Assembly (NCBI GenBank): GCA_947632375.1 | Contig: CANRPF010000001.1 | Coordinates: forward strand, 92,131 to 130,430 | Direction: 5' to 3' | DNA length: 38,300 bases | Origin: an uncultured Bacilli bacterium | GTDB lineage: Bacteria; Bacillota_I; Bacilli_A; RF39; UBA660 | Shown: piece after piece, positions 1 to 38,300 of the stretch | Numbering within the stretch: the first letter of the stretch is position 1 | Layout of the letters: each line of letters opens with the position of its first letter | Position numbers and translations under genes: made by a program | The notes under the pieces: model-generated | The model's database searches: none | Seen by the model: only the letters and a program-made list of their open reading frames with translations | What the model was told of the DNA's origin: nothing

Positions 1-1
1 A

Positions 2-862
2 ATAACATTTGTTAATTTAGTAATTATAGCATTTATTATATTCAATTATCATTTTAGAAAAAAAGAAAATAAAAATGTTTTATTATTTATATTTATAATA
101 TCGTTAATATTTTTAAATCCTTTAAGCATATCTTTTATTTCAAAAACAATGACTAAAGAGACATTTATGAGAATGGTCCCATTAATAATGAATCCTATTG
201 TTATTTATTATATTGTATCCGTTTTCATAAATAAAATTGATAAAAGAATTGTAGTTGTAGGTTGCCTATTATTAAGTTTGTTAACAGTTGCAGTAGAATT
301 AAGAGAATTAGAATATTGGGTTCAAAGAACAGGAAAAACAAATAAACTATTTAGAATGAGAGAAAGAGATTTAGTAGCATCATCTAAGTTAGATACATTT
401 GTTGCAAATAATAATATAGATGAAATTTTATTAGCATCAGATCATAGTGATTTAAGAATTATAAATCCTGATGTAAAATTGCTATATGATAGAACATTAG
501 TAGTAGAACCTAATAGAGAATTTACAAAAATTGCTTATTATAATTCGTTCCTTTATAATTTAAATAAAGGTGAAATAAGACAAGAATATTTAGAACGTTA
601 TAATGGTGATATAGAAGATGTATTTAACACTGTTGGAATTAATTTTATTACTATAGAAGTTAATTGTCCTTATAAAGGAGCAGGCGATATAACTCCTAAT
701 GTTTTATGTCCAAGTCCTAAAGATATTGGTCAAGATAATTTAGATGATATGAAAAAAGAATATAAGGAAGATAAAAAAATATATAATGAATTATTGACAC
801 ATTTAAAATTAGTTTATGAAACTGAAAGGTATCGTTTGTATTATATTGAAAAGGGTGAGTAA
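2..862 (+). CDS. Polytopic membrane protein, 5' truncated (DUF6077-like?)
   Basis: The reading frame is open from the first complete codon at base 2, so the gene starts outside the window; the ATG at 149 is internal to it. About 286 residues are visible. They begin with four hydrophobic segments (including NVLLFIFIISLIFLNPL and VPLIMNPIVIYYIVSVFI) and end with a soluble, probably extracytoplasmic tail of about 165 residues that is rich in charged and Asn residues. The pattern of a membrane block followed by a C-terminal soluble domain, inside a polysaccharide cluster, resembles DUF6077-type or GT-C membrane proteins, but this is recall rather than a confirmed family match. It ends 2 bp before the flippase start and is probably co-transcribed with it. 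Its role in polymer assembly is inferred from neighbours only. Confidence 0.55.
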   Translation: MTFVNLVIIAFIIFNYHFRKKENKNVLLFIFIISLIFLNPLSISFISKTMTKETFMRMVPLIMNPIVIYYIVSVFINKIDKRIVVVGCLLLSLLTVAVELRELEYWVQRTGKTNKLFRMRERDLVASSKLDTFVANNNIDEILLASDHSDLRIINPDVKLLYDRTLVVEPNREFTKIAYYNSFLYNLNKGEIRQEYLERYNGDIEDVFNTVGINFITIEVNCPYKGAGDITPNVLCPSPKDIGQDNLDDMKKEYKEDKKIYNELLTHLKLVYETERYRLYYIEKGE

Positions 863-864
863 TT

Positions 865-2211
865 TTGAAAGAAAAGATTAAAAAAATAATTAATTACATA
901 TCTGGTAGAAAATTAGTAAAAAACTTTTTGTTAATTTTTACCGGTCAAGGATTAGCTAGTGTCTTTGGTTTGATTTCTACTATTTTAATTATAAAAGCTA
1001 TTGGTTCTAATCAACATGGTATTTTAATAGTAGTTCAAACATATGCAACATTATTTTATAGTTTCTTTTCTTTTAAGACATTCCAGGCATTAATTAAATA
1101 TTTAGCGCAAGCTAAAAAAGATAAAAATAAAGAAGATATAAAAATATATATAAAATGGTCATTCATTTTTGATAGTGTATCATTAATATTAATGTTTGTT
1201 TTTGGAATTTTATTTAAAAATTTCGTTATAGATATTATGAATTGGCCTATAGAAATGGAAAAATATGTAATTTTGTATTTAGCCACACAATTATTTTATA
1301 TACAAGGTACTACAATTGGCGTATTAAGAAGTTATGAAAGATATAATTATGTTATAAAAAGCCAAATAATATCTAATGTTGTCAGATGTATTACCTATGC
1401 AATTTGTTTCTTTTGGTCAAAAAAATTCATATCTTTTTTAATCTCAGAAATGATATCTGTTTTAGTTAATTATTTACTATTAATATATTATACTTATAAA
1501 GTTTTAAAAGAAGAAAAACTATTAGATTTTTATAAAGTTAAATTAAAAAATAAAAAAGATTTCTTTATGTTTAATGTTTATTCTAATATTACATCAACTT
1601 TAGATCTTCCAATAAATCAAGTTACTCAATTAATTATTAATAAATATTTAGGTAACGCAGCTAATTCAGTTTATAGTGTATTTGAAAGATTAGGTTCTAT
1701 TATAAATAAATTAGGTGATCCTATTAATCAAATTATATATCCTGAAATGAGTATAAAAGTTGTTGATAAAGATTATGAAGGTGCTAAATTATTATCAAGA
1801 AAACTAAAGAAGTTAATGTTTTTAATTTTTGCAATATGTTCAGCAGGAACATTGCTAACTTATAAATTATGGTTTCATCTATTTATAGATGATGTTAATA
1901 AATATATTTTTGTATTTATTGTATATTTGGCCTTTGTATCTTATAGTAATTCTGCTATGGGAACGCATAATTTGTTTATGGCTTTAGGATACGTTAAGTT
2001 CAATTTGCCTATATTAATTGTAGTTAATACTATATATTTACTATTTCTATTTTACGCAATACAAAATATAGGTTTACTTGGAGTTATTACAGCTTACTTA
2101 TTACAAGCAGTAGGTATGGTAGTAATTAAGAAAATAATATTAAAGAAAAATGATTATAAAGAATATATGCCTATAAAAAGGAGAACGAAATTATGCCAAA
2201 GTACTCATTAA
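865..2211 (+). CDS. Wzx-like polysaccharide flippase (MATE/MOP family)
   Basis: A 448-residue protein with 12 or more evenly spaced hydrophobic segments and the N-terminal pattern of oligosaccharide flippases (FLLIFTGQGLASVFGLIST). Members of this family move undecaprenyl-diphosphate-linked repeat units across the cytoplasmic membrane. The start is TTG at 865, five bases after a good ribosome-binding site (AAGGGTGAG, 851-859); no ATG fits as well. The gene overlaps the next glycosyltransferase by 19 bp, which points to translational coupling in one operon. The transported substrate cannot be read from sequence. The flippase fold is well supported; the Wzx role rests mainly on the surrounding glycosyltransferases. 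Confidence 0.85.
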   Translation: MKEKIKKIINYISGRKLVKNFLLIFTGQGLASVFGLISTILIIKAIGSNQHGILIVVQTYATLFYSFFSFKTFQALIKYLAQAKKDKNKEDIKIYIKWSFIFDSVSLILMFVFGILFKNFVIDIMNWPIEMEKYVILYLATQLFYIQGTTIGVLRSYERYNYVIKSQIISNVVRCITYAICFFWSKKFISFLISEMISVLVNYLLLIYYTYKVLKEEKLLDFYKVKLKNKKDFFMFNVYSNITSTLDLPINQVTQLIINKYLGNAANSVYSVFERLGSIINKLGDPINQIIYPEMSIKVVDKDYEGAKLLSRKLKKLMFLIFAICSAGTLLTYKLWFHLFIDDVNKYIFVFIVYLAFVSYSNSAMGTHNLFMALGYVKFNLPILIVVNTIYLLFLFYAIQNIGLLGVITAYLLQAVGMVVIKKIILKKNDYKEYMPIKRRTKLCQSTH

Positions 2212-3164
2212 TAATACCGTTTTATAATGTAAAAGATTATATTTTAGAATGTGCAAAAAGTATTTATAAACAAAAATATGATAATTTTGAAGCTATATTT
2301 GTTAATGATGGTTCAAAAGATGAAACGGATTCTATATTAGAAAAATATTTAAATAAAATAAATGATAAACGCTTTAAAAAATATACAAAGAAAAATGGTG
2401 GTGTAGCATCAGCAAGAAATTATGGATTAAAACATGCTAAAGGTGATTATGTATTTTTTATTGATAGTGATGACTTTTTAGATACTAATGCTTTATTAAA
2501 AATAAATGAAGAAATAGAAAAAACAAATCCAGATATCTTAATTATGGATTTTTATGAATATTTTAAAAAAGATAATATGAGAAGATGTTCAGGATTATAT
2601 GATTTAGATACTGATGATATAACCAAAAAATGTTTGCTTTCTCCACCAGCTCCATGGAATAAGGTAATTAAAAGAAGTTTATTAATAGAAAATAATGTAT
2701 TGTTTCCAACAGATTTATGGTATGAAGATTTAGCAACTACTACTAAATTATATATATATACAAATAATATAAAACATTTAGATATGCCACTTTATTATTA
2801 TAGACAATTACCAAATTCTGCTGTAAATAAAATTGATGTAAAAATAATGGATATGATTGATATTCTTTCTATAATATATGATTTTTATGAAGATAATTCA
2901 AAACTAGATTATTATTATAATGAAATTGAAAAAACATTTATATATAATTGCTACTTTGCTATAAATAAATTCTCAAAAAGTAATATAGAAAATAAAGAAA
3001 ATTATCAAAAAAAGATTATAGAATTTTTAAACAATCATTTTAAAAATTGGAAAAAAAATAAATATTTAAAACAAGAAAGAATGGCAACTAGAATATTACT
3101 ATATTCCATGAGAGGAGGAATATATTTAAAGATATTCAATATTTTAAAAAGGAGTATATTATGA
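2193..3164 (+). CDS. Family 2 glycosyltransferase
   Basis: A 323-residue GT-A fold transferase. The N-terminal block is diagnostic: YSLIIPFYNVKDYI, then VNDGSKDET around residue 38, GGVASARNYGLKHAKGDY near 69-86, and the metal-binding DSDD at 91-94. The C-terminal third is Asn/Lys-rich and not diagnostic. GT2 enzymes of this layout add a sugar from a nucleotide donor to a lipid-linked repeat unit at the cytoplasmic face. The ATG lies inside the end of the flippase gene, with an upstream AAAAGGAG as ribosome-binding site, and the stop overlaps the next start by 4 bp. The donor sugar is unknown. Confidence 0.88.
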   Translation: MPKYSLIIPFYNVKDYILECAKSIYKQKYDNFEAIFVNDGSKDETDSILEKYLNKINDKRFKKYTKKNGGVASARNYGLKHAKGDYVFFIDSDDFLDTNALLKINEEIEKTNPDILIMDFYEYFKKDNMRRCSGLYDLDTDDITKKCLLSPPAPWNKVIKRSLLIENNVLFPTDLWYEDLATTTKLYIYTNNIKHLDMPLYYYRQLPNSAVNKIDVKIMDMIDILSIIYDFYEDNSKLDYYYNEIEKTFIYNCYFAINKFSKSNIENKENYQKKIIEFLNNHFKNWKKNKYLKQERMATRILLYSMRGGIYLKIFNILKRSIL

Positions 3165-4276
3165 AAAAAAAGAAAATACTTTTTATTATATGGTCGTTTT
3201 CTTATGGCGGAGGAGCAGAAAGAGTTTTAACTAATATTGTAAATAATTTAAATAAAGAAAAATATGAGATAGATATATTAGAATATTGTTATGCTGGAGT
3301 AAAAAAAGAGCCTATAAATGAAAATATTACTTTGTATCCACCAATAATAGATTATACAAATAAGAAATTTTCAAATAAAATAAAAAATTTTTTAATTGAA
3401 AAGTGTGTACAAATAAAACCTGAAATAATAAGAAAGAAATATTTAAATAAAAAATATGATATTGAAATTGCTTTTAATAATTTAATACCAAGTTTTTTAT
3501 TAGATTATGAAAATGCTAAAACTATATGTTGGGTTCATGGTGCAATATACAACTTAAAAGAAAGAAATAAGTTGTTAGAATATCAAAGAAAATATTTTAA
3601 AAAAGCTGATAGAATTGTAACTATATCAAATATGACTTATGATTCAGTAAAATCTTTATTTCCAGAATTTAAAGAAAAAATATCTATAATAAATAATGGA
3701 TTTCTATTTGATAATATTCTAAAAAGTGCATTAGAAGAAAAAGTAGAAGAAACTGATGTTTTATTTTGTGGAAGATTTGATTCAAATAAAAACCCAATAA
3801 AAATGATTAATATAATAAAAAAAGCAAAAGAGAAAAAAGAAGATATAAAATTAGGTTTTTTAGGACAAGGAGAATTAGAAGAAGAAGTTAAAGAATTAAT
3901 AAAAAAATATAATTTAACTGAAAATGTAAAATTATTTGGATATATAAAAAATCCTTATACTTATATAAAATCAACAAAAATTATGGCTTTAACATCTTTT
4001 TCAGAAGGTTTTCCAACTGTTTTAGTTGAAGGAATGACATTGGGTAAGCCTTTTGTTAGTACGTTAGTTGCAGGTACCGAAGAAATGTCTTTAAATAATA
4101 AATGTGGTTATAGAACAAATGATGATGATGAATTTGCAAATTATATAATCAAGCTTTTAAATGATAAAAAATTGTATAATAAAATGAGTAAAGAATGTGC
4201 TTCTAATGTATTAAGATTTTCTTTAGAAAATCAAATAAATAATATAGAAAATATGATGGAGGAGATTTCTAAATGA
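3161..4276 (+). CDS. Family 4 glycosyltransferase
   Basis: A 371-residue GT-B glycosyltransferase. The N-terminal acceptor domain carries the GGGAERVL glycine-rich loop (about residues 16-23). The C-terminal donor domain shows LFCGRFDSNKNP near 201-212, LGFLGQGELE near 231-240, and the E-x7-E nucleotide-sugar motif as EGFPTVLVE (E282, E290). These are the hallmarks of retaining GT4 enzymes. It starts within the stop region of the GT2 gene and ends in an ATGA overlap with the sulfotransferase-like gene, so the three are translationally coupled. It presumably adds a sugar to the same repeat unit; the specificity is not predictable. Confidence 0.9.
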   Translation: MKKKKILFIIWSFSYGGGAERVLTNIVNNLNKEKYEIDILEYCYAGVKKEPINENITLYPPIIDYTNKKFSNKIKNFLIEKCVQIKPEIIRKKYLNKKYDIEIAFNNLIPSFLLDYENAKTICWVHGAIYNLKERNKLLEYQRKYFKKADRIVTISNMTYDSVKSLFPEFKEKISIINNGFLFDNILKSALEEKVEETDVLFCGRFDSNKNPIKMINIIKKAKEKKEDIKLGFLGQGELEEEVKELIKKYNLTENVKLFGYIKNPYTYIKSTKIMALTSFSEGFPTVLVEGMTLGKPFVSTLVAGTEEMSLNNKCGYRTNDDDEFANYIIKLLNDKKLYNKMSKECASNVLRFSLENQINNIENMMEEISK

Positions 4277-5301
4277 GACAAATTATCGTTACTGCGAGTT
4301 ACATGTTATCTGGTTCTTCAGCTATGACAGATTTAATTAGTGAGTTTAAAAATGTAAATAATAAACATAAGGAATTTGAATATGTTTTCTTGCATTGTCC
4401 TAATGGTGTATTTGATTTAGAAGATAAACTTTTAATTGGAAATAATTCTAATAGAAGTGATGAAGCAATACATTCTTTTAGAGATACTATGAAAGATTTA
4501 TATGATAAAAAATTTTATTGGCCTGGTTATTATAAAAATATTATTTCTGAAGATTTTATGGATATAGTTGATGAATATATAGATTCAATTGTTGATGTTA
4601 AAACTGATAGTTTTTGGTATTATCAAGAAAATCCTACAAATTCTATGAAATTTAAAGCTTTTATATACGCTTTAGTTATTAAATTAACTAATAATAAAGT
4701 TGTTTTAAAAAAGCCATTACGTTATAAAACCATGTTATTATCTTATATTAGTAGTGAAGAATTTTATGATAAAACTAAAATATTTATAAATAATGTAATT
4801 AATAGAATAGATCCAAATACTGATGAAGATATATTACTTGATCAACTTCTACTACCTCATAATGCTTTTAGAGTAAACAATTATTTTGATGATAATTTAA
4901 AAATGATTATTATAGAAAGAGATCCAAGAGATGTATTTTTACTTAATAAATATGTTTTAAATGCTCATTGTAGTGTGGTTCCTTATTCTTTTGATGTAGA
5001 GAAGTTTTGTAAACAATTTAAAGACTTAAGAAGAATAGAAAAAGAAAGTAAATATAAAGGAATATTAAGAGTCAGATTTGAAGATTTAATATATGATTAT
5101 GAAAATACTCGAAATAAAGTTTTAAAATTTCTAGGATATAAAAAAGAGGATCATATTAATCAATTTAGTAGATTTGATCCAAAAAAATCAATAAAAAACA
5201 CTCAAATTTTTAAAAAAGATGAAAAATATAAACGTGAAACAGAATATATTGAAAAAGAATTAAAAGAATTTTTATATGATTTTCCAAAAGAAGATAATTA
5301 A
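4273..5301 (+). CDS. Sulfotransferase-like P-loop protein of the polysaccharide cluster
   Basis: A 342-residue protein beginning with a PAPS-type 5'-phosphosulfate-loop-like segment (VTASYMLSGSSAMTDLI, residues 6-22). Further on is a 3'-phosphate-binding-like segment, IIIERDPRDVFLLNKY (about residues 211-226), followed by VRFEDLIYDYENT and a helical C-terminus, the usual order in sulfotransferase-fold proteins. If active, it would sulfate a sugar of the surface polymer from PAPS; inactive or alternative-substrate members of this fold exist, so the reaction is an inference. It is the last gene before a strong terminator and starts in an ATGA overlap with the GT4 gene. No PAPS-synthesis gene is visible in the window. 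Confidence 0.6.
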   Translation: MRQIIVTASYMLSGSSAMTDLISEFKNVNNKHKEFEYVFLHCPNGVFDLEDKLLIGNNSNRSDEAIHSFRDTMKDLYDKKFYWPGYYKNIISEDFMDIVDEYIDSIVDVKTDSFWYYQENPTNSMKFKAFIYALVIKLTNNKVVLKKPLRYKTMLLSYISSEEFYDKTKIFINNVINRIDPNTDEDILLDQLLLPHNAFRVNNYFDDNLKMIIIERDPRDVFLLNKYVLNAHCSVVPYSFDVEKFCKQFKDLRRIEKESKYKGILRVRFEDLIYDYENTRNKVLKFLGYKKEDHINQFSRFDPKKSIKNTQIFKKDEKYKRETEYIEKELKEFLYDFPKEDN

Positions 5302-5308
5302 TTTTAAG

Positions 5309-5346
5309 AACTATATTATCTAAATACAAGATAATGTAGTTTTTTT
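5309..5346 (+). terminator. Rho-independent terminator of the first polysaccharide operon
   Basis: A 13-bp inverted repeat (AACTATATTATCT / AGATAATGTAGTT, one G-U pair) with a 7-base loop is followed directly by a run of six T. It separates the flippase-GT2-GT4-sulfotransferase group from the fusion gene. Confidence 0.85.
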
Positions 5347-5356
5347 CGTTTTTACA

Positions 5357-5365
5357 TGCTAAAAT
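5357..5365 (+). promoter_or_regulatory. Extended -10 promoter for the second polysaccharide operon
   Basis: TGC-TAAAAT forms an extended -10 element. The predicted start near 5372 gives a leader of about 20 bases ahead of the GTG start at 5392. No convincing -35 hexamer is present; the region upstream is the T-run of the terminator. Confidence 0.5.
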
Positions 5366-5391
5366 AAAATTAATGTTGAGGAAGTGATATC

Positions 5392-8300
5392 GTGGATAAA
5401 AAACTAATGAATATATTTATAATATTGTTACCATTTATTGATTTAATAACATCTCTAACAACTAGATTATTTAATTTCTCTATTAGTTTAGGAATAATAA
5501 TAAAATCATTATTTTTACTATATATGTTATATTATATTAGCTTTAAAACATTTTCTAAATATAAAAAAATAGGATTATTTTATATTGCATTTATATTTAT
5601 TTATATCATAGGATATTTTGTAACAAAAATAAATTATATAACTTTAGGAAATATAAAAAATGAACTAACCTATATAGTAAAATTAATATATTATCCAACT
5701 TTATTACCATCCTTATGTTGTTTTTTTGACGATTTTAAATATTCTAAAAAAGAAATTTCTAATTTGATGTTAATAAATCTAATTTTATACACAATATTTT
5801 TAATAATACCATTAATAACAAAAAGTGGTTTTGATTCATATCCAAATCGTCTTGGTGGAACAATTGGTTGGTTCTACTCAGCTAACGAATTATCTGCGAT
5901 ATTAATAATGTTATTTCCTTTTATATATAAAGTATTAAATAAAAATAAATTTTTTGTTATATTACCATTTATCATTATTTTAACAATATCAACTATTGGT
6001 ACTAAAGCATCTATGATAGGATTACTTATAGATTCGTTAATTTTATTGATTATTAGTTTATTCAGTAAAAAAAATAAAAATAGAAATTGGTTATTTATAA
6101 TATTAGCAAGTTTAATATTTAGTTTTAATATATTCGTTTTTTATAATTCTAAATCATTTAGCAATTTAAAAACTTCTATAGATATACAAGAACAAGAAAA
6201 TATAAATGAAGAAAAAGAAGATTTAGAAGATTTACTAAAAGAGCTAGAATCAAATAATAATTCAAAATTAAATAAATTCATGGATAAATATGGAAAAGCT
6301 ATACTTAGTGATAGAGATATATATTTTAAAATAACATATTTATTATATAGAAAAAATTATAATATTAATACATTATTATTTGGTGTAGGATATACAAATA
6401 ACAAAGCAATTAATAGTAAAGCGATAGAAAAATTAATAGAAATTGATCCATTAGATATATATTTTCATTCAGGTTTAATTGCAATTATTATTATCTTGTT
6501 GCCATTCATATATTATTTATTTAAGTTTATAAAAAATAAAAAATTAAATATAAATATATTCTTTTATACTTTAATGTTGGGTATGATTTTTTGTGTTTCA
6601 TTTATAAGTGGTCATACATTGATGGCTCCTGCTGTTAGTTTTTATATAGTTTTATATTTAATTTTAGGTTATATAGAATTAGGATTTATGAATTTTGATG
6701 AAACAAAAAAGATAAAAAAAGGAAAGGTATCAATTTATTCTCTTCATTTAAATTTTGGTGGTATAGAAAGAGATATTTGTAATAAAGCTAATATTTTATC
6801 AAAGATTTACGATGTTGAAATTATTTCTGTATATAAATTAAATAAAGAACCATTTTTTAAAGTTGATGATAAAGTATCTATAAAATATTTAACTAATGTT
6901 ATACCAAATAAATTAGAATTTAAAGAAGCTTTAAAAACAAAAAATATTTTTAAAATACTAAAAGAAGGATTCTATTCTTTAAAAGTTTTAAATATTAAAG
7001 ATAAGGTTATTAAAAAATCTTTGAGAGATTGTAATAGTGAAATAATTATTTCAACAAGAATTGATTTTAGCAAAAAGCTTATTAAGTATAATGATTATAA
7101 TAATATAAAAGTATGTCATGAACATATATATCATAATAATAATAAAAAATATTTTAAAGATTTAAAAAAATTATTAAAGAAAATAGATTATTTAATGCCT
7201 AGCAGTAATTATTTAGCTAGTACGTATAAAAATATGTATACAAACTATAACTATAAGATTGTTACTAATGAAATGTTAGTTGAAACAAATAATAAAATAT
7301 CAGACTTAAAAAATAAAAATATAATTTCAGTTGGTAGACTTAGTAAAGAAAAAGGTTTTGAAGATTTAATTAAATTGTTTTCTAATATTGCTAAAAAACA
7401 TCCAGATTGGATTTTAAATATTGTTGGAGATGGACAATTATTTAATGAACTAAATAATCTTGTTATATCTTTAGGTATGGAAAATAATATAAAATTGTTA
7501 GGTTATAAAACTAGTGATGAATTAAATAAATTATATGAAGAATCTTCTATTTATATAAATACATCTTTTGAGGAATCATTCGGTTTAGTAGCTTTAGAAG
7601 CCATGAGTCATGGATTACCTATACTTGCATATTCTTCTGCAAAAGGAATAGAAGAGATTGTTTTAAAAAACGGAATAATAATTTCAAATAGAAATCAAAA
7701 TAATATGGAAAAAGCTCTTGATGAATTAATTAACGATATTGATTTAAGAAGTAAGTATCAAAAACTATCTTTAGATAATTATAAAAATTTTGATCCTAAA
7801 TTAATAGAAAAAAGAAATATAGAATTTTATAAAAATTTAAAACATAATGATATATTTAATAATATTTATACAGGTTCAAAAAAAGAATTTTATAATGAAA
7901 TTGAGACTAGATTAAAAAATAAAAAGAAAACTTTTATAGTTACTGCAAATCCAGAAACATATATGTTAAGTGAGAAAGATATTGAGATAAATAATATCAT
8001 TAATAATAAAGAAAATTATATAATACCAGATGGAATAGCGGTTGTTAAATTAGCTAATTATTATGGATATGAAATAAAGGAACGTATTACCGGAGTAGAT
8101 TTATCTTTACATTTATTAAATTTAGCTAATAAAAACAAATATAAAGTTTATCTTTATGGTTCAAAAGAAGAAGTTATTAATAAATTAGAAGAAGTTATTA
8201 ATAAAAAATATCCTAATATTAAATTAGTAGGAGCTACTAATGGATATATAAAAGATATAGATGGTGTAATGAACTATATATTGACAACTAAACCTGATAT

Positions 8301-8562
8301 TGTTTTAATAGCACTTGGAATTCCAAAACAAGAAAAAATAATAAATAAATATATTAAAAGTTTTGATAAAGGAATATTTGTTGGTGTAGGTGGGTCATTT
8401 GATGTATTAAGTGGTAGTAAAAAAAGAGCACCTTCTATATTTATAAAATTTAATTTAGAATGGCTTTATAGAATTATGTTAGAACCTAAAAGAATAGGAC
8501 GTTTTATAAAGTATAATGTAAGATTTTTAATAAAAGAAATATTAGAAAAGAAGAGTAGATAA
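5392..8562 (+). CDS. Trifunctional fusion: Wzy-like polymerase + GT4 + WecG/TagA (GT26)
   Basis: A 1056-residue single reading frame with three modules. Residues about 5-430 are an O-antigen-polymerase/ligase-like membrane domain with around ten hydrophobic segments and a large charged loop (about 255-345) ending in LLFGVGYTNN and IDPLDIYFHSG. Residues about 443-815 are a GT4 transferase: NFGGIERDI near the start, SVGRLSKEKGF, and the E-x7-E motif in EESFGLVALE (E728, E736). Residues about 845-1050 are a WecG/TagA/CpsF-type GT26 domain: VTANPET, IPDGIAVV (putative catalytic Asp at 880), RITGVDL, LGIPKQEK, GVGGSFDVLSG, KRAPSIF and LEWLYRIMLEPKR. GT26 enzymes add ManNAc or a similar sugar to undecaprenyl-PP-GlcNAc, so one polypeptide may both start and polymerise a wall polymer. 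It begins with GTG at 5392 behind TGAGGAAGTGA; the next gene starts one base after its stop. The continuous frame argues against two genes. Confidence 0.88.
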   Translation: MDKKLMNIFIILLPFIDLITSLTTRLFNFSISLGIIIKSLFLLYMLYYISFKTFSKYKKIGLFYIAFIFIYIIGYFVTKINYITLGNIKNELTYIVKLIYYPTLLPSLCCFFDDFKYSKKEISNLMLINLILYTIFLIIPLITKSGFDSYPNRLGGTIGWFYSANELSAILIMLFPFIYKVLNKNKFFVILPFIIILTISTIGTKASMIGLLIDSLILLIISLFSKKNKNRNWLFIILASLIFSFNIFVFYNSKSFSNLKTSIDIQEQENINEEKEDLEDLLKELESNNNSKLNKFMDKYGKAILSDRDIYFKITYLLYRKNYNINTLLFGVGYTNNKAINSKAIEKLIEIDPLDIYFHSGLIAIIIILLPFIYYLFKFIKNKKLNINIFFYTLMLGMIFCVSFISGHTLMAPAVSFYIVLYLILGYIELGFMNFDETKKIKKGKVSIYSLHLNFGGIERDICNKANILSKIYDVEIISVYKLNKEPFFKVDDKVSIKYLTNVIPNKLEFKEALKTKNIFKILKEGFYSLKVLNIKDKVIKKSLRDCNSEIIISTRIDFSKKLIKYNDYNNIKVCHEHIYHNNNKKYFKDLKKLLKKIDYLMPSSNYLASTYKNMYTNYNYKIVTNEMLVETNNKISDLKNKNIISVGRLSKEKGFEDLIKLFSNIAKKHPDWILNIVGDGQLFNELNNLVISLGMENNIKLLGYKTSDELNKLYEESSIYINTSFEESFGLVALEAMSHGLPILAYSSAKGIEEIVLKNGIIISNRNQNNMEKALDELINDIDLRSKYQKLSLDNYKNFDPKLIEKRNIEFYKNLKHNDIFNNIYTGSKKEFYNEIETRLKNKKKTFIVTANPETYMLSEKDIEINNIINNKENYIIPDGIAVVKLANYYGYEIKERITGVDLSLHLLNLANKNKYKVYLYGSKEEVINKLEEVINKKYPNIKLVGATNGYIKDIDGVMNYILTTKPDIVLIALGIPKQEKIINKYIKSFDKGIFVGVGGSFDVLSGSKKRAPSIFIKFNLEWLYRIMLEPKRIGRFIKYNVRFLIKEILEKKSR

Positions 8563-8563
8563 T

Positions 8564-9883
8564 ATGAATTTTTTAAAAAAAGTACTAGGAATAAGCATTC
8601 TAATAATTTTAGGTTTAATAATTGGTTGTGGAAGTTTTGAAAATGGTATTTTGTTAACGTTATTATCCTTTGTAATTATATATTTATTTGTAAAAAAAGT
8701 GAATATTAAAAGATTTTATATTCTATTAATTATTATTAGTTTAGTTACAAAAATTACATTTGTTTTAATAGTTGATACTCCTATTTTAGATGATTATTAT
8801 ATAATGTGGGAAGCTGCAACTAATTTAATTAATGGTAATAAAAGCTTTTTAAATGATTATTATTTTATAACTTGGGGATATCAATTATTTCATGTATTTT
8901 ATGAAGCATTAGTTTTAAAAGTTATTAACAATATTATTGTTCTTAAAATACTTAATTGTATTTATTCAACAGTAATTACTTTGTTAATATATAAAATATC
9001 TGCTAAATTAACAAACGAATCGTCTGGTAGAATAGTTAGTTTACTTTATGTAATATCATTATATCCATTATATTTAAATTCTGTTTTAGGAAATCAACAA
9101 TTATCTTTAATGTTAACATTAATTGGAGTATATTTATTTCTATTTAAAAAAACTAATTTAAAAAATATAATATTCTTTGCACTATTGTTAGGAATAAGTC
9201 ATTTAGAAAGACCAGAAGCAATTATATATATATTAACAGCAATCATATACTTAATATTAAATAACAAAAAGAAAATTGATACTTTTAAATATATTATAGT
9301 AATGTTATTAATATTTATGTTTGTTATAAAATTTCCATCATATATTATGATAAAAAGTGGAGTAAATGAAATTGGATTTGCTAATAAAAATCCTGAATGG
9401 AAATTTTTGTTAGGACTTAATTATGATACTTTTGGTAAATATAGTTTAGATGATGAAGTGTTTTTTGATAATAAATATGATGAAATTAATGAAATAAAAC
9501 GAAGAATTAAAAGGGTAGATAAATTACCTAATTTAATGTATCAAAAAATTAAACTTATATGGTTATATAATGATTTAGGTAATGCTATAAATAACAAACA
9601 ATTTTCTAATAACTTTATGAATCTCGCTATTAATTATGTAAAAGTTATGAATTATGTAATCATTGTTATTGCTTTATTTGGTGTTTATAAAAGAAAAGAT
9701 AAATTAATTCAATATGAATTTTTTATAATTAATTTAATTTTATATTTTGGAGTATATTTATTTATTGAAGTAAGCACAAGATATTATTTTAATCCAAATG
9801 TTACAGTAATGATATTGTCTTCTTTAGGTATAAGTATATTATTAGAAAAAACAAATAAGTTTTTTAATAGGAGTTTAAAATGA
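8564..9883 (+). CDS. GT-C membrane glycosyltransferase (GT39/ArnT-like)
   Basis: A 439-residue polytopic protein with about ten hydrophobic segments. The first extracytoplasmic loop carries the acidic pair expected of GT-C enzymes (PILDDYYIMWEAATNL, around residues 73-88), followed by GYQLFHVFY and later HLERPEAIIY. Enzymes of this fold use polyprenyl-phosphate-linked sugars on the outer face of the membrane to modify wall polymers, lipids or proteins. The gene follows the polymerase fusion by one base and overlaps the next gene in an ATGA. With the GtrA-type and GtrB-type proteins downstream it could supply the transfer step of a three-component glycosylation system. The acceptor is unknown. 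Confidence 0.75.
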   Translation: MNFLKKVLGISILIILGLIIGCGSFENGILLTLLSFVIIYLFVKKVNIKRFYILLIIISLVTKITFVLIVDTPILDDYYIMWEAATNLINGNKSFLNDYYFITWGYQLFHVFYEALVLKVINNIIVLKILNCIYSTVITLLIYKISAKLTNESSGRIVSLLYVISLYPLYLNSVLGNQQLSLMLTLIGVYLFLFKKTNLKNIIFFALLLGISHLERPEAIIYILTAIIYLILNNKKKIDTFKYIIVMLLIFMFVIKFPSYIMIKSGVNEIGFANKNPEWKFLLGLNYDTFGKYSLDDEVFFDNKYDEINEIKRRIKRVDKLPNLMYQKIKLIWLYNDLGNAINNKQFSNNFMNLAINYVKVMNYVIIVIALFGVYKRKDKLIQYEFFIINLILYFGVYLFIEVSTRYYFNPNVTVMILSSLGISILLEKTNKFFNRSLK

Positions 9884-10455
9884 TTAATTGTAAGAAATTA
9901 ATAGTAGTTGATACTGCTAATAATAAAATAGAACTTTATGATGATAGTGTAAAAACAAAAGAATTAAATGAATTATATATAGGTAAAAATGGAGTAAGTA
10001 CAAAAAAGGTTGAGGGTGATATGAAGACACCTCTTGGTATTTATAATATAGGTTTTGCCTTTGGATTAGAAAATATTAATTGTACATATCCATACTATAA
10101 AATAAATGAAGATATGTATTGGATAGATGATATTAATTCTAAATATTATAATTGTTGTGTAATTTTATCTGATATAGAAAAAAAATATGATTATGATTAC
10201 ATAATAAATGTAAAAGAAAAAGATTGGATAAGTTGTGAACATTTAATAGATTATAAAATACAATATGAATTGGGACTTCTAATAGAATATAATTTAAATC
10301 CTATTATTAAGGGTAAGGGTTCTGCAATATTTATGCATATAAAAAATAAAAATTATACAGAAGGATGTATATCAACTAATAAAGAAAATATGTATTTTAT
10401 AATAAATTGGCTAAAAACAAGTCAAAAAGGTGATGCAAAAATATGGATAAAATAA
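9880..10455 (+). CDS. L,D-transpeptidase (YkuD) domain protein without signal peptide
   Basis: A 191-residue YkuD-fold protein. The start LIVVDTANNKIELY, the segment MKTPLGIYNIG (about 48-58), and the active-site region SAIFMHIKNKNYTEGCIS with His153 and Cys163 fit the H-x(n)-GC signature of L,D-transpeptidases, although Ser/Thr-His before GC is replaced by Thr-Glu. The family forms 3-3 peptide cross-links or attaches proteins to peptidoglycan outside the cell. No signal peptide or membrane anchor is visible, and the start is fixed by an ATGA overlap with the GT-C gene, so how it reaches the wall is unclear. It closes the transcription unit: a perfect terminator begins directly after the stop. 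Confidence 0.75.
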   Translation: MINCKKLIVVDTANNKIELYDDSVKTKELNELYIGKNGVSTKKVEGDMKTPLGIYNIGFAFGLENINCTYPYYKINEDMYWIDDINSKYYNCCVILSDIEKKYDYDYIINVKEKDWISCEHLIDYKIQYELGLLIEYNLNPIIKGKGSAIFMHIKNKNYTEGCISTNKENMYFIINWLKTSQKGDAKIWIK

Positions 10456-10484
10456 AGATATTAAAGCTGATTTAATATCTTTTT
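10456..10484 (+). terminator. Rho-independent terminator
   Basis: A perfect 10-bp inverted repeat (AGATATTAAA / TTTAATATCT) with loop GCTGA and a five-base T run starts directly after the stop codon of the L,D-transpeptidase gene. Confidence 0.85.
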
Positions 10485-10495
10485 ATGATTGTATG

Positions 10496-10504
10496 TGTTA
10501 TACT
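10496..10504 (+). promoter_or_regulatory. Extended -10 promoter abutting the RBS of the HAD-GtrA gene
   Basis: TGT-TATACT is a near-consensus extended -10. The predicted start site at about 10511 coincides with the first base of AGGAAGTG, the ribosome-binding site of the gene starting at 10523. No good -35 is present. Confidence 0.5.
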
Positions 10505-10522
10505 TTTTATAGGAAGTGCAGT

Positions 10523-11542
10523 ATGAAATTATATGTTTATGACTTTGACGGAACTATATTTGATGGAGATTCTTCTTATAAATTCATATTTTTTTTAATG
10601 AAAAAAAAGAAAAAATTATTATTTAAATTACCTAAGATGGGTTTATTTGCAATAAAGTATAAAATGAAATTAATATCAAAAGAAGAAATGAAAGAATGTT
10701 TTTTCTCTATTGTTAAATATTTTGATAATATAGATTCTTTAGTAGAAGAGTTTTGGAGTATTTATGATAAGAATATTAAAGATTTTTTTAAAGAGAAGAA
10801 GTCTCATAAAAATGACATAATCGCTTCAGCTAGTCCATTTTTTTTGTTAGAACCTATTAAAAATAAATATAAAGTGATGGATTTATTTGCAAGTCCTATA
10901 GATAAGAAAACAGGAAAATATAATGGAATAAATTGTTATGGTGTTGAAAAACTAAGACTTTTTAACAATAAATATCCGAATTTTATAATAGAGGAAATGT
11001 ATAGTGATAATGCAGTAGCAGATCGTCCATTATTAGAAGAGGCTAAGAAATCTTTTATAGTAAAAAAAAATAAAATTATACCATATTCAGAAACAAAAAA
11101 TAAAAGTATTTTTAAAAAATTTATTAATTGGTGTTTTAATATATATCATAAAAATGAAGAAATTTATAATTACTTGATTGTTGGAGTACTTACAACACTA
11201 GTTTCATTAGTTGTTTATTATGCTTGTGTACTTACATTTTTAAATCCAAAAAATCCAATAGAGCTTCAAGTGGCAAATATATTATCTTGGGTAGTAGCGG
11301 TTGTATTTGCATATGTAACTAATCGAGTATTTGTTTTTAAAAGTAAAGAAAAAAATAAACTTAAGGAAGCAACAAAGTTTGTTTCTTCTAGATTAATAAC
11401 ACTAGTTTTGGATATGCTTACTATGTTTATATTTGTAAGTTTATTGCATTTAAATGATAAAATTGGAAAAGTTGTATCTCAAATTATTGTTATAGTAGGA
11501 AATTATATTATTAGCAAATTGTTTGTATTTAAAAATAAGTAG
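10523..11542 (+). CDS. HAD phosphatase-GtrA fusion membrane protein
   Basis: A 339-residue two-domain protein. Residues 1-190 are a HAD-superfamily (SerB/HAD-IB-like) phosphatase: DFDGT at 7-11 (nucleophile D7, acid D9), IIASASP as motif II, and MYSDNAVADRPLLE as motif IV. Residues about 205-339 are a GtrA-like domain with four hydrophobic segments (YNYLIVGVLTTLVSLVVYYA, then FAYVTNRVFVFKS, and a repeat ending ISKLFVFKN). GtrA proteins are thought to help move undecaprenyl-phosphate-linked sugars across the membrane; the HAD part could remove a phosphate from a lipid or sugar intermediate, which is inference. An upstream in-frame ATG at 10493 lies before the predicted transcription start, so the ATG at 10523 behind AGGAAGTG is preferred. 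GtrB follows 14 bp downstream. Confidence 0.82.
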   Translation: MKLYVYDFDGTIFDGDSSYKFIFFLMKKKKKLLFKLPKMGLFAIKYKMKLISKEEMKECFFSIVKYFDNIDSLVEEFWSIYDKNIKDFFKEKKSHKNDIIASASPFFLLEPIKNKYKVMDLFASPIDKKTGKYNGINCYGVEKLRLFNNKYPNFIIEEMYSDNAVADRPLLEEAKKSFIVKKNKIIPYSETKNKSIFKKFINWCFNIYHKNEEIYNYLIVGVLTTLVSLVVYYACVLTFLNPKNPIELQVANILSWVVAVVFAYVTNRVFVFKSKEKNKLKEATKFVSSRLITLVLDMLTMFIFVSLLHLNDKIGKVVSQIIVIVGNYIISKLFVFKNK

Positions 11543-11556
11543 TAAGAGGGTTTGTC

Positions 11557-12507
11557 ATGAAAAATAAAAAATGTATATTATATATTGTAGTACCTTGTTA
11601 TAATGAAGAAGAAGTTTTACCAATTTCTAGTGAAATTTTAAAAAATAAAATAAATGATTTAATAGATAAAAAAGTTATAAATAAAAAAAGTAAAATATTA
11701 TTTGTAGATGATGGTTCAAAAGATAATACGTGGAATTTGATAGAAAAATTTAATAAAGAAAATGATTTATTTAGTGGAATAAAATTATCTAAGAATAAGG
11801 GACATCAAATTGCTCTATTAGCAGGTTTAGTTTATTCTAAAGATTTTGCAGATATAACTATTAGTATTGATGCTGATTTACAAGATGATGTAGATGCAAT
11901 CGATAAGATGATTGAAGAGTATAAAAATGGTTCTTATGTTGTTTATGGTGTTAGAAGTTCTAGAAAAAAAGATAGTTTCTTTAAACGTAATTCTGCTCAA
12001 GCATTTTATCATGTTATGAATAAAATGGGCACAAATGTTATTTATAATCATGCTGATTTTAGATTATTGAGTAAAGAAGTATTAGAATGCTTAAGTGAGT
12101 ATGGTGAAACAAATTTATTTTTACGAGGAATTGTACCAGAAATAGGTTATAAAAGTAGCATAGTTTATTATGAGAGAAAAGAAAGACTTGCTGGAGAATC
12201 TAAATATCCATTAAAAAAAATGCTTTATTTTGCAATTGATGGAATTACTTCTTTTAGTGTAAAGCCTTTAAAATTAATAACATATATTGGATTATTAATT
12301 GCTGTATTCAGTTTTGCTATTATGGTATATACCTTATGTGTTAAGTTTGCTGGTCGAACAGTTCAAGGGTGGACTTTCATTATGATTTCAATATGGTTAA
12401 TAGGTGGAATACAAATGTTGTGTTTAGGAATTATAGGTGAATATATAGGTAAAACTTATAGTGAATCTAAAAAACGTCCTAGATATTTTATAGAAAAAAC
12501 TTTGTAA
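11557..12507 (+). CDS. GtrB/DPM1-type polyprenyl-phosphate glycosyltransferase
   Basis: A 316-residue GT2 enzyme with the dolichol-phosphate-mannose-synthase layout: VVPCYNEEEVLP at 11-22, VDDGSKDNTW at 50-59, the metal-binding DADLQD at 105-110, and NHADFRLLSKEVLE later. Two C-terminal membrane segments (ITYIGLLIAVFSFAIMVYTL and WTFIMISIWLIGGIQMLCLG) and IGEYIGKTYSESKKRPRY complete the GtrB/CsbB pattern. It would load a sugar from a nucleotide donor onto undecaprenyl phosphate on the inner face. Its place directly after a GtrA-containing protein, with a GT-C enzyme two genes upstream, fits a three-component glycosylation pathway. No hairpin terminator follows, so transcripts may run into the tRNA gene. 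Confidence 0.9.
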   Translation: MKNKKCILYIVVPCYNEEEVLPISSEILKNKINDLIDKKVINKKSKILFVDDGSKDNTWNLIEKFNKENDLFSGIKLSKNKGHQIALLAGLVYSKDFADITISIDADLQDDVDAIDKMIEEYKNGSYVVYGVRSSRKKDSFFKRNSAQAFYHVMNKMGTNVIYNHADFRLLSKEVLECLSEYGETNLFLRGIVPEIGYKSSIVYYERKERLAGESKYPLKKMLYFAIDGITSFSVKPLKLITYIGLLIAVFSFAIMVYTLCVKFAGRTVQGWTFIMISIWLIGGIQMLCLGIIGEYIGKTYSESKKRPRYFIEKTL

Positions 12508-12516
12508 ATAAAAAAG

Positions 12517-12545
12517 TTGAAAAAAAGTCTTATTAGTATTATATT
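12517..12545 (+). promoter_or_regulatory. Promoter of tRNA-Glu
   Basis: TTGAAA (12517-12522) and TATATT (12540-12545) are separated by 17 bases. The predicted start near 12552 leaves about 12 bases of 5' leader before the tRNA. Confidence 0.65.
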
Positions 12546-12563
12546 AATATTTATAAGGCAAAT

Positions 12564-12639
12564 GGCCCATTGGTGAAATGGTTAACACATAGCCCTCTCA
12601 AGGCTACATTCATGGGTTCGAACCCCATATGGGTCACCA
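12564..12639 (+). tRNA. tRNA-Glu (anticodon CTC)
   Basis: A 76-base cloverleaf including an encoded CCA. The acceptor stem is GGCCCAT/ATGGGTC with one G-U pair, the D arm is GTG/CAC, the anticodon stem is TAGCC/GGCTA with loop CTCTCAA (anticodon at 12597-12599), and the T arm is ATGGG-TTCGAAC-CCCAT. The sequence resembles bacillary tRNA-Glu in acceptor and T arms. CTC reads GAG only, the minor Glu codon in such AT-rich DNA, so a separate TTC isoacceptor is expected elsewhere. It has its own promoter and stands alone, not in a tRNA array. Confidence 0.93.
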
Positions 12640-12651
12640 TTTAAGATTATT

Positions 12652-12670
12652 ACCCTTAATGGGTTTTTTT
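12652..12670 (+). terminator. Short terminator after tRNA-Glu
   Basis: ACCC-TTAAT-GGGT forms a 4-bp stem followed by seven T (12664-12670). The stem is short, so termination may be partial. Confidence 0.5.
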
Positions 12671-12682
12671 ATTTGAAAGTGC

Positions 12683-12711
12683 TTGCAAAAAAAGATTACT
12701 TATGTTATATT
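12683..12711 (+). promoter_or_regulatory. secE-nusG promoter
   Basis: TTGCAA (12683-12688), a 17-base spacer and TATATT (12706-12711) preceded by TGT give a strong extended -10 promoter. The start is expected near 12718, inside a 12-base palindrome. Confidence 0.7.
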
Positions 12712-12712
12712 A

Positions 12713-12739
12713 TGTTACGTAACACAGATGTGTTTTTTT
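12713..12739 (+). promoter_or_regulatory. Palindrome and small hairpin with T-run at the secE transcript start
   Basis: TGTTACGTAACA (12713-12724) is a perfect 12-base palindrome spanning the predicted start site. It overlaps AACACA-GA-TGTGTT (12721-12734), which runs into seven T (12733-12739). The first could be an operator, the second a weak attenuator or late terminator for upstream transcription. Function is inferred from position only. Confidence 0.4.
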
Positions 12740-12765
12740 AATACTAAAATTTAAGAGGTGTAAAA

Positions 12766-12960
12766 ATGGCAAAATCAAAAGTTAAAAATAATGAAAGTTA
12801 TATTAATCAAGTAAAAGGTGAATTAAAAAAAGTAAAATGGCCTACTAAGAAAGAAATGTTAAAATATACTTTATCTACTTTAATATTTATAATATTTTTT
12901 GCTGTATTCTTTTATGGCATAGATACATTATTTGCTTTATTTAAAGGATGGATTGGTTAA
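12766..12960 (+). CDS. secE: Preprotein translocase subunit SecE
   Basis: A 64-residue protein with the SecE signature: a basic N-terminus, VKGELKKVKWPTKKEMLKYT (about residues 16-35), and a single C-terminal membrane segment of about 20 residues (LSTLIFIIFFAVFFYGIDTL). SecE clamps SecY in the membrane and is essential for export. The length is typical of the short Gram-positive form. A good ribosome-binding site (AAGAGGTG) precedes the ATG. The last base of its stop is shared with the ATG of nusG, giving translational coupling. The rpmG gene often found just upstream in Bacillota is absent here. Confidence 0.95.
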   Translation: MAKSKVKNNESYINQVKGELKKVKWPTKKEMLKYTLSTLIFIIFFAVFFYGIDTLFALFKGWIG

Positions 12961-13496
12961 TGGAAAAATTATGGTATGTTGTAAATACTTATAGTGGGCA
13001 TGAAAGTAAAGTTCAAGAAAAATTATTGAGTCGTGCTCAAACTATGGGATTTCAAGATTATATATTTAGAGTAGTTGTTCCTGAAGAGACTGTAACAGAA
13101 ACATTAAAAGATGGCTCTGTTAAAGAAAAGAAGAAAAAAATGTTTCCAGGTTATATTCTAGTTGAGATGATTATGACTGATGAAGCATGGTATATAGTAA
13201 GAAATACTCCTGGAGTTACAGGATTTATTGGTTCAAGTGGTAAAGGAGCAAAACCTACACCATTATTGCCACAAGAAATAGATAAAATATTATCTAATAT
13301 GGGTATGACTAGAATGGATGTAAATAAAGATTTAGTTGTAGGTAATAAAGTTAATATTACTGATGGTCCATTTAAAGGCATGATTGGAATTATTGATAAT
13401 ATTGATATAGATAATAGTACATTAACTGTATTAATAGATTTATTTGGACAAGAAACTCCTGTAGAAGTTGAAATGAGTCAAGTATCATTAAGTTAG
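12960..13496 (+). CDS. nusG: Transcription termination/antitermination factor NusG
   Basis: A 178-residue NusG. The NGN domain opens with MEKLWYVVNTYSGHESKVQEKL and includes KMFPGYILVEM and VRNTPGVTGFIG. The C-terminal KOW domain starts at VVGNKVNITDGPFKGMIG and ends VEVEMSQV. NusG binds RNA polymerase and links it to the ribosome or pausing signals. The ATG at 12960 overlaps the secE stop and matches the family N-terminus; the in-frame ATG at 12948 would add four residues and lies too close to AAAGG. Unusually, rplK and rplA do not follow: a terminator lies 15 bases downstream and rpsF comes next. Confidence 0.95.
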   Translation: MEKLWYVVNTYSGHESKVQEKLLSRAQTMGFQDYIFRVVVPEETVTETLKDGSVKEKKKKMFPGYILVEMIMTDEAWYIVRNTPGVTGFIGSSGKGAKPTPLLPQEIDKILSNMGMTRMDVNKDLVVGNKVNITDGPFKGMIGIIDNIDIDNSTLTVLIDLFGQETPVEVEMSQVSLS

Positions 13497-13510
13497 ATTT
13501 TGCTGTAATA

Positions 13511-13534
13511 AAAAGGTAATTGTTACCTTTTTTG
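13511..13534 (+). terminator. Terminator of secE-nusG
   Basis: AAAAGGTAA-TTG-TTACCTTTT forms a 9-bp stem with a three-base loop that runs into further T. Confidence 0.8.
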
Positions 13535-13551
13535 TTTTAATAAAATTTGAT

Positions 13552-13580
13552 TTGCATATAAAATATTAGTATGTTATAAT
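13552..13580 (+). promoter_or_regulatory. Promoter of rpsF-ssb-rpsR
   Basis: TTGCAT (13552-13557), a 17-base spacer, and consensus TATAAT (13575-13580) preceded by TGT. The start is expected near 13587. Confidence 0.8.
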
Positions 13581-13586
13581 ACTTTC

Positions 13587-13641
13587 GAGCGATAGCTCCT
13601 TGCTTAGAAATAAGCCGTAATAGACCAAAAGGAGGTGTAGT
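13587..13641 (+). promoter_or_regulatory. S6:S18-type autoregulatory leader of rpsF
   Basis: An inner hairpin GCTTA-GAAA-TAAGC (13602-13615) is followed by CCG (13615-13617), the trinucleotide that marks the S6:S18-binding leader. The outer stem pairs CTCCTT (13596-13601) with AAGGAG (13629-13634), which is the ribosome-binding site of rpsF. In the folded state the binding site would be hidden, which fits feedback repression by the S6:S18 pair encoded by this operon. The motif resemblance is from memory; the pairing is seen directly. Confidence 0.7.
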
Positions 13642-13929
13642 ATGAACAAGTACGAAATTATGTTCATTTTAAAAACTGAGGATGAGGAATCTATAAAAAA
13701 AGAAGTTTCTCTTTTAAAAGCAATAGTAACAGATATGGGTGGTACTATTGAAACAGAAAAAGAAATGGGAAATAGAAAATTAGCTTATCCAATCAAAAAA
13801 GAATTAAATGGATATTATTATGTTATAACAATAAGTGCTGATAGCAAGATTGTTGCTGAATTTGATCGTAAAGCAAGAATCAATGAAAAAGTTATTAGAC
13901 ATTTAATTATAAGATTAGACGAGGAATAA
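13642..13929 (+). CDS. rpsF: 30S ribosomal protein S6
   Basis: A 95-residue S6 with the family start MNKYEIMFILKTEDEE, then GGTIETEKEMGNRKLAYPIKK and a C-terminus ending EKVIRHLIIRLDEE. S6 binds 16S rRNA as a heterodimer with S18 in the central domain of the 30S subunit. The ATG follows AAGGAGGTG in the regulated leader. It is the first gene of rpsF-ssb-rpsR, an order conserved across Bacillota; ssb begins one base after its stop. The length is normal for the family. Confidence 0.96.
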   Translation: MNKYEIMFILKTEDEESIKKEVSLLKAIVTDMGGTIETEKEMGNRKLAYPIKKELNGYYYVITISADSKIVAEFDRKARINEKVIRHLIIRLDEE

Positions 13930-13930
13930 T

Positions 13931-14395
13931 ATGAACAGTGTTATATTAATAGGAAGATTAACTAGAGATCCTGAATTGCGTACAACACCTAACGGAATTG
14001 CAACATGCCAAATAAGCATTGCAGTTAATGGTGTTCCAAATCAAAATGGAGAAAGAAGTACAGATTTTATTAACATTGTAGTTTGGAGAAGACAAGCTGA
14101 AAATGTTTCAAAATATTGTTCTAAAGGTTCACAAGTAGCAGTTCAAGGTCGTATACATACTAGAAATTATGAAACAAGTGATGGTAGCAAAAGATATGTT
14201 ACAGAAGTCGTCGCTGATAATATCACTTTCTTAGGAAGTGGTAATAGAAATGGTGGAGGACAATATAGTGATCCAATGCCTGATTATAATAATGTAGATT
14301 CAACGCCAAATGTACCTACTACAGATATTACAGAGGATCCTTTTAAGGACTTTGGAAGCGAAGTAGTACTTAGTGATGATGATCTACCATTTTAA
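13931..14395 (+). CDS. ssb: Single-stranded DNA-binding protein
   Basis: A 154-residue SSB. An OB-fold of about 105 residues opens with MNSVILIGRLTRDPELR and contains ISIAVNG, TDFINIVVWRRQAENV and KGSQVAVQGRIHTRNYE. A flexible linker rich in Gly, Asn, Asp and Pro follows, and the protein ends in the acidic tip DDDLPF that recruits replication and repair partners. It coats single-stranded DNA during replication and repair. It sits between rpsF and rpsR as in most Bacillota, so its expression is tied to the S6:S18 leader. Confidence 0.96.
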   Translation: MNSVILIGRLTRDPELRTTPNGIATCQISIAVNGVPNQNGERSTDFINIVVWRRQAENVSKYCSKGSQVAVQGRIHTRNYETSDGSKRYVTEVVADNITFLGSGNRNGGGQYSDPMPDYNNVDSTPNVPTTDITEDPFKDFGSEVVLSDDDLPF

Positions 14396-14407
14396 GGAGG
14401 ATTTTTA

Positions 14408-14623
14408 ATGGCTGAATTTTTTCGTAAAAAAAAGAAAATATGTCAGATGTGTGCTAATAAAGATATAAATTATAAAGATGTTGCTATTATTAGTAAATAT
14501 ATTACTGAAAAAGGCAAAATAATGAATAGAAGAATGACAGGTGCATGTGCAAAACATCAAAGACATATAGCTCAACAAGTTAAATGGGCAAGATTTATGG
14601 CTTTAATACCATATGTTAAATAG
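14408..14623 (+). CDS. rpsR: 30S ribosomal protein S18, zinc-binding (C+) form
   Basis: A 71-residue S18 with YKDVAIISKYITEKGKI, RRMTGACAKHQR and a C-terminal ALIPYV. Unlike many bacillary S18 proteins it keeps a full set of putative zinc ligands: C12 and C15 in ICQMC, C47 and H50 in CAKH. S18 pairs with S6 on the 30S platform, and this pair is the likely ligand of the leader at 13587-13641. AAGGAGGA lies six bases before the ATG. The stop codon is embedded in the stem of the following terminator. Confidence 0.95.
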   Translation: MAEFFRKKKKICQMCANKDINYKDVAIISKYITEKGKIMNRRMTGACAKHQRHIAQQVKWARFMALIPYVK

Positions 14624-14648
14624 TACTAAAATGTACTATTTTTTTTAC
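14618..14648 (+). terminator. Terminator of rpsF-ssb-rpsR
   Basis: AAATAGTAC-TAAAAT-GTACTATTT forms a 9-bp stem that runs into eight T. The stem includes the rpsR stop codon. Confidence 0.85.
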
Positions 14649-14659
14649 TTAAAAAATTA

Positions 14660-14688
14660 TTGCGTAATAAAAAAAGTTATGATATATT
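14660..14688 (+). promoter_or_regulatory. Promoter of surface-protein gene A
   Basis: TTGCGT (14660-14665), a 17-base spacer and TATATT (14683-14688) preceded by TGA. The leader of about 65 bases holds a small hairpin, GAGTA-GAAAG-TACTC, but no terminator. Confidence 0.55.
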
Positions 14689-14760
14689 CTAATTAGAGTA
14701 GAAAGTACTCAAGTAATAGTTTTTTAAAATAAGAGCATTAAAAAAGAAAAGAGGGATAAA

Positions 14761-16272
14761 ATGAAAAAAAGTTTTAAGTTTATGTTTGTATTAGCAGTTA
14801 TGCTTTTTAGTGGAAAATTAATTACAAATGCTGAAAGTTCTTATTGGAATAATTATTTCAATGAAAAAAATCCAATTTCAACCACTGGTCAATGTGGTTA
14901 TGGTGGCGGAGGATTAACAAATTGGGAAAGCCACTCAAACAATTATACTATTAAGATAGGTGGATGTGGTAGTTCCAGCGATCCATTTACTTTTTGGAGC
15001 ACATGGTATACTAATAATGAATTATATTTTGATGTAACAGATGTAACTGCAAAAAGTAGTAATGATTCAATAGTTTCTGTAGAAGTAAAACCTTATGACT
15101 TTTCTAAGGAACAAGAAGAATTTGAAAAATATGTAGATTGGTATAAGAGCTTAAGTTTAGATGAATTCAATAAATTATATTTAGAATATTATAATAGTGA
15201 TGAAAATCCTGTAAAACCACTTGAAGAAAAACCAGAGTGGTGGAAATATAACAATGAATTAGATGAATATAATGATGATTATGAAACAGAACCAACTACT
15301 TGGTGGGAAGCATATCATTTAAAAGAAAAACCATCTAATGCTGTAGAAATTTTAACAAATGCTCATGATTTAGGAAATGCAACAATTACTTTAAGTGCTT
15401 CTTCAAAAGACCCTATTAATATTGATTGGACAATTAGTGTTCGTGATTTTGATCCAAGTCCATTAACGGGTAAATTTGATAATAAAGCTCAAGGATTAAT
15501 AGAAATATTAAATAATTTAGATAAATATAAAGAAATTGTTCCTATAAGAGGAGATTCTGACTATGATAATTATAATTTCTCATATTATGTAGAAGAAAAT
15601 GAAGATTTATCTGGAGTTATAAATGCCTTAAAAGGAAAAGATATAACTTTATATTTTAATGGTTATAGTGAAGTAGGAGAAGAAAGTTATTATTTAAATG
15701 GATTAGATATAAAAAATACTGTTGGAAAAGGATTTACATATGACCATAAAATATCTATGGAAACATCAGTTAATAAGGAAAAAATAGATGAATTAGTTGA
15801 TTTAAAAGATGCTATTTATATAGATTTTACTTATCATGGTGCGCTACCTACAAATTATAATTTAAACGTTAATATTAAAGAGTATCTAGCAAATCAGTTT
15901 TTTGACAAATTAGAGTGTGATAAATATGAACTTTATTCATCTGAAATGTATGCTTGTACAGATAATGCTAATAAAGAATTAAAAGAATATTTAAAAAATA
16001 CAGAATTTACTTTATTATATTTCAATCCAGAAACTAACAAAATGGAAGTTGTAAAAGATAAATTAAAGGCTGATGAATTTGGAAATGTAGTATTAGAATT
16101 TGAACATTTTTCATCATATGTTTTAGCAGCTAATTATCAATTAAAAGAGCCTGTTTTATCTAGTATAAATAATGCACAAACTTCATCTGTTGATGTTGTA
16201 TTCTATGGAATATTAGCAATTATTTCATTAGGTGGTATTATATATATCGGATTGAAGAAAAAAACAAATTAA
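14761..16272 (+). CDS. Secreted, wall-anchored surface protein A with NAQT sorting signal
   Basis: A 503-residue protein with a clear signal peptide (KKSFKFMFVLAVMLFSG, likely cleaved near NAES). The mature part has a Gly- and Cys-bearing N-terminal segment (C44-type GQCGYGGGG, then IGGCGSSS), a Trp- and acid-rich stretch (PEWWKYNNELDE, TTWWEAYHLKEK), and a C-terminal domain of the kind that precedes wall anchors (LLYFNPETNKMEVV ... LEFEHFSSYVLAA). It ends with NAQT (471-474), SSVDVV, a hydrophobic segment and KKKTN, the layout of a sortase substrate with NAQT|S instead of LPXTG or NPQT[NG]. A class B sortase follows 70 bp downstream. A homologous tail is present in the protein at 22755-23984. 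The function of the ectodomain is unknown. Confidence 0.8.
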   Translation: MKKSFKFMFVLAVMLFSGKLITNAESSYWNNYFNEKNPISTTGQCGYGGGGLTNWESHSNNYTIKIGGCGSSSDPFTFWSTWYTNNELYFDVTDVTAKSSNDSIVSVEVKPYDFSKEQEEFEKYVDWYKSLSLDEFNKLYLEYYNSDENPVKPLEEKPEWWKYNNELDEYNDDYETEPTTWWEAYHLKEKPSNAVEILTNAHDLGNATITLSASSKDPINIDWTISVRDFDPSPLTGKFDNKAQGLIEILNNLDKYKEIVPIRGDSDYDNYNFSYYVEENEDLSGVINALKGKDITLYFNGYSEVGEESYYLNGLDIKNTVGKGFTYDHKISMETSVNKEKIDELVDLKDAIYIDFTYHGALPTNYNLNVNIKEYLANQFFDKLECDKYELYSSEMYACTDNANKELKEYLKNTEFTLLYFNPETNKMEVVKDKLKADEFGNVVLEFEHFSSYVLAANYQLKEPVLSSINNAQTSSVDVVFYGILAIISLGGIIYIGLKKKTN

Positions 16273-16296
16273 TAAATTTCTTTAAGAAAGTTATAG

Positions 16297-16327
16297 AAAG
16301 GTGAATTTCTTAATATTCATCTTTTTA
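16297..16327 (+). terminator. Terminator between surface protein A and sortase
   Basis: AAAGGTGAAT-TTCTTAAT-ATTCATCTTT gives a 10-bp stem with one G-U pair, followed by T's. Partial read-through would allow low sortase expression, because no separate sortase promoter stands out. Confidence 0.65.
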
Positions 16328-16342
16328 TTTTAGAGGGTCTTT

Positions 16343-17119
16343 ATGGAAAAGATAAAAAAGAAAGTAAAATTAAAACTAAAAAAGAAAGTAATAATAATAG
16401 CAATTTTATCAATCATTTTTGCTATTTCTATTTATAAATTATCATTCTTTTATTTTGATTCTCATAATAATAAAGTTGAAAATGAAAATATATTAAATAA
16501 TATAACAGAGGTAACAACCATTATAAATGATAAAGGAGAAAAAGAAGAAATTTTTTCTGTAGATTTTGATGAACTAAAAAAAACAAATCCTGATATTAAA
16601 GGCTGGATAAGAATGGATAATAATAATATTAGTTATCCTATAGTACAATCAACGGACAATTCTTATTATTTAAATCATTCTATAAATAAGAAAAGAAATT
16701 CATTAGGTACAATTTTTATGGATTATAGAAATACTTCATGGGATGATAAAAACGTTGTTATATTTGGACATAATGGTAGTGATAAATCAATGTTTGGACG
16801 ATTAAGATATATTTTTAATAAAGATTATTTTAATGAACCTAATAAAAATATAATAGAAATTATAGATACTACGAATAATACACATTATTATGAAATATTT
16901 TCATATTATATTATAGAAGCTGAAGAATACTATATAACAACTAATTTTAATAGTGATAATGAATATTTAGATTTTTTAAATAATATAAAACAAAGAAGTT
17001 ATAAAAATTTTAATATAGACTTAAAAGCAAGTGATAAAATTATTACATTATCAACATGTAATGGAAGTGGTGCAACAACAAAACGTACTGTTGTACATGC
17101 AAGACTAATAGAAAGGTAA
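16343..17119 (+). CDS. srtB: Class B sortase
   Basis: A 258-residue transpeptidase with a basic N-terminus and one membrane anchor (VIIIAILSIIFAISIYKLSFFYF), then the sortase B core: NPDIKGWIRMDNNNISYPIVQ, GTIFMDYRN, catalytic His143 in VIFGHNGSDKSMFGRL, Cys239 in ITLSTCNG, and Arg248 in TKRTVVHARL. All three catalytic residues are intact. Sortase B enzymes join a Thr-cleaved surface protein to peptidoglycan. The neighbouring surface protein and the one at 22755 both carry NAQTSS rather than a standard motif, so this enzyme probably has altered substrate specificity (inference). The ribosome-binding site GAGGG lies about six bases before the ATG. Confidence 0.92.
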   Translation: MEKIKKKVKLKLKKKVIIIAILSIIFAISIYKLSFFYFDSHNNKVENENILNNITEVTTIINDKGEKEEIFSVDFDELKKTNPDIKGWIRMDNNNISYPIVQSTDNSYYLNHSINKKRNSLGTIFMDYRNTSWDDKNVVIFGHNGSDKSMFGRLRYIFNKDYFNEPNKNIIEIIDTTNNTHYYEIFSYYIIEAEEYYITTNFNSDNEYLDFLNNIKQRSYKNFNIDLKASDKIITLSTCNGSGATTKRTVVHARLIER

Positions 17120-17132
17120 TCCTTTCTATTTT
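17108..17132 (+). terminator. Terminator after the sortase gene
   Basis: ATAGAAAGG-TAAT-CCTTTCTAT, a 9-bp stem with the srtB stop codon in its loop, followed by TTT. Confidence 0.7.
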
Positions 17133-17167
17133 AGTATATAAAAAAATTATGAAAAAAATTTAATATA

Positions 17168-17176
17168 TGTTATACT
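17168..17176 (+). promoter_or_regulatory. Extended -10 promoter of rplI-dnaB
   Basis: TGT-TATACT with no clear -35. The predicted start near 17183 is about nine bases before the ribosome-binding site GGAGG, so an in-frame ATG at 17181 cannot be used. Confidence 0.6.
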
Positions 17177-17201
17177 ATATATGAAATTTTTGGAGGTATT
17201 C

Positions 17202-17639
17202 ATGAAAGTTATACTTTTAAAAGATGTCAAAAAGCAAGGAAAAAAAGATGATATAATTGAAGTTAGTGATGGTTATGCTAATAACTTTTTAATTAAAAAT
17301 GGATTAGCTATTAAGTATACTAATGGAAGTAAAAATAAATTAGATTATGAAATTAATAAACGATTAGAAGAAGAACAAAAAGAAGTAGAAAAATTACTTG
17401 AGATAAAAAAAGAATTAGAAAAAAAAGAAATTGTATTTGATGCCAAAAAAGGGAAAAATGGTAAAATTTTTGGTACAATAAGTTCAAAACAAATTAGTGA
17501 AGCTATTAAAAAATTAGGATATAATATAGATAAGAAAACAATTATATTAGATTATCCAATTGATACGGTTGGCACACATAAAATAGTAGCTAAAGTACAT
17601 AAAAAAGTTGAAATAATATTGAATGTTATAGTTCGTTAG
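17202..17639 (+). CDS. rplI: 50S ribosomal protein L9
   Basis: A 145-residue L9. The N-terminal rRNA-binding domain reads [31 protein letters not shown], a long charged helix follows (about residues 45-75), and the C-terminal domain contains [16 protein letters not shown] and [15 protein letters not shown]9 stabilises the L1 region of the 50S subunit. The ATG at 17202 behind TGGAGG matches the family N-terminus. dnaB begins 10 bp after its stop, the usual rplI-dnaB pair of Bacillota. Confidence 0.95.
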
Positions 17640-17649
17640 GAGTGTTTTT

Positions 17650-18996
17650 ATGGCTGAAAGAAAAATGCCACAAAATTTAGAAGCTGAAATGTCAGTTCTT
17701 GGATGCTGCTTTATCAGCTCGGTTGCATTAGATAAAGTCTGCGAAGAAGTTAGTTCAGATATGTTTTTTAGTGAAGCAAATAAAAAAATATTTGAAGCTA
17801 TTTATGAACTACATAAAAATAAAATACCAATTGATTCAACTACTTTAACTAACGAAATAGAAAAAACAGAAAATATTAATTCAATCGGAGGAATAGAGTA
17901 TTTAAGTGAAGTAATAGATTCTGTAATTACAGCAGCAAATATAGATTATTATATAGATATAGTAAGAGATAAAGCATTAAGACGAAAATTAATTGAAGCA
18001 AATACAACTATCATTACAAATGCATATGATGAAGAAAATGAAACTAATGAATTAATAGAAAATGCAGAAAAAAGTATTTTTAGTGTAACTAAGGCAAGAA
18101 AAGCTGGAGAATTTAAAACTATTAATGAGGTAATGCATAATACTGAAAAGATAATTAATGATTTGGCAAAAAATGATAAGGAAATTACAGGTGTTGCCAC
18201 AGGATTTTATGATTTTGATAAATTAACAAGCGGTTTGCATGAAAATGAATTGATAATTATTGCAGCTAGACCAGCAATGGGAAAAACTGCTTTTGGATTA
18301 AATATTGCAGTTAATGCTGCTATTAATTGTCAAAAAAATGTTGCACTTTTCAATTTAGAAATGAACGCAGAACAACTTGCAATGCGTATGATTAGTGCTT
18401 CAGGCGGAATAGACCAAAATAAATTAAGAACAGGAAGATTAGAACACAACGATTGGAAAAAAGTAAATGAAGCTATTAGTGAATTAAGTAATACACGTAT
18501 ATTTATTGAAGATGCTTCTGGCATAACTGTTTCAGAGATTCGTGCTAAATGTAGAAGATTATCTACTCAAGGACCAGGATTAGGGTTAGTAGTAATAGAT
18601 TATTTACAATTGATTGAGGGTAGTAGTAAATATGCTGGTAATAGGCAACAAGAAGTATCTGAAATATCAAGATCTCTTAAAACCATGGCTATGGAATTAA
18701 AAGTTCCTGTTATTGCGCTAGCACAATTATCTCGTAGTGTTGAATTAAGAGAAAATAAAAGACCTATTATGAGTGATTTAAGAGAGTCAGGTTCAATTGA
18801 ACAAGATGCTGATATAGTAGGATTTTTATATAGAGATGACTATTATAATAGAAGTGCCGCTGAACAAACGAATATTAGTGTAACTGAATTAATTATTGGT
18901 AAGCATCGTAATGGCAATACCGGAACGATAGAATTATTATTTGAAAGAAATATGAGTAATTTTAGAAATTACTTAAAAAAGGATCAAGAAGGTTAG
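17650..18996 (+). CDS. dnaB: Replicative DNA helicase DnaB
   Basis: A 448-residue replicative helicase (called DnaC in Bacillus). The N-terminal domain begins PQNLEAEMSVLGCC. A linker follows, then the RecA-like motor: Walker A AARPAMGKTAFGLN (about 207-220), FNLEMNAEQLAMRM, Walker B LGLVVIDYLQLI, and VIALAQLSRSVELRENKRP with SIEQDADIV and GKHRNGNTG. It unwinds DNA ahead of the fork as a hexamer. The length is normal and no intein is present. The next gene starts almost directly at its stop, so the wall hydrolase, walJ, rlmH and ung downstream are probably co-transcribed. Confidence 0.97.
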   Translation: MAERKMPQNLEAEMSVLGCCFISSVALDKVCEEVSSDMFFSEANKKIFEAIYELHKNKIPIDSTTLTNEIEKTENINSIGGIEYLSEVIDSVITAANIDYYIDIVRDKALRRKLIEANTTIITNAYDEENETNELIENAEKSIFSVTKARKAGEFKTINEVMHNTEKIINDLAKNDKEITGVATGFYDFDKLTSGLHENELIIIAARPAMGKTAFGLNIAVNAAINCQKNVALFNLEMNAEQLAMRMISASGGIDQNKLRTGRLEHNDWKKVNEAISELSNTRIFIEDASGITVSEIRAKCRRLSTQGPGLGLVVIDYLQLIEGSSKYAGNRQQEVSEISRSLKTMAMELKVPVIALAQLSRSVELRENKRPIMSDLRESGSIEQDADIVGFLYRDDYYNRSAAEQTNISVTELIIGKHRNGNTGTIELLFERNMSNFRNYLKKDQEG

Positions 18997-19005
18997 GTGA
19001 ACTAT

Positions 19006-20502
19006 ATGGATATCTTTAATAAAATAATAAGCATTTTATTAACAACGATAATAGGTGTTTCAATATTTTTTATGGGTACTAAGGTAAAAGCTGAAGGAAA
19101 TCCAAATAAATTGTATCAAGTTTATTTAAATGGAGAAAAAATTGGTTTGTTAACAAATAAAGATGAACTTCTAAATCTTATAGATAAAGAACAAAGTAGT
19201 ATAAAAGAAAAATATGGTGTTGATAAAGTATATCCTCCAAATGGATTAGATATAGAAGAAGTTGTAACTTATGATAATGATATTAATAGTGTTAATGATG
19301 TTTATAACATTATAAGATCAAAAGAACCATTTACAATAAGTGGATATAAAGTAACAATTAATTATAAAAATGAAGAAGGTAAATCCGCTAAAGATCCTTT
19401 AATTATAAATGTTTTAAATAAAGAAGATTTCGAAAAAGGTTTTTATGATACTGTCGCTGCTTTCGTAGGTAGTGAGAATTTAAAAGAATATGAAACTAAT
19501 AGTCAACCAGAAATAATAGATGTTGGTTCTAAAATTGAATATGTATATTGGAATGAAAATATAACTATAAAAGAAGATTATTTAAGTGTTAATGATGATA
19601 TTTATATGAATAGCAACGATATAAGTAAATTTTTACTTTTTGGAACTTTAGAAGAACCTAAAAAATATATAGTTAAAGATGGAGATAGTATAAATAGTGT
19701 TGCTGAGGCAAATAATTTAAACGTTGATGAATTTTTAGTAGCTAATCCAGAATTTACAAGTGCAAATGTACTTTTATCTGCAGGACAAGAAGTTAATACT
19801 GCTTTAATTAACCCTCAAGTAAGTATAGTATATGGAATAGAAAAAATAGAAGACGTTGAAAATAATTATAAAACTGAATATGAAGATGATGATACTTTAT
19901 ATGTTGGTAATAATAAAACAATTCAAGAAGGCGTTAATGGTAAAACTAGAGCAACTGAAAAAATACAATATATTAATGGAGAAATACAAGGATTATATAT
20001 AACAAATAAAAAAGAATTAAGTCCAACAGTAAATAAAATAGTTAAAAGAGGTACTAAGAAAGTAAATACTTCTCACTATGAATATTACGATTATGACTTT
20101 AGTAATGGTTCATGGCAATGGCCAACAATTACACCTTACGTAATAACAAGTAGATACGAATATAGATGGGGTAGTCTACATCAAGGAATAGATATTTCTG
20201 GATGTGGTAAAGGTTCTCCGATATCTGTTGTTAAAGATGGAGTAGTTACAGAAACAGGATCACATTATTCAATGGGTAATTATGTTATAGTAAACCATGG
20301 AAATAATTATTATACTATTTATATGCATTTACAAAAATATATTGTAAGTGTTGGACAATCTTTAAAAAGAGGACAACAACTAGGCATGATGGGATCTTCT
20401 GGTAATTCTACAGGAACGCATCTTCACTTAGGTGTTTATATAGGATACCCTTATAAGGGAGGATATTCTATTAATCCATGTAAGAGTATTTTCTCATGTT
20501 AG
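19006..20502 (+). CDS. Membrane-anchored LysM-G5-M23 peptidoglycan hydrolase
   Basis: About 498 residues. An N-terminal signal anchor (IISILLTTIIGVSIFFMG) is followed by a region of about 180 residues without clear homology, a LysM domain (YIVKDGDSINSVAEANNLNV, roughly 222-270), a G5-like domain (TLYVGNNKTIQEGVNGKTRA ... KIVKRGTKKV), and a C-terminal M23/LytM peptidase. The zinc-site motifs are complete: HQGIDIS (H-x3-D) and THLHLG (H-x-H), with YMHL between. It should cut stem-peptide cross-bridges in the wall, placed there by LysM and possibly G5. ATG 19006 has AGGTGA five bases upstream; GTG 18997, directly after the dnaB stop, is the alternative start. It overlaps walJ by 7 bp. Confidence 0.88.
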   Translation: MDIFNKIISILLTTIIGVSIFFMGTKVKAEGNPNKLYQVYLNGEKIGLLTNKDELLNLIDKEQSSIKEKYGVDKVYPPNGLDIEEVVTYDNDINSVNDVYNIIRSKEPFTISGYKVTINYKNEEGKSAKDPLIINVLNKEDFEKGFYDTVAAFVGSENLKEYETNSQPEIIDVGSKIEYVYWNENITIKEDYLSVNDDIYMNSNDISKFLLFGTLEEPKKYIVKDGDSINSVAEANNLNVDEFLVANPEFTSANVLLSAGQEVNTALINPQVSIVYGIEKIEDVENNYKTEYEDDDTLYVGNNKTIQEGVNGKTRATEKIQYINGEIQGLYITNKKELSPTVNKIVKRGTKKVNTSHYEYYDYDFSNGSWQWPTITPYVITSRYEYRWGSLHQGIDISGCGKGSPISVVKDGVVTETGSHYSMGNYVIVNHGNNYYTIYMHLQKYIVSVGQSLKRGQQLGMMGSSGNSTGTHLHLGVYIGYPYKGGYSINPCKSIFSC

Positions 20503-21260
20503 TATCTGTTTTAGCTAGTGGCTCTAAGGGTAATTGTACTTTAATAAAAACTGATACTAAAAATATTTTAATTGACGTTGGTATGAATCTTAAATACTTA
20601 TGCGAAAAATTAAAAGAAACGAACACTGCTATAGAAGATATTGATTATATTTTTATAACTCACTCACATAAAGATCATACTGCAGCTTTAAAAACAATTA
20701 TAAGAAGATATAATCCTACTATATGTATAGGTCAAAAGATGTTAATGGAAATTGATGGTTTAGATGATTATAAAGATATTATAATTTTAGTAGACGATGT
20801 TACTATAGATGATTTTGAAGTAGGAATAATAAAAACAAGTCATGATGTTATAGAATCTAATGGGTATATTATAACTTATAATAATTCTAGTGTTGTATAT
20901 ATTACTGATACGGGTTATATAAATAATAAATATTTTAAAAAAATTTATAATAAAACATTATACATAATGGAAAGTAATCATGATGTAGAAATGCTTATGC
21001 ATGGTTCAAGACCAGCATGGGTTAAAAAACGTGTTTTGAGTGATAAAGGTCACTTATCTAATATGGCTTCATCTTTTTATCTTTCAAAATTAATAGGAAA
21101 TAATACTAAATATGTTATTTTAGCCCATTTAAGTCAAGAAAATAATACAGAAGAAATAGCATTAAATACTTTAAAAAATACATTAGATGAATATAATGTA
21201 GAATTTAATAATATATTTATTGCAAAACAAAATGAAAAAACGGAGAATTTTATTATATGA
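20496..21260 (+). CDS. walJ: MBL-fold exonuclease-like protein WalJ/YycJ
   Basis: A 254-residue metallo-beta-lactamase-fold protein with the YycJ start VLASGSKGNCTLIKTD and the metal motif THSHKDH (H56, H58, D60, H61). Later ligand regions are TSHDV, YITDTG, ESNHD and LAHLSQENN. The family is linked to the WalK/WalR region in Bacillota and has been assigned 5' to 3' exonuclease activity; here no walRK genes are visible. Its start lies inside the end of the M23 gene and its TGA overlaps the rlmH ATG, so the three are translationally coupled. The yycJ-rlmH neighbourhood is typical of Bacilli. Confidence 0.9.
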   Translation: MLVSVLASGSKGNCTLIKTDTKNILIDVGMNLKYLCEKLKETNTAIEDIDYIFITHSHKDHTAALKTIIRRYNPTICIGQKMLMEIDGLDDYKDIIILVDDVTIDDFEVGIIKTSHDVIESNGYIITYNNSSVVYITDTGYINNKYFKKIYNKTLYIMESNHDVEMLMHGSRPAWVKKRVLSDKGHLSNMASSFYLSKLIGNNTKYVILAHLSQENNTEEIALNTLKNTLDEYNVEFNNIFIAKQNEKTENFII

Positions 21261-21691
21261 TTAAGCTAATAGTAGTAGGAAAAATTAAAGAACAATATTT
21301 AAATTCGTTAATTGATGATTATAAAGAGAGAATAAATAAATATCATAAGATAGAGATTATAGAAGTAAAAGATAGTACAATTACTGAAGAAGCCAAAGAA
21401 ATTTTAAAAAATATAGGTAAAAAAGAATTTATAATAACATTAGAAATAAATGGTAAAAAAATGGATAGTATAAGTTTTGCTAGTATGATAGATAAATGGT
21501 TTGTTTATAATTCAACTATAACATTCATTATAGGTGGTTCTAATGGTTTAGATAAATCTGTTACTGATATAAGTAATTACTCTTTATCATTTGGAGATTT
21601 AACTTATCCACATGGATTATTTAGAGGTATTTTATTAGAGCAAATATATAGAGCTTTTAAAATTAATAATAATGAAACATATCATAAGTGA
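21257..21691 (+). CDS. rlmH: 23S rRNA pseudouridine-1915 N3-methyltransferase RlmH
   Basis: A 144-residue SPOUT methyltransferase with all family marks: MIKLIVVGKIKEQYL at the start, FIITLEINGKKMDS, FIIGGSNGLD (SAM-binding trefoil loop) and the C-terminal FRGILLEQIYRAFKI ending YHK. It methylates pseudouridine 1915 of 23S rRNA on 70S ribosomes. It overlaps walJ in an ATGA, and ung begins 8 bp after its stop with its own ribosome-binding site (GTGAGGTAA). The length is slightly under the usual 155-160 residues but no motif is missing. Confidence 0.95.
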   Translation: MIKLIVVGKIKEQYLNSLIDDYKERINKYHKIEIIEVKDSTITEEAKEILKNIGKKEFIITLEINGKKMDSISFASMIDKWFVYNSTITFIIGGSNGLDKSVTDISNYSLSFGDLTYPHGLFRGILLEQIYRAFKINNNETYHK

Positions 21692-21699
21692 GGTAAATT

Positions 21700-22362
21700 A
21701 TGCATATTGGAAATGATTGGGATATAGTTCTTAAAGATATTTTTGAATCAGATGAATTTAGAAATTTAATTATAAAAGTAAATGAAAAATATAAAAATAA
21801 TATTTGCTTTCCTATGAAACAAGAAGTATTTAATGCAATTAAGTTAACTCCATATAAAGATGTAAAAGTTGTAATAGTAGGACAAGATCCTTATCATGGA
21901 GTTGGCGAAGCCCATGGTTTGTCATTTAGTGTACTATGTAAAAAATTGCCACCTAGTTTGCAAAATATTTATAAAGAATTATATGATGATTTAGGTATTA
22001 ATCCAAGTAGTAGTGGCAATCTTACTTGTTGGGCGAAAGAAGGAGTTTTACTTTTAAATAGCGTCTTAACAGTAGAAAAAGATAAGCCAGCAAGTCATAA
22101 AGATTTAGGATGGCAAGATTTTACTGATGAAATTATAAAAAGAATAGAAAAAAAAGATGATGTTGTTGTATATATATTATGGGGCAATTTTGCTAGAAGC
22201 AAAAAGGAATTAATAACAAATCCAAAGCATTTTATTATTGAAAGTGCTCATCCATCTCCATTTAGTGCAAGGTATGGCTTTTTTGGAAGTAGACCATTTA
22301 GCAGATGTAATAAATATTTAGAAGATAATGGCGCAAAACCAATTAATTGGGAAGTTAGATAA
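21700..22362 (+). CDS. ung: Uracil-DNA glycosylase (family 1)
   Basis: A 220-residue UDG with the catalytic water-activating motif GQDPYHG (D63), FSVLCKKLPPSLQNIYKEL, GVLLLNSVLTV, the active-site histidine in AHPSPFS (H184), and FGSRPFSRCNKYL near the end. It removes uracil from DNA as the first step of base-excision repair. It is the last gene of the rplI-dnaB transcription unit; a terminator stem overlaps its stop codon. A second, unrelated glycosylase of the UDG superfamily lies at 33634-34116. Confidence 0.97.
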   Translation: MHIGNDWDIVLKDIFESDEFRNLIIKVNEKYKNNICFPMKQEVFNAIKLTPYKDVKVVIVGQDPYHGVGEAHGLSFSVLCKKLPPSLQNIYKELYDDLGINPSSSGNLTCWAKEGVLLLNSVLTVEKDKPASHKDLGWQDFTDEIIKRIEKKDDVVVYILWGNFARSKKELITNPKHFIIESAHPSPFSARYGFFGSRPFSRCNKYLEDNGAKPINWEVR

Positions 22363-22374
22363 ACTTCTCTTTTT
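22349..22374 (+). terminator. Terminator after ung
   Basis: GGGAAGTT-AGATA-AACTTCTC (8-bp stem, one G-U) followed by five T. The ung stop codon sits at the loop edge. Confidence 0.75.
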
Positions 22375-22394
22375 GTATATTTTTGTAAAATGTG

Positions 22395-22424
22395 TTGTAA
22401 ATCATATTACATTATATTGATAAT
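22395..22424 (+). promoter_or_regulatory. Candidate promoter of leader RNA 1
   Basis: TTGTAA (22395-22400), an 18-base spacer and GATAAT (22419-22424). The start would be near 22431, just ahead of the structured stretch. Confidence 0.45.
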
Positions 22425-22430
22425 AATTTT

Positions 22431-22529
22431 GTAAAGTAATAAACTTAAGATAGCAAGATAATACATTGCTAAGGGTTGGATGGTACTAGTTACTAATTCG
22501 CAAAAAGATAATAAAAGTTATCTTTTTTT
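22431..22529 (+). ncRNA. Structured leader or small RNA ending in a terminator
   Basis: No coding frame is visible here. The sequence can form AGCAA/TTGCT (22452-22456 with 22466-22470) and TGGTA-CTAGT-TACTA, with an unpaired GC-richer AAGGGTTGGA between. A terminator follows: AAGATAA (22505-22511), loop, TTATCTT (22518-22524) and T to 22529. A second AAGATAAT copy at 22455-22462 could pair with the terminator's 3' arm, giving a possible antiterminator. I do not recognise a known riboswitch class. It could control the surface-protein gene at 22755 or act as a free small RNA. Confidence 0.45.
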
Positions 22530-22568
22530 ATGTGATATATTTTGTAAGATAATATCATATAAAAAGTG

Positions 22569-22598
22569 TTGATAGTCTTTTATATATTATGTTAAAAT
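22569..22598 (+). promoter_or_regulatory. Candidate promoter of surface-protein gene B
   Basis: TTGATA (22569-22574), an 18-base spacer and TAAAAT (22593-22598). Transcription would begin near 22605, downstream of leader RNA 1, giving a second start for the 22755 gene. Confidence 0.5.
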
Positions 22599-22604
22599 TA
22601 TACT

Positions 22605-22754
22605 ATAGGTTATATAGGCTAAAATACTGCATTGTAGTTAAATAGCTTCGGAACATGATTGATCATGTATTTCTTATTTCATAGTAATAATATTCGTAAA
22701 GAATATTTATTATATATTGAATAAAATTTTATATGTAAGAAAGGAAAGGTAAAA
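22605..22754 (+). promoter_or_regulatory. Structured 150-base 5' leader of surface-protein gene B
   Basis: A long untranslated leader without an open frame. It can form GCTA/TAGC enclosing an inner ACT/AGT pairing, then TTCGGA, a hairpin ACATGA-TTGA-TCATGT (22653-22668), and AATATTC-GTAAA-GAATATT (22689-22707). The ribosome-binding site AAGGAAAGG lies just before the ATG. No intrinsic terminator is seen in this part. Its length contrasts with the very short leaders elsewhere in the window. Confidence 0.4.
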
Positions 22755-23984
22755 ATGAAAAAAACAAGTAAAATTTTATTATCAGCATTAGTAATATCTA
22801 GTATGTTTATTACTATGACTGTTAATGCACAAGAACTACCAACAACAAATGAAATCCAAATGACAAAAGAAACAACAAAAACAGTAAATGATTTAACGCA
22901 AGAAGAATTAAATTCTATTATTCCAAGCGAATTTACAATTACTACTACAAAAACTGATGTTGCTAATTATTATGATAAAGTTGCTCATACTTATGATGAA
23001 GAAATAGATAATTTACAACATCCTGCTGAAAAAGAAATAATGGAACAAATTGCTACTATTTTCAACGAAAATGGTTATAACATTAGCACTTCAGAATTTA
23101 GTGTTACTGTACAATTTGAATATGAATATTGGGAAAGTGGCTATGTTACAATAATTGGAAAAGAAATGCAAAAAGGATTTACTATCAAATATACAAAAGA
23201 AAATGGATATAATGAACAAGATGCAACATATGTTAAAAATAAAGTAGATAGTATGAAGTTTGCAGACTATAATGGTTTGGATGCAGTATTTACAGTTTAT
23301 GATTTAGACGATGAAGAAAATGCTAATAAGTGGACTTTTGATACATTTGATTTTAATAAATTATTAAATGATAGTTCTATTACTGTTAAAAAGTCTGACA
23401 TTCGTGGTGGACAAGGCGGCGGAACACCTTGGGGAACAGTACACGACTTATATTTTTATAAAAATGATGTATTATATTTTGTAAAAACTAATGTTAGTAT
23501 TTTGGGAGCATACGGAACAACATTAGAAAATGGAACACCTGTTAATATGGGAAAAATTGAAACTAGCGATGAAATTTACAAAGAATTAGCAAAAGAATTA
23601 GATAATCGTGGTTTTAACAATATTATAGGTTGCTATGAGTTAGAGGCTTTTGGAACAACTACTGATAATATGAAAGTTGCATTCAGTATTGGAAGTAATT
23701 ACAATGGTAAAGAAGTACAAATATTACATAGAAAAAAAGACAATACTTATGAAATTTTTAAAACAACAGTAGTTGACGGAAAAGCAGAAATAACAGTTAG
23801 TGAATTTTCTCCATTTATGATTGCTTTAAGTGATAATAGTACTTCTATTGAAAATGTGAATAAAGCACCTAATAATGCACAAACTTCTTCAATAGATATA
23901 GTACTATATTCTATTGTAGCTTTTGGCTCTTTAGTAGGAATTATTTATATTTTAGTTAATAAGAATAAAAAGAAAATAGCTTAA
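22755..23984 (+). CDS. Secreted, wall-anchored surface protein B with NAQT sorting signal
   Basis: A 409-residue protein with a signal peptide (KKTSKILLSALVISSMFITM, cleavage likely after VNA). The mature part is mixed alpha/beta and rich in Thr, Asn and Glu, with a Gly-rich turn GGQGGGTPWG. It then has a pre-anchor domain (VQILHRKKDNTYEIFKTTVV ... ITVSEFSPFMIALS) and the tail NAQT (374-377) SSIDIV, hydrophobic segment and NKNKKKIA. The tail shares NNAQTSS[VI]D[VI]V with the protein at 14761, including 17 identical bases at the DNA level, although the ectodomains look unrelated. It is probably a substrate of the class B sortase at 16343. Two promoters and a long leader precede it; a strong terminator follows. 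The ectodomain family is not recognised. Confidence 0.8.
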   Translation: MKKTSKILLSALVISSMFITMTVNAQELPTTNEIQMTKETTKTVNDLTQEELNSIIPSEFTITTTKTDVANYYDKVAHTYDEEIDNLQHPAEKEIMEQIATIFNENGYNISTSEFSVTVQFEYEYWESGYVTIIGKEMQKGFTIKYTKENGYNEQDATYVKNKVDSMKFADYNGLDAVFTVYDLDDEENANKWTFDTFDFNKLLNDSSITVKKSDIRGGQGGGTPWGTVHDLYFYKNDVLYFVKTNVSILGAYGTTLENGTPVNMGKIETSDEIYKELAKELDNRGFNNIIGCYELEAFGTTTDNMKVAFSIGSNYNGKEVQILHRKKDNTYEIFKTTVVDGKAEITVSEFSPFMIALSDNSTSIENVNKAPNNAQTSSIDIVLYSIVAFGSLVGIIYILVNKNKKKIA

Positions 23985-23999
23985 TCGCTATTTTCTTTT
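23968..23999 (+). terminator. Strong terminator after surface protein B
   Basis: AAAAGAAAATAGC-TTAATC-GCTATTTTCTTTT gives up to 13 bp of stem. It overlaps the stop codon and could also stop transcripts arriving from the minus-strand gene downstream. Confidence 0.8.
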
Positions 24000-24041
24000 C
24001 ATTTAAAGCTAAAATAGAAATTTGTTCATAATTTTAATTAA

Positions 24042-24590
24042 TTAAAGCTTAAAATCTTTAATTTCATCATCAAACATATTTTTTCCATCAAAATAGTTTC
24101 TTAATGGAATTCTATGAATTTTACCAATTATATTAGTTGGGAATTTTTTTAATATTAAATTAATTTCTGTTGTATATTTATTATAAAATGACTTAGATGC
24201 TTCTAACGCTTCATCACAATCTTTTATTGAATTATATATATCTTGAAATTCTTCATTATCATCTAAAGAATGATAATCATTTTTTACTTTATATATTATT
24301 TGTTCTCCTTCGGAGATTTTTCTATCAAATTCAAAATTTGATAAGTTATCACTTTTAATGTTATTTATTTCTTTAAAATATGTTATTTCCTTTTTTAAAA
24401 GTTTATTAATAATAGTAGAACTTCTAATTATTAAATCATATTTTTTTCTTAATTCATTATCTATAATACTTTCAGCTTCATTTATTTTTATATTTAATGC
24501 TTGTATAGTATTATAATTAAAAATATAATTCATTATTAGAATACCTAAAATTATAATTAAAGCCAAAATTATACTTAATATTAGTATCAT
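24042..24590 (-). CDS. LemA-family-like membrane protein
   Basis: A 182-residue protein with one N-terminal membrane segment (ILSIILALIIILGILIMNYIF) and a helical body matching the LemA layout. FNYNTIQALNIKINEAES and ELRKKYDLI correspond to the family's YN.LV....V.EA and LKRRYDLIPNLV. EFQDIYNSIKDCDEALEASK, FYNKYTTEINLILKKFPTNI and a final YFDG match the typical YN..V..YN....FP. The functions of LemA proteins are poorly known. The match is by pattern and the central region is divergent. The ATG follows AGGTGGT and a promoter lies just upstream. It is followed on the minus strand by the surface-protein terminator region. Confidence 0.65.
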   Translation of the reverse strand: MILILSIILALIIILGILIMNYIFNYNTIQALNIKINEAESIIDNELRKKYDLIIRSSTIINKLLKKEITYFKEINNIKSDNLSNFEFDRKISEGEQIIYKVKNDYHSLDDNEEFQDIYNSIKDCDEALEASKSFYNKYTTEINLILKKFPTNIIGKIHRIPLRNYFDGKNMFDDEIKDFKL

Positions 24591-24607
24591 ATTACCACCT
24601 ATTATTG

Positions 24608-24616
24608 ATTATACCA
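24608..24616 (-). promoter_or_regulatory. Extended -10 promoter of the lemA-like gene
   Basis: Read on the minus strand, TGG-TATAAT. The predicted start near 24601 leaves only about 11 bases before the ATG and almost touches AGGTGG. The -35 is weak. Confidence 0.5.
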
Positions 24617-24649
24617 TATCAAATATAAATATTAAATAAATAAAATTAA

Positions 24650-24675
24650 TAAAACGAACTATAAAAGTTCGTTTA
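24650..24675 (-). terminator. Terminator after gerQ
   Basis: On the minus strand AAACGAACT-TTTAT-AGTTCGTTT, a 9-bp stem with the gerQ stop codon at its 5' edge, followed by T-rich sequence. Confidence 0.7.
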
Positions 24676-25002
24676 TATACTATAATTAATTCTTTCTTCG
24701 AATTCAACATAATTTAGATATATCATTAAGATTAAATACCATTTTCCTGTTGAAGGATCACTAATAATTAAATGATCTCTACCAGCTTGTTCAATTATTC
24801 CATTATAAATAGCATCCTTCCAATCTATTGAATCAGGATAGCTTACATATGCTTTTACTTTTTTTCCTTTATTTAATCTTAAAATATTTTCAATGTAACT
24901 TTGTTCCATTGTTAATTCTGTACCAACAGGTACGATATTATCTTGATAATTATTTGTTGTTGCAGTTGGAAATGTTGGATTTTGATAATATGTTCCGTTC
25001 AT
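24673..25002 (-). CDS. gerQ: GerQ-like spore coat protein
   Basis: About 109 residues. The core is very similar to GerQ (YwdL): QSYIENILRLNKGKKVKAYV, DWKDAIYNGIIEQAGRDHLI and ISDPSTGKWYLILMIYLNYV followed by EFEERINY. In Bacillus GerQ is a mother-cell protein of the spore coat, cross-linked by transglutaminase Tgl and needed for cortex lysis during germination. The N-terminal Asn/Thr/Tyr-rich segment is short here. The ATG at 25002 lies six bases after GAGGTG; an in-frame GTG at 25011 sits inside that ribosome-binding site and is unlikely. It is a single gene with its own terminator. Its presence hints at sporulation ability, though no other spore gene lies in the window. Confidence 0.85.
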   Translation of the reverse strand: MNGTYYQNPTFPTATTNNYQDNIVPVGTELTMEQSYIENILRLNKGKKVKAYVSYPDSIDWKDAIYNGIIEQAGRDHLIISDPSTGKWYLILMIYLNYVEFEERINYSI

Positions 25003-25019
25003 GATTTTCACCTCAATTA

Positions 25020-25048
25020 AATATATGGATAATAAATAGCAATTATTC
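25020..25048 (-). promoter_or_regulatory. Sigma-E-like promoter of gerQ
   Basis: Minus-strand GAATAAT (-35, 25048-25042) and CATATATT (-10, 25027-25020) with a 14-base spacer closely match the sporulation sigma-E pattern K-M-ATATT / CATACANT as I recall it. The predicted start, near 25013, falls within GAGGTG, which would give an extremely short leader and lowers confidence. Confidence 0.4.
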
Positions 25049-25054
25049 TTTATA

Positions 25055-25083
25055 TTGATTTTTTTTTATATTATTTGTATACT
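25055..25083 (+). promoter_or_regulatory. lysS promoter
   Basis: TTGATT (25055-25060), a 17-base spacer and TATACT (25078-25083). The start near 25090 gives an 18-base leader and excludes an in-frame ATG at 25075 as the translation start. Confidence 0.7.
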
Positions 25084-25107
25084 ATTTGTACGAAAGAAGT
25101 TGGTTTT

Positions 25108-26592
25108 ATGCGTGAGTTTACTGAACAAGAATTAGTTAGAAGAGAAAAAGCTAATAACATAAAAAGTATTGGTATTGATCCTTTTGGAAGCAGATTTGAA
25201 AGAACGGCTTATTCAAAAGATTTAAAAGAAAAATATGCTCCTATAGATCATGATGATTTTGAAAATATAAACGATATATATAGTATAGCAGGACGTATTA
25301 TGTTTATAAGAAAGATGGGAAAAGCTTCATTCTTTTCTATTCAAGATAAATTAGGAAATATACAAGTTTATATTTCAATTAATGATGTAGGTGAAGAATC
25401 TTACAATTTATTTAAAAGTGCCGATTTAGGTGACATAGTTGGTGTTAAAGGTAAAGTTATGAAAACTAAAACAGGAGAGGTAACTATTAAATGCTTAGAA
25501 TATACACATTTAGTTAAAGCTTTACGTCCTTTGCCTGAAAAATTTCATGGACTTACTGATATTGAAGAGCGTTATCGTAGACGTTATGTTGATTTAATAA
25601 TGAATGAAAATTCAAAAAAAGTAGCATTTGAGAGACCAAAAATAATAAGATGTATTCAAAATTTTATGGATTCAAGAAACTTTGTTGAAGTTGAAACTCC
25701 TGTTTTAAATACTGTATTATCTGGAGCGGCTGCTCGTCCATTTATAACACATCATAACACGCAAGATTTAGATATGTATTTAAGAATAGCTTTAGAAATT
25801 CCACTTAAAAAATTATTAGTTGGTGGTATGGAAGCAGTTTATGAAATTGGACGTGTATTTAGAAATGAAGGAATGGATCCTAAGCATAATCCAGAATTTA
25901 CTTTGATGGAAGCTTATTTAGCATACTCTAATTTAGATGGTATGATGGAATTAACTGAAAGTATGTATAAGACAATTGCAAAAGAAGTATATGGAAGATA
26001 TGTTTTTAATTGGTGTGGCAATGAAATTGATTTAAGTGGTGAATGGAAAAAAATAAGTATGGTTGATGCTATAAAAGAAAAAACAGGAATTGATTTTAGC
26101 AAAGAAATGACTGTAGAAGATGCATTAAAATTAGCTGATGAACATGGAATTGAAGTGTTAGAACATCAAAAAAATGTAGGGCATATTATTAATTTATTTT
26201 TTGAAAAATATGTAGAGGAAACATTAATTCAACCAACATTTTTATATGGACATCCTGTAGAAATTTCACCATTAACTAAGAAAAATCCAAATGATCCTAG
26301 ATTTGTTGATAGATTTGAATTGTTTATAGGTGGTAAAGAATTTGCAAATGCTTATACTGAATTAAACGATCCAATAGATCAATTAGAAAGATTTGAAAGT
26401 CAATTAGCAGAACGTAATTTAGGTAATGATGAAGCTAATGATATAGATATGGATTTTATAGAAGCATTAGAATATGGAATGCCTCCTGCAGGTGGAATAG
26501 GTTATGGTATAGATAGATTATGTATGTTATTTACTGAACAAGATTCTATAAGAGATGTTATTTTATTCCCAACAATGAAAAATAAGAACTAA
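25108..26592 (+). CDS. lysS: Lysyl-tRNA synthetase, class II
   Basis: A 494-residue enzyme. The N-terminal OB-fold anticodon-binding domain includes AGRIMFIRKMGKASFFSIQD. The catalytic domain carries PLPEKFHGLTDIEERYRRRY, FVEVETPVLN (motif 1), YEIGRVFRNEGMDPKHNPEF (motif 2), and GGIGYGIDRLCMLFT (motif 3). It charges tRNA-Lys in an ATP-dependent reaction. The ATG at 25108 matches the family N-terminus and lies downstream of the promoter; its ribosome-binding site (AAAGAAG) is weaker than most here. It is transcribed alone, divergently from gerQ, and a perfect terminator overlaps its stop codon. Confidence 0.97.
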   Translation: MREFTEQELVRREKANNIKSIGIDPFGSRFERTAYSKDLKEKYAPIDHDDFENINDIYSIAGRIMFIRKMGKASFFSIQDKLGNIQVYISINDVGEESYNLFKSADLGDIVGVKGKVMKTKTGEVTIKCLEYTHLVKALRPLPEKFHGLTDIEERYRRRYVDLIMNENSKKVAFERPKIIRCIQNFMDSRNFVEVETPVLNTVLSGAAARPFITHHNTQDLDMYLRIALEIPLKKLLVGGMEAVYEIGRVFRNEGMDPKHNPEFTLMEAYLAYSNLDGMMELTESMYKTIAKEVYGRYVFNWCGNEIDLSGEWKKISMVDAIKEKTGIDFSKEMTVEDALKLADEHGIEVLEHQKNVGHIINLFFEKYVEETLIQPTFLYGHPVEISPLTKKNPNDPRFVDRFELFIGGKEFANAYTELNDPIDQLERFESQLAERNLGNDEANDIDMDFIEALEYGMPPAGGIGYGIDRLCMLFTEQDSIRDVILFPTMKNKN

Positions 26593-26607
26593 TTAGTTCT
26601 TTTTTTG
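26584..26607 (+). terminator. lysS terminator
   Basis: AAGAACT-AATT-AGTTCTT, a 7-bp stem with a four-base loop and a following T run. It includes the lysS stop codon. Confidence 0.85.
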
Positions 26608-26628
26608 TGAAAATTTGGCGAAAAACAC

Positions 26629-26655
26629 TTGTTTTTATTCATTTTATGCTATAAT
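26629..26655 (+). promoter_or_regulatory. Promoter of the IT-superfamily transporter
   Basis: TGC-TATAAT (26647-26655) is a perfect extended -10. TTGTTT (26629-26634) is a possible -35 at a short 15-base spacing. The predicted start at about 26662 is directly before GAGGAGGT (26663-26670). Confidence 0.65.
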
Positions 26656-26674
26656 TAATTATGAGGAGGTTAAG

Positions 26675-28270
26675 ATGAAGAAATTTTTTGAAAAACATGA
26701 TTTAGTTAAAATTGCTTTTGGTATGATTTTATTATCTTTAATATTAACTTGGATTATACCACAAGGTTATTTTAATGGAGCAGAGTTAGTTACTGAAGAA
26801 ATTTCTAGAATGGGTATTTTTGATTTTGTTACTTACGGTTTATTAGGTATGTATTATTTTACTGTTTTAGTAACATTTATATTTGTACTTGGTGCATTCT
26901 ATCAATTTTTATCTAAACTAGGAGCATATCAAAAATTAACTGACAAAATAGCTTCAAAAGTAAAAGGAAAGGAAGTATTATTTTCTTTAATAATCAGTTT
27001 TGTATTTGCTGGATTAGCAAGTATTATAAATGAATATATTGTATTAGTTGCATTTATGCCATTTATAATAACTATTTTATCTAAATTGAAAATGGATAAA
27101 ATGTCTGGATTCACAACTACATTTGGTGCAATGCTTGTTGGTATGATTGGTTCTACCATAAGTACTAAAGTAGTTGGTATGAACGTTCAATATCTAGGAT
27201 TACAATTTACTGATAATTTATTAGAAAAAATAATAATATTTGCAGTTGCATTTATACTTTATAGTATATTCAATATAATTCATATTAAGAAGAATTTAAA
27301 AGATAATCAAGAAAAGAAAACTATTATTGGTTTCTTTGCTACATTAATTGATATTGGATTATTAGTATTATTACTAAAATTAAATAAAATTGCATTTTAT
27401 GTTTTAGCCGGAGTAACTGTAGTAGGTATAATAGCATTTATTGTTTATGCATTAAAAGCTAAGAAAACTAAAAAGGCTACTAAGGCTAAAAAAGAAGATA
27501 AGGAAGAAAAAGAATCTATCGATATGTTTGCTGCTACAGTAAAAGATAGCGATAAATCAAATACAATTCCATTAATAATTGTTGGAATAATTGCTATTTT
27601 AGTTACAATTTTGGCTTATATTCCATGGACTAATGTATTTGGTGTAGATTGGTTTACTAAAGCTCATGAATATGTTACAACTAAAATTGAATTATTTGGA
27701 CATCCTATATTCTCTTATATTTTAGGTAATGTAACTGAATTTGGTAGTTGGGATATATTTGGTGTACAAACTGTAATGTTAGTTTCATTATTAGTTTTAC
27801 AAATATGTTATAAACAAAGTATTGATAGTGTAATTGAATCTTTCAAAGAAGGATTTAAAAAAGTTAGCAAATTAGTTGTTTTACTATTAATGGCTTATGT
27901 TATTCTAGAAATAGCTGTTATGTATCCTGTATTACCAACTATTATTGGTAAGTTTATAGGAAAAACATTTAATGTATTTAAGGTTTCATTAGCAGGTATA
28001 TTAACAAGTTTATTTACTAGTGAATATCAATATACAATAAATTTAGTTTATACATACATGACAAGTAGCTTCTCATCTAACTTAAATGTTATTGCATTGA
28101 TTTTCCAATCTATATATGGATTAGTATCATTAGTAACACCAGCAAGTGCAATGCTATTAGTTGGTTTAAGTTATTTAGAAATTCCATATAAAGAATGGTT
28201 TAAGTATATTTGGAAGTTTATTGTTGCAATGTTAATAGTTATTATAGCTATAGCATTTATAATTGCGTAG
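26675..28270 (+). CDS. Polytopic transporter of the ion-transporter (YfcC-like) superfamily
   Basis: A 531-residue membrane protein with roughly 12 hydrophobic segments and a basic/acidic cytoplasmic loop in the middle (AKKTKKATKAKKEDKEEKE). The N-terminal pattern ILTWIIPQGYF, FIFVLGAFYQFLSKLGAY, then KGKEVLFSLIISFVFAGLAS and TTFGAMLVGMIGSTI recalls YfcC and related IT-superfamily carriers. Those are mostly uncharacterised or carry dicarboxylates or amino acids. The assignment rests on pattern only and the substrate is unknown. ATG 26675 follows a strong GAGGAGGT; an upstream in-frame start at 26615 lies before the promoter. It forms a single-gene unit with its own promoter and terminator. 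Confidence 0.6.
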   Translation: MKKFFEKHDLVKIAFGMILLSLILTWIIPQGYFNGAELVTEEISRMGIFDFVTYGLLGMYYFTVLVTFIFVLGAFYQFLSKLGAYQKLTDKIASKVKGKEVLFSLIISFVFAGLASIINEYIVLVAFMPFIITILSKLKMDKMSGFTTTFGAMLVGMIGSTISTKVVGMNVQYLGLQFTDNLLEKIIIFAVAFILYSIFNIIHIKKNLKDNQEKKTIIGFFATLIDIGLLVLLLKLNKIAFYVLAGVTVVGIIAFIVYALKAKKTKKATKAKKEDKEEKESIDMFAATVKDSDKSNTIPLIIVGIIAILVTILAYIPWTNVFGVDWFTKAHEYVTTKIELFGHPIFSYILGNVTEFGSWDIFGVQTVMLVSLLVLQICYKQSIDSVIESFKEGFKKVSKLVVLLLMAYVILEIAVMYPVLPTIIGKFIGKTFNVFKVSLAGILTSLFTSEYQYTINLVYTYMTSSFSSNLNVIALIFQSIYGLVSLVTPASAMLLVGLSYLEIPYKEWFKYIWKFIVAMLIVIIAIAFIIA

Positions 28271-28273
28271 TGG

Positions 28274-28301
28274 AAAATGTTGAGTTTATCAACATTTTTT
28301 T
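28274..28301 (+). terminator. Terminator after the transporter gene
   Basis: AAAATGTTGA-GTTTA-TCAACATTTT, a 10-bp stem with a five-base loop and further T. Confidence 0.85.
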
Positions 28302-28319
28302 ATTTTATAAAAACTTTTT

Positions 28320-28348
28320 TTGACTTAGTAAATTTGTTATGTTAAAAT
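28320..28348 (+). promoter_or_regulatory. Promoter of the T-box-pheST operon
   Basis: TTGACT (28320-28325), a 17-base spacer and TAAAAT (28343-28348) preceded by TGT. The start is near 28355. Confidence 0.7.
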
Positions 28349-28354
28349 ATTTTC

Positions 28355-28573
28355 GTAATACATTGATTATGTCATTATCTTATATATAAATTTTTAAAGA
28401 GAACAATTATTATGAGCTGAGAGTAATTGTAAAATGATATAAGAGAAATTTCAACATAGGAGTGTTAATCGTTAATCGCGTTAAGAGTAAAGAGTTAGCT
28501 TTAAAGCTAGAACAAAGGTGGTACCGCGGAATTTACAGTGTTTCGTCCTTTAATAGGAGACACTGTTTTTTTA
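28355..28573 (+). promoter_or_regulatory. T-box riboswitch (Phe) upstream of pheST
   Basis: The T-box element AAAGGTGGTACCGCG (28514-28528) is nearly perfect. Upstream lies a long Stem I region, in which TTC (28450-28452), followed by A, is a fitting Phe specifier codon in GAAATTTCAAC. A terminator follows the T-box at 28535-28572. Uncharged tRNA-Phe should pair at the specifier and T-box, favour the antiterminator and raise pheST expression. An open frame running through this leader from 28462 is not coding. Confidence 0.9.
28535..28572 (+). terminator. Regulated terminator of the Phe T-box
   Basis: ACAGTGT pairs with ACACTGT (28535-28541 with 28559-28565), enclosing a TCCT/AGGA inner stem, followed by seven T. 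It is exclusive with the T-box antiterminator fold. Confidence 0.8.
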
Positions 28574-28587
28574 TGGGAGATGATTTT

Positions 28588-29631
28588 ATGAATAATGTAG
28601 AAGAGTTAAAAAAAGAACTAACAGAAGATTTAAAAAAAGTAAAAAACATTGATGATTTAGAAAACTTAAAAGTAAAGTATATTGGCAAAAATGGTAGTAT
28701 ATCACAATTAAATCAATTAATTAAAGATGTTCCAAAAGAAGAAAAAAGAGAATTTGGAATGCGTGTTAATGATATAAAAAATTATTTTAATACTGAATAC
28801 GAAAAGATGTTAGATGATTTTAATCAAAAAGAGATTAATGAAAGATTGGAAAAAGATGCTATAGATGTATCTTTGCCCGGATTAGAAATTCCTTCTGGAT
28901 CAGTACATCCTGTTGAAAGAATAGTAGAAAGTTTAGAAAATTTACTTATGAGTATGGGATATGATGTAATTGAAGGACCTGAAGTTGAAAAAGATTTATA
29001 TAATTTTGAACTATTAAATTTACCTAAAGGTCATCCAGCTCGTGATGCTCAAGATACTTTCTATATTAGAGATGATGAATATTTATTAAGAAGTCAAACA
29101 AGTCCTGTGCAAGTACGTACTATGCTTGCAAATAAAGGTGAGTTACCTATAAGAATGATTTGTCCTGGAAAAACTTATAGAAGAGATGAAGATGATGCAA
29201 CTCATTCTCATCAATTTACACAAATGGAAGGATTGTTAGTAGACAAAGGCATTACTTTAGGTGATTTAAAAGGGACTTTTGAAGTAATTGCAAAAACTTT
29301 ATTTGGCGATAGTAGAAAAACACGTTTTAGACCAAGTTTTTATCCGTTTACTGAGCCTAGTGTAGAAATGGATATTAGTTGTTTTAATTGTAATGGAAAA
29401 GGTTGCAATATTTGTAAAAATACAGGTTGGATTACTGTAGGTGGTGCTGGAATGGTAAATCCAATTGTTTTGAGAAATTGTGGATATGATCCAGATAAAT
29501 GGAATGGATTTGCTTTTGGTTTTGGTATAGATAGACTTGCTATGCTTAAATATGGTATTAATGATATAAGAATATTATATACAAATCATGATTTAAGAAC
29601 ATTGAAACAATTTGATAGAAGGGAGAATTAA
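28588..29631 (+). CDS. pheS: Phenylalanyl-tRNA synthetase alpha subunit
   Basis: A 347-residue PheS. An N-terminal coiled-coil (about residues 1-85, NVEELKKELTEDLKKVKNID) binds tRNA. The catalytic domain carries HPVERIVESLENLLMSMGYD, GPEVEKDLYNFELLN, HPARDAQDTFYI (motif 1 area), RSQTSPVQVR, ICPGKTYRRDEDDATHSHQF (motif 2), FRPSFYPFTEPS and GFGIDRLAMLKYGI (motif 3). With PheT it forms the (alpha-beta)2 enzyme that charges tRNA-Phe. ATG 28588 follows GGGAGATGA just after the T-box terminator. pheT begins one base after its stop. Confidence 0.97.
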   Translation: MNNVEELKKELTEDLKKVKNIDDLENLKVKYIGKNGSISQLNQLIKDVPKEEKREFGMRVNDIKNYFNTEYEKMLDDFNQKEINERLEKDAIDVSLPGLEIPSGSVHPVERIVESLENLLMSMGYDVIEGPEVEKDLYNFELLNLPKGHPARDAQDTFYIRDDEYLLRSQTSPVQVRTMLANKGELPIRMICPGKTYRRDEDDATHSHQFTQMEGLLVDKGITLGDLKGTFEVIAKTLFGDSRKTRFRPSFYPFTEPSVEMDISCFNCNGKGCNICKNTGWITVGGAGMVNPIVLRNCGYDPDKWNGFAFGFGIDRLAMLKYGINDIRILYTNHDLRTLKQFDRREN

Positions 29632-29632
29632 T

Positions 29633-32020
29633 ATGGCAATAAGTTTAAATTGGGTTAATGATTATGTAGATATAAAAGATGTAGATTTATATGAATTAGC
29701 TAATAAAATAACTGCAGCAGGAATTAATGTAGAAAGTGTAAAAACATCTAAGTTAGATAATGTAGTTGTTGGAAAAATATTATCTTGTGAAATGCATCCT
29801 GATAGTGATCATTTACACGTTTTAAAAGTTGATGTTAAAAATGATATTTTAAATATTGTCTGTGGTGCTCCTAATGTAAAAAAGAATCTTAAAGTAATAG
29901 TAGCATTACCTGGCGCAGTTTTACCTGGAAATTTTGAAATTAAAAAAAGTACTATTAGAGGTGTGGAATCAAATGGAATGGTATGTGCACTATTTGAATT
30001 AGGGTTAGAAGAAAAGAACGAAGAAAATTATAGTAAAGGAATTTATGAATTAGATGATGATGCTATAGTTGGTATGAATGCTTTTGAATATTTAAATTTA
30101 AGTGACACTATATATGAATTAGATTTAAATCCTAATAGAACTGATTGTAATAATCATTTATCTTTTGCTTATGAAGTTGCAGCAGTTTTAAAAAAGGAAG
30201 TTAAAATGCCAGATATTTCATTTAATACTACTAAAGAAAAGGTTGAAGATTTAGTTAAATTAAAAGTAGATACTGATAATTGTAGTATGTATAATTTAAT
30301 GATAGCGAAAGATGTTAAAATTAAAGAAAGTCCAGATTTTATTAAAAATAGATTAGAAGTTGCAGGCGTTAGAAGTATAAATAATGTCGTAGATATTTCA
30401 AACTATGTAATGTTAGAATATGGACAACCATTGCATTTTTTTGATAAAGATGTTGTAGGAGATAATATTTTAGTTAGAATGGCTAAAGAAAATGAAACAA
30501 TTACAACATTAGATAAAACAGAAAGAATATTAAATAAAGAAGATATAGTTATTACAGATGGTAAAAAAGGCTTATGTGTAGCAGGTGTAATGGGAGGATT
30601 AAATAGTGGCATTACTGAAAATACAAAAAATATTTTAATAGAATCTGCTATGTTTAATCCATATAATATTAGATATACTTCATTAAGATTATCCCTTCGA
30701 AGCGAAGCAAGCTTAAGATTTGAAAAACCTCTAAATTATGAATATTGTACACTTGCTATAAAAAGAGCATGTCATTTATTAGAAAAATATGCTGATGCAA
30801 AAATAGTTAGTGGAACATTAACTTACGATAATGTAAAAAAAGAAAAAAGAGAAGTAAAAGTTAGTTTAAATGAAATAAATAGTATATTAGGTATGGAATT
30901 AACTAACTCAGATGTAGAAAGTATATTAAATAGTTTAGGATTTAACTATAAAGAAGAAAAAAATAATTATGTGGTAACTGTACCTAATAGAAGACAAGAT
31001 ATATATTTACAAAAAGAAGATATTATAGAAGAAGTTGGAAGATTATATGGTTATGATAATATAAAACCTACTTTACCTAAAATTACTATTAAAAAAGGTG
31101 AATATAGTAGTTCTTCTAAATTTAGAAAAATTATTACTAAGAGAATGCGTGCATTAGGATTTAATGAAGTTAGAACTTATACTTTAATAAGTGAAGAAGA
31201 TTCAAATAAGTTTAATTATAAATTTAATAATACAATTAAGTTAAATAAACCTATGTTAAAAGAAAGAGCAGTTGTTAGACAAAGTCTTATTAATTCTTTA
31301 TTAGAAGTAGCTAACTATAATATATCTAAAAAGAATAAAGATTTACTTATATATGAAATATCTAATGTGTATTCTGAAACAGAAGATTATGAAGAAGATA
31401 CTAAATTAGCTTTCATTGTAAATGGAAAATACCTATCTAATAGCTGGAATAACAACTGTTATGAAATGGATTTTTACTTTGTAAAAGGTGTTGTTACTAA
31501 CTTATTAAATTATATGGGATTAGAAAATAGATATACTTTGAAATTAAGTTCCGAATTACCAAAAGAAATCCATCCAAAAATAAATAGTGAAATAATCGTT
31601 GGTGGAAAAAGTGTTGGATATTTTGGAAAATTACATCCTAGTATAACTAAAAATGATATGTATGTTTGTGAAATATCATTAACAAAACTTCAATCTAATA
31701 AAACAGGTGATATAAAATATAAACCATTAAATAAATATCCAAGTATAGAAAAAGATTTAGCATTTATAGTAGATAAAAATGTAGAAAGCTTTGAAATTAT
31801 TAAAGAAATTAAAAAAGTAGCAGGAAAATTATTATCAGATGTTAAAGTTTTTGATATTTATTATGGAGATAATATTGGTTCTAATAAAAAATCAATTGCT
31901 TATAATTTGGTTTTTGAAGATTATACAAGAACATTAGTTGAAGAAGAAGTAATGAAAGTATTTAACAATATAATATTTGATATAGAAAAGAAATTTAATG
32001 CAACATTAAGAGATAAATAA
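29633..32020 (+). CDS. pheT: Phenylalanyl-tRNA synthetase beta subunit
   Basis: A 795-residue PheT with the normal domain order. The start is SLNWVNDYVDI. An EMAP-II-like tRNA-binding domain follows (VVGKILSCEMHPDSDHLHVL, VCGAPNVKKNLKVIVALPGA), then B3/B4 editing domains (ELDLNPNRTDCNNHLS ... YGQPLHFFDKD), the B5 domain (TVPNRRQDIYLQKEDIIEEV), a catalytic-like domain, and a C-terminal FDX-ACB anticodon domain (YPSIEKDLAFIVDKNVESF). It edits mis-charged Tyr-tRNA-Phe and supports catalysis by PheS. The ATG at 29633 fits the family start and follows GGGAGAATT. It is the last gene under the Phe T-box. Confidence 0.97.
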   Translation: MAISLNWVNDYVDIKDVDLYELANKITAAGINVESVKTSKLDNVVVGKILSCEMHPDSDHLHVLKVDVKNDILNIVCGAPNVKKNLKVIVALPGAVLPGNFEIKKSTIRGVESNGMVCALFELGLEEKNEENYSKGIYELDDDAIVGMNAFEYLNLSDTIYELDLNPNRTDCNNHLSFAYEVAAVLKKEVKMPDISFNTTKEKVEDLVKLKVDTDNCSMYNLMIAKDVKIKESPDFIKNRLEVAGVRSINNVVDISNYVMLEYGQPLHFFDKDVVGDNILVRMAKENETITTLDKTERILNKEDIVITDGKKGLCVAGVMGGLNSGITENTKNILIESAMFNPYNIRYTSLRLSLRSEASLRFEKPLNYEYCTLAIKRACHLLEKYADAKIVSGTLTYDNVKKEKREVKVSLNEINSILGMELTNSDVESILNSLGFNYKEEKNNYVVTVPNRRQDIYLQKEDIIEEVGRLYGYDNIKPTLPKITIKKGEYSSSSKFRKIITKRMRALGFNEVRTYTLISEEDSNKFNYKFNNTIKLNKPMLKERAVVRQSLINSLLEVANYNISKKNKDLLIYEISNVYSETEDYEEDTKLAFIVNGKYLSNSWNNNCYEMDFYFVKGVVTNLLNYMGLENRYTLKLSSELPKEIHPKINSEIIVGGKSVGYFGKLHPSITKNDMYVCEISLTKLQSNKTGDIKYKPLNKYPSIEKDLAFIVDKNVESFEIIKEIKKVAGKLLSDVKVFDIYYGDNIGSNKKSIAYNLVFEDYTRTLVEEEVMKVFNNIIFDIEKKFNATLRDK

Positions 32021-32050
32021 AAGAGAATATTTGAAAAAAATATCTTTTTT
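32019..32050 (+). terminator. pheST terminator
   Basis: AAAAGAGAATATTT and AAATATCTTTTTT pair around a GAAAA loop with a single bulged A, followed by T. Confidence 0.6.
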
Positions 32051-32051
32051 G

Positions 32052-32080
32052 TTGCATCTTTTTTTAATTTAAACTATACT
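32052..32080 (+). promoter_or_regulatory. Promoter of the HEXXH protein gene
   Basis: TTGCAT (32052-32057), a 17-base spacer and TATACT (32075-32080). The start at about 32087 falls within AAAGGTGA, so translation from the GTG at 32089 is impossible and ATG 32101 is favoured. Confidence 0.65.
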
Positions 32081-32100
32081 AACTAAAGGTGAAAAAAGGC

Positions 32101-33216
32101 ATGAAGGCTAGAACAAAGAGAAATTTGATAATTTATTATACTATTTTATGTACTTTAGGTACCGTAAAATTTAATAGAATTGTGAGAAAGAATCCTTATT
32201 TTTTTGATGAAATTTTACAAACCATAGAAAATGGACAAGATTATCCTGATGAATTATCTGATGAAATAAATGCAATCTATGATAAGTTAATAGAAGAATT
32301 TCCTCAATATAAAGATTTAATTATAAAAAGAAAGAAAAATTTAAAAATAATAGCGACTGATTATGATAAATATGAAAGAAATCCAATTACATCAAGTTTC
32401 TATATTGATATAAATGATCATATAATATTAAATAAAAAGCAAATAAAGTCATTATCTCATGAAATCATTCATCAAATATCTGGCTTAAAAAACATAGAAG
32501 CTACAGGATTTTATGACTTTGAATCCAATAGTAATATTGGCTATGGTTTAAATGAAGGGATGACAACATTAATTGATAGTGAAGTTATAAGTGAAGATCC
32601 TTCACAACAAATAAACGATTATTGTATTGAGTTAATGTCAGCTAGACTTATTACTAATATACTTGGTAAAGATTTTATGATAGAAGTATTTTTTGATTCT
32701 AATAAAAATATAAATGATATTATGAATGAATTATCTATATATTTTGATAGTAATAAAGAGGTAAGAGAATATATAAAAAGTATAGATAAAGCAACTGATG
32801 CTTTAAAAGAATATGCAAATGTATATTTTTTGAAAGACATTTATGATATAGATGAGGTTACAGTAGAAAACGCATATAATAAGTTTAGAGATTCATATAT
32901 TTTACCATTATCTTATAATTATAAGTTAGCAACTAATTATATAAAAAGATTAGAAAAAGAAGGTGTTAATAAATATAAGATATGGGATGAAATAAAGTGG
33001 ATGGATTCACAATTTAATTTTGCTGAAAACCAAGTATATATTAATCTAGAAGAAGATTCTAATTATAAAGAATATATGGAATTAAGAGAATTTTATTTTA
33101 AGTCTTATATATTATCTAATTATGAATCTGTTACTTATAAATATAAAGGACTTATAGTTGAAAGTAAAACAGAAATTGAAGTTCCTAAGAAAAAGGTTTA
33201 TCAATATAATAATTAA
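32101..33216 (+). CDS. Membrane-anchored HEXXH metallopeptidase-like protein of unknown family
   Basis: A 371-residue protein that I do not recognise as a named family. After a short basic N-terminus comes one membrane segment (about residues 8-24, NLIIYYTILCTLGTVKF), so the body is probably outside the cell. LSHEIIHQISG gives an HEXXH zinc motif (H120, E121, H124), and 28 residues later GLNEGMTTLIDSE offers Glu152 as a third ligand, the gluzincin arrangement. The rest is helical, rich in Asp, Glu, Asn and Tyr, and ends in a basic VPKKKVYQYNN. The metal site suggests a peptidase; substrate and regulation are unknown. It has its own promoter and is followed 33 bp later by a zinc-ribbon membrane protein gene with no terminator between, so the two are likely co-transcribed. 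Confidence 0.7.
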   Translation: MKARTKRNLIIYYTILCTLGTVKFNRIVRKNPYFFDEILQTIENGQDYPDELSDEINAIYDKLIEEFPQYKDLIIKRKKNLKIIATDYDKYERNPITSSFYIDINDHIILNKKQIKSLSHEIIHQISGLKNIEATGFYDFESNSNIGYGLNEGMTTLIDSEVISEDPSQQINDYCIELMSARLITNILGKDFMIEVFFDSNKNINDIMNELSIYFDSNKEVREYIKSIDKATDALKEYANVYFLKDIYDIDEVTVENAYNKFRDSYILPLSYNYKLATNYIKRLEKEGVNKYKIWDEIKWMDSQFNFAENQVYINLEEDSNYKEYMELREFYFKSYILSNYESVTYKYKGLIVESKTEIEVPKKKVYQYNN

Positions 33217-33249
33217 ATTTTAATAATATTTAAAAAAGTAGGTGATATT

Positions 33250-33633
33250 ATGTATTGTAGATATTGTGGTAAATATAATGATAAAGAAAATAAATTTTGT
33301 ATTGAGTGTGGAAAACCAACGAGAAATTTGGAACCTCAAAAAAAGGAAGATGATTCAGAAAATATTGCTTTAATAATGGGAATTTCTTCTTTTATTGGAG
33401 CTTTTACAATAAATATTTTTTGTTTAGTACCTGGAATTATTGGTATAGTATATTCTTTAAAAAATAAAAAACAAAAAAACAAATATGGTGTAGGTTTTAT
33501 ACTTTCTATTATAGGTATATTATTAGGTATTTTATTTTTTGTTATTACAATAATAATGATTATATTAATCATTCATAATTATAGTGAAGAGTATATTGAT
33601 TTTCCAATGTTTCCAATTATAGAAAAAGCATAA
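33250..33633 (+). CDS. Zinc-ribbon membrane protein (DUF4190-like)
   Basis: A 127-residue protein. It has an N-terminal four-cysteine zinc ribbon (YCRYCGKYNDKENKFCIECG, residues 2-21), a charged linker, and two membrane segments (IALIMGISSFIGAFTINIFCLVPGIIGIVYSL and a second after GVGFI). This zinc-ribbon plus membrane-pair architecture is common in Bacillota and is usually of unknown function. The ribosome-binding site TAGGTGAT precedes the ATG. It lies 33 bp after the HEXXH protein gene and ends in a bidirectional terminator facing the glycosylase gene. Confidence 0.75.
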   Translation: MYCRYCGKYNDKENKFCIECGKPTRNLEPQKKEDDSENIALIMGISSFIGAFTINIFCLVPGIIGIVYSLKNKKQKNKYGVGFILSIIGILLGILFFVITIIMIILIIHNYSEEYIDFPMFPIIEKA

Positions 33634-33651
33634 TTAATTTATGCTATTTTT
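33623..33651. terminator. Bidirectional terminator between convergent genes
   Basis: AGCATAA-TTAAT-TTATGCT is flanked by AAAAA on the left and TTTTT on the right. It can serve the zinc-ribbon gene on + and the glycosylase gene on -; each stop codon lies in the stem or loop. Confidence 0.75.
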
Positions 33652-34116
33652 AATTATACTATATTCTTTTATTAATTTTTCTATAGAATATTGTGCGTTT
33701 GCACTTGATGGGCTAGGTAGGTAAAAATATTTAACATTTAAATGACTAAAGTTTTTTTCATATAATGTATAAGCTTTTTTACCGGTTAAAAATATATATT
33801 TTATATTACTATTTTTAACTATGATTTCTATATCATTTAGTTTAATATTTTTAATGCTTGAATCACTAGAACCATCAATATCACATTCTTTAATAAGATC
33901 AAAAAGTCCTATTTTATTTTTTAAAAGAAATTCTATTTTTTCTTCTTTAGTTATTAAATTTACATTGAATAAAATATTTATAATTTGCCAAAATCTATTA
34001 GATTTGTTTGCATAATAAAATTTTTCTTCTCGTGATTTAATACTTGGAAGACTTCCTAATATTAGAATTTTTGTTTTTTCATTATATATTGGTTTTAAAT
34101 TATGTTTTGCTTTCAT
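33634..34116 (-). CDS. DNA-deoxyinosine glycosylase (UDG family 6-like)
   Basis: A 160-residue UDG-superfamily protein. KILILGSLPSIKSREEKFYY (residues 16-35) and NRFWQIINIL match hypoxanthine-DNA glycosylases, followed by IGLFDLIKECDIDGSSDSSI and LPSPSSANA, in which the usual HPS of other UDGs is replaced by LPS-PSS. Such enzymes excise deoxyinosine that arises from adenine deamination. ATG 34116 is chosen because it matches the family N-terminus; longer in-frame options begin inside the upstream gene. There is no ribosome-binding site before it, and a TATAAT lies exactly six bases upstream, suggesting a leaderless mRNA. It is downstream of, and separated by a terminator from, the GH3 gene. 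Confidence 0.8.
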   Translation of the reverse strand: MKAKHNLKPIYNEKTKILILGSLPSIKSREEKFYYANKSNRFWQIINILFNVNLITKEEKIEFLLKNKIGLFDLIKECDIDGSSDSSIKNIKLNDIEIIVKNSNIKYIFLTGKKAYTLYEKNFSHLNVKYFYLPSPSSANAQYSIEKLIKEYSIIKNSIN

Positions 34117-34122
34117 AATTTT

Positions 34123-34128
34123 ATTATA
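34123..34128 (-). promoter_or_regulatory. -10 element placed for a leaderless glycosylase mRNA
   Basis: Minus-strand TATAAT followed by AAAATT and then ATG puts the predicted first transcribed base on the A of the start codon. The -35 region lies in the preceding terminator and is not convincing. Confidence 0.45.
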
Positions 34129-34129
34129 C

Positions 34130-34158
34130 AAAAAAATAGTTCGAAGTGAACTATTTTT
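34130..34158 (-). terminator. Terminator after the GH3 gene
   Basis: On the minus strand AAATAGTTC-ACTTC-GAACTATTT, a 9-bp stem containing the GH3 stop codon, followed by seven T. Confidence 0.8.
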
Positions 34159-35518
34159 CGTTTTCAAACATTAAACCTTTGTAATATTTCCAAGCTAGTA
34201 TTCTAAAAGCTAATTTATTTATTGTATCCTCATTTAATTCATTATCATTTAAAGCTTGTTTTATTTCATTTATGCTTTTAATATAATCTGTTGTAATTAT
34301 TAAATCATTACCTGCATTAATAGCTTTTACTGTAGTATTTGAAACATTATCTAAAGCGCCCATACTTATATCATCAGTTATAATAATTCCTGTAAAATTA
34401 AGTTCATTTCTTAAAATATTATGAATATTTTTAGATAAACTTGCAGGATTATCCGCATCTATACTTGATACTATATTATGACTTACTAATATTGCTTCTG
34501 CTTTCGATTTTATTCCTTCTTCAAAAGGTGGAATGTCATTTGTTAAAATTTCTTCATAACTTCTTGTATCTATTGATTCATTTTTATGAGTATCTATATT
34601 ATTACCATATCCTGGGAAATGCTTCAATGTATATGAAACTCCTGTATTTTTACTAGCTTCAATAACTGTTTTAGCATATTGACTAGTTACTAAAGTATTT
34701 TGGCCTATTGATCTTTCGTACATATAATCAGATTCATCTAAAGAAACATCTACTACAGGAGCTAAATTCAAGTTAATACCTAGATTATTTAATATTTTAC
34801 TTTTATTTATAGTATCTTCTTTAATAGCTTCAAGTCCGCCTTCTTTATATAATTCTTGAGATGATTTAAAAGGTTCATTTACTAATTTTTTATTGCTACT
34901 AATTCTTACTATTTTGCCGCCTTCTTCATCAACTGCAGTTAATAATGGGATTTTATAAGAATTTTGTAATAAAGAAATCATTTCTTTTACTTCTTCTTCA
35001 TTTTTATTTTGAAAATCTTTTTGATATAGAACAAATCCTCCAAAATAATATTTTTTTAATTCGGATATTCCATCTGCCGGTAACCTAACTAATAAAATTT
35101 GACCTATTTTTTCATCGAGAGATAAAGTTTTTAACTTTTCATAAGCTAAAGTATAATAATCTTTAAAAATACCATTATCTTGCCATTCTTTTGGGATACT
35201 TTCCTCTTTAAAAGCACTTTCAAAATAATTTATTACTAAATTGTCTTGAATAATATTATCTTTATTCAAAACTCCTGAATATTCTATAATTATATTATCT
35301 CCTATATTAAAGCTAAAATCTTTAATACTAAATGTATATAGTGTATTATTACTATCTTGAACTGTAATTAAATCATTATCGATTTTAATAACAGTTGATT
35401 CTAATTTATTTGTAGTTTCTGTAGTAATTTCTTTATTATTAAAATTTTTTAACAATAAAACAACTAATAGTATAATAAAAATTACTATTATGCTAAATCC
35501 TATTATTTTTTTATTCAT
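34151..35518 (-). CDS. nagZ: Membrane-anchored GH3 beta-N-acetylhexosaminidase (NagZ-like)
   Basis: A 455-residue protein. A signal anchor (IIGFSIIVIFIILLVVLLL) and a domain of about 100 residues of unknown type precede a GH3 catalytic domain: KIGQILLVRLP, TAVDEEGGKIVRI, NLNLAPVVDV, the KHFPGYG...DTHKNE segment with the general acid/base His, and the nucleophile Asp in IITDDISMGAL. NagZ-type enzymes release terminal GlcNAc from muropeptides; the membrane anchor points to wall turnover outside the cell. Only the first GH3 domain is present, as in NagZ. The ATG follows GATGGTGA, with a TATAAT 12 bases further upstream. galE is upstream on the same strand. Confidence 0.87.
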   Translation of the reverse strand: MNKKIIGFSIIVIFIILLVVLLLKNFNNKEITTETTNKLESTVIKIDNDLITVQDSNNTLYTFSIKDFSFNIGDNIIIEYSGVLNKDNIIQDNLVINYFESAFKEESIPKEWQDNGIFKDYYTLAYEKLKTLSLDEKIGQILLVRLPADGISELKKYYFGGFVLYQKDFQNKNEEEVKEMISLLQNSYKIPLLTAVDEEGGKIVRISSNKKLVNEPFKSSQELYKEGGLEAIKEDTINKSKILNNLGINLNLAPVVDVSLDESDYMYERSIGQNTLVTSQYAKTVIEASKNTGVSYTLKHFPGYGNNIDTHKNESIDTRSYEEILTNDIPPFEEGIKSKAEAILVSHNIVSSIDADNPASLSKNIHNILRNELNFTGIIITDDISMGALDNVSNTTVKAINAGNDLIITTDYIKSINEIKQALNDNELNEDTINKLAFRILAWKYYKGLMFENEK

Positions 35519-35536
35519 ATTTTCACCATCTATTTA

Positions 35537-35542
35537 ATTATA
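35537..35542 (-). promoter_or_regulatory. -10 element of the GH3 gene
   Basis: Minus-strand TATAAT. The predicted start near 35530 is one base before ATGGTGA, giving a leader of about 12 bases. No clear -35. Confidence 0.45.
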
Positions 35543-35593
35543 TAAACAAATTTATTATTTAGAAATAAATTTTAAAAATAATAAAACTTATAC

Positions 35594-36595
35594 TTATTTA
35601 TTTTTAATAAAATTATAAGAATCTCTACACATATCTTCTAATGATTTAGTAGCTTTAAAACCTAATTCCTTGTTTGCTTTATCTGGATTAGAATAGCATT
35701 GTGCAATATCTCCTGGACGTCTATTAACAATTTTATAAGGAATATCTACACCATTTACTTGTGAATATGTTTTTACCATTTCTAAAACACTATATCCGTG
35801 TCCTGTACCAAGATTATAAATATATAATCCAGACTTTTCTTTATCTAACTTATCTAAAGCTAATAAGTGTCCTTTAGCTAAATCAACTACATGAATATAA
35901 TCCCTTACTCCTGTACCATCTTTAGTATCATAATCATCACCAAAAATAGAAAGTTCTTTTAATTCTTTAGTTGCAACTTTTGCTATAAATGGCATTAAAT
36001 TATTAGGTATACCTTTAGGATTTTCACCGATGAGTCCACTTTCATGAGCACCAACAGGGTTAAAATATCTTAAAATAGCAATATCCCATGTATTATCTGA
36101 TGCATATAAATCTTCCAAAATTTTTTCAATAAACAGTTTGCTTGTACCATATGGATTAGTAGTTCCACCAACTTTACAATCTTCCGTTATTGGAATAATC
36201 TCTGGATTTCCATAAACTGTTGCAGAAGATGAAAACACAAATTTTTTTACATTATGTTTTTTCATAACATCTAATAAATTTAAAGCGCCAGATACATTAT
36301 TTATATAATATTCGATTGGCTTTTCAGTTGATTCACCTACTGCTTTAAATCCAGCAAAATTAATAACAGAATCAATTTTATTTTCTTCAAATATTTTTTC
36401 TAATTTGTCTTTATCAAGATAATTCATTTCATAAAATTTAAAATCTTTATTAGTTATTTTTTTAATATTATCTAATACTTCTTTATTACTATTAGAAAAA
36501 TCATCCAATATTACTAAATCTTTACCAGCATTTAGTAATTCTACACATGTATGGGAACCAATATATCCAGCTCCACCTGTAATTAAAATACTCAT
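35594..36595 (-). CDS. galE: UDP-glucose 4-epimerase
   Basis: A 333-residue SDR-family epimerase. NAD-binding [15 protein letters not shown] opens the protein, followed by [24 protein letters not shown], the catalytic SSSATVYG and YGTSK (Y-x3-K), [14 protein letters not shown], and [20 protein letters not shown]. It interconverts UDP-glucose and UDP-galactose (some members also the N-acetyl forms), supplying a donor for surface polysaccharide such as that made by the cluster at 1-12507. AAGGTGA lies four bases before the ATG. It has its own promoter and is followed by nagZ on the same strand. Confidence 0.95.
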
Positions 36596-36614
36596 ATTAT
36601 CACCTTATATATAT

Positions 36615-36642
36615 TTTATAACACTTTAAACTAAAATTTCAA
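36615..36642 (-). promoter_or_regulatory. galE promoter
   Basis: Minus-strand TTGAAA, a 16-base spacer, and TATAAA preceded by TGT (extended -10). The start falls a few bases before AAGGTGA. Confidence 0.65.
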
Positions 36643-36707
36643 TATATTAGATATAAACGCACAGTTTATTGTTTTTCTTTTTAATAAAATATATTAGGAG
36701 GACAAAA

Positions 36708-37451
36708 ATGGCATATAAAAAAATAGAAGTAGAAAATAGTGTATTAAAAAATAAAGTACATTATTTAACAAACGATTATAAAACAAGAAATAGTAAATAT
36801 AAAAATCATAATGGAATTGATTTAATAGGAAAAAATTACGCAAAAGATTATATAATAGCTTATGATTCAGGAACTGTTGTAAAAAAAGGATATGATTCAT
36901 CTAGAGGTTATAATGTTGCTATTGAACATAATGGATATCAAACGTTATATTATCATATGAAAAAGGATAGTATTTTAGTTTCAGTAGGAGAAAAAGTAAC
37001 TAAGGGACAAGTAATTGGATATATGGGATCTTCTGGCAATACTACAGGTGCACACTTACATTTTGGAGTACAAAAAGATGGTAAATATGTTGATCCACTT
37101 CCTTATTTACAAAAAAAGATTAATGATGATAATAATGAAAACGTATATATAGTAAAAAAAGGGGATAATTTAACAAAGATAGCTAAGATGTATAATACAA
37201 CGTATCAAGTATTAGCTGATTATAATAATATAAAAAATCCAAATTTAATAACAGTTGGTCAAAAAATAAAAATACCTAATGAAAAAACTAATTTTATAAA
37301 TTACGTAGTAAAATCTGGCGATAATTTAACTAAAATAGCAAAAAAATATAATACGGATTGGAAAACTATATATAATGATAATAAAGATATTATAGGTGAT
37401 AATCCAAATTTAATTAAAGCTAATCAGATATTAAAAATAAGAAATAGCTAG
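36708..37451 (+). CDS. M23 peptidase with two LysM domains, no signal peptide
   Basis: A 247-residue protein. Residues about 15-125 are an M23/LytM endopeptidase with HNGIDLIG (H-x3-D), YYHMKK and AHLHFG (H-x-H), so the zinc site is intact. Two LysM domains follow ([20 protein letters not shown] and [20 protein letters not shown]). It should bind peptidoglycan and cut peptide cross-links. ATG 36708 sits six bases after AGGAGGAC; the encoded N-terminus [11 protein letters not shown] has neither a signal peptide nor a membrane segment. Unlike the anchored M23 protein at 19006, it may act as an autolysin or endolysin released by lysis or another route. No holin or phage gene is nearby. Confidence 0.87.
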
Positions 37452-37470
37452 TCTATTTCTTATATTTTTT
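37437..37470. terminator. Bidirectional terminator between convergent genes
   Basis: ATAAGAAATAG-CTAGT-CTATTTCTTAT, an 11-bp stem with T on the right and A on the left flank. Both stop codons lie within it. Confidence 0.8.
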
Positions 37471-38300
37471 CTAAAAAATTATCAAATAAGTTTTTCTTTT
37501 TTTTATTAAATTTATTAATTGGTTTTATTTTGCTAATTAATTTAAACAACAATATTCTTAACATATCAATTAATGAACATATTATAAATATTGATATAAC
37601 AGACACAAACAAAATTGCAATAAAGTAAATAATTCCATTATATGTATATTTTTCTGAATTTAAAATACCATTATATATTCTTATTCTTAATATTTCATTA
37701 TCATGTATTAAATATATTCCAAATAAAGTTGGTACTAATAATTCAACAATTTTTGCTAAAGTTTTATTTTTTATATTAAAGCTTCTAAATAATAAAAATA
37801 AACTTATAGAAGATATTATTACAAAGATATTGTTATAACCTAATAATCTTTCTTTAAATCCTTCAAGGATTGGATAATTAATAGCAAAATGAGATAGAGT
37901 AAAATGTATTATTGTAAGAATTATACTAGTAAATAAATAAGTGAGAAAACAAAATAATTTATATTTAAATGAATTTCGTTCTTTTACATATTTTTTTATA
38001 AAAGCCGCTATTAGATAAAGTGAAACAAACCACATTATGCTATATCCTAAACTTACATCAAAAGATAATGTAATAAAGTTAATAATACCAAATGTAATAA
38101 TTAAAATCATGATTAAGCTAAAATGCTGTTTTTTTGTAATATTATTTATTAATATATTAAGAAATGGTGAAATAATATACATAAGCAAATACATAGTAAT
38201 AAACCAATATTGTTTAAATGATATTGGGAATATGCTGTGAATGATTTCTAACTTACTTACATCATGAAATGTAAGTAAGTTAATAATTATAATTATTAAC
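37460..38300 (-). CDS. Acyltransferase-3 family membrane protein, N-terminus beyond the window
   Basis: The minus-strand frame stays open to the right edge, so the gene starts outside; the ATG at 38194 is internal. About 279 residues are visible with some eight hydrophobic segments. FPISFKQYWFITMYLLMYII followed by SPFLN, and later LFGIYLIHDNEILR, are typical of the acyltransferase-3 (OafA-like) family, which O-acetylates sugars of surface polysaccharides or peptidoglycan. The catalytic N-terminal part is not in the window. It converges on the M23 gene with a shared terminator. A link to polymer decoration is inferred from the family. Confidence 0.75.
   Translation of the reverse strand, partial: LIIIIINLLTFHDVSKLEIIHSIFPISFKQYWFITMYLLMYIISPFLNILINNITKKQHFSLIMILIITFGIINFITLSFDVSLGYSIMWFVSLYLIAAFIKKYVKERNSFKYKLFCFLTYLFTSIILTIIHFTLSHFAINYPILEGFKERLLGYNNIFVIISSISLFLLFRSFNIKNKTLAKIVELLVPTLFGIYLIHDNEILRIRIYNGILNSEKYTYNGIIYFIAILFVSVISIFIICSLIDMLRILLFKLISKIKPINKFNKKKKNLFDNFLEKI

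Follow-up and report, generated by a model that had tools for sequence, protein, structure and literature searches.

The window, a stretch of 38,300 nucleotides from an uncultured gut member of the Bacilli, encodes a single protein at 5392-8562 on the forward strand, in which a Wzy-like membrane domain, a GT4 glycosyltransferase and a WecG/TagA-type (GT26) glycosyltransferase follow each other in one open reading frame of 1056 amino acids. The same protein, again as one uninterrupted ORF, was found in three further genomes of the genus (G002, G003 and G004) with 57-60% identity, which brings the species that have it to four. Judged from sequence comparisons, it is rather probably a trifunctional enzyme that serves a surface polysaccharide pathway of the Wzx/Wzy type.

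Three domains in one reading frame

The frame begins with the start codon GTG. When its own bases were shuffled 300 times, the longest stop-free run was 100 codons, compared to the 1056 amino acids of the actual frame. Pfam matches were obtained in the order O-antigen_lig PF13425 (residues 3-430, E-value 1.6e-50), Glycos_transf_1 PF00534 (638-790, 4e-34) and Glyco_tran_WecG PF03808 (875-1038, about 2e-52), all of them far above the family cut-offs. The domain search thus agrees with the original prediction, which had proposed these three domains in a frame of this length, tethered in one protein, and the recurrence of the intact frame in the other genomes of the genus supports it further, as a lack of such relatives had been named in advance as a refutation. 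The border between Wzy and GT4 was found near 6710, close to the 6715 predicted; the border between GT4 and WecG lies at 7840-7890, and the predicted 7930 was slightly late. The features of the protein are:

5392-8562, + strand: Wzy-like/GT4/WecG three-domain protein, 1056 aa (frame and Pfam; kept in G002, G003 and G004)
5392-6693, + strand: domain 1, O-antigen ligase/Wzy-like membrane domain with 12 predicted TM helices, N-in/C-in (PF13425, hydropathy and helices)
6178-6474, + strand: long outer loop TM9-TM10, residues 263-361, carrying R308, E350 and D352 (hydropathy, helices and alignment)
6712-7839, + strand: domain 2, GT4 transferase of GT-B fold, residues 441-816 (PF00534, PglJ profile over the whole domain, best fold match 6eji)
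7573-7599, + strand: EX7E motif with E728 and E736 (alignment)
7849-8559, + strand: domain 3, WecG/TagA/CpsF (GT26) transferase including the C-terminal appendage, residues 820-1056 (PF03808, E-value 1.8e-52; TarA 7mpk, E-value 6.6e-32)
8029-8031, + strand: catalytic Asp D880, corresponding to TarA D65 (alignment)
8443-8559, + strand: C-terminal appendage with R1027, R1034 and R1037, corresponding to TarA R214, R221 and R224 (alignment; role from PMC6493773)

The membrane domain is predicted to span the membrane about 12 times with both ends inside, which places both glycosyltransferase domains on the inner side and the conserved Wzy loop outside. This loop, whose presence had been predicted, covers about 100 residues, and a large outer loop in a PF13425-type membrane domain is as expected for a Wzy-type polymerase. 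D17, R308, G331, E350, D352, G361 and G407 were invariant in an alignment of 38 family members. ‘Wzy-like’ is a family-level call, since PF13425 holds both polymerases and ligases. AlphaFold models, built from shallow alignments, were of low confidence for this part (whole protein, mean 68.8, with the Wzy part mostly at 40-80; Wzy domain alone, pLDDT 58.6). This poor Wzy model had no fold match in the PDB, and a profile search of PDB sequences with the domain gave no meaningful match; therefore, structure does not separate polymerase from ligase here.

The middle domain belongs to GT4 according to its GT-B fold, the Glycos_transf_1 profile and the EX7E motif. It matches the profile of PglJ along its length and its best fold match is 6eji, which we take to be PglH, so the domain probably acts on a lipid-linked acceptor. 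PglH and PglJ of Campylobacter differ from it in that they are not tethered to another enzyme and serve protein N-glycosylation.

The C-terminal domain scored 178 bits against the WecG/TagA/CpsF profile (cut-off 27.4). Its closest solved relative is TarA of Thermoanaerobacter (7mpk), the alignment extending over residues 841-1054. T37, D65, R214, R221 and R224, important residues of TarA/TagA (PMC6493773), correspond to T851, D880, R1027, R1034 and R1037 and are all kept. The intact GT4 and GT26 motifs of the original prediction were recovered in the alignments, with E728 and E736 forming EX7E and D880 lying in PDG. The C-terminal appendage, which TagA uses for membrane binding and for completing its active site (PMC6493773), is present and free at the protein end. 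An assignment as TarA proper was rejected because the NCBIfam equivalog score is 181.7 bits with a cut-off of 350, and no epimerase was found in the genus.

In detail, no match to UDP-GlcNAc 2-epimerase (PF02350) was obtained in G000, G001, G002 and G004, and the sole PF02350 match in the fifth genome of the genus, G003, is CDP-glycerol-transferase-like and not a 2-epimerase. Outside the genus, 9 of 12 relatives have a full-length UDP-GlcNAc 2-epimerase, often within the same cluster. Hence, UDP-ManNAc may not be the donor, and the WecG domain may transfer a sugar other than ManNAc, although T851 is TarA-like. The Thr at this position is Asn in 8 of 9 Wzy-WecG proteins.

The GT4/WecG border was scanned for internal start codons from which WecG could be translated on its own. 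No in-frame ATG, GTG or TTG was seen there in the window or in the fusion of G004, and one ATG each in the fusions of G002 and G003, for which such translation is rejected less firmly.

The gene cluster and the proposed function

The genes surrounding the fusion are:

865-2211, + strand: Wzx-type flippase (PF01943), probable partner of the fusion (Pfam; the L057 cluster also has such a gene)
2193-3164, + strand: GT2 glycosyltransferase (Pfam; 31% to the L057 gene)
3161-4276, + strand: second, separate GT4 (Pfam; 46% to the L057 gene)
4273-5301, + strand: sulfotransferase-like gene (PF00685; 48-51% to genes in the L057 and L041 clusters)
8564-9883, + strand: PMT_2-type GT-C transferase (Pfam; kept downstream in G002 and G004)
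10493-11542, + strand: HAD-GtrA fusion (Pfam; about 70% in G003 and G004)
11557-12507, + strand: GT2 of GtrB/PgfS type (profile matches; 65% in G004)

In the order of the cluster, an L,D-transpeptidase-type gene comes between the PMT_2-type GT-C and HAD-GtrA. The contig also carries a TagO/WecA-type gene (PF00953), which lies about 18 kb upstream of the fusion (contig positions 79263-80318; L032:5133-6188) and is 51-56% identical to genes in related clusters. One LCP gene was found in the genome. With the PF01943 flippase and the PF00953 transferase, the window genes, TagO/WecA and LCP provide the components of a Wzx/Wzy pathway. The PMT_2-type GT-C probably decorates the polymer outside, and the sulfotransferase-like gene may mean that the polymer of this gut bacterium is sulfated. 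HAD-GtrA adjoins the GtrB-like GT2 and the GT-C, and the three together resemble a system that decorates the polymer on the outside.

The surroundings differ in part between genomes. ABC-transporter genes were found near the fusion in G003 and G004, thus export there may not proceed by Wzx. Near the fusion of G003, genes for a CDP-glycerol transferase (PF04464) and an IspD-type cytidylyltransferase are present as well, and a second, separate Wzy-like gene lies immediately upstream of it (L034:10734-12110).

In the proposed pathway, a separate TagO/WecA-type enzyme would make the Und-PP-sugar. The unit would then be extended at the inner face, where the C-terminal WecG domain would transfer the second sugar and the middle GT4 domain a later one. 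The separate Wzx would flip the repeat unit, and the N-terminal Wzy domain would polymerise the units at the outer face. The fusion would keep both transferases at the membrane beside the polymerase and may match the supply of units to polymer growth. The domain order in the protein is the reverse of the proposed reaction order, which counts against this reading.

The original prediction went further and suggested coupled initiation, elongation and polymerisation. Initiation has to be taken out of this claim, because the sugar-1-phosphate transferase that it requires is the separate PF00953 gene and both WecG and GT4 act after that step. Physical coupling may be inferred from the recurrent fusion of Wzy with WecG described below. 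Since the transferases lie inside and Wzy outside, with a separate Wzx between them, direct hand-over of substrate from transferase to polymerase is excluded; any coupling would act only by proximity and a fixed ratio.

Tethering may also bear on the regulation of WecG. The dimer of free TagA is inactive, and the enzyme has to be recruited to the membrane for activity; A72 was named as a residue of the dimer interface (PMC6493773). Of 18 WecG proteins without a Wzy part, 15 have Ala at the corresponding position; the four three-domain proteins, which form one clade and are small in number, have L, S, T and C there. This suggests relaxed constraint at the dimer-interface position in the fusions, within the limits of these four sequences. 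Attachment to a 12-helix protein would hold WecG permanently at the membrane and may make the membrane-driven dimer-to-monomer switch of free TagA unnecessary.

Origin of the fusion and alternative readings

An unfused counterpart was found in UBA3620 (L057), whose cluster contains, in this order, Wzx, a sulfotransferase (48%), GT4 (46%), GT2 (31%), Wzy-GT4, WecG, GT-C, GT2, UDP-GlcNAc 2-epimerase and TagO/WecA. The separate WecG, 54% identical to the WecG domain of the window, starts 67 bp after Wzy-GT4. The fusion therefore equals this gene set without the WecG border. According to the trees below, it arose stepwise, first by joining of Wzy and GT4, after which WecG was added by loss of the short intergenic gap.

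A search of 386 genomes of the family with the PF03808 profile gave 62 over the cut-off, and several genera contributed long frames. Among the long frames, Wzy-GT4-WecG occurs in four genomes, all of this genus, and Wzy-WecG in eight genomes of the family plus one carrying an extra sulfatase domain. The family also contains WecG with a GT-C-like domain, WecG with a DHHW domain and one GT-WecG. Outside the family, WecG frames longer than 506 aa were found neither in the class sample (395 genomes) nor in the phylum sample (392 genomes). In the WecG tree, the three-domain proteins form a clade (98/98), and the main Wzy-WecG clade and the protein of G408 are placed apart. The Wzy tree agrees: it places the three-domain proteins beside a Wzy-GT4 protein from G011 (100/98), with both kinds of Wzy-WecG apart. 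These separated positions imply at least three independent fusions of Wzy with WecG in the family, whereby the fusion counts rest on samples of genomes.

This bears on the possibility that adjacent operon genes were fused by chance, the three domains being active, independent of each other, and the join functionally meaningless. Fusions of glycan genes are many in the lineage (Wzy-GT2, Wzy-GtrA, Wzy-Alg14-like, WecG-DHHW, GT2-GT4, GT8-GT2-pyruvyltransferase), the genes of the unfused counterpart are already adjacent and in order, and the GT4 tree, in which some nodes are weakly supported, requires at least seven changes between fusion and separation, so that fusion is reversible. However, Wzy and WecG were joined independently at least three times and the join was retained within the genus across 57-60% protein identity. 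We regard a neutral fusion as a serious but doubtful explanation.

A second alternative concerns the product. Like TarA, the WecG domain may act once for each chain to form the GlcNAc-ManNAc linkage unit, in which case the O-antigen-ligase domain may join or ligate a teichoic-type polymer instead of polymerising repeat units. TarA is indeed the best match of the domain in both NCBIfam and PDB, ligases fall within PF13425, the genome has an LCP gene, and PF04464, the IspD-type cytidylyltransferase and ABC-transporter genes lie near the fusion of G003. On the other hand, the window cluster contains Wzx and several glycosyltransferases, with no teichoic polymerase among the genes scanned, the TarA equivalog cut-off is not reached, and the 2-epimerase was not found in the genus. 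A linkage unit made once per chain also fits poorly with a one-to-one tie of transferase and polymerase. We consider this reading unlikely, and the Wzx/Wzy-type enzyme is preferred.

An artefact of assembly or contamination can practically be dismissed: the assembly of the window is 9% contaminated and consists of 132 contigs, but although the genomes compared are MAGs, the same join in one frame in three more of them, with the flanking genes downstream (GT-C, HAD-GtrA, GT2) partly conserved too, makes a chimera very unlikely. No fusion was seen in a fifth genome of the genus, which is 78% complete.

Further joinings were observed. A protein of 1207 aa in G051 (L043:6855-10478) combines Wzy, WecG and a sulfatase with an LtaS-like end. 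WecG-DHHW, Wzy-GT2, Wzy-GtrA, Wzy-Alg14-like and WecG with a membrane GT-C-like part are encoded at L042:10142-12013, L042:7623-10142, L047:10013-11776, L050:10312-12150 and L102:6016-8229, and a GT8-GT2-pyruvyl transferase fusion of 992 aa is found in G011 (L036:4232-7210).

Polymerase exchange and known systems

Three sets of Wzy-GT4 proteins of the family were compared (L057, L113, L114, L041, L039, L055, L056, L058, L059 and L060). Their GT4 domains are 54-66% identical between sets and belong to one supported clade in the GT4 tree (99/100), whereas the Wzy domains share only 17-22% identity between sets and at least 50% within each set. In four such clusters, WecG is 64-82% identical. A conserved GT4 with a strongly divergent Wzy indicates that the polymerase module was exchanged in front of a stable GT4. 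Such a swap before a conserved transferase would be a clean natural route to altered surface polysaccharides. On this basis, we tentatively propose, as a possibility that may well not hold, a modular surface-polysaccharide synthase, in which GT4 and WecG would form a conserved chassis, divergent polymerase modules would be swapped, tethering would replace the membrane-recruitment switch of free TagA, and one protein would govern both the making of units and their polymerisation.

The same GT4 is joined to another N-terminal domain of about 320 residues at L061:1961-4042, L051:2608-4656, L062:9164-11254 and L063:207-2264. In the two examined (L061 and L051), 10-11 helices are predicted, and the domain of L061 has no Pfam match. 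This domain may represent a polymerase that lacks the outer loop, or one that has degenerated.

In the enterobacterial common antigen pathway, WecA starts the lipid-linked unit, WecG adds the second sugar, WecF the third, and WzyE polymerises. WecG, WecF and WzyE thus resemble the fusion, in its proposed roles, in providing second sugar, later sugar and Wzy polymerisation, but they are three separate genes, WecF is not a GT4 enzyme and WzyE belongs to GT120. TarA/TagA (Thermoanaerobacter italicus, Bacillus subtilis; GT26) shares the aligned region and catalytic residues given above, but works as a free enzyme that is recruited to the membrane and is inactive as a dimer (PMC6493773), whereas WecG in the fusion is permanently tethered and has L, S, T or C at the A72 position.

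A published Wzy or O-antigen-ligase protein fused to WecG was not found in the open-licence literature. The nearest precedent is WadA of Brucella and Mesorhizobium, in which a GT121 O-antigen ligase is fused with a GT25 transferase and the two have been interpreted as acting in a coupled way (PMC10920833). Both are membrane GT-C enzymes using a lipid-PP-oligosaccharide and fused to a soluble glycosyltransferase. WadA, however, is a lipopolysaccharide ligase of Gram-negatives with two domains including GT25, whereas the present fusion has three domains with GT4 and GT26 and occurs in gut Bacilli; its Pfam matches are GT4 and GT26, with no GT25, and it is not a WadA-like bimodular ligase (GT121 plus GT25).

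For Wzx/Wzy pathways, it is a largely unsettled question how the making of repeat units inside keeps pace with their polymerisation outside. Here, a natural fusion sets a one-to-one ratio and offers a single protein to purify. At least three similar joinings in the family hint that the steps gain from being kept together, and their recurrence between Wzy and WecG within one family suggests that both steps may be coupled in other bacteria, where the genes are separate.
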